Virus record (IMG/VR): IMGVR_UViG_3300042691_026234
Span: 1-42,452 of that record
Strand: one strand, 5' to 3'
Source of the DNA: a virus
Length of the DNA stretch: 42,452 nt
Shown here: one piece after another, positions 1-42,452 of the stretch
How the letters are laid out: each line of letters opens with the position of its first letter
Numbering within the stretch: the first letter of the stretch is position 1
The notes under the pieces: model-generated
Database searches by the model: none
What the model was told of the DNA's origin: nothing
The model's input: only the letters and a program-made list of their open reading frames with translations
Program-made: the position numbers and the translations under genes

Positions 1-66
1 CTGGCACTGGCACTGGCACTGGCACTGGCACTGGCACTGGCACTGGCACTGGCACTGGCACTGGCA
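1..66. repeat. Hexanucleotide tandem repeat (CTGGCA), 11 units
   Basis: Eleven uninterrupted CTGGCA units run from the first base of the window, so the tract may be longer upstream. It lies inside an open reading frame and encodes alternating Gly-Thr. Because the unit is 6 bp, gain or loss of units changes the linker length without shifting the frame. Confidence 0.95.
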
Positions 67-839
67 CAGGAGAAGGAACAGATACTGATCTTTTTGGTCC
101 AGACATTGACACCGATGGTACAAAACCAACAACGCCAAGAGTACCAACAACACCAACAACGCCAAGAGTACCAACAACACCAACAACGCCAAAGATACCA
201 ACAGTACCAAAGATTTTAGCAAATAGACAAGTTGCTGCTGAAGATGAACAATATATTAAAAACTTAATAGCGGGATTGACTGGAAAAATGGATTACACAT
301 TATCGGGTTTACCAACTGCCAAATCACAAATGAGTGAAATACCTAAGTTTGCTACGGGCAGTTCTACAACGCAAACCCCTACACAAACCGAAACCGTTTA
401 CAATCCTTTTTCAGCAGATATTAGTGGCATTAAGTCATCGTTAACTCCCAATCTTACCAGAGCACGATTGGATTATATCTTGACTGGTTTGCCTGGTAAT
501 CTTATTGGTAAGGCAGAAGGTGGTTCAATTCAAGAACACAATCCAAAGTTTTTTTCAGAAGGTGGTTTGGGTAGTATTGAGAACCGTTATGTAACTGGCG
601 ATGGAGACGGAACTAGCGATAGCATTCCTGCTATGTTGGCAAACGGCGAATTCGTGATTCCCGCAGATGTAGTATCATCCATAGGCAATGGTAGTAACGA
701 TGCTGGTGCTGAAATTTTAGATGAATTCTTAAGAACAATTCGTGAACACAAACGGGCTGCGGATGCAAGGAGTTTGCCTCCAGATAGCAAAGGTCCTTTG
801 GGATATTTATTAGAAGCAAAACGCAAAGTAGAGGCATAA
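3..839 (+). CDS. Virion protein with low-complexity linker (5'-truncated)
   Basis: The frame is open from the window edge. It reads through a Gly-Thr tract and a Pro/Thr nonapeptide repeat and continues past a possible internal TTG at 276 to a stop at 837-839, so the true start lies upstream. The C-terminal part holds GDGDGTSDSIPAMLANGEFV followed by IPADVVSSIGNGSNDAGAE. Comparable segments (DGxSDSIPA..ANGEFVIPADVV..LGNGS) recur in structural or tail-region proteins of aquatic podoviruses, where their function is not established. It is followed 1 bp later by the next virion gene in a same-strand chain. A tail or ejection-associated role is inferred from position only. Confidence 0.75.
   Translation, partial: GTGTGTGTGTGTGTGTGTGTGTGEGTDTDLFGPDIDTDGTKPTTPRVPTTPTTPRVPTTPTTPKIPTVPKILANRQVAAEDEQYIKNLIAGLTGKMDYTLSGLPTAKSQMSEIPKFATGSSTTQTPTQTETVYNPFSADISGIKSSLTPNLTRARLDYILTGLPGNLIGKAEGGSIQEHNPKFFSEGGLGSIENRYVTGDGDGTSDSIPAMLANGEFVIPADVVSSIGNGSNDAGAEILDEFLRTIREHKRAADARSLPPDSKGPLGYLLEAKRKVEA
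126..206. repeat. 27-bp tandem repeat, three units, coding
   Basis: Units begin near 126, 153 and 180, with a period of 27 bp. Two are nearly identical and the third has diverged. They encode the nine-residue unit PTTPRVPTT, ending as PTTPKIPTV. Together with the Gly-Thr tract this makes a low-complexity linker in the truncated virion protein. Confidence 0.85.
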
Positions 840-840
840 C

Positions 841-1797
841 ATGGCAGGCTTAAACAATATCATTTCAAATACCGCTCAACAACAAACCACCCTTCCGGCG
901 TGGTTTGACACAGCGCAACAAAATGTCGTGTCGGGTGCTCAACAAGCATATGGGCAAGCTCCGACACCGCAACAAACCGTTGCTCAAGGCGCAATTAACC
1001 GATTGTCTGGCCCCACCAATCCATTTACTGAAGCCGCTGGCACTTTGCAAAACATTGCCACGGGTGCTGCCAATCCATGGATTACCAGCCCAACAGGGCA
1101 AGTAACTCCCAATACACAGACGGCATTGGGTGGATTGTTTCAAGCACAAAACCAACAACTACAACAATTAATGCCCAATGTGACTGCTCCGGTTACGGGG
1201 GCATCAATTGGTGCTGGACAGTTTGGTAGTTTGCGTGGACAAACCGCAGTCAATAAAGCCATGGCGGATGCTCAAGCAATATTAAATGCTCAACAAATGC
1301 AAGCGGCATTACAAAACCAGCAAACGGGCGTGCAAGCGGGATTAGGTGCTGGTAACTTAACACAACAAGATATCAACAATCTATTAACCGTTGGTCAATA
1401 CCAACAAGCTGCACCGTTTACCAATGTGTCTAACCTTGGTAAAGTCATTGGTGGTATTCAAGCACCTACTTCTGTGTACAACCAAACTCAATTATCACCA
1501 CTAAATCAAATTGCTGGTTTAATGACCGTGCTTGGTGGTACTAGTGGTACTGGCGGTCTATTAGGTCAATTGGGTGTGACTGGTGGTTTACAAGGATTAA
1601 TTAAAGGCGTTGGTGATTTATTTAAAATCAATCCAAGTGGTACTGCTGGCGGTGATGCGGAAGCTCAAGAAGGCGGTTTCTATGGTGGTATCAACCCACC
1701 CAATCCGTTTGCAGATTTATCTGATCAACAAATTCAAGAATTAATTGATGCGGGAGTTACTCCTGGTACATATGTTGCCCCCAACTTCGAAGAGTAA
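841..1797 (+). CDS. Gln/Gly-rich putative internal virion (ejection) protein
   Basis: The product has 318 residues and is rich in Gln, Ala, Gly and Asn, with few charged residues before the acidic C-terminal tail. Residues around 110-200 (LGGLFQAQNQQLQQLM onward) look helical and amphipathic, while residues 225-260 are a glycine-rich stretch (LGGTSGTGGLLGQLG). Such composition is usual for podovirus proteins packed in the capsid and ejected with the DNA. No catalytic motif is visible. The ATG lies 1 bp after the previous stop and the stop lies 3 bp before the next ATG, so the genes are translated as a chain. The assignment rests on composition and location, and a tail-hub protein is also possible. 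Confidence 0.7.
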   Translation: MAGLNNIISNTAQQQTTLPAWFDTAQQNVVSGAQQAYGQAPTPQQTVAQGAINRLSGPTNPFTEAAGTLQNIATGAANPWITSPTGQVTPNTQTALGGLFQAQNQQLQQLMPNVTAPVTGASIGAGQFGSLRGQTAVNKAMADAQAILNAQQMQAALQNQQTGVQAGLGAGNLTQQDINNLLTVGQYQQAAPFTNVSNLGKVIGGIQAPTSVYNQTQLSPLNQIAGLMTVLGGTSGTGGLLGQLGVTGGLQGLIKGVGDLFKINPSGTAGGDAEAQEGGFYGGINPPNPFADLSDQQIQELIDAGVTPGTYVAPNFEE

Positions 1798-1800
1798 AAT

Positions 1801-3546
1801 ATGGCAGATAAAGAACAACCACAACAACCATTAGATGCAGCAGATCAATCCGTTCGCATGGGAACGGCGGCTAAACCCATTATTGCCAACGAAAGCGTAT
1901 TGGCGCAAATGGAAAAGTTGTATAGAGATAAGCTGGCAAGAAGTAGTGGTTTCTTACAAGACTTAGCCGATGCCTCTGCATGGTGGTCGGGTGGTGTGGA
2001 AGGCCCAACTCGTGGTCTTGCCCTTCGTGCCCAGACTCGTGCCGCTCAAGAAAAAGAGTTAGAAGAATTGGCTCGTAACATTGCAACCACCAAAGTTGGT
2101 ATGGCTCAGTTGCAAGAGGCTGGTGGTGCGTTGCAACCGACAGGCACATCTGCTCCCGTAATGGGTGGTGCTCCAACAACCACTGGTGGTGGTGGTGCAA
2201 CAATGCCGGCTGGTTGGGGAACCTACCGTGGCGTACCAGTACCTCCAGAGGTATTCCAAAGCATTAATGCCTACATTCGTTTAGGCGATATTACTAAAGC
2301 AAATGCTGTGTTTGCTGAGTATGCTAAGACTCGTGGTCAGTTCTTGAATCAACCAGGCACATTTAAGCAAGAAGATTATTGGGATCCTAATTTAGGAAGA
2401 ACCATTCCAAAATCAGCATACGATGTCCAACAAGAAACTTTATTTGGTCGTCCATCAGCACCTACTCCTACAGCACCAGCGCCAGTTACAGCACCAAAAG
2501 CACCCGTTTCAACGGCACCAACACCAACCGTATCACCTACTCCAACGGCAGCTCGTGATGTGTATCGATTTGAAAATATGCCTCCAGAGTTAAAGCAAGC
2601 AATTCGTGATACTGAACAAAGGATGGGTCTAAGAGGTGCAGTACTTGATCGTCCTGATGCTCCAGAAATCTTTAACAATTTGCCGTTAGAACGCCGCAAA
2701 GAAATTTTTGAATCTCGCAATGTAACTCCAGTTAATGTTCCAACACAAGCTCCCGCTCCTGCTCCCACTGAGGCTGGTGCTCCAACAGCACCTCGTCGTT
2801 TTGCTACTCGAACTGAAGAGCAAGCGTTTAAAAAAGGTCAAGAGGAATATGTCACAGGACAAGCCTCTAAGGCTGGTCAAAAAGTTGGTGAAAACCGTGG
2901 CGTGTTTGAAACGGCTGCTAGTGAGGCAAAACAGAATTTACAAACCGCTAATGTGATGTTAAACATTATTGATAAGCATCCAGATGCAATTGGTTTAGGC
3001 TACAAAAACCGTGCATTGGGAGCAACCATTGAGGGTGTTAAACTTATTACTGGTAAAGACATTGAGCCGTTTGCAAGACGAGTTGCATTATCTCCAGAAG
3101 CGATTGAGGCTGGCACTAAATTTGATTCGTTGGCTGAACAAAACAATCTTAGATTTAGGCAAGAAGTTTACAAAGGCACGGGTCAAGTGTCTGACTTTGA
3201 AACTAAGTTAAGTGAACGAGCCGCTGGTCTATCGCTTAATAATAGCGTGGAAGCCAACCGATTCTTTGCCATTGTCGCTGCTGAGAATTATCGCACCATG
3301 GATAAACTGGGACAAGAATGGGCTAAGTATAAAGCAGACAAAGGAGCGTTAGCTGACTTTGCTGAGTTTAAGCAATCCGATGCTTGGAGAAGTGCACAGA
3401 ATGAACGTGAACAGCGTTTGAAAAAATTGTTTCCAGAGATTGATAGTACAGAAGTTGGCTTTGGTGAAAAAACTAAAGGTGGAATTCCACAACAACGAGT
3501 GGATCAATTGCGAGATCGTTACGGCATAAAAAGGGCTACACCATAA
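1801..3546 (+). CDS. Putative virion protein with Pro/Ala/Thr linkers
   Basis: The product has 581 residues. An N-terminal helical part (about 30-110) contains LAQMEKLYRDKLARSSGFL. Two low-complexity linkers rich in Pro, Ala and Thr follow (about 115-140 and 220-250, with another near 315-335). The C-terminal helical domain (about 345-560) includes GTGQVSDFETKLSERAAGLS. This last segment resembles domains found in large internal or ejection proteins of podoviruses. No enzyme signature is seen. Its stop overlaps the next gene's ATG (TAATGG), which fits translational coupling. The role is inferred from neighbours. Confidence 0.7.
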   Translation: MADKEQPQQPLDAADQSVRMGTAAKPIIANESVLAQMEKLYRDKLARSSGFLQDLADASAWWSGGVEGPTRGLALRAQTRAAQEKELEELARNIATTKVGMAQLQEAGGALQPTGTSAPVMGGAPTTTGGGGATMPAGWGTYRGVPVPPEVFQSINAYIRLGDITKANAVFAEYAKTRGQFLNQPGTFKQEDYWDPNLGRTIPKSAYDVQQETLFGRPSAPTPTAPAPVTAPKAPVSTAPTPTVSPTPTAARDVYRFENMPPELKQAIRDTEQRMGLRGAVLDRPDAPEIFNNLPLERRKEIFESRNVTPVNVPTQAPAPAPTEAGAPTAPRRFATRTEEQAFKKGQEEYVTGQASKAGQKVGENRGVFETAASEAKQNLQTANVMLNIIDKHPDAIGLGYKNRALGATIEGVKLITGKDIEPFARRVALSPEAIEAGTKFDSLAEQNNLRFRQEVYKGTGQVSDFETKLSERAAGLSLNNSVEANRFFAIVAAENYRTMDKLGQEWAKYKADKGALADFAEFKQSDAWRSAQNEREQRLKKLFPEIDSTEVGFGEKTKGGIPQQRVDQLRDRYGIKRATP

Positions 3547-4865
3547 TGGCAAAATTAAATGAACTCTATCAGATGCTCGATACGGCAGATAAGATGGCTG
3601 CCACGGGAGATAAACAAGCCCAACAAGATGCTAAAGACATTGCAAATTTAATTAAAGCAGAAGAAGCCGCAGAACAAAAAGCGGGAGAATACCCTCCATT
3701 ATTGGGAGGTACTCTAGGTGCTGGTGCGGGTGCTGTTGGACAACTGACTGGAAAAGGAATTGGATTCGGTCGTAATTTATCAAGAGCTGCTGAAAATGTT
3801 AATGTGTTGGCAGATCAATTAAAAGCCAATATGGCTAAACCCCCAGCACCTCCAGTTGCCACATCTCCCGTAGCTCCTGGTGGTAGTGCATGGAATCGAG
3901 AACTCACTGGTATGAGTGTGCCCGGTTCACAAATGAGTAAGTCTTGGTTGGATCTAAACAAAGGTATACAGAATGTTGTAAGCCCCATGAGCGATCTTCC
4001 AGAGTTTCGTGGTGGATCTGTATCCCCCGCTGGTGTAATTATGCCTCCCCAAATTGGTGCACAACCAACCCAACAGCCTGCTCCATCGGGTGCATTTAGC
4101 CGAGCAGTTGATCGGACTCGACAACTTGGTGGTGCATTACCTCGTGTCGGTGGTGCAACGATGCGTGCTGCTGGCCCAATCGCTGGTGGTTTTGGTGCTG
4201 GATTTGAAGGTGCTGAAGCCTACAATCGATTTGAGCGTGGCGATCCATTAGGTGGTGCTATTAGTACAGTTGGTGCTGGTGCTGGTTTGGCATCGATGTA
4301 TCCCCCATTAGCCCCGATTGGAATACCCGTCAGTTACGGTGCGATGGGTCTTAACTACTTAATCGATAAGTATCGTGGTGGCCCTAAGTACAAGAGTGTC
4401 ATGGAGAAAGCCGAAGGTGGTTTAGTGGGTGGTCTATCATCTATTCCACAACCGTCTGCACTCACTGCTCAAATGGCACAACAGAATGCACCACAACATG
4501 GTTTGCCCCCGGTTCATAACTTAGATATGTTATCGGCTTCTAATTCTTCTGGTAGCCGTCCGTTTAATGATATGTACAATCCCAATATGCGGTATGCTCC
4601 GCCATTTAAAGAAGGTGGTAGCACGACACCAGCGTGGCAACGCAAAGAAGGTAAGAGTCCATCGGGTGGTTTGAACGCAGTCGGTCGGGCATCGTACAAG
4701 CGTGAAACGGGCGGCACATTAAAAGCTCCACAGCCCGAAGGTGGTTCTCGTAAGAAATCGTTCTGTGCCAGAATGGGTGGTATGAAAAAGAAACTCACTT
4801 CTGCAAAAACAGCGAACGATCCAGATTCTCGCATCAACAAAGCACTGCGTAAATGGAAATGCTAA
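3546..4865 (+). CDS. Virion-region protein with C-terminal Cys-Arg-Trp module (DUF6321-like)
   Basis: The product has 439 residues. The middle is glycine/alanine-rich and hydrophobic (about 215-275, AGGFGAGFEGAEAYNRF then a GAGAGLASMYPPLAPIG run), which could be membrane-active. The last 80 residues carry AWQRKEGKSPSGGLNAVGR, then KKSFCARMGGMKKKLTS, then a final RWKC-type ending (KALRKWKC). I recognise this basic C-terminal module from many marine myovirus and podovirus proteins, often as a stand-alone small protein and sometimes annotated as DUF6321; its function is unknown. Here it is fused to a longer virion-type protein. The gene overlaps both neighbours by a base or abuts them. Confidence 0.7.
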   Translation: MAKLNELYQMLDTADKMAATGDKQAQQDAKDIANLIKAEEAAEQKAGEYPPLLGGTLGAGAGAVGQLTGKGIGFGRNLSRAAENVNVLADQLKANMAKPPAPPVATSPVAPGGSAWNRELTGMSVPGSQMSKSWLDLNKGIQNVVSPMSDLPEFRGGSVSPAGVIMPPQIGAQPTQQPAPSGAFSRAVDRTRQLGGALPRVGGATMRAAGPIAGGFGAGFEGAEAYNRFERGDPLGGAISTVGAGAGLASMYPPLAPIGIPVSYGAMGLNYLIDKYRGGPKYKSVMEKAEGGLVGGLSSIPQPSALTAQMAQQNAPQHGLPPVHNLDMLSASNSSGSRPFNDMYNPNMRYAPPFKEGGSTTPAWQRKEGKSPSGGLNAVGRASYKRETGGTLKAPQPEGGSRKKSFCARMGGMKKKLTSAKTANDPDSRINKALRKWKC

Positions 4866-7800
4866 ATGCCAACATTAGAGGAAATGAGAGCGGAGATTAA
4901 TCGTCTCCTACCCGAATTTGAAACTCCACAATTTGTAAAAAACATTCAAACGGCATATCAAAACATGCCAGGTGCTGCTATTCCTCAAGCGGCATTATCT
5001 TTAGGTTCAAGCATGATCGGTGCTCCTCTAGGAGCTGCATACGGCGTAGGCAAGACACTACTCTCTGGTAAATATGGCACGCAAGAAGGCATCAAACTTG
5101 GTCAACAAGAAGCCAACAAGGTCATGAATGCCATGCGTTACACCCCGCCCACCAAAGCGGGTCGTAATATTTCCGAGACTATCGAACGACTCCCACAAAC
5201 TTTAACTGGCTCAGAGATGGGCATCGGTATGCTACCAGAGATCTGGGGCATGCCTCCTCGCATCTCGCCGTCCGATGTGCAAGTTATGGGCGCTCGTGGC
5301 ATCAACGCAGCTCGTGAGATTGCCGACATTCCTCGTGACTTCTCCGCAGCACAGTCTGGCTTAACTCGCATTGGTGCATTTGACAAGCCAACCTACGGTG
5401 CAAGACTGCAAAACGTGGCTGAAGATATTGGCGATGTCATGGCACGCCGTCAAGCACGCCGTTCCGATGAGGGCACACCTACTCTGTCTGGGCTACAGAC
5501 TTTTGAAAGCATGATGCCAGACACCAATTTGTACGCCATTAAACCAAAGGGTGGCAACTGGCCTACGACATTGGGATCAATCGCTCCACTATCAGAGCAA
5601 CGCATGATAGGAAAACGATTATCAAAAGCTCAAATTAATTTAACAGATGAAAATCCAATTTCATTTATTTTTGATGATGAATTAACTCGATATGATGCAC
5701 AAAACAATACTCGATTAAGACGAGAACTTGTTAAAAATTATTTAGATAATCCTGATAAAGGTCAAGATCAAATTGAACAAATTAAATCATTTATTTATGA
5801 TAAAAATTTAGATTTAAAAGAACAAGGTCGTCCCTTATTGCCAACATTAGATCGGATTGAAAAAGCTATTCCGTCATTCAATCAGTGGGTGATGGGACCT
5901 TACCAAAAATATATGCAAAACCAAATGGGTACGGGAATTTCAACCGATCCCTTATTGGTGTTAATTAATCAAGCTGAAATTCCATTACACTCTTTATTCC
6001 CAACGGCGCGTGAAGGAGATAGTTTAGATCCAGATATTGTAGAAAAGAAAAGAAAAAATGCATTAGAAAGATTTAAACTAAATGATGTTGATGTAACACA
6101 ACCCACATATCAAAATATTGGAAAAGTTACCGCTACAACACCAATAGGTCGGGAGTATGAAGATTATTTGGATATGGAGATTGCACTCTCCGCCCCCATG
6201 ATGTTAGATAAAGCAAAATTCCCTTTTGCTGAAAAATTAGATCCATATTCAATTGTTTATGATATTAATTATTCTCGTTCAGAGGGGAAAACTGGATTTG
6301 ACGATATACAAAATTATGTTTTGCAAGGATTGATGTCTGGTAAATATGATATCAATAAAGTAAGTAATCTTCCTCCGCATGTTGTAGTGCAAGACATGAT
6401 TAAAGATTACCAAAACCAATTAAAAGAAGAACAAAAGAATAAAGAACTAATTGAAACCTATCGGCATGAGCGTGCTAAACAACTACAAGTAGACACTGAG
6501 TTTCCTGACGGTTCACGAATGGTGGTATTTAATAAGGCCAGTTATGATGCTGATCCCATTATGCTCAAGCGTGACTTTGGTCAAATTACCAAAGATCTAA
6601 ACCAGTGTATTGGTGCTGGTTGTCATGGTACACCAGAGTATCCTGGGCATGGTCCAGCGTTAGAACCACACACTGGCAGACCTCCTCGTGGTTCGACAGG
6701 CGAATTAAGTTACGGATCTTATTACGACATGGTAAAAGAAGGTCGTGGTGAAATTGTTTCTTTCCTTGATCCAGATGATAAATATCAGTTTACGATTCAA
6801 CTTAGATATGAACGCAAACCATTAACAAAAGAAGAAGAAAAAACGATTGTTGAAAGTTGGCTGACACAAAACGCCCCAGAAGATCTGCCTAAATATTTTG
6901 ATTATGTAAACGATCATAAATCTAGTTATGGTGTTAATTACATGGTTAACAAACATCCACAATTGCGAGATGCAATTATTGCTTCTCAGTTCACTAAAAA
7001 AAATGTTGAACAGATGCGTGGTGCTGATAATGGCAATGCTCCAGAAATGTATGAACAGCAAATTATTGATTGGTTGAATTACAATTCTGATCAATTAGGT
7101 TATATTTCTGATTTAGAGCAAATTCCAAATGTTATTGATCTTGGTAGAACTCCAGCCAATATTACTGACAGATTGTCTGAATATGAGCCTGATTGGGATC
7201 TTGAAACATTGAGAGATTTTGTAGAAACTATTAAGCAAGAAAAAGCATTGCCTCGGTTTTTTGATGGTGGTGATGTGTCTTATCTTGCCGAACAAAAGGG
7301 GATTAATTTATCTGAACCTCCATTAAAAGAATTAAGCGAATTTGATCAAAAAATTGTGCTTGAACAATTTGATAATCACATTTTAGGCAGACCTGACTCG
7401 TTGTATGATCAAGATAACTTACAAGATAAATTTATGAACGACATTAATTTATTGCGTGGTTATCCAATTAAGTATGATTTACCAGTTGATATTCATCGCA
7501 AATTAGTCAAGATGATTTTATCGAAAGATCAAAGTTTAATTAATTCTGTTGCTGATCAGATTAGAGATTACACAATTACATCCGCTGTAGCTGGAGGATT
7601 AGAAGTGCCAATACCTTTTGGATTAACTAGTTCTCAAGCAACTGATGTATTTAATGTGTTAAACGGTTGGTATAACCGACATCCTAGAAAAAACGATGCA
7701 AACATTTGGGCGGGATATGAAAAAGATTCCGAACAACACCCCAACCCATTTGATGAAGTTAAGTTAAAAGAATTTGTTGCTCGACCAAGTAATGTTGATT

Positions 7801-8120
7801 TAATACAGCGCGATCTTAGACTTTGGATTGAAGATAATATGCGTCCATCAATGTATGATGTTCCACAAGTTAATGAAGACATCCTTATATTAATGGGTAG
7901 TGCAGATCCTTTAGCCAAAATTCCAAGCAATTTACATACAAAACTTGTTAAAGCGTTATTAAATCAAGATGAACCAAATATTGCTCGTCAAATTAAAAAT
8001 TCATTAGAGCGTTTGCGAAATGGTGAACAACCTGGTAATTTAACAAAAGCTCAATCCGATAACATTTTAGAAATGCTATCCACTTGGACGGAACGGTACC
8101 CGTTTAATGAAGAAGAATAA
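4866..8120 (+). CDS. Large polyvalent-type protein with PcfJ-like module
   Basis: The product has 1084 residues and is the last gene of the rightward virion cluster. The N-terminus (about 1-200) is alanine/glycine-rich with a hydrophobic stretch (about 36-70), as in other proteins of this cluster. At about 570-700 the order LNQCIGAGCHG, then YYDMVKEGRGEIVSFLDPDD, then QFTIQLRYE, then VEQMRGADNGNAP matches the layout of PcfJ-type domains (MRHCVGxY..V..G...I.SLRDP....ATIE, then QIKGKxNxAP) seen in phage polyvalent proteins. That identification is mine by eye. Such proteins are thought to be delivered with the DNA and to act early in the host. Base composition drops to AT-rich after about 5590, which suggests a later fusion. 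The remaining residues are helical and unassigned. Confidence 0.7.
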   Translation: MPTLEEMRAEINRLLPEFETPQFVKNIQTAYQNMPGAAIPQAALSLGSSMIGAPLGAAYGVGKTLLSGKYGTQEGIKLGQQEANKVMNAMRYTPPTKAGRNISETIERLPQTLTGSEMGIGMLPEIWGMPPRISPSDVQVMGARGINAAREIADIPRDFSAAQSGLTRIGAFDKPTYGARLQNVAEDIGDVMARRQARRSDEGTPTLSGLQTFESMMPDTNLYAIKPKGGNWPTTLGSIAPLSEQRMIGKRLSKAQINLTDENPISFIFDDELTRYDAQNNTRLRRELVKNYLDNPDKGQDQIEQIKSFIYDKNLDLKEQGRPLLPTLDRIEKAIPSFNQWVMGPYQKYMQNQMGTGISTDPLLVLINQAEIPLHSLFPTAREGDSLDPDIVEKKRKNALERFKLNDVDVTQPTYQNIGKVTATTPIGREYEDYLDMEIALSAPMMLDKAKFPFAEKLDPYSIVYDINYSRSEGKTGFDDIQNYVLQGLMSGKYDINKVSNLPPHVVVQDMIKDYQNQLKEEQKNKELIETYRHERAKQLQVDTEFPDGSRMVVFNKASYDADPIMLKRDFGQITKDLNQCIGAGCHGTPEYPGHGPALEPHTGRPPRGSTGELSYGSYYDMVKEGRGEIVSFLDPDDKYQFTIQLRYERKPLTKEEEKTIVESWLTQNAPEDLPKYFDYVNDHKSSYGVNYMVNKHPQLRDAIIASQFTKKNVEQMRGADNGNAPEMYEQQIIDWLNYNSDQLGYISDLEQIPNVIDLGRTPANITDRLSEYEPDWDLETLRDFVETIKQEKALPRFFDGGDVSYLAEQKGINLSEPPLKELSEFDQKIVLEQFDNHILGRPDSLYDQDNLQDKFMNDINLLRGYPIKYDLPVDIHRKLVKMILSKDQSLINSVADQIRDYTITSAVAGGLEVPIPFGLTSSQATDVFNVLNGWYNRHPRKNDANIWAGYEKDSEQHPNPFDEVKLKEFVARPSNVDLIQRDLRLWIEDNMRPSMYDVPQVNEDILILMGSADPLAKIPSNLHTKLVKALLNQDEPNIARQIKNSLERLRNGEQPGNLTKAQSDNILEMLSTWTERYPFNEEE

Positions 8121-8121
8121 A

Positions 8122-10023
8122 TCATTTCCGATAACGCTTATCGACCCAACCTTCCGCAGCTAATGGAAAATCTTTCGCCCATGTAGGTGCGGTTGTCATA
8201 ATCTGCAACACTTGCTTTAGCACAATATCTGCTTTGTCTTCGTATGCCAAGAGGAGAGCCTCGTCATGAACCAAATTGATAATTTCAAAACCCTCTTTTT
8301 CAAGCAAGAGCGAACACTCGGCGAGTACATCTCGAGCCGTACCTTGCACAGCGGATTGGAAGATACTCGAACCAATCAGAGCGTTCCTACCCCACTTACG
8401 GGTGAAAGTGTTTTGACTACGGACAGTAACCCCGTCTCGCATCTCTCCCCATGGAGTCAATTGAGCCTCGATCTTGGGATCACGCCAACAGATAAACCGA
8501 CCACTCGGTAATCGCATCCACAGTGCATCATTGGCATACTTAAATAACAGTTTGCCCAACTCAAAAGTTTCGCTTGGATTGTTGATCGCTTGCATAGCCT
8601 TATCGTGGCAGTTATACCAACAGTTCTTCACCTTCGAGTAAGCCAGCCGGTAAGCATTCACCGCCTCTTGGCTTTGTTGTTCGTCTAGTTGTACCCCCAT
8701 GCCCTGGGCGTAGTTCATCAGCCCCTTGGCACCTTGCCCAAACATGCAACCCAGTACCGCCGACTTGGCGATTTGGCGCATGTCTTTGGTGACTTCTTCG
8801 TATGGCACTTGATACAGTGCCGTACTGGCAAATGTCTTGTACTCATCTAGCCCTTCCCGAAACATCTCCACCTTATCCGTCTGACCCGCAATCCACGAGG
8901 CGACTCGGTTCTCGATAGACGAGAAGTCCACATCGATAAATACTTGCCCATAGGGGGCTTTTATAGCACTTCTGACGAGACTTGATAGCTCTTCCATAGT
9001 CCCCCCTTGTCCACCCTCTAAAACACGCTCTACGGCGTTTTTAATGGCATTGTCGTCGATTGTTGGACGGGCTATGTTCTGTAGGTTCAACCCACCCCGA
9101 GATGCCCACCGTCCTGTACTGGCCCCATGGTACACCAAGGTGTTGCGAATCCGCCCACCCACTTGAACATCGAGCATTTTCTCGTACTTGGCGACCGAGG
9201 TTTGTGATCCTTGCTGACGTAGTTCCAAGACCTTACGGATGTCTGGATCTAAGTTAGTGTCCACTAACTTAGCCGAAACATACTCGGCGGTCAAGTTCGC
9301 CATGTCCGCACCCTTGGCATTTAGCCAACCCAATAGCTTGCCTGTTTCGGTTGCCTTGCAACCCGAAATAGCAAGACTTGCCTGGTTGATCGATTCCTTG
9401 CCCGACTCCACGGCATTGATAGCGTTGCGTAGTTCATCGGGATCGACTGGTACGCCACGCTCGTTAATCTTTTGAGTGAGCACCCACACACTTTGCTCGT
9501 GTGGTGTTAGGGGTTGCAAGTTACGCACAATGTCCATCTCGGTACGCACGTCTTGCTTACAGTATTCATACAACTGATCGAGCAATACGGGGTCGTCCAC
9601 AAACTGTCCCTTACGATTAGGTTTGCACAGTTTAGTGATGAGGCGTTTGCCGGCGGTATCTTTTTGTTGGGTAGTGCCAAGGAATATGGCGGCATCTTCA
9701 AGTGCCTGGGGGATGTTATTGGCGGCTGCGATTGCCATGGAGTCGGTCATTTGTTCCCACTCTACATCCCAGCCTAGCACATACTTCATGATGTGAAATT
9801 CAAAGGCTGCGTTCCATGCTTGAAATTGAATGTCTTTAAGATTGGTGGTTAGCCAGAGGGGGAGTCCTAGATTGGGAGTCCACAGATGTACCTCTCCACC
9901 ATTGATTGAATAAGCCATGCAAAGCACCTTGGTTGTTCGGCACTTTGCATACTTATCTAAACCGTGTGTTGCAATATCGATTGTACTTCGGGTTTCAAAG
10001 TCTAAATTAACTAACTTTTTCAT
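8122..10023 (-). CDS. polA: Family A DNA polymerase with 3'-5' exonuclease domain
   Basis: The product has 633 residues and replicates phage DNA. The exonuclease domain shows Exo I (LDFETRS, D8/E10), Exo II (AWNAAFEFHI, with Glu75 where Pol I has Asp) and Exo III (Y154-C-K-Q-D158). Polymerase motif A is VFIDVDFSSIENR (D366, E371), motif B is RQIAKSAVLGCMFG (R416, K420) and motif C is NLVHDEAL (D587). The residue equivalent to E. coli Phe762 (Lys+4) is Leu424, the Leu762 class common in virioplankton. There is no 5'-nuclease domain, as is usual for phage enzymes. A Shine-Dalgarno GGAG precedes the ATG. A TATACT -10-like box lies at 10067-10072, but its -35 partner is poor. The gene faces the virion cluster tail to tail with a 1-bp gap. 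Confidence 0.95.
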   Translation of the reverse strand: MKKLVNLDFETRSTIDIATHGLDKYAKCRTTKVLCMAYSINGGEVHLWTPNLGLPLWLTTNLKDIQFQAWNAAFEFHIMKYVLGWDVEWEQMTDSMAIAAANNIPQALEDAAIFLGTTQQKDTAGKRLITKLCKPNRKGQFVDDPVLLDQLYEYCKQDVRTEMDIVRNLQPLTPHEQSVWVLTQKINERGVPVDPDELRNAINAVESGKESINQASLAISGCKATETGKLLGWLNAKGADMANLTAEYVSAKLVDTNLDPDIRKVLELRQQGSQTSVAKYEKMLDVQVGGRIRNTLVYHGASTGRWASRGGLNLQNIARPTIDDNAIKNAVERVLEGGQGGTMEELSSLVRSAIKAPYGQVFIDVDFSSIENRVASWIAGQTDKVEMFREGLDEYKTFASTALYQVPYEEVTKDMRQIAKSAVLGCMFGQGAKGLMNYAQGMGVQLDEQQSQEAVNAYRLAYSKVKNCWYNCHDKAMQAINNPSETFELGKLLFKYANDALWMRLPSGRFICWRDPKIEAQLTPWGEMRDGVTVRSQNTFTRKWGRNALIGSSIFQSAVQGTARDVLAECSLLLEKEGFEIINLVHDEALLLAYEDKADIVLKQVLQIMTTAPTWAKDFPLAAEGWVDKRYRK

Positions 10024-10123
10024 ATGCGCTCCTATGGCAAACCGACGAATCGGTGGTTAAAACATTAGTATACATGAAGTGGAGAGGTTACAAGCTACGC
10101 CTGCCTATTCGTTGATACCACGG

Positions 10124-10357
10124 TTAGAAACTAGGAAAATCACCATGTCCTTGATACTCTCCGCGCCTAGTTAACTTTTCAATTATCTGCTGTTTCTCAC
10201 TGTTTGATAGAAACATCCACTTGGAGATTTCCTCATCGGTTCGTTTGCACCCAACGCAAATTTTTGTGTTGGGTGCATATTTACAGATGCCGATGCAAGG
10301 GGACTCCACCGCCACGCTATACTCCAGTTGTATAGATTTAGTGGTGGGCATTTCCAT
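10124..10357 (-). CDS. DUF1289-family small cysteine protein
   Basis: The product has 77 residues. The core SPCIGICKYAPNTKICVGC followed by KRTDEEISKWMFLSNSEKQQ is the diagnostic DUF1289 pattern: four cysteines, then R-T-x-x-E-I-x-x-W. DUF1289 proteins are common in Proteobacteria and presumably bind a metal or Fe-S cluster, but their function is unknown. The ATG is 3 bp after the RNR stop codon, so it is probably co-translated with RNR. A second in-frame ATG two codons downstream is an alternative start. A link to redox or cofactor supply for RNR is speculation from adjacency. Confidence 0.85.
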   Translation of the reverse strand: MEMPTTKSIQLEYSVAVESPCIGICKYAPNTKICVGCKRTDEEISKWMFLSNSEKQQIIEKLTRRGEYQGHGDFPSF

Positions 10358-10360
10358 GGA

Positions 10361-12235
10361 TCAGATCTCACACGAGCCAGCACTACAGGCTAACTGTTGT
10401 GCGCCTTCAACATTGTCTGTTATTTCTTTGAACTCTTGCCAGTTGATCGTTGGGACTTTGGCTTTGAGCTCGTTGTACGCGGCTTCATCGCACTCTTCGT
10501 ACGGGGCTTGGCGGTAGGTGCCGCCGTCGTACGGGAGGTACGAGACCCCGCTAATTTCGTCAAAGTGTTCCCACGTCCACGCTCCAACGCTTGGCCAGTC
10601 TTTTTCTTCGACGGAGATTGTGACACTAGGTTTATGCTCACACCAATGTCTTTGATAGGTGAGCCAAAGAGACAAATGTCCAATAGGAGATACATCTGAT
10701 CGTGTGATACCGGCGGGTGCTTTTTGAGGAAAGCTAAACACCACAGTCTGATCTGGTTTATAAACGCACGCTTCATTTGGTATTCCTTGTTGGATTAAGA
10801 ATGTTGTGAGAGGGTCTTTCTTATCACCCCTAACTCGGCGGATGTAATACTTAGAGTGTCGAGGGTGGATTCCAGAAGCGCTATCAACGAGTTGGCTGAC
10901 GGTTCCACTGGGCTTGACGCAAGTAATTGCAGCGCTCTTAGGTATTCCAAGCAGTGTTGCAAATTCCTCATTGGCTCTTCGAGCTTCCTCTCGAAGTCTT
11001 GATAATAAACCATTTAATTCTTCTCCTTGGGTGGTGAGCAATGGGTTGTCATAAATTCCTGTAAGCGACACTCCCAACAATCTCTCTTCCTCGGTGTTGC
11101 GTTGCCACACTTTGCGCAGATACGGAAACTTTGTAAAAGTGGCCTGGATTGTGCCAAGAATCGAAGCGATTCGTACTTTTCTAAGAAGCGTTTCTTCAGT
11201 GTCGTCATGTCTTACCACGGCTTCAGTAAGATTACAAAATTGATAGGGACGTAGAATAATCTCAGAACATGGATTTGTGCCGAACTCGAAGTTCGGGTCA
11301 CGATGACCGTATTTGGCAACCGTTTTTTGGGCGGCTTCACGATTAAAAATTCCTCGCTCCCCCGAGTGTGAGTTGTATAGGGATAGCCACTCTTCCATGA
11401 ACTTACCAACGGTAGGAGTTTCATTATAAACCGCTGAATTGTTGGCGAGCGCACGATGAGGTGCGGTTTCCCACCAAGGACCTGCTTTGGCATGACGAAT
11501 CCTTTCATCATCTAAATCAGATAGCGAGATCATTGCCGAGCGGCGCACACCACCCACAACAACCACCTCACCAATTTTGCACATCATATCATGGCATTCT
11601 AAACTGTGTAGTTTACGCCCTTGTGCATGCTTAAATGTGTTAACTACAAAATTAAACAAATCAACTAATGGTTCTGGCCCTGAAGCTCTTCCACCAAACG
11701 TTTTAAGTCTTGCTCCCGCAGGTCTAACTCCGCTAACATCCCACTTAGGAATTTCCCCTGCGTAGAGATGTGCAATGAGTAGGCGGAGTGATTTTGCCCA
11801 GCCTTCTTTGCTGTCGTGGACGACAATGGTGTGCTCGGATTCAAATAGTTTTTCTGGCACTTCGGGCAAGTTGCTAATGTACTTGGATTCCACTGAGAAT
11901 CCGACTCCAGTACCGCAGAGCAAGATGAACATCGCCTCATCGAACGACTTCGGGTCATCCACTGGGAGATACGAGCAATTGTAGACACAGGTGTTATCAC
12001 GATCAGCACTCTTTCCTGCCGTCATCATGGCACGCATGGACGGCATCAAATCTAGATTATGGATAGCATCAAAAATTTCATTCTTTAATTCTACATTACT
12101 TTGTATTGCTGGGGTACGACTAAAAATGTATTCGACATAGCGGTCAACCGTCTCTGCCCATGTTTCTCTGCGTTGCTTTTCGTCAATAAAACGGGCGTAA
12201 CGGCTTGCTGCGATATATTCCTGATATTGATCCAT
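10361..12235 (-). CDS. nrdJ: Class II (adenosylcobalamin-dependent) ribonucleotide reductase, monomeric type
   Basis: The product has 624 residues and should reduce ribonucleoside triphosphates to deoxy forms for phage DNA synthesis using a B12 cofactor. Visible landmarks are NCSYLPVDD (C87, redox-active cysteine), the active-site loop FGTNPCSEI (N321, C323, E325), QFCNLTE (C334, the second redox cysteine), CVKPSGTVSQLVD, and a C-terminal CSAGSC pair (C617, C622) that re-reduces the active site. The pattern and length fit the monomeric RTPR type, slightly shorter than the Lactobacillus enzyme. No small subunit or class I radical gene is nearby, as expected. The host must supply or salvage cobalamin. 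The start lies only 27 bp beyond a terminator hairpin. Confidence 0.95.
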   Translation of the reverse strand: MDQYQEYIAASRYARFIDEKQRRETWAETVDRYVEYIFSRTPAIQSNVELKNEIFDAIHNLDLMPSMRAMMTAGKSADRDNTCVYNCSYLPVDDPKSFDEAMFILLCGTGVGFSVESKYISNLPEVPEKLFESEHTIVVHDSKEGWAKSLRLLIAHLYAGEIPKWDVSGVRPAGARLKTFGGRASGPEPLVDLFNFVVNTFKHAQGRKLHSLECHDMMCKIGEVVVVGGVRRSAMISLSDLDDERIRHAKAGPWWETAPHRALANNSAVYNETPTVGKFMEEWLSLYNSHSGERGIFNREAAQKTVAKYGHRDPNFEFGTNPCSEIILRPYQFCNLTEAVVRHDDTEETLLRKVRIASILGTIQATFTKFPYLRKVWQRNTEEERLLGVSLTGIYDNPLLTTQGEELNGLLSRLREEARRANEEFATLLGIPKSAAITCVKPSGTVSQLVDSASGIHPRHSKYYIRRVRGDKKDPLTTFLIQQGIPNEACVYKPDQTVVFSFPQKAPAGITRSDVSPIGHLSLWLTYQRHWCEHKPSVTISVEEKDWPSVGAWTWEHFDEISGVSYLPYDGGTYRQAPYEECDEAAYNELKAKVPTINWQEFKEITDNVEGAQQLACSAGSCEI

Positions 12236-12261
12236 GTGTATTTTTATTTTAATTAAGGTGG

Positions 12262-12291
12262 AAAAAACGCCCCACCAAACTTCGGTGGGGC
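12262..12291 (-). terminator. Rho-independent terminator after the SSB gene
   Basis: On the minus strand GCCCCACC pairs with GGTGGGGC (arms 12284-12291 and 12269-12276, 7-nt loop) and is followed by G and six T residues. It lies 30 bp after the SSB stop and just before the RNR start, so RNR/DUF1289/PolA need read-through or their own promoter. Confidence 0.85.
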
Positions 12292-12320
12292 AAACGAGGG
12301 TGCTACAGGAGAAAAACTAA

Positions 12321-12839
12321 TTAGGTCGCAAAGTCAACGGCTGCGGAAACACCACCACCGCCTAACCGCTCACCATCTTCTAACTTTTGTAGGTTGCCTA
12401 AACCGCACGCAATGCCCTTTGAGCCTTCCATGTTGTATGGGTAGAACTCAATGGCTGCACGACCGTAGCAACCCGAATAAAACTCATCGGGATCGATGAT
12501 TGGTTCCATGTCGGCATCAACAACACCTGGTTTCTTGACAGAGTTGGCGTTGATGAAATAAGAACCAGCGTATGCTGCATCTTCTTTTTCTGCATCGCCA
12601 TCACGCAATCCACCTTTTAGCATCTTTGGAATTGTGCCACCAAAGTAGCCAGCTGAATTGGCTTTTGCCTCTTCAAATGCCTTGTTGATTTTGTTAATGG
12701 TTTCCTTGTCGGACTTAGGGATAATGATTGACACCGAGTACTTAGGTGTTTTGCCATCGCCTTTATCCATAGGGGTAAATACATTAGCGTAAGAGAAACG
12801 AACTTTGCCAGTTACAACACGAGGATTTTTAGTAGCCAT
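12321..12839 (-). CDS. Single-stranded DNA-binding protein (DUF2815 family)
   Basis: The product has 172 residues. The N-terminus VVTGKVRFSYANVFTP, then KYSVSIIIPKSD, and later the GCYGRAAIEFYPY segment match DUF2815, a phage ssDNA-binding protein family with an OB-like fold. It would coat single strands during replication and recombination. It lies between the RecB-like nuclease and RNR, with AGGAAAG as ribosome-binding site and a strong terminator downstream. The C-terminus is not the acidic tail of cellular SSB: a glycine run is followed by AAVDFAT. Confidence 0.88.
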   Translation of the reverse strand: MATKNPRVVTGKVRFSYANVFTPMDKGDGKTPKYSVSIIIPKSDKETINKINKAFEEAKANSAGYFGGTIPKMLKGGLRDGDAEKEDAAYAGSYFINANSVKKPGVVDADMEPIIDPDEFYSGCYGRAAIEFYPYNMEGSKGIACGLGNLQKLEDGERLGGGGVSAAVDFAT

Positions 12840-12906
12840 CTTGCTTTCCTTTTTTTCCTAGATTTGATTGGACTTCAACGGTGCCAATCTCTACCGTACT
12901 GCAATC

Positions 12907-12915
12907 AGTATACCA
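12907..12915 (-). promoter_or_regulatory. Possible extended -10 promoter before the SSB gene
   Basis: On the minus strand the 94-bp gap upstream of the SSB gene holds TGGTATACT, an extended -10 (TGnTATAAT-like). No good -35 hexamer lies at the usual distance. It is a weak prediction. Confidence 0.3.
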
Positions 12916-12933
12916 ATATTTCTAGCGGCGTAC

Positions 12934-14067
12934 TTATTTAAAATCCTCTTCCAAAGTAGTGTCTTTTACTAATTTGGGTGTGCCGTCTGGTCGTGCAATT
13001 AGTCCGCCAAGGATCGATACTACCTGCCCTTTTTTACCTAGCTTTTCCAGTTCTGGCACTGACTTGGGTTTGAGTTCGTACATGTCGTTTCTGTTAAAAC
13101 CTTCTTCTTCCATGACTTTAACAGCCAAATCGTAATCCACAATTTTACGATGCCCTTTAGGGACAACCAACTTAAACCCAGTTGGGATTTTATTTTCATT
13201 AATTGCTTTTTCAGTTGCATAACTTTCAACATCGCTTACCCATTCTTTTATGCTTTGTGCACGAGACAACACCAAATCAAACTCCTCTTCGGTTAAGAGA
13301 GGTGCTGGTCTGAAGTCAAGTGCAGCGACTTCGTTAACAAAATCGGAGCGTGCCTTACATGTAGCTTTGGCTCGACAGAATTGGCAGTGCTCACCTGGTA
13401 TAAAGTCGCCAGTGCCAGCCCATGCTTTCTTTGCTTTTTGTTTAACGAAGTAGTTTGCCCAATCTAGGAGTCTTGTGATCGTCGTGCCGTCCGTGCTGAT
13501 CGAATCAAGGCGGGGCTGGTAGATCGTGTACTCGATTGTTTTGATTTCTGGGTATTCTTCTTTGAACTTGCTGTACGCTCCGAGGGCGTAGAGGCGGAGT
13601 TGCGTGTTGTCTTTCGCTTGGACGGGGATGCCTCTACCGTACTTGAGGTCGATGACGCGAATGGAGTGCTTAGAAAGTATAACCACATCGGCTGTACCAA
13701 AGCCGTCAGGCACCCAATCAGAAAAGTCCACACGCTGCTCAAAAAGCGGAGTATCTTGATCGCCGACTTGGGATCGTACATAGAGGACGTAATTGTCGAC
13801 GTGGCTTTCCAGTTCGGCGTTGTAGTAGAAGTTTTTGTAGAGTTCGGTGACTTCTTCGTCATAATCTTTTTTAGAAATTTGATTGAAATGCAAGCGCAAT
13901 TTGATTTCAGCCAGCGAATGAGCCAGTGTGCCTTCAAGGCTAAAATCGAATTGTCCTGGTAACTTTTTAGGTTCTGGTAGGGTTTGCTCGAGGCGAGCAC
14001 TGGGTGTGCATGTTAACCACCGCTTTGAGGATGATGCTGAGAGTACTGCATGTGTCGTAGTTGACAT
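12934..14067 (-). CDS. RecB/Cas4-like PD-(D/E)XK nuclease (DUF2800 family)
   Basis: The product has 377 residues. EGTLAHSLAE (about 45-54) is the conserved N-terminal helix motif, GFGTADVVI gives the catalytic Asp, IRVIDLKYGRG gives the D-x-K motif, and QLRLYALGAY is the following helix. A cysteine cluster CQFCRAKATC near residue 232 is the place where RecB/Cas4-type enzymes carry an Fe-S cluster. It likely acts in phage recombination or host DNA degradation, beside the ssDNA-binding protein as in other phages. Its start is 34 bp downstream of one copy of the 13-mer promoter-like motif. Confidence 0.9.
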   Translation of the reverse strand: MSTTTHAVLSASSSKRWLTCTPSARLEQTLPEPKKLPGQFDFSLEGTLAHSLAEIKLRLHFNQISKKDYDEEVTELYKNFYYNAELESHVDNYVLYVRSQVGDQDTPLFEQRVDFSDWVPDGFGTADVVILSKHSIRVIDLKYGRGIPVQAKDNTQLRLYALGAYSKFKEEYPEIKTIEYTIYQPRLDSISTDGTTITRLLDWANYFVKQKAKKAWAGTGDFIPGEHCQFCRAKATCKARSDFVNEVAALDFRPAPLLTEEEFDLVLSRAQSIKEWVSDVESYATEKAINENKIPTGFKLVVPKGHRKIVDYDLAVKVMEEEGFNRNDMYELKPKSVPELEKLGKKGQVVSILGGLIARPDGTPKLVKDTTLEEDFK

Positions 14068-14100
14068 AACTGGTTTCCTTATTAAACTGATCTCGTATAA

Positions 14101-14113
14101 CTACTTATGCAAA
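14101..14113 (-). promoter_or_regulatory. Promoter-like 13-mer, copy 1 (before the RecB-like nuclease)
   Basis: TTTGCATAAGTAG on the minus strand, followed by TTATACGAG. It is one of six exact copies, all facing the next gene. The upstream GGGCGG element of other copies is absent here. Confidence 0.7.
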
Positions 14114-14167
14114 TTCTAGCAGATAAAAATCTGCTTTTCATTTCACAATACGAAATAGTTTTAAGGG

Positions 14168-14554
14168 TTACAGTTTAGTTTCCCGCAACTGTTTGATTAG
14201 ACTGGAAACTTCTCCAGCAAAGTCAATTTGAACATCTTGTTTGATGTCTTGCTTGATTTCCATGCGTTCTTTATAGTCCGCAGGGAATTGTGCACGAGTA
14301 ACCACTTCGAAGAGTCGGGTATTGTAAGTGCGGTTGTTTAGGTTGGCGAGCGCCTCCCGTTCCCACCACGCTTGACTTTCTACCACGGCTCGATCCATGG
14401 CCTCGGCAAACTCGGGCTTTTCTTTCTTCCAGCGGTCGGCTGTTGTCTTAGAAATGCCTAGAGTTGAATACATAATTTTTTGCGATGCACCCGTCTTGCC
14501 TAGTTCAATGACGGTTTCGCACATTGAAGGGTGATACTTGGTAATCGATTTCAT
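14168..14554 (-). CDS. terS: Terminase small subunit-like DNA-binding protein
   Basis: The product has 128 residues. The N-terminal helix-turn-helix reads KYHPSMCETVIELGKTGASQ, then STLGISKTTADRWKKEKPEF, followed by SQAWWEREALANLNNRTYN. This matches phage small terminase subunits that recognise packaging sites (pattern CExVIELGKxGxS..A..LGIS..T...W....PEF...). It lies on the minus strand 19.6 kb from the large subunit, which is on the plus strand. The start overlaps the stop of the 49-residue gene upstream (ATGA). Confidence 0.82.
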   Translation of the reverse strand: MKSITKYHPSMCETVIELGKTGASQKIMYSTLGISKTTADRWKKEKPEFAEAMDRAVVESQAWWEREALANLNNRTYNTRLFEVVTRAQFPADYKERMEIKQDIKQDVQIDFAGEVSSLIKQLRETKL

Positions 14555-14700
14555 TTTTTCGCAGTCTTAGCAGACTCTACAAATGCCTTTTTGGTTGGGG
14601 CACCTTTAGTGCCGGGTTTACGCATCTTTTCGCCAGAGCCAGCTTTGATGCGTTCTCTTTTTTGATGAATATTATAATAAAGACCTTTTGCAGCAGCCAT
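14551..14700 (-). CDS. Short basic phage protein (49 residues)
   Basis: ATG at 14700, stop overlapping the TerS start (ATGA), and start overlapping the HNH stop (TAATG). The product includes GLYYNIHQKRERIKAGSGEK and then MRKPGTKGAPTKKAF, ending KTAKK. I recognise this glycine- and lysine-rich pattern from many aquatic phages (GLxxNIHxKRxRIxxGSGExMRKPGxKGAPT); its function is unknown. Both overlaps and the conserved look make it a real gene despite its size. Confidence 0.8.
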   Translation of the reverse strand: MAAAKGLYYNIHQKRERIKAGSGEKMRKPGTKGAPTKKAFVESAKTAKK

Positions 14701-15170
14701 TATGCTACTCCTTTTAAAAATTTAGATACATCTTTACAAAAACTAACAAATTCACTCAAATCAAAGTTTGATTTCATTCGATTCACTGTGTTACATATCA
14801 AAATTGTATTTTCTTTAGTATAACCAATTTTACTATCAACTCTTTCAATAGAAACGGTATTAGGTTTTCCCGCTTCTAATGTCATTTTTCTACCAGAATA
14901 AGCACAAATTTGTAATTGTTTATCCCAACAATCAACAATGTCTTTAATTTCTAATTCAAAAACTTGTTTTCGTTTAATTGCACTTTTTTTTGCGTTCTGT
15001 AAAAATACCCTTGCTCGACCTTCAATGGTTGAATTTAATTTACTTCTTGATATGTTGTTGCTGATTGTACAACATACTTTACACCAACTATGAAGCCCGC
15101 CTTTTGTTTGACTGTGTTTAAAAAACATATCAAACGGTTTTTCTTGTTTACATTTGCAACAAATTTTCAT
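14700..15170 (-). CDS. HNH-type endonuclease with N-terminal zinc ribbon
   Basis: The start chosen (MKICCKCKQ) has GGAGG upstream; a longer frame to 15209 lacks a ribosome-binding site. Four cysteines near the N-terminus (C-x2-C, later WCKVCC) suggest a zinc ribbon. CAYSGRKMTLEAGKPNTVSI, then ERVDSKIGYTKENTILICN and RMKSN, form an HNH-like core in which the usual DH is RVD. It is AT-rich compared with its neighbours. It may be a homing-type endonuclease, or it could serve in packaging, since HNH proteins often accompany terminases and this one sits two genes upstream of TerS. Confidence 0.8.
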   Translation of the reverse strand: MKICCKCKQEKPFDMFFKHSQTKGGLHSWCKVCCTISNNISRSKLNSTIEGRARVFLQNAKKSAIKRKQVFELEIKDIVDCWDKQLQICAYSGRKMTLEAGKPNTVSIERVDSKIGYTKENTILICNTVNRMKSNFDLSEFVSFCKDVSKFLKGVA

Positions 15171-15255
15171 AGGAGCCTCCATGCTCAAAATAGGTGCCGC
15201 TAGTTCCAATGGAGTGGAACAGGGGAGCTACCCCGTTCACGGCGTTAAAAATTAA

Positions 15256-15316
15256 ATAACCCATAGGTTATGCACCATAGTTCTAAACTTAACTTATAGG
15301 TTATGAATAGAACTAT
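15256..15316. repeat. Nested inverted repeats in the gap upstream of the HNH gene
   Basis: ATAACC-CATA-GGTTAT forms a perfect hairpin at 15256-15271. ATAGTTCTA (15277-15285) pairs with TAGAACTAT (15308-15316) across 22 nt. The TAGAACTAT arm resembles the TATAGAACTATCC arm of the 32.3 kb control region. Purpose unknown. Confidence 0.6.
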
Positions 15317-15347
15317 TAGTGCGGTTAATAAATAGAAGAGTTCTCGT

Positions 15348-15605
15348 TTAGAAAACAGCGGTAAACCTATTAATTCGTTTTACACCATCCACGAGTTGAG
15401 TCTCGACCACATTGCTGATGAATTTGTTCATCTCAATGGCGTTATCAATAATCTCATGCATGGAAGGGAATTTGGGGGCATTCTCAAGCAGCTTTTTGCC
15501 AGCTTCGTCAGCCAATTCCCAAGCCTTCAACTGGGCATTGTACTGCTCGGTCAAAAACTCCTTGGAAGTCTTGAGTAAATCGTAGCGTAATTCAAACGGA
15601 TTCAT
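15348..15605 (-). CDS. Conserved phage hypothetical protein (MNPFELR-type)
   Basis: The product has 85 residues, mostly helical (MNPFELRYDLLKTSKEFLTE). A similar MNPFExR...AKE opening is seen in small T4-like cyanophage proteins of unknown function. It starts 73 bp after copy 2 of the 13-mer and has AGGAAA as ribosome-binding site, so it heads the HNH/49-residue/TerS unit. Confidence 0.72.
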   Translation of the reverse strand: MNPFELRYDLLKTSKEFLTEQYNAQLKAWELADEAGKKLLENAPKFPSMHEIIDNAIEMNKFISNVVETQLVDGVKRINRFTAVF

Positions 15606-15677
15606 AGTATTTCCTTTCTGTATGTGTGTATGTAATAGGGTTTCGGAGCGTTTCCCAACGAGTCCTATTCCCTATAA

Positions 15678-15690
15678 CTACTTATGCAAA
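15678..15690 (-). promoter_or_regulatory. Promoter-like 13-mer, copy 2
   Basis: TTTGCATAAGTAG on the minus strand, followed by TTATAGGGAATAGG. GGGCGA lies 13 nt upstream, close to the GGGCGG of copies 4-6. It faces the 15605 gene and the packaging-related unit. Confidence 0.72.
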
Positions 15691-15693
15691 CTT

Positions 15694-15936
15694 TCAGTCA
15701 TTTTCGCCCGGAATTATGATCTTTTTTACGGGCTTTTGTTCCATGGCTTTTCGTAGATGCGGCAAGACTTGGTTTAAGACATCTTTTGTCATAGCCATTG
15801 CCAGTTCTCGATCCCTCAATTCTTTTTGTTCGGAATCCATTTTGGCTTTCTTTTCGACTGCTTTTTCAATCTGCTTGGCAATGTCGGCTGAAAACCCTTT
15901 GCTCTTCAATAGATTGCGAAGAAAACGATCACTCAT
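15694..15936 (-). CDS. Small helical hypothetical protein
   Basis: 80 residues, Lys/Glu-rich, predicted helical (IEKAVEKKAKMDSEQKELRD). No family recognised. It is the last gene of the ten-gene overlapping chain that starts at 19406, and its start overlaps the previous stop by 8 bp. Confidence 0.65.
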   Translation of the reverse strand: MSDRFLRNLLKSKGFSADIAKQIEKAVEKKAKMDSEQKELRDRELAMAMTKDVLNQVLPHLRKAMEQKPVKKIIIPGEND

Positions 15937-16150
15937 CTTTCTTTTCCTTACTTGCCTTTGCCACAGCCTCTAAACTTGTTTTGGCTTTTTGTACTTGCGG
16001 CCCAGCTTGATTTTGAATGATGTTAATAAAATAGTTTGCAGTTGTGGTTGGCATTTGTAATGGCAGATTTAAACAGTTTAATAACATGTTCACATCACGC
16101 ACACTTAATTCCAAAGTTACTGCAAAATCATCTAACGGTTGTTCAGACAT
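15929..16150 (-). CDS. Small hypothetical protein
   Basis: 73 residues with an alternating polar N-terminus (FAVTLELSVRDVNMLLNCLN) and a Lys-rich C-terminus. The start overlaps the end of the upstream gene by 8 bp. Function unknown. Confidence 0.65.
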   Translation of the reverse strand: MSEQPLDDFAVTLELSVRDVNMLLNCLNLPLQMPTTTANYFINIIQNQAGPQVQKAKTSLEAVAKASKEKKDE

Positions 16151-16415
16151 TTCGACTCCAATTATATTCGTCTAATTGAAAATATTTTTTATAGATATCA
16201 TGCAAATGCCAGCAACGCAGCTCGATCATTTGTTTGATTCCTTCCAAAGCGTTTGCCACTTCGTCTTCGCTCATGTGCTCTGGTGCATCGAGATATCTAA
16301 CTATTAAAATGCCGATATCCTCGGTAGTGCCCCATACATGCAAGATGGCTTGGTCAATATCATCTTTTGTTTTTCCGAACGGGTTTTCGCTTATTTCTTC
16401 CGGTGCTTTCTTCAT
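16143..16415 (-). CDS. Small acidic hypothetical protein
   Basis: 90 residues, acidic (DDIDQAILHVWGTTEDIGIL). GGAAG lies before the ATG, inside the end of the upstream gene, which overlaps it by 56 bp. No family recognised. Confidence 0.65.
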   Translation of the reverse strand: MKKAPEEISENPFGKTKDDIDQAILHVWGTTEDIGILIVRYLDAPEHMSEDEVANALEGIKQMIELRCWHLHDIYKKYFQLDEYNWSRNV

Positions 16416-16632
16416 GTGTGTCTTCCTTTATAGCATCAAATAAAGTTTGAAATCGATTACTAAATTGCCTTTCATGCTGTTCTAATTCCCTTAATGCGAG
16501 ATCTAAAATGGATTCTCTGCGATTTGGTGGTAGTTCTTGCCAAGTAGTACTCAATGCATCTAAAATTGCAATGATGGCACCCAATGGAATTAAGCATGTC
16601 TCTAAATCATTTAGTTCTCTAAAGTATTTCAT
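16360..16632 (-). CDS. Small hypothetical protein with basic tail
   Basis: 90 residues. The N-terminal two-thirds is helical (LETCLIPLGAIIAILDALS), and the C-terminal 20 residues are strongly basic and lie in the 56-bp overlap with the next gene, so the tail may be non-conserved. GAGGAAAG precedes the ATG. Confidence 0.6.
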   Translation of the reverse strand: MKYFRELNDLETCLIPLGAIIAILDALSTTWQELPPNRRESILDLALRELEQHERQFSNRFQTLFDAIKEDTHEESTGRNKRKPVRKNKR

Positions 16633-16813
16633 GATCTTTCCTCAACTTATACAATTCGGCGATTGTGATGTTTGCTTCTTGTATAGTATCACACACCCAA
16701 ATACCAAGAATGTCTTTGTATTGGCTGGTATCTAAATCTTCAACACCTGGCACTAAAGCAATATGATACGAACCTTGCCCCTCTGGGCGATGTTCAACAA
16801 CAAAAGTAGTCAT
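16619..16813 (-). CDS. Small hypothetical protein
   Basis: 64 residues (MTTFVVEHRPEGQGSYHIAL), possibly a small alpha/beta fold. Its start overlaps the previous stop (ATGA). Function unknown. Confidence 0.65.
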   Translation of the reverse strand: MTTFVVEHRPEGQGSYHIALVPGVEDLDTSQYKDILGIWVCDTIQEANITIAELYKLRKDHEIL

Positions 16814-17109
16814 AGTTTCATTTCTTTCTTAATCAAATCAATCGCTCGTTGAAAATGGTATCTCCAATATTTTTCGGTGACACCTAATTGTTTATATCCT
16901 ACGCCATTTAAAAAAGAAAGCACAACTTCTTTTTCCTTTGGCGGCATCCGTTCATTAATTATACGCCGAATGTCAATTAAATCGTCCTCGTCCCAAAGCA
17001 TCCAGCCGTCGCCTTGCAAATTGGAAGATGCATCAAAATCGTCTTGTTCGATTGGATCAATTTCCTCATCCGACAAACGGGTTCGACTGGCATTGATTAT
17101 TATTCTCAT
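16810..17109 (-). CDS. Sigma-70 region 4-like / helix-turn-helix protein
   Basis: 99 residues. The acidic N-terminus is unassigned. The C-terminal 45 residues, MPPKEKEVVLSFLNGVGYKQ then LGVTEKYWRYHFQRAIDLIKK, have the layout of sigma-70 region 4 (LPPxEREVxxLxxxGxSYKEIA..LGIS..TVxxHxxRAxxKL). It could be a region-4 module that partners the phage sigma gene at 25.4-25.9 kb, which lacks region 4, or simply a small DNA-binding regulator. It is coupled by ATGA overlaps to the helicase upstream and the 64-residue gene downstream. Confidence 0.62.
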   Translation of the reverse strand: MRIIINASRTRLSDEEIDPIEQDDFDASSNLQGDGWMLWDEDDLIDIRRIINERMPPKEKEVVLSFLNGVGYKQLGVTEKYWRYHFQRAIDLIKKEMKL

Positions 17110-18434
17110 TTAAGGGCTTCCATTAATGCGTCTTGTACGGTAATCTTTTTATCTAATACTTTCATTACTTGCTCGTCAATTGATTTCTCTACACATAAAT
17201 GGTGAATAATGACTGGTTTCTCTTGCCCTTGGCGGTATATACGGGCATTGGCTTGGATATAGTTTTCGCTAGACCACGGTAAGTCATACCAGATGGTTTG
17301 CGCCATTTGACCTGCGTTGCATTGGAGGTTAATACCAATCCCCCCTGATTGCGGGTGTGCAAGCATGATTCTAATTTTGCCATCTCGCCACGCTTGAATG
17401 TTGGAATCAGTAAGCACAACGGCTTCTGGAAACGCATTCCGTATTCGTTCCAGCGAATGTTTGAAGTGATAAAATACCAAGGTCGGGGAAGAAGATTCTT
17501 CCAAGATCGATTCAAGGCATTCCAACTTAGCCGTATGAACCTCTTGCCAACTCCCATCTTCAGCGTAAATTGCTCCACTTGTGAACTGGAGTAGTTTACC
17601 TGTGAGCGTTGCCGCCGTAGTTGCCGTGACGGTTTGTCCTTTAATTTCTGCAACCATATCTTTCTTGAGCGTATCATATTGTGTATGTATTTGTTCCGTT
17701 ATGCCTACTTTATGTAACAAATATGTTACTTTAGGTAATTCTAAATAGTCTTTCGCTTTTAAACTAAAACAAACATCCGATATCTTATCCATGATGATTG
17801 CATCAGCACCTTTGTTTAATTCCCAGTTGTATATAACTCCCGTGTGTGGGTTGCGTTTGCCAGCATGCATGTACTTCGTTCTAAATTTGGTAAGGCTGGT
17901 TTCTAATCGCTCTCCTAAATCAATAATGCCGACTTGACTCCACAAATCACCCAAGCCCTGTGGTGTTGGGGTACCTGTTAGAATAATACGTCGCTTGAAG
18001 TTCTTTAAGTGTTTTTTCAGCGCTTTGAAACGTTTCGTCGAGGGGTCTTTGAAGCGACTCGACTCGTCGATAATCAGATTGTCGAATTGCTTCTTTTGTT
18101 CTTCCAGCAACCAAACTAAGTTTTCCAAGTTCACTATATAAATGTCCCCAGAGCTCTTCAAAGCGCTTATCCTTGCGGCTGGGTTTCCCAAGATCTTGTT
18201 CACTTTTAGGTGTTTTAGATGTTCCCATTTTGTTGATTCTTCCATCCATACAGTTTCTGCTACTCGTTTCGGTGCTACAACCAATGTGCTGCCTTTAAAT
18301 TGTTCTGCAACAATCGTCAATGCCGTTGCTGTTTTACCCAATCCTGGTTCAAGAAACAACCCCATGTTTGGAATCGACTTTGCTTGATCGATGATGTTGG
18401 TTTGGTACTGATGTAATTGATTTCTTGTTAGCAT
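17106..18434 (-). CDS. SNF2/DEAD-type superfamily II helicase
   Basis: 442 residues. Motif I is LEPGLGKTATAL (29-40), motif II IIDESSRF (D123, E124), motif III ILTGTPTPQ (151-159), motif V SGGIGINLQ and motif VI QANARIYRQGQ with its arginine fingers. This is the compact SNF2-type phage helicase that remodels or unwinds DNA during replication or recombination. It is placed next to a VRR-NUC nuclease and close to the primase, a common phage grouping. The 5' end lies within an 86-bp overlap with the preceding HNH-like gene. Confidence 0.92.
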   Translation of the reverse strand: MLTRNQLHQYQTNIIDQAKSIPNMGLFLEPGLGKTATALTIVAEQFKGSTLVVAPKRVAETVWMEESTKWEHLKHLKVNKILGNPAARISALKSSGDIYIVNLENLVWLLEEQKKQFDNLIIDESSRFKDPSTKRFKALKKHLKNFKRRIILTGTPTPQGLGDLWSQVGIIDLGERLETSLTKFRTKYMHAGKRNPHTGVIYNWELNKGADAIIMDKISDVCFSLKAKDYLELPKVTYLLHKVGITEQIHTQYDTLKKDMVAEIKGQTVTATTAATLTGKLLQFTSGAIYAEDGSWQEVHTAKLECLESILEESSSPTLVFYHFKHSLERIRNAFPEAVVLTDSNIQAWRDGKIRIMLAHPQSGGIGINLQCNAGQMAQTIWYDLPWSSENYIQANARIYRQGQEKPVIIHHLCVEKSIDEQVMKVLDKKITVQDALMEALK

Positions 18435-18774
18435 GTGTTTTTTCCCAAATCCAATCCGCTATATCGTAATGTTCTTGCATAGTGCCGTTGTCTTTAATTC
18501 TATTTGCTCGGTATGATATGAACGCCACATTACCTTTAATATAACCATATTCTGGCAAAATACGATCCAATGTTGGTATGCCTGGTTTTGTTTTACCTTT
18601 ACCTAATCCAGAACCGCCCCAAACAAATGGTATATGAAATATAGGGCATTCATCTGTGGCTATTTCAATTAAATCTTGAAAAGTTAAATCGAAAGGAACT
18701 TTGTCTCTTCTTGCTCGTTGTTTTGCATTGTTTAAATATCGTTTAAGGTGTTGTTGTTTCACGGATAAAGTCAT
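18349..18774 (-). CDS. HNH-like nuclease-fold protein
   Basis: 141 residues from the ATG at 18774, chosen because GAGG sits 6 nt upstream; the ATG at 18780 is the alternative. CPIFHIPFVWGG followed by PTLDRILPEYGYIKGNVAFI and SYRANRIKDN is the HNH-like signature (CPxxGxP...SxDRIxPxxGYxxGNVxxISxxANxxK), with DR in place of DH. The C-terminal 28 residues run into the helicase gene, so this end may be a chance extension. It is probably a homing-type or accessory endonuclease. Confidence 0.75.
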   Translation of the reverse strand: MTLSVKQQHLKRYLNNAKQRARRDKVPFDLTFQDLIEIATDECPIFHIPFVWGGSGLGKGKTKPGIPTLDRILPEYGYIKGNVAFISYRANRIKDNGTMQEHYDIADWIWEKTHANKKSITSVPNQHHRSSKVDSKHGVVS

Positions 18775-19024
18775 CGACATCCTCTTTTGATCGCAATATG
18801 TGAACTGGAAACCCAGCTTCGCCTAACTCATCAAACACCAGTTTTTGTCTTGGGCTTATTTTTCCTTCCGTTGTTTTCAGTTCCACTAGGAATATCTTTT
18901 GGTTGAGGATCACTATCCGATCCGGCACTCCCGTTATCGAACTCAACCATTTGTAACAAAGCCCCGATGACTTCTTGATTGACTTTGTCAGATATGCTTC
19001 GATTTCTTTTTCCAGTACAGACAT
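18743..19024 (-). CDS. VRR-NUC domain nuclease
   Basis: 93 residues. GVPDRIVIL, FLVELKTTEGKISPRQ, and the following helix are the VRR-NUC core: a PD-(D/E)XK fold with Asp in PDR and the E-x-K in VELKT. Phage VRR-NUC proteins of this size act as structure-specific nucleases next to replication helicases. The start lies inside the preceding metallopeptidase-like gene (194-bp overlap), with GGAAGG upstream. Confidence 0.88.
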   Translation of the reverse strand: MSVLEKEIEAYLTKSIKKSSGLCYKWLSSITGVPDRIVILNQKIFLVELKTTEGKISPRQKLVFDELGEAGFPVHILRSKEDVDDFIRETTTP

Positions 19025-19406
19025 AGAGTTTTATGCCTTCCATAATGTGATTAAAAATAAACTCGGTGAGGTACGCTCTGGTTTCTTCACCTGGTGTTTC
19101 TTCGCCAACTAAATCAAACACTCGTTGTGCAACATGGGTTGATTCATGGCATACGGTTGCAGCTAAATAAAAATCATTTTTAGGATCGATCATTTGTGCT
19201 AAATCTAAAATCACAATGATCAGTGGATGTTTAATGTCTGTGATGTAATGTGTTTCGGCTACATTCTCATGATCTAACGCAATTACTTTTTGGAAAATAT
19301 TATTGTCATTTAATATTTGCTTAAAATCTTTTTCATCAAAGCACAATTTAATATCAGCGGCGGGAAATAAAGGTACTTCAATTTTATAATAGGAAGGTTT
19401 TTTCAT
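18831..19406 (-). CDS. Putative zinc metallopeptidase-like protein (HExxH)
   Basis: 191 residues. LAATVCHESTHVAQRVFD contains the zinc-binding HESTH, and GEETPGEETRAYL supplies downstream glutamates that could be the third ligand. The family occurs in phages as an unassigned protein opening MKKPSYYKIEVPLFP. The last 60 residues (low-complexity, GSAGSDSDPQPKDI) are encoded entirely within the overlap with VRR-NUC, so the functional protein may end near residue 130. Substrate unknown. Confidence 0.75.
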   Translation of the reverse strand: MKKPSYYKIEVPLFPAADIKLCFDEKDFKQILNDNNIFQKVIALDHENVAETHYITDIKHPLIIVILDLAQMIDPKNDFYLAATVCHESTHVAQRVFDLVGEETPGEETRAYLTEFIFNHIMEGIKLYVCTGKRNRSISDKVNQEVIGALLQMVEFDNGSAGSDSDPQPKDIPSGTENNGRKNKPKTKTGV

Positions 19407-19483
19407 TTTACAAACCCGCCCGTTAAAAAAGAAATAATTACAATAACAATTAACGCTGCGGCTACCATTTCAATTTTGTTCAT
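19403..19483 (-). CDS. 26-residue single-span membrane peptide
   Basis: The product is MNKIEMVAAALIVIVIISFL plus six residues, a single hydrophobic helix. The ATG overlaps the primase stop (TGATG) and the stop overlaps the next ATG (ATGA). It exactly fills the gap between two real genes, which supports it as a coding gene. Function unknown; a small membrane effector is possible. Confidence 0.65.
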   Translation of the reverse strand: MNKIEMVAAALIVIVIISFLTGGFVK

Positions 19484-21792
19484 CAGAAAATCTCCTCTTC
19501 ATCAAATAGAGTTTGTTTTTCAATAAATGCTTGTGCTTTTTCTGTTAAGCGTACGCCAGTGTACTTGTGTTGCCTTATTCCATCGATGCGAGTCGATGAG
19601 GATGTTACTCCCTTGTCTTGTGTAGCTGCAAGGAATCTACGCTTGAACGACAGATCGTTGCCTGGATTTAATCCATGTTTGACTGCCCATCGCTTATAGC
19701 ATAAGAATACATGATCTTTATCTACTTCACTTTCGGGATCATATTGCAATGCTTGATCAATGAATGATCCGATTGGGTTCGACATTTCTTCCATGGTTTC
19801 AAGTAACTCTTTGCCCGAGGTTGGTTGCACGAAATAACCACCACGCTCTACTCGTCTGCGTAATCCCGTCATCGCCCAATTAAAGATACCGGATAACTCT
19901 TTCATCAGTTTGCTACTTAGTGCAGTATCTTCTTTGCCATAGAATGATTTACTCATCTTCAGCACGATCATACGGCCTGTTAACGCATTACTTGATTCCG
20001 ATAGTTGCAATACTTCGTTGGAATAAATCACGATTCGGGTCGGGAGGTATCCGTTCCACGAGTCTTTGTTTTTCCGATTGACAGTAACCGTATCCCCGCC
20101 CACAATACGAAGCAACTGAGAAACCACAGCACCTCGATCTCGGTCAGGCGCTCTCGCATCAGTAAAACTAGCAAGGAGCTTACCAAGCCAAGGCTGGAGA
20201 CCAAACGTATCACACAACTCTCCTAACTCTGGCGCTACTGTATTGTGTTGACCCAACAATTCAACTAGCACCTTGTTGATTGTTCCTTTACCTGATCGGC
20301 GTGGGCCAATGATGTTAAAGAACTTTTGTTGGCTGGTATCGCCCGACAAGACATATCCGAAGATCTCTTGCAAACAAGCGATTGACTCTTGATCGTCTTC
20401 CCACAGATCATTTAAAAACTTTTCCCATAACGGGCATGTTGCATTTGGATCGTAGGCAAACGGCAAACTGTTTTGTGTAAAGAAACCCAATGAGTGTGGC
20501 AACAACACATTGTCTTCGAGGTGAAACAAACCATTTTCTAAACTAACCAGTTTGTTTGCCTCGGGGCGATTGTCACCGTAGCCCATCAACCAAACGGGTG
20601 GTCGGGTGTTGGGATGGTTGGGTAAGTGAACCAGTGCTTTAATCGCATCCATCGCACCGCCCACACTTGTTGGGTTGGGGGAGAATGACACGATGTTGCC
20701 TTTCTTATCCTGGCGTTTGCACTTATCCAAAAACTTATACACTTCAGATCGTACCGTGCCGTCTTCAATCTCAGCGTAATGTGTGCCACGATACGAATAG
20801 AAATCGTTTGCATAGTGCACCAACTTAATTCCCTCTTCTGAAGAAAACTTAGTATCGAGAAATGTCTGAGCGTTCTCCATGGGTGCCGAAGAGAGAATAA
20901 CATCCCCCTTTGATAGTGCCTCGGTGCGTTTGTTGTACGAGATCTTAAAGATCAATGTCCGCAGCGTTGCACCACCACCCTTACGACTAAAGGTTTTCCA
21001 TTTTGATTCGCAGGCATTGGTACTGTAGTTCGCTACACTGCCGTCCCCATATGACCACCGATCCCATGCCTCACATGCTTCGAGGTCGCCTTGAAACTGG
21101 TGGTGTAAACACATGCCAATCTGCAACCAATCGGTGTATCCACAGTGTGGATCAAATTGAGGTAACAACTCCGCCTCAACCCGTGCAAGATCCCAATCGT
21201 CAAGCGGTGGGTTGTAATCAGCAAACGCATCACCCGATGCCCGAACGGTACGCTCTGGGATAAGGTGTGCTAAATCTTGTATGGTGGTAGGTAAATCACC
21301 GCCTAACTTTTGTCCAGTAACCGTAAAGTAACGGCCTTTAGGGTAAATCTCCAGCCCCTTATCGTGATCCACATGAGCGCCTTGCACATCAGCTATAGTG
21401 AATATTTTCACACCTGTGCCCGATGGGCTAATCTCTTTGTAACCTTGGATCTTATTAAAAATGTCCTCGAGTTCCTGGTTGGTAAATTGATTGACACCAT
21501 CATCGTAGCAATCGTCTAAGTCGACACCAATAATGTGATCGTCCGCAGTAAACACGAACCCAATCCCATCAAACAAACCGGTAAGGTAAGCCTTCTCAAC
21601 ACTGAGAAAGTCTGTCCATGTATCGGGATTGGTCGAACTGGCAGCTTTGCCAGAGGGTTGGACGGGCAACTTTGACCACCGCTGAGTCTCCCCCTCACCA
21701 ATCAAGACATAGTTCCACAATGTCCATCGTGGCACGGAGCGAAGACCCAAGGGAATGTTTTGGAATAGTACGGGTAATGCTTTCGGTTTCAT
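19483..21792 (-). CDS. Primase/helicase: PrimPol-like N-terminus, PriCT-type linker, D5-type SF3 helicase
   Basis: 769 residues. The N-terminal domain has IIGVDLDDCYDDG (DLDD at 91-94) and ISPSGTGVKIF (121-131) of bifunctional primase-polymerases. Residues 205-280 (LLPQFDPHCGYTDWLQIGMC onward) fit the PriCT-2 linker. The C-terminal part is a P4/D5-type SF3 helicase with Walker A GPRRSGKGT (496-504). It would open and prime the phage origin. It starts 18 bp after copy 3 of the 13-mer, and its stop is coupled to the 26-residue membrane peptide. Confidence 0.93.
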   Translation of the reverse strand: MKPKALPVLFQNIPLGLRSVPRWTLWNYVLIGEGETQRWSKLPVQPSGKAASSTNPDTWTDFLSVEKAYLTGLFDGIGFVFTADDHIIGVDLDDCYDDGVNQFTNQELEDIFNKIQGYKEISPSGTGVKIFTIADVQGAHVDHDKGLEIYPKGRYFTVTGQKLGGDLPTTIQDLAHLIPERTVRASGDAFADYNPPLDDWDLARVEAELLPQFDPHCGYTDWLQIGMCLHHQFQGDLEACEAWDRWSYGDGSVANYSTNACESKWKTFSRKGGGATLRTLIFKISYNKRTEALSKGDVILSSAPMENAQTFLDTKFSSEEGIKLVHYANDFYSYRGTHYAEIEDGTVRSEVYKFLDKCKRQDKKGNIVSFSPNPTSVGGAMDAIKALVHLPNHPNTRPPVWLMGYGDNRPEANKLVSLENGLFHLEDNVLLPHSLGFFTQNSLPFAYDPNATCPLWEKFLNDLWEDDQESIACLQEIFGYVLSGDTSQQKFFNIIGPRRSGKGTINKVLVELLGQHNTVAPELGELCDTFGLQPWLGKLLASFTDARAPDRDRGAVVSQLLRIVGGDTVTVNRKNKDSWNGYLPTRIVIYSNEVLQLSESSNALTGRMIVLKMSKSFYGKEDTALSSKLMKELSGIFNWAMTGLRRRVERGGYFVQPTSGKELLETMEEMSNPIGSFIDQALQYDPESEVDKDHVFLCYKRWAVKHGLNPGNDLSFKRRFLAATQDKGVTSSSTRIDGIRQHKYTGVRLTEKAQAFIEKQTLFDEEEIF

Positions 21793-21810
21793 CTGTTTTC
21801 CTTTGCTCTT

Positions 21811-21823
21811 CTACTTATGCAAA
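21811..21823 (-). promoter_or_regulatory. Promoter-like 13-mer, copy 3 (before primase/helicase)
   Basis: TTTGCATAAGTAG on the minus strand, 18 nt before the ATG with AAAGGA between as ribosome-binding site. It heads the replication chain 21792-15694. The upstream GGGCGG is not at its usual distance; GGGGCAAAA abuts the motif instead. Confidence 0.75.
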
Positions 21824-21890
21824 TTTTGCCCCATCCTTTGTGGTTTGTTTTATACATTTTAGTTATAAGCATATTACTTTTAGTTATCAT

Positions 21891-21908
21891 TATCCATAGT
21901 ATCCACGG
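21891..21908. repeat. Two 9-bp iterons
   Basis: TATCCATAG and TATCCACGG in tandem, upstream of the primase promoter-like motif. Same family as the iterons at 22.0 and 32.4-32.7 kb. Confidence 0.7.
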
Positions 21909-21997
21909 TAGCCTTTTTCCAAAAATTTGTATTGCGGCGCACCATTTTTGATAAAAACCACTATGGGTAGTAGTTGGTAGGGTGTAAACATACTGCA

Positions 21998-22107
21998 AAT
22001 CCATAGTATCCATAGTATCCATAGTATTTCTGAATTATTTTCTAAATTATAATAAAAGAATAAATCACACTAGGGGTAATATGCAAAATTACTGTGGATA
22101 CCCTGTC
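21998..22107. repeat. Iteron block A (candidate origin/control element)
   Basis: Three tandem (T)ATCCATAG units (21998-22024), then TATTTCT, an AT-rich core with AAGAATAA and ACTAGGGG, then an inverted CTGTGGATA (22092-22100) and CCCTGTC. It aligns in the same orientation with block B at 32436-32551. TATCCACA is one base short of a DnaA box (TTATCCACA). It fills the 415-bp non-coding gap between the early operon terminator and the primase unit, which also holds two TTGCGGCGCAC copies (21932 and 22110). Confidence 0.75.
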
Positions 22108-22176
22108 TTTTGCGGCGCACAAATTGATTAGAGGCATTATTTTGACCTTGGTAAGGGGTAGGTAGCACCCACCATG

Positions 22177-22199
22177 AAAAAACGCCCCAGAGGGCGTTT
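22177..22199 (-). terminator. Rho-independent terminator of the early operon
   Basis: On the minus strand AAACGCCC pairs with GGGCGTTT around a 4-nt loop, and the hairpin runs into six T residues. It lies just after the last early gene (stop at 22208). Confidence 0.85.
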
Positions 22200-22207
22200 A
22201 AATCGGT

Positions 22208-22333
22208 TTAGAGACAAACTACCCCACCTTGCGGCATGGGATAACAAAACACCACTGGTGGCGGCGGCGGTTGTTGTTGTGCTAATGTTGCACTGCAACA
22301 TAATGTAAAGGCGATAACTAGTAATTTTTTCAT
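22208..22333 (-). CDS. 41-residue exported proline-rich peptide
   Basis: The product opens MKKLLVIAFTLCCSATLAQQ with a clear signal peptide and likely cleavage after ATLA, leaving a short mature part with five prolines and two cysteines. The ATG overlaps the upstream stop (ATGA). It is the last gene before the early terminator. It could be a small periplasmic effector; a spanin role is not supported because no lipobox is present. Confidence 0.7.
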   Translation of the reverse strand: MKKLLVIAFTLCCSATLAQQQPPPPPVVFCYPMPQGGVVCL

Positions 22334-22521
22334 GATACCTCGTGATAATGACTTCTAATTTGACGATTAACCCATTCCCGAAATGCCACCCGATTCTCAT
22401 GGGTTTGTGCATCTCTAGGATCCCAAAGAGCATCAAACAAATGCACTCCAGTTGATAAATATACTTCAATCTTAGTCAGATTGCCGTCTTTGTCAAAAAT
22501 CTCAGTTTGTACCGTTTTCAT
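22330..22521 (-). CDS. Small hypothetical protein
   Basis: 63 residues, opening MKTVQTEIFDKDGNLTKIEV. The start overlaps the previous stop (ATGA), and its own stop overlaps the secreted peptide gene. No family recognised. Confidence 0.65.
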   Translation of the reverse strand: MKTVQTEIFDKDGNLTKIEVYLSTGVHLFDALWDPRDAQTHENRVAFREWVNRQIRSHYHEVS

Positions 22522-22742
22522 TTAATCCCATGCCTTTCTTCTATTGCTCTGGCAAAAACAATTTGCCAATTCCAATCCCTATGGCCCAGTTGTAAATAAA
22601 GTTTGTTTATTTCTTCTTCACTGAGAGGTTTTGATTTCCATAGCATCTCAGCCGGATCTACACCTTTGTATACCGATTTAGGTGGCACGACTGCATCTTC
22701 GTAGCCTGGGTGATATGGTGCTTCGTCTACTAGTTTGTTCAT
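22518..22742 (-). CDS. Small hypothetical protein
   Basis: 74 residues (PLSEEEINKLYLQLGHRDWN). The C-terminal part, about 30 residues, is helical. Its stop overlaps the next gene's start (ATGA). Function unknown. Confidence 0.65.
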   Translation of the reverse strand: MNKLVDEAPYHPGYEDAVVPPKSVYKGVDPAEMLWKSKPLSEEEINKLYLQLGHRDWNWQIVFARAIEERHGIK

Positions 22743-22746
22743 TTAA

Positions 22747-22980
22747 TCACATCCATTTATATAGGTTGTTCGATAGGTACAAATAGATACCAAAAAAGTA
22801 CATCAATACTGCTACAAATTCTACTAAAAACAATGCCCAATCATCTTGTTTCCAACCGGCAATAGTCCAAATCAAACTGCCCACAAAACCAAACAAAATG
22901 TTGGCTGGATATTCATTGATACTGGTTAACCCAATGCCAATTAGACATAGGGTCGTGCCAATCCATTTAAATGTATTCAT
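22747..22980 (-). CDS. Small membrane protein, about three transmembrane helices
   Basis: 77 residues. WIGTTLCLIGIGLTSI, ANILFGFVGSLIWTIAGW and LFLVEFVAVLMYFFGIYLYL form three hydrophobic spans with a KQDD loop. Similar small membrane proteins occur widely in phages (I recall DUF6552 for this type, not certain). Likely inserted in the host inner membrane early in infection. Confidence 0.72.
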   Translation of the reverse strand: MNTFKWIGTTLCLIGIGLTSINEYPANILFGFVGSLIWTIAGWKQDDWALFLVEFVAVLMYFFGIYLYLSNNLYKWM

Positions 22981-23258
22981 TCGATTAGATTCCCCATGAT
23001 AATGTTGTCCTTTTGTTGCCAGTACATTTCAATCATTCGTTTAGCTGCATCAAAGCTAACATATACACCCAGCGTAATGCTCTCGGTTGGTGTTGGATAG
23101 ACGGTGCATGAGTGCATTCCCTTACGAGCATGACCCAAGAGTGCCGTCTCACCAATGATCCGACCATCTTTGTCGGCATAGAGATAGTGCAATGGGGTCT
23201 CCCCATCGTACCACTTTCTCACAATGACTCTACCATCTGTATGCGTTGACCAATCCAT
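22977..23258 (-). CDS. Small hypothetical protein
   Basis: 93 residues, beta-rich N-terminus (RVIVRKWYDGETPLHYLYAD). The start is inside the end of the methyltransferase gene (40-bp overlap), and the stop overlaps the membrane protein's ATG. Function unknown. Confidence 0.65.
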   Translation of the reverse strand: MDWSTHTDGRVIVRKWYDGETPLHYLYADKDGRIIGETALLGHARKGMHSCTVYPTPTESITLGVYVSFDAAKRMIEMYWQQKDNIIMGNLIE

Positions 23259-24679
23259 TGCATCACTGGTACTGCCATACTGTTACCCATCGCTTTGTAT
23301 CGTGGGCCATCAGGCGATTCGTCTTTCTTTCTCCACGGGATGTTGGTGTAATTATCGGGAAAACCTTGCAGCCGTTCACACTCGATTGGTGTGAGTCTGC
23401 GTACTGCCATGTTTGACATCAATTTAGGTCCGCTCGTATTTGTACCGCCACAAGCCTCGGTCAATGTTGCAGCCACATCACCATCAACGGATTGATTATA
23501 CACATCTACCGCTTGAACTATACCGATACCACCTTGGTTTTTACTTGGGTCTGGATTCGAAGTATCCAATGTTTTGGATAGATCTACTTCTCTGCAACCA
23601 CTATGCGGGTTTTTTGATTTCATACTATTGCTATGCAAACTATCAAATGAGTAAGCGGTTGCCACTTGGTTGTCGCCCATATTACTGCGTAGGGTTGGCG
23701 ACATGTTCTCAACAAATCGATTGTCACCGCCTTCTCGCTGGGCAATGCCTGGTTCGAATGCGATTGCCACACCATGCACATCGGTGTTGTTCAATGTGAA
23801 TGACACATCTTCATTCCATCCCGCACCGTTGGCATTTTGGGATGTTGCACCAGCACCTTGCAAGGTGTATGCCTTCATCCCAACAAACGGAATGTTGCCA
23901 CCGCCAGTACCCCATGTTGATGTGACGGTTTGACATACATCGCCCATCTCTTTAACACGGCTATCTGATGGATGGTTTTCGTATACCACCAAGCCACGAC
24001 CATCTTGTAAATCTTGGTTGCCAATGCCTTTGTAATCTCTGGCTAAGAGTGATCCGACTGTGTGATTGCCGTCTGGAGAGCTTCCTTGAGCAGAGGAGGC
24101 AAAGTCTTTCCTCTTACTTCCGCTCTTCTTAGAATTCCCGAGCAGGCTTTCTCGCTCAAAAAGAACCGCTGCGGCACTTCGCCAGTCTCCAAGACATCCA
24201 ACAACGAAGACTCTACGGCGGCGTTGTGGAACTCCGAAGTGTTGAGCGTCAAGCACTCGGTAGGCGAACCCATACCCGAGCTCCACCAACGCCCCAAGGA
24301 AGGAACCAAAATCCCGTCCACCTTTTGAACTGAGGACACCTGGAACGTTTTCCCAAACGATCCACTTGGGTTTGAACTTGTCAGCAATTCCGAGATAGAC
24401 GAGTGCCAAGTTACCGCGCGGGTCGTCCAATCCTTTTCTGAGTCCAGCGACTGAGAATGATTGACATGGGGTTCCTCCCACGAGAAGGTCGATTGGTTCA
24501 TTTAGTTTCCACTCCTTATATTTAGTCATGTCACCAAGGTTGGGGACATTGGGGTAATGATGAGCCAACACTGCCGATGGGAATGGCTCGATTTCAGAAA
24601 AGGCAACGGGATTCCATCCCATAGAGTGCCACGCTACAGTTGCAGCCTCGACACCACTGCATACGCTAAGATAGTTCAA
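23219..24679 (-). CDS. dcm: C5-cytosine DNA methyltransferase
   Basis: 486 residues. Motif I is SVCSGVEAATVAW, motif IV GGTPCQSFSVAG with catalytic C72, motif VI VWENVPGV, motif VIII QRRRRVFVVG, motif IX RRLTPIECERLQGFPDNY and motif X YKAMGNSMAVPV. It should methylate cytosine at a short target to protect phage DNA from host restriction. Between VIII and IX lies an unusually long variable region (about 165-430) with repeated T-L motifs (SPTLRSN, SKTLDTS, AATLTEA). No cognate restriction gene is nearby, so this is an orphan enzyme. Confidence 0.93.
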   Translation of the reverse strand: MNYLSVCSGVEAATVAWHSMGWNPVAFSEIEPFPSAVLAHHYPNVPNLGDMTKYKEWKLNEPIDLLVGGTPCQSFSVAGLRKGLDDPRGNLALVYLGIADKFKPKWIVWENVPGVLSSKGGRDFGSFLGALVELGYGFAYRVLDAQHFGVPQRRRRVFVVGCLGDWRSAAAVLFERESLLGNSKKSGSKRKDFASSAQGSSPDGNHTVGSLLARDYKGIGNQDLQDGRGLVVYENHPSDSRVKEMGDVCQTVTSTWGTGGGNIPFVGMKAYTLQGAGATSQNANGAGWNEDVSFTLNNTDVHGVAIAFEPGIAQREGGDNRFVENMSPTLRSNMGDNQVATAYSFDSLHSNSMKSKNPHSGCREVDLSKTLDTSNPDPSKNQGGIGIVQAVDVYNQSVDGDVAATLTEACGGTNTSGPKLMSNMAVRRLTPIECERLQGFPDNYTNIPWRKKDESPDGPRYKAMGNSMAVPVMQWIGQRIQMVESL

Positions 24680-24887
24680 GTTTTCTCCTTTTAAACACTC
24701 GTTTGTACCATGGTAGTTTATCGTAAGTGTCGTTAATATGTTGTTTTAATAATGCCAACACCCCCGCCTCGATTAAGCGTTCTTTTGCATAATCATTCAT
24801 ATCGACTTGCACATCACACGACCCATCGGAATTGTCTTTCATGCGAGTAATAGTAAATTTAAATTCGGGTTGTTTTTTCTTTGGCAT
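24666..24887 (-). CDS. Small hypothetical protein
   Basis: 73 residues with a basic N-terminus (MPKKKQPEFKFTITRMKDNS) and basic C-terminus. It overlaps the methyltransferase start by 14 bp and the previous stop by TAATG. Unknown function. Confidence 0.65.
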   Translation of the reverse strand: MPKKKQPEFKFTITRMKDNSDGSCDVQVDMNDYAKERLIEAGVLALLKQHINDTYDKLPWYKRVFKRRKLELS

Positions 24888-25228
24888 TACTGCTCCTTGA
24901 AATATTGATCCAATTCCTCTAATTCTACTGTGGTGTCTTCCCAGTTGTCTTCACTGCCATAGTCACCACGAGTTGCCCGTAAGCGTTCTTCATTCCTAAA
25001 CTCTGGCTCAATGGCCCACCATGCTGCGGATGCCTCTTTGTATTCAATCCAATCATCATTGATCACAAACAACGGATGGTTTAGTCCCGTAATGTGTACG
25101 CTATCAATGTACTCTCGATGCGGGATATACTTTAATCGATAGTTTTCCGATGTCTTAACCAGTTTAACCTTATCCCTTGCCCGAATGAACCGTTGGTACG
25201 CTTTTAGTTGTTCTGCGGTGAGTTGCAT
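24887..25228 (-). CDS. Hypothetical protein
   Basis: 113 residues, acidic C-terminus (TTVELEELDQYFKEQ). AAGGAAGACAG precedes the ATG, which lies inside the end of the upstream gene (59-bp overlap). No family recognised. Confidence 0.65.
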   Translation of the reverse strand: MQLTAEQLKAYQRFIRARDKVKLVKTSENYRLKYIPHREYIDSVHITGLNHPLFVINDDWIEYKEASAAWWAIEPEFRNEERLRATRGDYGSEDNWEDTTVELEELDQYFKEQ

Positions 25229-25382
25229 CTGTCTTCCTTAAATGTTTTTCTAATGTTTTACCATAAGCAACGATAAAATTGGTGAAGTCCAACACCTTTT
25301 CCCCGTTCTTATCCTGGACGACTAGCCTTCTGTGTTCTGCCGGTACTTGTTCGATTAGATCTAAATAGAATTTCTTATTCAT
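25170..25382 (-). CDS. Small hypothetical protein
   Basis: 70 residues (MNKKFYLDLIEQVPAEHRRL). The basic C-terminal 20 residues lie in the overlap with the next gene. It overlaps the sigma gene's end by 8 bp. Confidence 0.62.
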   Translation of the reverse strand: MNKKFYLDLIEQVPAEHRRLVVQDKNGEKVLDFTNFIVAYGKTLEKHLRKTDATHRRTTKSVPTVHSGKG

Positions 25383-25944
25383 CTTCTTCTTTCAAATTGT
25401 CATTGCTAAACGACTCCATACTAATGGGTTCTTTGTTTAGCACTGAGTTGATATAAGTCACCCGCTCTGGTGTGCTATCCAAATAGTCAGCCAGTTCGTT
25501 GGTTGTTGGTTTGCGACCAAGCTCTTGGGTCAGTATGCGTTCAGCGTATTTGTTTTTACGAATCTCTTCAGTAATGTTTACTGGCAAACGGATGATGTTT
25601 TTAGTGTTAGCGACTGCTCGATTGACTTCGGTAATGATCACCTTCTTGGCATACGATGCAAACCGAATCTTACCCATGGGTTGCCACTTTCGGGCCGCAA
25701 GGATCAGAGCTTCATTACCAAACCCCAGCATGTCCTCCATGTCCACCGATGAATGAGTCCAATGGGGCATCGATTTGATCACTGTCACCACGAACCGTAA
25801 GTTATGGGTAACAAGTTTTTCCAATGCCTCTTCATCTCCTTGTGCTATTCTCTGTGCCAGTTGTGCCTCAATATCCCTACTGAGAGTAGGGATATTATAA
25901 AGGGTTCTAAGGTAGTCAGATAGGGCATTCTTTTTGTTTCTCAA
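25375..25944 (-). CDS. Sigma-70 family factor, regions 1.2-3 only (no region 4)
   Basis: 189 residues from a TTG start that overlaps the previous stop (TTGA) and has GGAG about 10 nt upstream; a GTG at 25962 is the alternative. Region 2 is clear: EALEKLVTHNLRFVV, then MEDMLGFGNEALILAARKW, then FASYAKKVIITEVNRAV and IRLPVNITEEIRK. Region 3 follows (ELGRKPTTNELADYLDSTPE). The protein stops at about the linker, so the -35-reading region 4 is absent. It should bind host core RNA polymerase and recognise -10-type sequence, as T4 gp55 does. It lies in the early operon, while the 13-mer motif marks other units. Confidence 0.88.
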   Translation of the reverse strand: MRNKKNALSDYLRTLYNIPTLSRDIEAQLAQRIAQGDEEALEKLVTHNLRFVVTVIKSMPHWTHSSVDMEDMLGFGNEALILAARKWQPMGKIRFASYAKKVIITEVNRAVANTKNIIRLPVNITEEIRKNKYAERILTQELGRKPTTNELADYLDSTPERVTYINSVLNKEPISMESFSNDNLKEEDE

Positions 25945-26120
25945 AATGGTGCATCTCCACACAAGGCATGGGCTTGTTTAAATAGCTGGGATGGTGTTGG
26001 TTGTTTGGGTTTAGGTAAGACTTTTAGTGTGCAGCCCGTACGCAGAAATGGTTCACACTCAATGCGACTAGCCAGTTTGCGTAACAATTCACCATCTTGG
26101 TAGATCAGATAACGGAGCAT
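25941..26120 (-). CDS. Conserved small phage protein ending GDAPF
   Basis: 59 residues, ATG at 26120. RTGCTLKVLPKPKQPTPSQL then FKQAHALCGDAPF is a tail pattern (PKPKxPxPxxLFxxAxxLxGxAPF) that recurs in small phage proteins of unknown function. The stop overlaps the sigma TTG start, so the two are probably translationally coupled. Confidence 0.72.
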   Translation of the reverse strand: MLRYLIYQDGELLRKLASRIECEPFLRTGCTLKVLPKPKQPTPSQLFKQAHALCGDAPF

Positions 26121-26350
26121 CGTTTCACCATGAATGAACGAGTTGGTTTTAGATTTGGGTATTGTAACCGAAATTTCAATAAATTATAACGACCCAGGAT
26201 TTGATTGCGTTTACTGCGGTGTATATTGCGGTGTTCTTGTAGTTTATGGTGCCGGAATACTCTTGGCTTTTTGTATCGCTTAAATATCGGTTTACCAATC
26301 CGATGAGATTGGTAAAGCCGATTAAAGAAAGTTCGTTTAGCGGTTCTCAA
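26105..26350 (-). CDS. Doubtful basic small protein
   Basis: 81 residues, extremely Arg/Lys/His-rich (KRYKKPRVFRHHKLQEHRNI). It fills the gap between two credible genes and overlaps both by 14-16 bp, which argues for coding. The composition is unusual and the DNA contains a strong hairpin (26287-26321), so this stretch could instead be a structured non-coding RNA or leader. Confidence 0.42.
   Translation of the reverse strand: MRTAKRTFFNRLYQSHRIGKPIFKRYKKPRVFRHHKLQEHRNIHRSKRNQILGRYNLLKFRLQYPNLKPTRSFMVKRCSVI
26287..26321. other. Strong hairpin between early genes
   Basis: TCGGTTTACCAATC (26287-26300) pairs with GATTGGTAAAGCCGA (26307-26321) with one bulged base and a 6-nt loop. There is no T-tract on either strand, so it does not look like a simple terminator. 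It may be an RNA processing or stability element. Confidence 0.6.
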
Positions 26351-26615
26351 TCACGACCTCGAATGAATCTAATTTCATCGATCTGATTGTACCACTTTGC
26401 GTTACAAAAATCACATTGTTGCCTTCAAGATACCAACACGCAAATGCCACATCTTTATTGCGCGAGAATGCATAAGCGGATTTCCATTTGGGATTACTGG
26501 GACACGCCTTTTGTGAGAGGACAGTATGCCCACCAATTTGATTGGGGGCAACGGCATACATCTCTGCTTGGGCCGCACCAGTGACTAACAATAAAGCAAA
26601 CAATAGTTTTCTCAT
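26337..26615 (-). CDS. Small exported (periplasmic) protein
   Basis: 92 residues. MRKLLFALLLVTGAAQAEMY is a textbook signal peptide with cleavage after AQA. The mature part has two cysteines (KACPSNP and VAFACWY) that could form a disulfide. Proteins of this size and layout are seen in other phages without assigned function. Confidence 0.75.
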   Translation of the reverse strand: MRKLLFALLLVTGAAQAEMYAVAPNQIGGHTVLSQKACPSNPKWKSAYAFSRNKDVAFACWYLEGNNVIFVTQSGTIRSMKLDSFEVVIENR

Positions 26616-26618
26616 GAG

Positions 26619-26897
26619 TTAGTCCAAAAAATGGTTGTAAGCAATGACATACCAGTATTCTTTGACTTGCTTTTTCTGTTCTTCGGTTGCCTTACTGGGA
26701 TCGTCAATCTCTTCGGGCAATTCCAGTTGCACACAAGCCTCACACCAATTACGAATCTCAAAGGGATCATATTGCTCACCCTTACGCATGGATTCCAAGG
26801 CATCCCAATGTGCCTTCTCATCCCGTTCTGCTTGGTTGTAATCGTAATCATCGTAGCCCGACATCAGCCATTTATCATACCCATTCATGCGACTCAT
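26619..26897 (-). CDS. Small acidic hypothetical protein
   Basis: 92 residues from the ATG at 26897, chosen because GGAGGG lies 6 nt upstream; a longer frame to 27002 has no such site. The sequence is acidic and tyrosine-rich (MSGYDDYDYNQAERDEKAHW). Function unknown. Confidence 0.68.
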   Translation of the reverse strand: MSRMNGYDKWLMSGYDDYDYNQAERDEKAHWDALESMRKGEQYDPFEIRNWCEACVQLELPEEIDDPSKATEEQKKQVKEYWYVIAYNHFLD

Positions 26898-27124
26898 AGT
26901 ATTCCCTCCGAAACAAAATATACATAAATACAATACACGATTAATGCAATGATTGGGCCAAGCCATAGCATGTGTCCAATAAAACTCTTGGCATCGTCCC
27001 ATTCAGTTCTGCCACGAGAGATTGAGATTGCATAGTCCGCATCTCTAAATGCCTCACTCGCTGATCGGCATGTACGACCCACAAATTGGTGTAGGTTTAA
27101 TTCACGATTAGTTTGTCGTGTCAT
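26894..27124 (-). CDS. Small single-span membrane protein
   Basis: 76 residues, soluble N-terminus and a C-terminal hydrophobic span (GHMLWLGPIIALIVYCIYVY). Its stop overlaps the next ATG (ATGA), and its last codons contain that gene's Shine-Dalgarno. Confidence 0.68.
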   Translation of the reverse strand: MTRQTNRELNLHQFVGRTCRSASEAFRDADYAISISRGRTEWDDAKSFIGHMLWLGPIIALIVYCIYVYFVSEGIL

Positions 27125-27186
27125 TTTGGTTTTCTCCTATAAAGTTCACGAATAAATCCATCAAAATCATCTTCCCAGGCGGTCAT
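27121..27186 (-). CDS. 21-residue peptide gene
   Basis: The product is MTAWEDDFDGFIRELYRRKP plus Lys. GGAGGG sits 5 nt before the ATG, the ATG overlaps the upstream stop (ATGA) and the stop overlaps the downstream ATG. A longer upstream frame overlaps a better gene, so I call the short form. Function unknown. Confidence 0.55.
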   Translation of the reverse strand: MTAWEDDFDGFIRELYRRKPK

Positions 27187-27362
27187 GTTGCCCTCCGAAT
27201 GGTGTAGTTGTTTAGTATTTTGGTGTAACCATGCTCCCATTCTGATTCTAAATCTTTCATGGTATAGCGTTTGCCACCATCGTTTATGATCTCCAATACT
27301 TGCTTGGGATCTAACAATACTTCTTGTTTGCTTACCCAATCGACCACTAAAAATTTACGCAT
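27183..27362 (-). CDS. Small hypothetical protein
   Basis: 59 residues from ATG at 27362 (MRKFLVVDWVSKQEVLLDPK), chosen for GGAGG 6 nt upstream. No family recognised. Confidence 0.65.
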   Translation of the reverse strand: MRKFLVVDWVSKQEVLLDPKQVLEIINDGGKRYTMKDLESEWEHGYTKILNNYTIRRAT

Positions 27363-27531
27363 TTGCATCCTCCGCAATGGTGTTTAAGAATTTGTACCCT
27401 TGGGCAAACCCATTCACAAACATCTCACGATCTTGATCTGAGAATGGACTATCACCATTGGGATATTGTTTCTTTTCCCAGTTATAAAACACTTGATCAC
27501 CTAAATCAAATAACTTATCCATTAATGACAT
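27355..27531 (-). CDS. Small hypothetical protein
   Basis: 58 residues from ATG at 27531 (MSLMDKLFDLGDQVFYNWEK), preceded by GGAGG; the longer frame to 27600 lacks such a site. Overlaps the next gene by 8 bp. Function unknown. Confidence 0.65.
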   Translation of the reverse strand: MSLMDKLFDLGDQVFYNWEKKQYPNGDSPFSDQDREMFVNGFAQGYKFLNTIAEDANA

Positions 27532-27703
27532 TTTGTTCCTCCGCAATATCTCGGTTGTACATGAATTCAATTTCTGAATCGGGATATTGTTTATATCCAC
27601 CTTCTAGAAAAAATTTAACTGAATCATCAATCCATTCGGGATGATCAATCAGAAATTCAAGTTCTTTTTTGGTTAACTGCTTTACCATTTCATTGATCGT
27701 CAT
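27515..27703 (-). CDS. Small acidic hypothetical protein
   Basis: 62 residues from ATG at 27703 (MTINEMVKQLTKKELEFLID), with GGAG upstream. The alternative start at 27742 is inside the upstream gene. It overlaps the next gene by 17 bp. Confidence 0.63.
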   Translation of the reverse strand: MTINEMVKQLTKKELEFLIDHPEWIDDSVKFFLEGGYKQYPDSEIEFMYNRDIAEEQNVING

Positions 27704-28188
27704 GATGTTTGCTCCAAATGTAGTTTGATTGTTACAGGGCATTGAATTTCATTCTCATCAAGCCACAAATATAAATCGGTTGCTTTTGGAAAATGAATTT
27801 CACCGTTAAAAGGGTTGTGCAGCTTTACTGGTTTGTACCCTTTGCCTTCGAGGTAACCTTCAATACGGGCATAGATTTCTTTTAACTGGAAGTTTTCCAG
27901 CATAGTAAAACAATCATCGCTTACATGATCGCCCATCGATCCATCCGACTCAAGGTGATAGATTCCCAAATCAAAATCCTCACCATCCTTCGGGGCCTTG
28001 GTGTAATCGTTATTGATTAGCACACCCACACCAAACTGTGGATATTTGAGATAGTAATGCTCACACCCACCACCCGTACTGATCTCTTCCATATTGGGAT
28101 TGTTGACTGTGCCACAATGTACGCACTTACCCGCCATGTGCCAAGTATCGTGCATACATTTCACACATGTATACATTTTCTTATTCAT
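27700..28188 (-). CDS. Hypothetical protein with N-terminal zinc ribbon
   Basis: 162 residues. YTCVKCMHDTWHMAGKCVHC gives a C-x2-C...C-x2-C zinc ribbon. The rest is acidic and unassigned. GGAGG precedes the ATG, inside the end of the upstream 52-residue gene. Confidence 0.7.
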   Translation of the reverse strand: MNKKMYTCVKCMHDTWHMAGKCVHCGTVNNPNMEEISTGGGCEHYYLKYPQFGVGVLINNDYTKAPKDGEDFDLGIYHLESDGSMGDHVSDDCFTMLENFQLKEIYARIEGYLEGKGYKPVKLHNPFNGEIHFPKATDLYLWLDENEIQCPVTIKLHLEQTS

Positions 28189-28339
28189 TTGATTCCTCCA
28201 ATTTAGCCGACTCGATAAACTGCTTACAACACCGTATTAATATTTCTTCTGCATCTTTATAGTGTATTTTACCTTCATCCCACTGCTCATGGATGTCATT
28301 TACAGAAGAATGCAAATCATCAATGGTATATAAAATCAT
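28181..28339 (-). CDS. 52-residue hypothetical protein
   Basis: ATG at 28339, TAA at 28181. The product opens MILYTIDDLHSSVNDIHEQW and is helical and acidic. The ATG overlaps the upstream stop (ATGA), and the 3' end carries the Shine-Dalgarno of the zinc-ribbon gene. Coupling on both sides supports it. Confidence 0.62.
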   Translation of the reverse strand: MILYTIDDLHSSVNDIHEQWDEGKIHYKDAEEILIRCCKQFIESAKLEESNE

Positions 28340-28509
28340 GGATGGATTACTCCTTCTTCAATGAGTTGATTTAATGCACGACCAAACCAGCCTTGTAATT
28401 GGTAACCCAGGCGAGTGTCGTGCAAATGTTGCCATGCTTGAACGACTTGTTCTTCTGATTCTGCTTGAATAAATCCTTCTGCAATTCCTACTGCATCATA
28501 ATTAGTCAT
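28336..28509 (-). CDS. Conserved 57-residue phage protein
   Basis: MTNYDAVGIAEGFIQAESEE, then WQHLHDTRLGYQLQGWFGR and LIEEGV. The pattern AIxIAEGFxxAxSEEQVxxAWQxLxDTxLxxQLQGWFGRxxxxLIExG recurs in many environmental phages as a protein of unknown function; this is from memory, not a search. ATG overlaps the upstream stop. Confidence 0.72.
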   Translation of the reverse strand: MTNYDAVGIAEGFIQAESEEQVVQAWQHLHDTRLGYQLQGWFGRALNQLIEEGVIHP

Positions 28510-28871
28510 GATAATTTCTCCGTTAATTTACCTTCATTAAACATTGCTTTTGCAAAACCAATTGTGTCATTGTTAATTGGAAAATCATAGCTTTCTGCAT
28601 GATGTTGAATCACATCTGTAGGGCATTCTTCTTCTGTAGGGAAATTGTCACCCCACATCTCGCCCCATGGTTTGTCATGGGTTTTTTCTACCCAGTGATC
28701 ACAAACACCGATTTCCATGGTACGCATTACCATGGCATTCATACAATCCATAGCAAGGTAACCAAGGTTATTTAATTCATTACGCACATCGATCACATTC
28801 TTATGTGGATTGTTAACGATATGTTCTTTAATGTATTGATCATCTACTTCAAATACCATTTTGATTTTCAT
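28506..28871 (-). CDS. Hypothetical protein
   Basis: 121 residues (MKIKMVFEVDDQYIKEHIVN), acidic with several Trp and Cys residues. The start overlaps the previous stop (ATGA). No family recognised. Confidence 0.66.
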   Translation of the reverse strand: MKIKMVFEVDDQYIKEHIVNNPHKNVIDVRNELNNLGYLAMDCMNAMVMRTMEIGVCDHWVEKTHDKPWGEMWGDNFPTEEECPTDVIQHHAESYDFPINNDTIGFAKAMFNEGKLTEKLS

Positions 28872-29104
28872 TTGATTCTCCTAATTGACATATTATCAAA
28901 ACTATCTTGTTGATCTACTTCTAAACGATTAAATACATCGGTGATTGACTCACCAAACATCTCCACAAAACTACCCTCGAATACATTAGTAACCTTGTAT
29001 TGATGCCAAAATGAATCCATTGTATGAATCTCTACAATCCCACCGTCCCACATACACAAAAACAGTTTTTCAGTTTCACTATTTAAATTAATTGGATATT
29101 GCAT
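28868..29104 (-). CDS. Hypothetical protein
   Basis: 78 residues (MQYPINLNSETEKLFLCMWD), probably a small alpha/beta domain. Overlaps the next gene by ATGA. Function unknown. Confidence 0.66.
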   Translation of the reverse strand: MQYPINLNSETEKLFLCMWDGGIVEIHTMDSFWHQYKVTNVFEGSFVEMFGESITDVFNRLEVDQQDSFDNMSIRRIK

Positions 29105-29276
29105 TTGGTATTACCTCCATGTTTGCCGATATTACGCTCATAGCATTGGTACGAAAACAATTTTGCAGAATTGCCCATTCGATTGGCATATCACGCAATT
29201 TTTCAAGATACTCATCTGATACAGTTAAATCAAATTGCGTAGTGATACGCACGATATTAGTTTTCTTTTTTGGCAT
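29088..29276 (-). CDS. Small hypothetical protein
   Basis: 62 residues from ATG at 29276 (MPKKKTNIVRITTQFDLTVS), chosen for AGGAGG upstream. An in-frame ATG at 29348 overlaps the previous stop (TAATG) but has no ribosome-binding site. Function unknown. Confidence 0.65.
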   Translation of the reverse strand: MPKKKTNIVRITTQFDLTVSDEYLEKLRDMPIEWAILQNCFRTNAMSVISANMEVIPNAISN

Positions 29277-29347
29277 ATTGCCCTCCTGTAAACTTGTGAT
29301 CAATGTTGATCCAGTAATGCACTCATAGAATGCACTACTAAGCAACA

Positions 29348-29812
29348 TTAAATCAATAGGTATTTACCCTCACCAAACATTTTGTTTAATTGTTTTGTTG
29401 CCAATTCCATATCCTGAGTTTTGATTGTACGGAATGAATTATCGCTATCGGTCAATAGTCTAAATAGAATCCCCTTTTTGCGATGCTTGGACATTTCGTA
29501 TTCTTCCACCAGTAATGCAATGGCAGTATCCGTATCGTGATCAAAAAATTCTGTACCATTGATCTCGCCAAATTCTGATTTCCATTGCCCTAGTGATTTA
29601 ACATACTCACCCCAAACAATGGCAGACGGTGACTCATCCCACCCGTATTGACCACCCATATATTTAAGATCGTAGAATTTCATATCGGTGCATCCACCAT
29701 TGCCATCGTTATGCACCCATGCGAATTTTTTACCATCGAGATAGAGATTAAATTGATAACCACCACCATCATCGGTTTGCCATGATTTAAATGATTTGAT
29801 TTGAAATTTCAT
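29348..29812 (-). CDS. Hypothetical protein
   Basis: 154 residues from ATG at 29812 (MKFQIKSFKSWQTDDGGGYQ), with AAGGAG upstream. The N-terminal half is Gly/Trp/Asp-rich and likely beta (FAWVHNDGNGGCTDMKFYDL). No family recognised. Confidence 0.68.
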   Translation of the reverse strand: MKFQIKSFKSWQTDDGGGYQFNLYLDGKKFAWVHNDGNGGCTDMKFYDLKYMGGQYGWDESPSAIVWGEYVKSLGQWKSEFGEINGTEFFDHDTDTAIALLVEEYEMSKHRKKGILFRLLTDSDNSFRTIKTQDMELATKQLNKMFGEGKYLLI

Positions 29813-30204
29813 TTTTGATTCTCCTTTGTGTAATCCCATTCGGGCATATTGATAAAATCTTGCAAGGTTTTACCCTTGATAAATTGCTTTACTTCGTTTT
29901 TGGTTTTGAATAAACCTAACATCTTAGGATTTAATTGGTTTTCATCCATCATACGATCAAGACTAATAAAAAACCGTTTATATACTTCACCATCTCTATT
30001 ACGATCATATACACCACTACGATTTGGATTTTTGTAATCGCAATGGACTACCAAATAGTCTTGATTACCCAAATCTTTAGCAATACTGGGACATTCATCA
30101 TTCTTATATGAATGATCCTCAAACCCATCGATTTTGGGTAGGGTATCATCATAATCGGGGAATGCATAGTTTACTAATGGCATATCTTTATATTCATTTT
30201 GCAT
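29809..30204 (-). CDS. Hypothetical protein, first gene of the early operon
   Basis: 131 residues from ATG at 30204 (MQNEYKDMPLVNYAFPDYDD), chosen because GGAGGTG lies 6 nt upstream; the ATG at 30219 is an alternative. Acidic N-terminus. It is the promoter-proximal gene of the long minus-strand operon ending at 22208, a position often held by host-takeover genes, but no function can be read. Confidence 0.68.
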   Translation of the reverse strand: MQNEYKDMPLVNYAFPDYDDTLPKIDGFEDHSYKNDECPSIAKDLGNQDYLVVHCDYKNPNRSGVYDRNRDGEVYKRFFISLDRMMDENQLNPKMLGLFKTKNEVKQFIKGKTLQDFINMPEWDYTKENQK

Positions 30205-30267
30205 TTTTAACACCTCCATTTAATTACTACTACCTTAATTTTCGTGGTTTATCAAATAATTTAATAC

Positions 30268-30281
30268 TAGGACTTTCCCTA
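30268..30281 (-). promoter_or_regulatory. TAGGG..CCTA element before the early operon
   Basis: On the minus strand TAGGGAAAGTCCTA, followed by GTATTAAAT, 64 bp before the first early gene. It matches an element in the same position before the 31492 gene. Probably part of an early promoter or operator. Confidence 0.5.
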
Positions 30282-30421
30282 CCCTATTGCAGCCTGGAAT
30301 TGATAGAATTTAACTAAATCGATTTAAAACGGGTTAAAACGAGCATAGAGGCGTTTTTAGTCGAGTTGATAGAGATGCATTGGGAGCGTTGTGATCGTTC
30401 AATATGGATCGATCTGATCGT

Positions 30422-30540
30422 TAGGGTTTACCCTTACCTGATTGCCTAAAAAATAGGCATTTTTGTCGTGTCAATAGGGGTTTACCCTAATGCCAGGCCT
30501 ACATGGTGGATTGTTGATTGTCAATAAGGATTTACCCTAA
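30422..30540. repeat. Three dispersed TAGGG/ACCCTWA elements in the early leader region
   Basis: Copies at 30422-30436, 30469-30490 and 30519-30540. The last two share TGTCAATA, then AGGR, then TTTACCCTAA. A small hairpin (TGCCTA/TAGGCA, 30443-30459) followed by TTTTT lies between them. This is the main content of the 400-bp non-coding gap 30205-30615. Confidence 0.6.
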
Positions 30541-30569
30541 TTGGGTTGGATCATACCCAAATTGGGTAT

Positions 30570-30596
30570 AAAAAAACCCTAGTAAAAACTAGGGTT
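30570..30596 (-). terminator. Rho-independent terminator after the two-gene operon
   Basis: On the minus strand AACCCTAG pairs with CTAGGGTT around a 6-nt loop, followed by a run of seven T. It follows the 30616 stop and separates this operon from the early operon. Confidence 0.85.
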
Positions 30597-30615
30597 ATTG
30601 TAGGGGTTGACTAAA

Positions 30616-30849
30616 TTAGTGTTTTAGTAATTCTTTTAATTCTGCTTTAAGTATTTTGGCATCGTTGCCCCTAAAAGTACTGGCATTGGCTAAAAAATAC
30701 ATAATGACTGATTTGGCATCATCATAGATATATTTGTCGTTTATGTTATCCAAATATTCCATGGCATCCAAATAAGGCTTTGCCCCAAAATAGGGGTTTT
30801 TCCAAACCCGTTTAATATCCCGTGCAATACTCGAAATTGATCTAGTCAT
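30616..30849 (-). CDS. Conserved small phage protein (MTRSISSIAR-type)
   Basis: 77 residues from ATG at 30849, which suits AGGAG spacing; ATG at 30855 is the alternative. The pattern TRSISSIARDIKRVWKN then YFGAKPYLDAM and AKSVIMYFLANASTFRG recurs in many phages as a small helical protein of unknown function, as I recall. It is the second gene of the two-gene operon. Confidence 0.72.
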   Translation of the reverse strand: MTRSISSIARDIKRVWKNPYFGAKPYLDAMEYLDNINDKYIYDDAKSVIMYFLANASTFRGNDAKILKAELKELLKH

Positions 30850-30871
30850 TTTCATATTCTCCTATGGTTGA

Positions 30872-31492
30872 TTAATATTTCTTTACCATTTCTACAATGG
30901 TATCAATGCCATTGTGTTTATAGCACAATAGACAATCCTTACATTTTTGACCCGTACAATTTTGTTGATCCACAAATTGATCCATTGCGACATTATTAAA
31001 AGTCTTATCAAAATGCTTTGGGGGTTTGCTAAGAATCTTACCAATTTTTGGATTACTGTAAATCAAGATAAGATTTGAAGGTTTTGCATTGGTTGCAAAA
31101 TATTCTTGAATCATGCCATTCTGTTTAGTCCATAGTGCAAAATTACAATGTGGATTTTTGATTGCAATGTTAACCAAATTGGCTAAATGATTTGTATTGA
31201 TCAATTCCCCATGTGCATTGAATCTAAAAAATGCCTCTAAAATTACTGGCAATTGATCCACTGGCAATATCTCACTGGCTAATAATTGAGAGTTACGCTC
31301 TAGTGCTGGTTGCATATTCTTACGATAACTATTGAGCATCGTATGGGAATAACATTTTGTACAAATATTATCAGCATTACCACAATTGAATTGCTTAATA
31401 CAATATGGATTTGTAACTGTATTACTAGATATTGCTTTGAATCCTTCTAGCTTTCCAGTCATCTTACTAATGTGAATGGTTGATACTTGCAT
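30872..31492 (-). CDS. Cysteine-rich GP88-like phage protein
   Basis: 206 residues. CGNADNICTKCYSHTMLNSY near the N-terminus, FRFNAHGELINTNHLANLVN in the middle and NCTGQKCKDCLLCYKHNG near the end give a cysteine distribution suited to an Fe-S cluster or zinc. The layout resembles phage proteins annotated GP88/gene 88, sometimes compared with radical-SAM-like barrels; the biochemical role is unknown. GGAGG precedes the ATG. It is the first gene left of the large control region, so probably very early. Confidence 0.65.
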   Translation of the reverse strand: MQVSTIHISKMTGKLEGFKAISSNTVTNPYCIKQFNCGNADNICTKCYSHTMLNSYRKNMQPALERNSQLLASEILPVDQLPVILEAFFRFNAHGELINTNHLANLVNIAIKNPHCNFALWTKQNGMIQEYFATNAKPSNLILIYSNPKIGKILSKPPKHFDKTFNNVAMDQFVDQQNCTGQKCKDCLLCYKHNGIDTIVEMVKKY

Positions 31493-31576
31493 AATTTAAC
31501 CTCCAGTTAATAGGCATAATTGCCCTATTGAATAAAATAATGGTTTTTTGTGCATATTAGTATTAGGACAAACCCT

Positions 31577-31605
31577 AATAAAATAATGCATTGGTTGATT
31601 GTCAA
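31577..31605 (-). promoter_or_regulatory. Candidate host sigma-70 promoter (leftward, early)
   Basis: On the minus strand TTGACA (31605-31600), 17-nt spacer, TTTATT (31582-31577). It is about 85 bp before the 31492 gene and overlaps a TTAGG..CCTAA element (31563-31578). Confidence 0.55.
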
Positions 31606-31727
31606 AACTGGATCAAATTAGCAGACCAATTTGGATGCCCCTCGCACACGCTTAGAGGCATTTTGTCAATTTGTGACACCTTACCCTTAACTCAATTGTG
31701 ATCGTGTCACTATGAGCGTTTTAACAA

Positions 31728-31811
31728 GCACCACATTGGTGCAGATTAGCACCGTCCTGGTGCAGCTCAATTTGTCAATTAGGACTTTCCCTAATAGGGT
31801 TTACCCTTAGG
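31728..31811. repeat. Two GCACC/GGTGC hairpins and two TAGGG-type elements
   Basis: GCACCA-CAT-TGGTGC (31728-31742) and GCACC-GTCCT-GGTGC (31749-31763) are perfect inverted repeats. TGTCAATTAGGACTTTCCC then TAA ends at 31794, and TAGGGTTTACCCTTAGG follows at 31795-31811. They begin the repeat-dense control region. Confidence 0.7.
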
Positions 31812-31816
31812 CCCCG

Positions 31817-32068
31817 GTTAGTGAGTACTTACTAACTTAGCTCATTGTGCAATGCACCAATTTACCATGCACCAAGTTGGTGCAGCCTGGTTGTGAGTGA
31901 GTGCTTACTTACCGGATTGTTGCAATGCAACAAGTTAGTAGTTACTAACCTGGGCAATGTGAGTGAGTGCTTACTAACCTGGGTTGTTGCAGTGCAGCAA
32001 GTTAGTGAGTGCTTACTTAGGCCGTGCACCAAGTTGGTGCATTGTCAGGTTAGTGAGTGCTAACTAAC
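31817..32068. repeat. Array of 20-bp near-palindromes (GTTAGTGAGTGCTTACTAAC type)
   Basis: Copies at 31817-31836, 31893-31912, 31959-31978, 32001-32020 and 32049-32068, with a perfect shorter form GTTAGTA-GT-TACTAAC at 31934-31949. Interspersed are two copies of the 17-bp palindrome TGCACCAA-G-TTGGTGCA (31868-31884, 32025-32041). This looks like a multi-site protein-binding array. The open frame across it is a by-product of the repeats. Confidence 0.85.
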
Positions 32069-32271
32069 TTAGGGGGGCATTTTGTTGCGCCGCACCAACC
32101 CTTTTTGACTCCCTGACAGCCGGGCGCGGGAGACTCTAACCAAACTCAAGCTCTTGCAAATTTCCTTGATATTTTTTATTTTTTCATAATGCGGAATAGA
32201 CTTGTATAGAATTAGGCTTAAACGAGAATCATTCTTATTTAGAAAAGTTGTAAGTTATTGATTTACCTAGT

Positions 32272-32389
32272 AGTTGTATAGAACTATCCATAGAATGTAT
32301 AGATTTAAGAAAATTAAGTGCTTGATTTATAAAGATAAAAAAAAATTGCTGCACTGCATCCTGGATACTGTGGATAGTTCTATACAACT
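32272..32389. repeat. 19-bp exact inverted repeat
   Basis: AGTTGTATAGAACTATCCA at 32272-32290 and its exact complement at 32371-32389, 80 bp apart, with TAG/CAG just beyond the arms. The core TTGTATAGAA recurs at 32202-32211 and 32661-32670, and with one mismatch at 32556-32565 (reverse). Confidence 0.85.
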
Positions 32390-32435
32390 TTTTGTCGCTC
32401 TAAGTGCTTGATTGGAAAGAATAAAAAATTTGAAA

Positions 32436-32551
32436 GACAGGGTATCCATAGTATCCACAGTATTTCTCTATTATTTCTCTTTAAAAAAAAGAATAATACT
32501 ACTAGGGGGTATAAGTGAAAAATACTGTGGATACTATGGATACTATGGATT
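32436..32551. repeat. Iteron block B (candidate origin/control element)
   Basis: GACAGGG, then TATCCATAG and TATCCACAG (32443-32460), TATTTCT, an AT-rich core with AAGAATAA and ACTAGGGGG, then inverted CTGTGGATA, CTATGGATA and CTATGGATT (32525-32551). It aligns with block A at 21998-22107 in the same orientation. Further iterons lie at 32368-32376 and 32633-32650. Confidence 0.78.
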
Positions 32552-32670
32552 GAAGTTCTATACATTGGAATAAAATCAAAGACTTGGAAAAAGTGATATC
32601 ATTGGAAAACACTGTTTTTCGTACCCTGTCTTCTGTGGATACTATGGATTGGGGCGGAGGTTGTATAGAA

Positions 32671-32683
32671 TTTGCATAAGTAG
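32671..32683 (+). promoter_or_regulatory. Promoter-like 13-mer, copy 4 (first late unit)
   Basis: TTTGCATAAGTAG, with GGGCGG 13 nt upstream. The next gene's ATG is only 4 nt downstream. Confidence 0.75.
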
Positions 32684-32687
32684 ATGT

Positions 32688-32915
32688 ATGAAGAGACTAA
32701 ACCCACTTACCAAATCCCCCTACCGTTGTGGCGATCAGAACGGTGGAATGTTCTTTTACAACTACCGCACGGATGTCCTATCCAACGGATTCCGTGGCGA
32801 ACGTTGGCTCAGTCCGATTGCGTTTGAAAAAGCGCTCAAACGGGACAGACTTGCCAAACTGAAAAAACGGCGGCAAGCAGGTAAGCTGCGACGTAGGTCA
32901 AAGTATGACGACTAA
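32688..32915 (+). CDS. Small basic hypothetical protein, possibly leaderless
   Basis: 75 residues from ATG at 32688 (MKRLNPLTKSPYRCGDQNGG); the frame extends upstream to 32649 but through the promoter-like motif. The C-terminal half is strongly basic (KKRRQAGKLRRRSK). There is no ribosome-binding site between the motif and the ATG. It overlaps the next gene by 11 bp. Function unknown. Confidence 0.7.
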   Translation: MKRLNPLTKSPYRCGDQNGGMFFYNYRTDVLSNGFRGERWLSPIAFEKALKRDRLAKLKKRRQAGKLRRRSKYDD

Positions 32916-33186
32916 GTACTATGTGTACCAGATCAAAGGCCTATTAGAGCGTGCGGATAAAAGTATCGGAGGGTTAGTCGTGTTATTGTGCACACCCCAT
33001 GCATTCGAAGAGGTCAATGTACCAGGTGATATTTTTGATAAAGAGACTCTGGCGTTCTTGAGGTATCGGATTGCGGTGAATGACTTTTTGGATGTCAACA
33101 AACTGCCATGGGAAGCGCTCAAGAAAATCCGAGAGCCATTGAACAAATACCTCGATGATTGGGTAGCAAGTGGCAATATCAAGTAA
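32905..33186 (+). CDS. Hypothetical protein
   Basis: 93 residues, helical C-terminus (NKLPWEALKKIREPLNKYLD). It overlaps the Hint-like gene by 17 bp, and its last codons contain that gene's GTG start. No family recognised. Confidence 0.66.
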   Translation: MTTKYYVYQIKGLLERADKSIGGLVVLLCTPHAFEEVNVPGDIFDKETLAFLRYRIAVNDFLDVNKLPWEALKKIREPLNKYLDDWVASGNIK

Positions 33187-34150
33187 CACCCCCGTGCCCG
33201 TGCTCGATGGTTGGACTTTAGCAAAGAACCTATCCAAAGGCGATTGGGTTTTTTCTAAGGAAGGTCTACCCATCCAGATCAAGAGCGTGCAAACCTACAC
33301 CCCGCCCGAGATGTTTAGCGTGGGGTTGTCCGATGGCGTGTATGTGGATGTGGATCGTCACACCAAGTTTCCCATCCAAACCCTTTTTGATCGGCAAACA
33401 GAGAGCCGTTACACTGGCAAGTACAAGCGGTGGGCAAAACAGAAGTACGCCAGCCCCACCGAAATGCTCGAGCGTGGATTAACTGGTGGGTATGATCAAG
33501 CGTTTTATTCAATTCGCACCACCCGTCCGATCCACTTTCCGTTTGAAGACCACCCCGTACCGCCCTTTATCGTGGGGATGTGGATGGCACGAACCAATCC
33601 CAACAACCGTTACATGTTACGGTCTAACATGATCGAGTATGTGCAAAAGGAAATCCGCAAGACGGGGTGGAGTTTTAAGATGCACCCCCGTAATGTCTTG
33701 GAAGTGCGCCCCTCGATTCGCACATCCTTCCTCACCCGTTACCCAACCGTGCCAGCAAAACTGCCGATTGAGTACACTTTTGGGTCGATTGAGCAGAGAA
33801 TCGACCTTTTGCGTGGTTTGATCGCTACAAAACCAGGTTGTTACAACAAAAAACTCGATAAGTTCTTGATTTTTGGTCGAAATTTGAATTTTTTAATCAC
33901 GATTCAAGGAATTTGTGAGTCGTTGGGCATGAAAACGCAAGTTTTTGACAACAAAACCTCACTGACACACCAGTTGGCATTCAAAACGGACATCAAACTG
34001 CACCCCGAGCAACCAGATACCAAGATTTCCAAGCATTTTGATCGTCGGATTGTCAAAAACATCGAAAAGATCGACCCTAAACCCAGTATTCACATCGTTA
34101 CTGACGAACCATTTGTCGTAGGACAAGGATTTTTACCCATATGGCACTAA
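33170..34150 (+). CDS. Free-standing Hint (intein-like) protein with degenerate LAGLIDADG domain
   Basis: 326 residues from GTG at 33170. The N-terminus (AISSNTPVPVLDGWTLAKNL, SKGDWVFSKEG) is intein block A, DVDRHTKFPIQT resembles block B, and IHIVTDEPFVVGQGFLPIWH is block F/G ending at the penultimate His. A stop codon stands where the final Asn would be, and the residue at intein position 1 appears to be Ala, so self-splicing is not expected. The middle has two LAGLIDADG-like segments (FIVGMWMARTNP; DLLRGLIATKPG) without the catalytic Asp, followed by FLITIQGICESLGMKTQVF. The last codons overlap the start of the terminase gene. I read it as a remnant or domesticated intein next to its likely former host gene. 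Confidence 0.75.
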   Translation: MAISSNTPVPVLDGWTLAKNLSKGDWVFSKEGLPIQIKSVQTYTPPEMFSVGLSDGVYVDVDRHTKFPIQTLFDRQTESRYTGKYKRWAKQKYASPTEMLERGLTGGYDQAFYSIRTTRPIHFPFEDHPVPPFIVGMWMARTNPNNRYMLRSNMIEYVQKEIRKTGWSFKMHPRNVLEVRPSIRTSFLTRYPTVPAKLPIEYTFGSIEQRIDLLRGLIATKPGCYNKKLDKFLIFGRNLNFLITIQGICESLGMKTQVFDNKTSLTHQLAFKTDIKLHPEQPDTKISKHFDRRIVKNIEKIDPKPSIHIVTDEPFVVGQGFLPIWH

Positions 34151-35586
34151 CCAAAGGACAAGAAAAGCTCTTAGCGAGCTTTGCGTTGAAAAATAAGCAC
34201 TGGCCCAAGGATCAGTTGGAATTAGCCCTATGGCGGGTGCGTTGGGAGCTCCAAGCACTCGACCATCAGCGTGAACCCGAGGATGGCGAGTACGATACCA
34301 TGCTCATGTTAGCCGGTCGTGGTGCGGGTAAGACCTACACCGCAGCCAATTGGATCGGATTGCGAGCGGCACTCTACAACGGCACTCGTTGGTTAGTCAC
34401 AGCCCCGACATCAAACGACATTCGCGCGACTTGCTTTGAGGGTGATTCGGGATTATTGAACATCATCCCGCCCGTGTTGATTGAAACCTACAACAAATCG
34501 CTTTTTGAGATCCACCTTAAAAACGGCTCGATCATCCAAGGCATTCCTGGTTCTGAACCCGAGCGTTATCGTGGTAAGCAGTTCCATGGAGCGTGGTTTG
34601 ACGAGTTAGCCGCGTTTGACTACATTGATGACGCTTGGGATCAAGCACAGTTCACCTTGCGTTTGCGTGACCCTCGGATTGCACGGGTTCAGCAGATTGT
34701 TACCACCACCCCAAAGCCTCGTGAGTTGATTGTTGACCTCAACGACGGCAAGGTAGGGGGTGATGTGTTTGTAATCAACGCCTCGTCCTATGACAACCGT
34801 TCAAACCTCTCTGCATCGTTCTTCAAAGCCTTGGAAACGTATGAAGGCACGGATCTGGGTAAGCAAGAGATCTACGGTGCGATCCTTGACCCCGAAGATG
34901 CGGGTATTGTCAAGCGTAAGTGGTTTAAGATGTGGCCAGCAAAGAAACCCACGCCCGTCTTGGAATATGTGATCGCTTCATACGACCCAGCAACCTCTGA
35001 GAAAACCATGAACGACCCCACCGCATGCGAAGTGTGGGGTGTGTTTGAGGACACCGACAAAGGGACATGCGTGATCCTTTTGGATGCATGGGATAACCAC
35101 ATGTCCTACCCCGAGTTGCGCCGTCGCATCATCAACGACTACAAAGAGGTGGTGTACGGTGCGGACAACGACTTTGGTAAAGGACGAAAAGCGGATCTCA
35201 TCTTGATCGAGGACAAGTCAGCGGGTATCTCGCTAATCCAAGAGCTTCAACAGTCTGGGATTCCCGTACGAGGCTACAACCCTGGTAAAGCGGACAAGGT
35301 GCAACGTTTGAACATCGTGGCACCGCTCATTGCCAAAGGCAAGGTGTATGTCCCCGAGAACCCAGAGATTCCCAATGAGTTTGCAGACTGGGCAAAACGG
35401 TTTATACGGCAAGTCTGTTCGTTCCCAGAGTCGGGTGGGCATGATGACTATGTGGACTCCCTCTCCCAAGCCCTACGAGTCTTGCGTGACTCGGGTTGGA
35501 TTGCTCTTGACCCCTTACCCCACCGAGATTACGACTACGCTGACGATGAGATGCGTAAGAAACGCTACAATCCGTATGCCGTGTAG
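34141..35586 (+). CDS. terL: Terminase large subunit (packaging ATPase/nuclease)
   Basis: 481 residues. Walker A is MLAGRGAGKT (56-65), Walker B GAWFDELAAF (D154, E155) and the coupling segment IVTTTPKP follows. The RNase H-like nuclease has ASYDPATS (D282), LILIEDKSAG (E357, D358) and a final GHDDYVDSLSQAL. It pumps DNA into the prohead and cuts concatemers. The gene is uninterrupted, with no intein inserted, although a Hint protein abuts its 5' end and overlaps by 10 bp. The small subunit lies far away on the other strand. Confidence 0.95.
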   Translation: MALTKGQEKLLASFALKNKHWPKDQLELALWRVRWELQALDHQREPEDGEYDTMLMLAGRGAGKTYTAANWIGLRAALYNGTRWLVTAPTSNDIRATCFEGDSGLLNIIPPVLIETYNKSLFEIHLKNGSIIQGIPGSEPERYRGKQFHGAWFDELAAFDYIDDAWDQAQFTLRLRDPRIARVQQIVTTTPKPRELIVDLNDGKVGGDVFVINASSYDNRSNLSASFFKALETYEGTDLGKQEIYGAILDPEDAGIVKRKWFKMWPAKKPTPVLEYVIASYDPATSEKTMNDPTACEVWGVFEDTDKGTCVILLDAWDNHMSYPELRRRIINDYKEVVYGADNDFGKGRKADLILIEDKSAGISLIQELQQSGIPVRGYNPGKADKVQRLNIVAPLIAKGKVYVPENPEIPNEFADWAKRFIRQVCSFPESGGHDDYVDSLSQALRVLRDSGWIALDPLPHRDYDYADDEMRKKRYNPYAV

Positions 35587-35604
35587 GGCGGAAAGGTAAG
35601 CCTT

Positions 35605-35617
35605 TTTGCATAAGTAG
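35605..35617 (+). promoter_or_regulatory. Promoter-like 13-mer, copy 5
   Basis: TTTGCATAAGTAG followed by TTATAGAAG, with GGGCGG 13 nt upstream. It is 31 nt before the lysozyme-like gene and drives the portal unit if it is a promoter. Confidence 0.75.
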
Positions 35618-35648
35618 TTATAGAAGTCTTATCTAAACTTTTATACTC

Positions 35649-36449
35649 ATGCTCCCATCCCCCATCAAAACCCCCGAAGAGATGTTGTTTGAATCGGCTG
35701 GCATTCCTCACATGCAAGCGGGTGGGCAGCCACCACAACCAGCACAGACGGGTTTACAAGCATTGTTGGGTGGGTCAAACCCTTCATTCATTCGAGATTT
35801 AGAACCACAAACACCCGTGGAGTTTTTTCGTCACAATCCAAAGAATCGGTTTGGGGCAAAAGACAAACTAGAAACTAGACCGAGTGCGGTTGACAAAGAT
35901 ACGATGACAGACTTCATCCGTGCGATGCGTGCGGGTGAAAAATATGGTGTACCACAACTTCCGCCCGAGTACTTGGCATCGATGCTGATGAAAGAAACTC
36001 GCAGCGACTTCGGTTATAATGAATTCAACAAAAATAACCCAAGAGCTCGTATGATTGCGGAAATGTTAATGAAAGAAGGATTTGATCCCGCAGCCGCTGG
36101 TTTCGGTGCGGCGATCTTCGATAAGATGCAAGTATCCCAGCGATTAAAAGTTCCATTTGCACAAGCGTGGAATGGCATGGGTGTGAATCGGCAAGGACAA
36201 ACGGGTGCACAGTACGCCCAAGGAATTTCAAGTGGTTTTGAGGCAGTAATGAATCCACGCAACCAACCGATGTTGAGTGCGGTACGAGAGGCATACAATT
36301 ACCAACCACAAACAGCACAAACACAACCGCAAGGTATTTCTGCGGAAGGATTAGCAAACGCCATGCCACAATTTAATGTGGGTGGCTCAACAACACCTTT
36401 TTATGACATGAGCAAAATGGTCATACAAAAACATTTATCTGGAAAATAA
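35649..36449 (+). CDS. Putative lysozyme-like virion protein
   Basis: 266 residues. LPPEYLASMLMKETRSDFGY (about 104-123) places a Glu after a hydrophobic helix as in lysozyme/transglycosylase folds, and AQAWNGMGVNRQGQTGAQYA (about 175-194) resembles the WNGxG...YA motif of such enzymes. N- and C-terminal parts are Gln/Pro-rich linkers. It could be a virion-associated muramidase that opens the cell wall, but a non-catalytic structural use is possible. It stands between terminase and portal. Confidence 0.6.
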   Translation: MLPSPIKTPEEMLFESAGIPHMQAGGQPPQPAQTGLQALLGGSNPSFIRDLEPQTPVEFFRHNPKNRFGAKDKLETRPSAVDKDTMTDFIRAMRAGEKYGVPQLPPEYLASMLMKETRSDFGYNEFNKNNPRARMIAEMLMKEGFDPAAAGFGAAIFDKMQVSQRLKVPFAQAWNGMGVNRQGQTGAQYAQGISSGFEAVMNPRNQPMLSAVREAYNYQPQTAQTQPQGISAEGLANAMPQFNVGGSTTPFYDMSKMVIQKHLSGK

Positions 36450-36452
36450 TTA

Positions 36453-39200
36453 ATGGCTAACCCAATTCTTCCAATTCAAGCAGGAGTAAGTCTTGAATCA
36501 CTTGATCGAGATCGTGACATTGAACAAACACAAATGTCCGAACAAGAAATTGAGCAATTAGAAGAGGCTCTTGGTTTAGAAGATTCCGGCGAATTAGACG
36601 AAGAAGTGATTGAACTGGATGACGGTTCAGTCATCATTAACTACACTGCAACTGAAGGTCCAATGAAGAATCCCGAGTTCTATGCGAACTTGGCAGAAGA
36701 AATGGACGAAGGTACGTTGCAAGGACTAGCAACTGAATTTTTAGATCTAATTGAAGTTGACCGTGAGTCAAGAAAAGAAAGGGATAAGCAGTATGAAGAT
36801 GGATTGCGTAGAACGGGGCTTGGAAAAGATGCGCCAGGAGGGGCGACGTTTGACGGTGCTTCCAAAGTGGTTCACCCAGTTATGGCAGAAAGTTGCGTTG
36901 ACTTCGCGGCTTCGTCGGCTCGTGAATTACTTCCGCCAGAAGGTATTGTAAAATCGCACATTCGTGGCGAGGCAGATCGGGTTCGATTAGAAACCGCAGA
37001 ACGCAAAGCAAACTTCCTTAACTGGCAGTTAACCGAGCAAGTACAAGAATACCGTGATGAGATGGAGCAACTGCTCACTCAGTTACCGTTAGGCGGATCA
37101 CAGTATTTGAAGTGGCGTTATGACTATGAACAAAAACGCCCAACCACCGAGTGGATTCCAATCGACAACATTCTGTTGCCGTATGCAACCACTAACTTCT
37201 ACACTTCCGCTCGTGTTACGGAAGTGCAAGACATTACTGAAGATGTGTTTAAGCAACGAGTGGATCAAGGCATCTACCGTGACATAGACACCACCTACAT
37301 TAGCGAGATTGAGTCTGATCAAATGACTCAATCACAAAAAGCCAACAACAAAATCGAAGGCAAACAAGAGCCGACTAAAAATGTTGATGGTGTTCGGCGA
37401 GTTTACGAAATCACATGTTTCTTACGCTTAGATGATGATGCAGAAACCGAAGGTAAACGTGCCCCTTACATTTTAACAATTGACGACTCTACCAGCAAGG
37501 TATTGTCACTTTATAGAAACTGGTGTTATGGCGACGAGAAACTGGAAAAACTGGATTGGTATGTTGAGTTTAAGTTCATTCCTTGGCGGGGTGCTTATGC
37601 TATTGGCCTTCCACATCTCATTGGTGGCCTTTCTGCTGCTCTTACCGGCGCTCTACGTGCTTTGCTTGACGCTGCTCATATTAACAATAGCCAAACAATG
37701 CTCAAGCTCAAGGGCGGACGCATTAGTGGGCAAAGCGACAGGATTGAACCGACGCAGGTTCTAGAAATTGAAGGTGCACCAGGAGTTGACGATGTACGCA
37801 AGTTGGCAATGCCCTTGCCGTTCAATCAACCCTCTAATGTTTTATTCCAACTGCTTGGTTGGTTAACTGATGCAGCAAAAGGCGTAGTTACAACATCCGA
37901 AGAGAAGATTCGTGATGTTAACTCCAACGCTCCAGTAGGCACAACCCAAGCACTGATCGAGCAAGGTGCAAAAGTATTCTCCAGCATCCATGCACGTCTG
38001 CATCGTTCACAAGCCAAATCGTTAGCGATCCTCTCCCGTATCAATCACTGGTACTTGGAGGAAATGAGCAACGAATCTGGCGAAGAAATTGAGATTCGTG
38101 ACTTTGCGTACAACAACGACATTCGTCCCGTATCCGACCCCAACATTTTCTCGGAAACTCAGCGTTTGGCACAAGCCCAAGCCATCTTGCAGTTGGCTCA
38201 AGGCGCACCCCAGATGTACAACATGCGTGAGGTTCACCTACGCATCCTACGCCAGCTAAAAGTGCCGAACATTAACGACATATTGCCCAATCCAGACGGC
38301 ATTAAAGAGGCGAACCCAGCACTTGAGAACGTCTCGATGACGATGGGCAGACCCGCAGCGGCATACCCCGATCAAGATCATTTGGCACACATCAAGGTGC
38401 ATTTAACCTTTGCCATGGATCCGAATTATGGATCAAGCCCAATTATCGGCCCACAATTTACACCCCATTTATTGGAACACCTCAAACAACACATTACGCT
38501 GCATTATTTGCAAACCATGCGTAATTATGTCAGCCAAGCAGCCGATGGTAAGGACATCTTCAAACTCAACGAAGAGCGACCCTTGGATAAAACCAGCGAA
38601 CAAGCTCTGGCAATTGCTTGTCAAATGGTGTCGATGGATGGTAATGTTGAATTCCAACCAATCCAGCCCGTCATCCAGCAGTTGGTACAGAAAGTACAAC
38701 AAGCCCAGCAAGCACAACGCCAGCAAATGGCTGAGTCTGACCCAACCGCTCAAGTGTTGATGAAAACACAAATGGCGGAAACACAACGCAAAGCAGAAGA
38801 GGCTAAAGTTAAAGCCCAGATGGATGTCCAAAAACAAGAGCAAGACTTTGACATTAAGATCGTTGAGTTGCAACAAAAAGTTGACGAACTCATGGCGAAG
38901 TACAACACCCAAAGCCAAATCGATAGCCAAAAGAACGCTAAAGACATCGCCTTGGCAAATATCAATAACGCAGCTAAAGAACGGGTGGCAATGATTACAA
39001 CTGGTGCTCAATTAGATCAACAGCAACGCCAGATGGAGTTTGAACAAAACCAAACGGCAATCCAAGCTACCCAAACGGCTGAAGAAGAGATTCTAAAGCA
39101 TGGTATTGCGATTGAGCAACAAGCATTTCAACAACAAGCTGAAGCAGTAAAACAGCAATTACAAAATCAACAACCCCCAACAGGAGCAACAAATGTCTGA
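36453..39200 (+). CDS. Portal protein with long C-terminal coiled coil
   Basis: 915 residues. After an acidic N-terminus (1-70), RESRKERDKQYEDGLRRTGL, then GGATFDGASKVVHPVMAESC and a helical core with PHLIGGLSAALTGALRALLD and GTTQALIEQGAKVFSSIHAR, match the large podovirus portal type. This dodecameric ring is the DNA entry/exit channel and terminase docking site. Residues 740-905 are Gln/Lys/Glu-rich and form a long predicted coiled coil, which probably corresponds to the barrel of P22-type portals. The position after terminase and before the GroES-like and scaffold-like genes supports the call. Confidence 0.88.
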   Translation: MANPILPIQAGVSLESLDRDRDIEQTQMSEQEIEQLEEALGLEDSGELDEEVIELDDGSVIINYTATEGPMKNPEFYANLAEEMDEGTLQGLATEFLDLIEVDRESRKERDKQYEDGLRRTGLGKDAPGGATFDGASKVVHPVMAESCVDFAASSARELLPPEGIVKSHIRGEADRVRLETAERKANFLNWQLTEQVQEYRDEMEQLLTQLPLGGSQYLKWRYDYEQKRPTTEWIPIDNILLPYATTNFYTSARVTEVQDITEDVFKQRVDQGIYRDIDTTYISEIESDQMTQSQKANNKIEGKQEPTKNVDGVRRVYEITCFLRLDDDAETEGKRAPYILTIDDSTSKVLSLYRNWCYGDEKLEKLDWYVEFKFIPWRGAYAIGLPHLIGGLSAALTGALRALLDAAHINNSQTMLKLKGGRISGQSDRIEPTQVLEIEGAPGVDDVRKLAMPLPFNQPSNVLFQLLGWLTDAAKGVVTTSEEKIRDVNSNAPVGTTQALIEQGAKVFSSIHARLHRSQAKSLAILSRINHWYLEEMSNESGEEIEIRDFAYNNDIRPVSDPNIFSETQRLAQAQAILQLAQGAPQMYNMREVHLRILRQLKVPNINDILPNPDGIKEANPALENVSMTMGRPAAAYPDQDHLAHIKVHLTFAMDPNYGSSPIIGPQFTPHLLEHLKQHITLHYLQTMRNYVSQAADGKDIFKLNEERPLDKTSEQALAIACQMVSMDGNVEFQPIQPVIQQLVQKVQQAQQAQRQQMAESDPTAQVLMKTQMAETQRKAEEAKVKAQMDVQKQEQDFDIKIVELQQKVDELMAKYNTQSQIDSQKNAKDIALANINNAAKERVAMITTGAQLDQQQRQMEFEQNQTAIQATQTAEEEILKHGIAIEQQAFQQQAEAVKQQLQNQQPPTGATNV

Positions 39201-39414
39201 TCAAAATTTAAAAGGGTTTCGCCAAATCTATCAAGAGACTGGCAAAATCACTAGTGGTGGCGGCCCAGGCGACACCAACATCGATGCTGGCCCATCTGGT
39301 TCACATCGTGACAACAATTGGAAGATTGGTGCCAAACAAGGCAACCTAAAGAACGCTAAAGCAATCGGTCCAGGTAAAAACCTCAAGGACATCAAAGGCG
39401 GTAATTTTTATTAA
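39193..39414 (+). CDS. Small Gly/Lys-rich hypothetical protein
   Basis: 73 residues (ITSGGGPGDTNIDAGPSGSH), largely disordered. The start overlaps the portal stop by 8 bp, with AGGAGC upstream. Possibly a small virion or assembly protein. Confidence 0.65.
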   Translation: MSDQNLKGFRQIYQETGKITSGGGPGDTNIDAGPSGSHRDNNWKIGAKQGNLKNAKAIGPGKNLKDIKGGNFY

Positions 39415-39436
39415 TTGGGGCGGAAATTTTAGTCTT

Positions 39437-39449
39437 TTTGCATAAGTAG
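39437..39449 (+). promoter_or_regulatory. Promoter-like 13-mer, copy 6 (head gene unit)
   Basis: TTTGCATAAGTAG followed by TAAT, with GGGCGG 13 nt upstream. The next ATG begins 4 nt after the motif. Confidence 0.75.
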
Positions 39450-39453
39450 TAAT

Positions 39454-39648
39454 ATGAAGGACTTAATTTCCGAACTAATCGAGCGTTTGCAAAACGCTGA
39501 CAAAAATATAACCGAGGCACTGGCCTCTGGTTCCAACATCCATAACTTTGATGACTATCAAAGAATTTTGGGTAATCGTGAGGGCATAAAACAAGCCCAA
39601 GCGATTTTAGACAACCTCTTACGAGAGGATTCCGAAAACGACGAATAG
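39454..39648 (+). CDS. Small hypothetical protein, possibly leaderless
   Basis: 64 residues, helical (MKDLISELIERLQNADKNIT). The ATG has no ribosome-binding site and lies immediately after the promoter-like motif. Proteins of this size and pattern between portal and scaffold are common in podoviruses; role unknown. Confidence 0.68.
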   Translation: MKDLISELIERLQNADKNITEALASGSNIHNFDDYQRILGNREGIKQAQAILDNLLREDSENDE

Positions 39649-39678
39649 AAGCCGTAGGGCTTTAAGGAGGCATGCCGT

Positions 39679-40119
39679 ATGGCACTCGATGTAAATCAAA
39701 AAGAAGAGCCAGATCTTCGAACTGAGGAAGAATGTTTTCCAAAGATCGATCCTGGTATTGAAGTGGCAGGTGACCGAGTTCTCGTGCAATTACGACGGGA
39801 AAAAGTAACCAGCAAAGGTGGAATCATTCTGGTTGATGAAACCAGACAAACATTGCGGTTTAACGAAACCGTTGCCAAAGTAATACAGATTGGTCCATTA
39901 GCATACAGAAGTCCCGATAACCTTGAGCCTTGGATTGAAGGTCCTTGGTGTAAAGAAGGTGACTTGGTACGGACAATCAAATACGGCGGTGATCGATTCG
40001 TAGTAAATCCCGATGACGGCGGTGCTCCCGTGGTGTTTATCACCATACAAGCACGTGAAATCATTTCTCGCATCAAGTCGTTTGAATATGCGCAGAAAAT
40101 GAAAGCCTTTGTAGACTAA
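39679..40119 (+). CDS. GroES-like co-chaperonin
   Basis: 146 residues. AGDRVLVQLRREKVTSKGGI, then ILVDETR, then the mobile-loop region and FNETVAKVIQIGPLAY, and GDLVRTIKYGGDRF follow the Cpn10 beta-barrel order. Phage GroES analogues (T4 gp31 type) work with host GroEL to fold the capsid protein, which fits its place before the scaffold and capsid genes. An N-terminal extension of about 25 residues and an insert around NLEPWIEGPWC are longer than in bacterial GroES. AAGGAGG lies upstream of the ATG. Confidence 0.85.
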   Translation: MALDVNQKEEPDLRTEEECFPKIDPGIEVAGDRVLVQLRREKVTSKGGIILVDETRQTLRFNETVAKVIQIGPLAYRSPDNLEPWIEGPWCKEGDLVRTIKYGGDRFVVNPDDGGAPVVFITIQAREIISRIKSFEYAQKMKAFVD

Positions 40120-40134
40120 TTTTGAAAGAAAATT

Positions 40135-41133
40135 ATGGCAGAAAATAATATCCCAGTTAAAGAACTGGACGACGGCAGTGCAAAAGTAGCTTTAGAGTTA
40201 GAACAAGATCCTTTCAAAAATGATGAGGATACCACTAAAGCCGAAGAAGAAACTGAACAAACTGAAGATGTTTCCGAAGAAGAAGACTCAGAAGAAACCG
40301 AACAGTATGCAGAAGGCGGAGAAGTAGACGAAACCGACGAAGATCGGGAAGCAATTCGTCAAGCGCGGCGTGAAGAGCGTAGGCTAAAGAAAGAACTAGC
40401 CAAACAGCGCGAATATACCGCTAAAAACAAGATTACTGCACTTGAGCGCCGTAATGCGGAGTTAGCAGAGCGGTTAGCAAAGTTAGAAAGCACCACAGCT
40501 TCCTATCAATTTGCTCAAGTGGACAAGGCGATTGAAGACGAGGCAACTCGTGTTGAATACGCTAAAATGAAATTAGTGCAAGCGGCACAAGCAAATGATG
40601 CCAACGCACAAGTAGAGTATTTAGAGCAACTTCAAGATGCTAAAACCAAGTTGGCACAGATTCAAGCCTACAAAAAGCAACAACTTGAAGAAGCCAAACG
40701 ACCAAAGCAAAATGTACCGAATGAGATTTCTACTGAGGTACAACGACATGCTACTGGTTGGTTAAAAAAGAATACTTGGTATGATCCTCAAGCAAGAGAC
40801 ACTGATAGTCGTATTGCAAAGATTATTGACCAAGATTTAGCGGCAGAAGGTTGGGATCCAGCAGACCCAGAGTATTGGGATGAATTGGATAATCGACTTG
40901 CTGCTCGTTTGCCTCATCGATATTCGGCAAAAGGTGCGAATAGTGTAAGGCGTGTATCTCCCACAGCTTCTAGTAGGACGGCAAATCCCTCTGGAAAAAC
41001 AGGAAATACAATTACACTCAGCAAAGAACGTGTGCAAGCCATTAAAGACGCTGGTGCTTGGGATGACCCAGCAAAGCGTAGTAAAATGATCAAAGCATAC
41101 GCAGAATTCGATAAACAAAATCGTCAAGGATAA
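40135..41133 (+). CDS. Putative scaffolding protein
   Basis: 332 residues. Residues 20-65 are extremely Glu/Asp-rich, 75-200 form a long charged coiled coil (REERRLKKELAKQREYTAKN), and the C-terminus is basic and Ser/Thr/Pro-rich. This composition, with the location just upstream of capsid genes, is typical of podovirus scaffolds that guide prohead assembly and leave before packaging. No enzymatic motif. Confidence 0.78.
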   Translation: MAENNIPVKELDDGSAKVALELEQDPFKNDEDTTKAEEETEQTEDVSEEEDSEETEQYAEGGEVDETDEDREAIRQARREERRLKKELAKQREYTAKNKITALERRNAELAERLAKLESTTASYQFAQVDKAIEDEATRVEYAKMKLVQAAQANDANAQVEYLEQLQDAKTKLAQIQAYKKQQLEEAKRPKQNVPNEISTEVQRHATGWLKKNTWYDPQARDTDSRIAKIIDQDLAAEGWDPADPEYWDELDNRLAARLPHRYSAKGANSVRRVSPTASSRTANPSGKTGNTITLSKERVQAIKDAGAWDDPAKRSKMIKAYAEFDKQNRQG

Positions 41134-41138
41134 TCAAA

Positions 41139-41690
41139 ATGGCAAACGCAAGAATTAAACGTGATATAGATGAACGTCTGGCAGATCGTGTTCAAGAAAC
41201 AAAAGATCGTATTGCAACAGCAGGCGAAAAAGATTTAAATAGGGAGCGTATTGAGGCGTTCCGTGATAAATGGCAAAACAATGCTTTGCCAGACATTCCA
41301 GATGGCTTAGTCCCTGGATTCCATTTGTGTTGGTTATCCACCACAAATAATTATGACAGTATCGACAAACGTATGGCGTTGGGTTATGAGCCAGTGAAAG
41401 CCGCAGAATTAGGAAAAGGCTTTGAGGGACTAGGCAAGATGAGCTCGGGCAAGTTTGAAGGCTGTGTTAGTTGTAACGAGATGGTTCTCTTCAAGTTACC
41501 AGAAGAAATCTATCAAGAAGTGATGCGCATGATGCACTTGGAAGATCCCTTGGAGCATCAACGAAATATTACTGCGAACGTCCGTAGCACTGCTAAAGAC
41601 GGTCAAGGTGGTAGATCAATTCTTGAAGGTGGAGTTTTGGAAATGGAAAAAGAGGCCGCAAAAGCGAATAGTAATATTCGTTTTCAATAA
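41139..41690 (+). CDS. Conserved head-region protein
   Basis: 183 residues. DIPDGLVPGFHLCWLSTTNN, then YDSIDKRMALGYEPVKAAEL, then GCVSCNEMVLFKLPEEIYQE. Proteins with this GFHLCWLST/NxYDSIxxRxxxGYEPV pattern sit next to scaffold genes in several aquatic podoviruses, as I recall; function unknown. Starts 5 bp after the scaffold stop. Confidence 0.72.
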   Translation: MANARIKRDIDERLADRVQETKDRIATAGEKDLNRERIEAFRDKWQNNALPDIPDGLVPGFHLCWLSTTNNYDSIDKRMALGYEPVKAAELGKGFEGLGKMSSGKFEGCVSCNEMVLFKLPEEIYQEVMRMMHLEDPLEHQRNITANVRSTAKDGQGGRSILEGGVLEMEKEAAKANSNIRFQ

Positions 41691-41720
41691 CATTCTTCAA
41701 AAATAACAAAGGAAACATAA

Positions 41721-42398
41721 ATGGCAACAACATTTAAACCCTTTGGTCTGAAGCCTGCATACCATCCAAGTGGTTTGGATCGTGCTACCGCATTTGTTGG
41801 TACGAACTCTTTCCAAGCTGCTACTGATAATACATACAATGCTCCCTACTCTTTGAGTGCAGGTCAAGCATTTTATCAATATCAGCCTGTTGGTCTAAAT
41901 GCCTCAAACCAATTGACTATTGCCGCTACTTCCGCAACTGGCGGTTCCGCTGGTACGGTGTACGGTGTATTTGATGGCGTGGAGTTTACCGACTCCCAAG
42001 GTCGTCGTTCTGTAGCTAAGTGGGCATCTAAGACTCAATTAGATTCTTACACTCAGATCATTTTCTGGCTCTGGACAGACCCAGCAATGGTTTACGAAGC
42101 TCAGATCAACGGTTCTGCTGACGCTAGTTCTATCGGCGCACAGTATGACTTTAGCGGCGCAACTGGTTACACTACTGCTGATGGTATCTCCATTGGTAAC
42201 GGTGGCGCTGGATTCTCAACATGCGCACTAGCGGCTTCCGCTGTAGCTACCACAGTACAAGGTCAAGTCCGTGTAGTTGGTCTAGGACGTGAAGTAGCAT
42301 ACCCACCCGGTGAAACAAACGCTTGGGGTGATACCTACACGATTGTTCAAGTACAGATCGCTAACAACACGTTTGTAGCGCCCAAGGCTTCGGTCTAA
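41721..42398 (+). CDS. Putative capsid-associated (decoration-like) protein
   Basis: 225 residues, Ala/Gly/Ser/Thr-rich and beta-prone, opening MATTFKPFGLKPAYHPSGLD. TVYGVFDGVEFTDSQGRRSV and the C-terminal VQVQIANNTFVAPKASV suggest a small virion surface protein. It directly precedes the gene that is probably the major capsid protein. AAAGGAA precedes the ATG. Role inferred from composition and place. Confidence 0.7.
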   Translation: MATTFKPFGLKPAYHPSGLDRATAFVGTNSFQAATDNTYNAPYSLSAGQAFYQYQPVGLNASNQLTIAATSATGGSAGTVYGVFDGVEFTDSQGRRSVAKWASKTQLDSYTQIIFWLWTDPAMVYEAQINGSADASSIGAQYDFSGATGYTTADGISIGNGGAGFSTCALAASAVATTVQGQVRVVGLGREVAYPPGETNAWGDTYTIVQVQIANNTFVAPKASV

Positions 42399-42421
42399 CA
42401 TTTAACGAAAGGAACTAGCAA

Positions 42422-42452
42422 ATGGCAACCCCAATGCGCAGTACAGACTTTC
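42422..42452 (+). CDS. Start of a gene cut by the window end, probably major capsid protein
   Basis: ATGGCAACCCCAATGCGC with GAAAGGAAC upstream; only MATPMRSTDF is visible. Position after scaffold-like and decoration-like genes suggests the major capsid protein. Identity cannot be confirmed from ten residues. Confidence 0.5.
   Translation, partial: MATPMRSTDF

What the first reader, a model, noticed from the sequence alone, without database searches (positions are those of the whole stretch)
33170..34150. Free-standing, catalytically degenerate intein-like gene abutting terL
Intein blocks A, B, F and G are recognisable. The position-1 residue seems to be Ala, the final Asn is replaced by a stop, and both LAGLIDADG segments lack the acidic residue. 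Its last codons overlap the terL start. Terminase is a favoured intein host gene, so this may be an intein excised from its host gene and kept as a separate protein, or a trans-acting remnant with a new role such as packaging or translation coupling of TerL.
Basis: partly seen in the sequence, partly recalled or inferred. Interest (0 to 1): 0.78.

Follow-up and report, generated by a model that had tools for sequence, protein, structure and literature searches.

The report
Domesticated free-standing intein beside terL
In a large group of uncultured phages, a protein-splicing parasite (an intein) of the kind that sits inside the DNA-packaging motor gene has become a separate, conserved gene next to it that by its residues can no longer splice or cut DNA, so a selfish element appears to have been turned into a working part of the virus.

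Summary
Window 33170-34150 (+) encodes a 326-aa Hint+LAGLIDADG protein overlapping terL by 10 nt. AF2 pLDDT is 91.5; the best PDB matches are PI-SceI, class 3 DnaB inteins and I-DmoI.

It is not a decaying remnant. Of 149 distinct relatives, nearly all directly precede an uninterrupted terL, overlapping it by 10 or 7 nt; dN/dS is mostly 0.05-0.26. The TerL tree gives one origin (100/100). Every TerL locus of this clade with over 1.2 kb upstream has the gene (237/237). The sister clade lacks it and has terS there; here terS lies elsewhere.

One correction: Ala at position 1 is inherited. The nearest in-line relatives are class 3-type inteins at the terL Walker A site (GK|ALALDTP...THN|T), which lack a position-1 nucleophile. 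What was lost is the block B His and Trp, the terminal HN and both LAGLIDADG acids. The second acid became Lys/Arg in 128/149, and the LAGLIDADG domain became strongly basic (+10 versus +2).

Best reading: a domesticated intein, dead for splicing and cutting, kept as a probably nucleic-acid-binding accessory of the packaging module. Identity and conservation are shown; function is inferred. Yeast HO/WHO and WhiA are the closest precedents.

The parts
33170..34150 (+). Free-standing Hint+LAGLIDADG gene (326 aa, GTG start), intein-derived
   Evidence: ORF; 149 distinct relatives; AF2 pLDDT 91.5, pTM 0.89; Foldseek PI-SceI E 4e-12, class 3 DnaB intein 6bs8, I-DmoI
33170..33517 (+). N-terminal Hint part (residues 1-116; approximate domain border)
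   Evidence: Profile matches M. smegmatis class 3 DnaB intein 6bs8, E 7e-8, profile positions 2-70
33173..33175 (+). Codon for intein position 1 (Ala); Ala/Gly in 143 of 143 relatives that cover it
   Evidence: in-line relatives: Ala 45/73, Cys 3/73, Ser 3/73
33518..34024 (+). LAGLIDADG domain (residues 117-285; approximate border)
   Evidence: Foldseek I-DmoI/PI-SceI; net charge mean +10.1 versus +2.3 for in-line inteins
33590..33592 (+). First LAGLIDADG acid position, Arg141 here (D/E in 0 of 149)
33830..33832 (+). Second LAGLIDADG acid position, Lys221 here (K/R in 128 of 149)
34025..34147 (+). C-terminal Hint part, blocks F and G, ending ...FVVGQGFLPIWH
34085..34087 (+). Position of class 3 block F:4 Cys; Ser306 here, Cys in 121 of 149 relatives
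34141..34150 (+). 10-nt overlap of the Hint gene end with the terL start (ATGGCACTAA)
   Evidence: overlap 10 nt in 97 and 7 nt in 53 of 155 distinct loci
34141..35586 (+). terL, complete, Walker A GRGAGKT uninterrupted
   Evidence: Pfam Terminase_6N/6C; PHROGs
32905..33186 (+). orf93, small conserved gene overlapping the Hint gene; no known fold
   Evidence: 51 of 67 loci; AF2 pLDDT 87.6; no significant PDB match
32649..32915 (+). orf88, small conserved gene upstream of orf93
   Evidence: 44 of 67 loci; no Pfam or PHROGs match
31736..32068 (.). Array of dyad-symmetric DNA motifs (TGCACCA-N3-TGGTGCA and GTTAGTGAGTNCTTACTAAC type) in the non-coding region upstream of the cassette
14168..14554 (-). 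Small-terminase-like gene, decoupled from terL in this clade
   Evidence: phrog_309 E 4.5e-12; conserved in 12 of 12 relatives examined

Best explanation
The gene is a domesticated intein. A class 3-type intein with a LAGLIDADG nuclease, of the kind that sits between Lys and Thr of the terL Walker A motif, gave rise once, in the ancestor of this phage clade, to a separate gene directly in front of an intact terL. The protein starts at intein position 1 (after Met) and stops at about the old Asn position. It has lost the residues for splicing and DNA cutting but keeps the fold. Most likely working (inferred): it is made by translation coupled to TerL; its LAGLIDADG saddle, made strongly basic and with the second metal-binding Asp turned to Lys/Arg, binds DNA without cutting it; it serves the packaging module, for example by placing or restraining TerL on phage DNA. 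Shown: descent, predicted fold, residue losses, purifying selection, single origin, fixed position. Inferred: coupled translation, DNA binding, partnership with TerL.
For: Fold: pLDDT 91.5, PI-SceI E 4e-12. Homology to in-line TerL inteins (all 72 aligned members hit the intein part of a PHROGs terminase profile). Free-standing family monophyletic against 36 in-line inteins, 100/100. One gain on the TerL tree, 100/100, with the terS-terL clade as sister and in-line Walker A inteins in the next branch. Gene present in 237/237 TerL loci with >1.2 kb upstream. dN/dS mostly 0.05-0.26 versus TerL 0.02-0.06. Acids lost: 0/149 and 3/149 acidic (the three sit at a gap in the alignment), versus Asp 68/73 and 72/73 in line; K/R at the second in 128/149; LAGLIDADG charge +10.1 versus +2.3.
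Against: No biochemical data. Basic charge does not prove DNA rather than RNA or protein binding. TerS is still encoded, so the protein is not simply a TerS substitute. No extra synonymous conservation at the terL Walker A site, so the ancestral homing site is not evidently a bound target. The protein evolves about 2-5 times faster than TerL.
Confidence: 0.6

Rival explanations
1. A neutral relic: an intein thrown out of terL that is decaying and only happens to sit in front of terL.
For: Catalytic residues are lost. Two of the many loci look broken or internally shortened (L315, L395).
Against: dN/dS about 0.1 over long divergence; invariant positions across the family; 237/237 retention.
Confidence: 0.03
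2. A still mobile free-standing homing element of the WHO/HO type that sits beside its target gene terL and homes by cutting terL copies that lack it.
For: Same architecture as yeast WHO elements: a free-standing intein-like gene next to one target gene, without splicing (PMC7282813). This may have been the ancestral state.
Against: Metal-binding acids lost in essentially all members; no presence/absence polymorphism inside the clade.
Confidence: 0.06
3. A protector against homing: a cutting-dead relative of TerL-intein nucleases that occupies the terL site and blocks invasion by TerL inteins.
For: TerLs of this clade are all uninterrupted in the loci seen, while more distant TerLs often carry Walker A inteins. 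Dead nucleases may keep DNA binding.
Against: Walker A codons show no unusual synonymous conservation (0.80-0.93 of expectation, clade mean 0.87). Sister-clade loci also lack in-line inteins without having the gene.
Confidence: 0.1
4. A protein partner or inhibitor of TerL: the Hint groove, which once held the Walker A flanks as exteins, now binds TerL in trans and controls its ATPase or assembly, with no role for DNA.
For: Invariable coupling to terL with a 7 or 10 nt overlap; the Hint fold is kept although splicing residues are gone.
Against: The largest change from in-line inteins is added positive charge, foremost at the former catalytic acids, which this reading does not explain.
Confidence: 0.15

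Closest known systems
Class 3 inteins in phage TerL at Walker A (compare mycobacteriophage TerL1-a site; ACF1, MIZ5 and fENko-Kae01 inteins)
   Same: Same Hint+LAGLIDADG layout over the full length, mostly non-nucleophilic position 1, mostly the same block F Cys; same gene partner
   Different: Those lie in line within the host protein, have block B His/Trp, HN|T and two catalytic Asp; this one is a separate gene without them
HO endonuclease and WHO elements of yeasts (VMA1 intein relatives)
   Same: Free-standing intein-related genes; WHO genes sit beside one target gene (FBA1) (PMC7282813)
   Different: HO and WHO cut DNA, and HO carries a zinc finger; this protein lacks the catalytic acids and any extra domain, and belongs to phages
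WhiA of Gram-positive bacteria
   Same: Regulator related to homing endonucleases (PMC3781837); from general knowledge, a LAGLIDADG fold without nuclease residues that binds DNA
   Different: WhiA has a separate DNA-binding domain and no Hint part; it is a bacterial regulator
Arth_1007 intein of Arthrobacter FB24
   Same: Class 3-type intein outside a functional host gene, with lost block B His and F:4 Cys (PMC3196547)
   Different: A single decayed pseudogene with 66 aa of exteins; here a conserved gene family under selection
Small terminase subunit (TerS)
   Same: Occupies the TerS place directly upstream of terL in sister phages
   Different: Unrelated fold; a TerS-like gene still exists elsewhere in these genomes

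Membership tests
Class 3 intein | Hint fold with blocks A, B, F, G | tested here: met
   AF2 and Foldseek to 6bs8/6rix; profile match E 7e-8; block B only vestigial
Class 3 intein | No nucleophile at position 1 | tested here: met
   Ala 136, Gly 7 of 149, 6 not covered
Class 3 intein | WCT motif: Trp B:12, Cys F:4, Thr G:5 | tested here: not met
   Trp 0/149 (Phe/Leu instead); Cys in 121/149 but Ser in the window; stop codon instead of a C-extein Thr
Class 3 intein | Block B His and C-terminal His-Asn for splicing | tested here: not met
   His position is Leu/Thr/Met/Ala/Gln in members that cover it; ends WH, xC, CL or CR
Class 3 intein | Flanked in frame by exteins of a host protein | tested here: not met
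   Separate ORF, start codon directly before position 1, stop at the Asn position; terL directly downstream in 123 of 124 loci
LAGLIDADG homing endonuclease | LAGLIDADG fold with two helices | tested here: met
   Foldseek I-DmoI E 5e-4, PI-SceI E 4e-12; Pfam LAGLIDADG_3 in 11 of 72 members
LAGLIDADG homing endonuclease | Acidic metal-binding residue at the end of each helix | tested here: not met
   0/149 and 3/149 against 68/73 and 72/73 in in-line inteins
LAGLIDADG homing endonuclease | DNA cleavage and homing | not testable with these tools
   Needs purified protein; indirect: no presence/absence polymorphism in the clade
Small terminase subunit | TerS fold or profile (N-terminal helix-turn-helix) | tested here: not met
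   No TerS profile hit; fold is Hint+LAGLIDADG
Domesticated free-standing intein (as HO) | Separate gene, descended from an intein, kept by selection in a new role | tested here: inconclusive
   Descent and selection met; the new role itself is not shown

The most novel reading that the evidence does not exclude
The protein is a third component of the DNA-packaging machine: a former homing nuclease that now recognises phage DNA (perhaps the palindrome array upstream of the cassette) and loads or restrains TerL, having displaced TerS from the terL operon when it arose.
Probability: 0.2. Interest if true: 0.88.

Novelty: new variant of a known kind. Interest (0 to 1): 0.74.

Why it matters
Whether inteins can be domesticated in prokaryotes and their viruses, beyond splicing control, is an open question; the known free-standing example, HO, is eukaryotic and still cuts DNA. 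Here is a large clade of phages in which an intein of the terminase lineage became a fixed separate gene, with both enzymatic activities lost by residue and the catalytic acids replaced, mostly by basic residues at one site. It gives a clear, testable case of a selfish element becoming part of a virus's core gene set. It also marks an annotation hazard: PHROGs terminase profiles contain inteins, so pipelines may call this gene a second terL.

Tried and rejected
TerS replacement: rejected in its simple form, because a TerS-like gene is present away from terL in 14 of 20 records and in 12 of 12 examined. Anti-homing at Walker A: no unusual synonymous conservation there in this clade (the sister-clade part of that script failed, so no direct contrast was made). 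Ala1 as decay: rejected after finding class 3-type in-line relatives. Scan of the prokaryote genome collection with the family alignment: none. Cultured phages: hits of 26% identity or less only; those opened are in-line inteins. L243 first looked specially close by HMM E-value; it simply has two inteins in one TerL. orf93 fold search: nothing significant. Literature searches found no report of such a gene, within the open-access library only.

Full report
WHAT IS THERE. The ORF at 33170-34150 (+) is real: GTG start, 326 aa, TAA stop, with terL starting 10 nt before its end. No Pfam or NCBIfam family matches the window protein itself; PHROGs gives terminase large subunit profiles, but through their intein part (phrog_15, E 5e-9, profile positions 80-305 of 1330). 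All 72 aligned members hit phrog_15, and a few hit Pfam LAGLIDADG_3, Hom_end or Hint_2. The neighbouring terL (34141-35586) is complete, with an unbroken GRGAGKT.

FOLD. AlphaFold2 on a 72-sequence alignment gave pLDDT 91.5 and pTM 0.89. The best solved structures are PI-SceI (E 4e-12, TM 0.70), TliVMA and PhoVMA inteins, class 3 DnaB inteins 6bs8/6rix for the Hint part, and I-DmoI for the LAGLIDADG part. Among viral models many hits are intein-bearing terminases and helicases. The profile alone finds the class 3 DnaB intein at E 7e-8.

FAMILY. Searches of viral contigs with the protein, with terL, and with three family alignments gave 149 distinct free-standing members. The prokaryote genome collection gave none, and the cultured-phage collection only hits at 26% identity or less; the ones opened are in-line inteins. 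In the two later scans, 123 of 124 free-standing hits are directly followed by terL; in the other (L353) an HNH-like gene lies between, then terL. All TerL loci of the clade with more than 1.2 kb upstream carry the gene (237 of 237; part of these loci were found through the gene itself, and some contigs count twice). The overlap with terL is 10 nt in 97 and 7 nt in 53 of 155 distinct loci.

ORIGIN. The nearest relatives are in-line inteins. A pattern search for GRGxGK followed by an intein start found 38 viral contigs, most with inteins between Lys and Thr/Ser of the terL Walker A (GK|ALALDTP...THN|T), several in TerLs 40-48% identical to this one or to ctpbd312. They show Ala at position 1, Trp in block B, Cys at F:4 and Thr after Asn, the signature published for class 3 inteins (PMC3196547, PMC5050341). 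So Ala at position 1 is inherited. In a protein tree the free-standing members form one side of a branch against 36 in-line inteins (100/100; unrooted). In a TerL tree, using only the part after Walker A, the clade with the gene is monophyletic (100/100); its sister is the ctpbd312-like clade, and TerLs with in-line Walker A inteins branch next. One gain explains the distribution.

WHAT WAS LOST AND GAINED. Compared with 73 in-line inteins, the 149 free-standing proteins have lost the block B His and Trp, the C-terminal HN, and the acid at the end of both LAGLIDADG helices (0/149 and 3/149 acidic, versus 68/73 and 72/73 Asp in line). F:4 Cys remains in 121/149, but is Ser in the window. The second acid position is Lys/Arg in 128/149. 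Ranked by change in charge, the two former catalytic positions are the top two sites. The LAGLIDADG domain carries +10.1 on average versus +2.3, and the N-terminal Hint part +5.0 versus -2.5. The protein begins with Met-Ala or Met-Gly, so removal of Met (inferred) would leave the very N-terminus of an excised intein.

SELECTION. In 22 pairs, dN/dS is 0.01-0.26 where dS is measurable, most between 0.05 and 0.15; TerL in the same pairs is 0.02-0.06 (simple Nei-Gojobori, many pairs near saturation). The gene is constrained and evolves about 2-5 times faster than TerL.

CONTEXT. In the sister clade a ctpbd312-type terS is found in 72 of 79 loci, mostly just upstream of terL, and terS also precedes several in-line intein terLs. 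In the clade with the gene no such terS is found beside terL; a shorter TerS-like gene lies far away (window 14168-14554, minus strand). The gene thus holds the place next to terL while terS lies elsewhere. Two small genes, orf93 and orf88, precede it in most loci; orf93 has a confident model without a known relative.

UPSTREAM DNA. About 600-1600 nt before the gene lies a non-coding array of palindromes: TGCACCA-N3-TGGTGCA with fixed arms and free centre, and a GTTAGTGAGTNCTTACTAAC type. TGGTGCA occurs at 1.86 per kb there versus 0.21 per kb downstream of the gene start, with at least one in 97 of 114 loci, and is near absent upstream of terL in the sister clade. Fixed arms with a free centre suggest a site for a protein with twofold symmetry. 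The Hint protein is one candidate, but a single-chain LAGLIDADG protein would not need a perfect palindrome, so TerS or another regulator is as likely. This is a lead, not evidence for function.

MECHANISM. Shown: descent from an intein, predicted fold, loss of both activities by residue, conservation, single origin, fixed position before terL. Inferred: coupled translation with TerL, DNA binding by the basic LAGLIDADG saddle, service to packaging. An alternative is protein binding to TerL in trans. Homing now, decay, and simple TerS replacement are disfavoured.

LIMITS. All members come from metagenomic contigs, many incomplete; no cultured phage or expression data exist here. The synonymous-site test at Walker A was completed for this clade only.

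Noticed in passing
window 31736-32068 and -600 to -1600 upstream of the gene in relatives: Array of dyad-symmetric motifs (TGCACCA-N3-TGGTGCA; GTTAGTGAGTNCTTACTAAC), conserved in the clade with the Hint gene and near absent from the sister clade. Possible operator, origin or packaging site.
   Followed up: partly
window 32442-32543 and 21999-22027: Repeats of ATACTATGGATACTGTGGATA type in the same intergenic region and again near 22 kb.
   Followed up: no
window 32905-33186: orf93: conserved small protein overlapping the Hint gene, three strands and two helices by AF2 (pLDDT 87.6), no PDB relative.
   Followed up: partly
window 14168-14554 (-): TerS-like gene on the other strand inside the DNA-metabolism module, separated from terL in the clade.
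   Followed up: partly
window 33170-34150: PHROGs terminase profiles (phrog_15, phrog_19299, phrog_36964) contain inteins, so automatic annotation may name this gene a second terL.
   Followed up: no
L353:1039-1425: An HNH endonuclease-like gene inserted between the Hint gene and terL.
   Followed up: no
L243: A TerL with two class 3-like inteins in one protein.
   Followed up: no
L136 (Caulobacter phage GB2A, OR260089): Two TerL-like ORFs (gp096c short, gp094c full) with a methyltransferase gene between.
   Followed up: no
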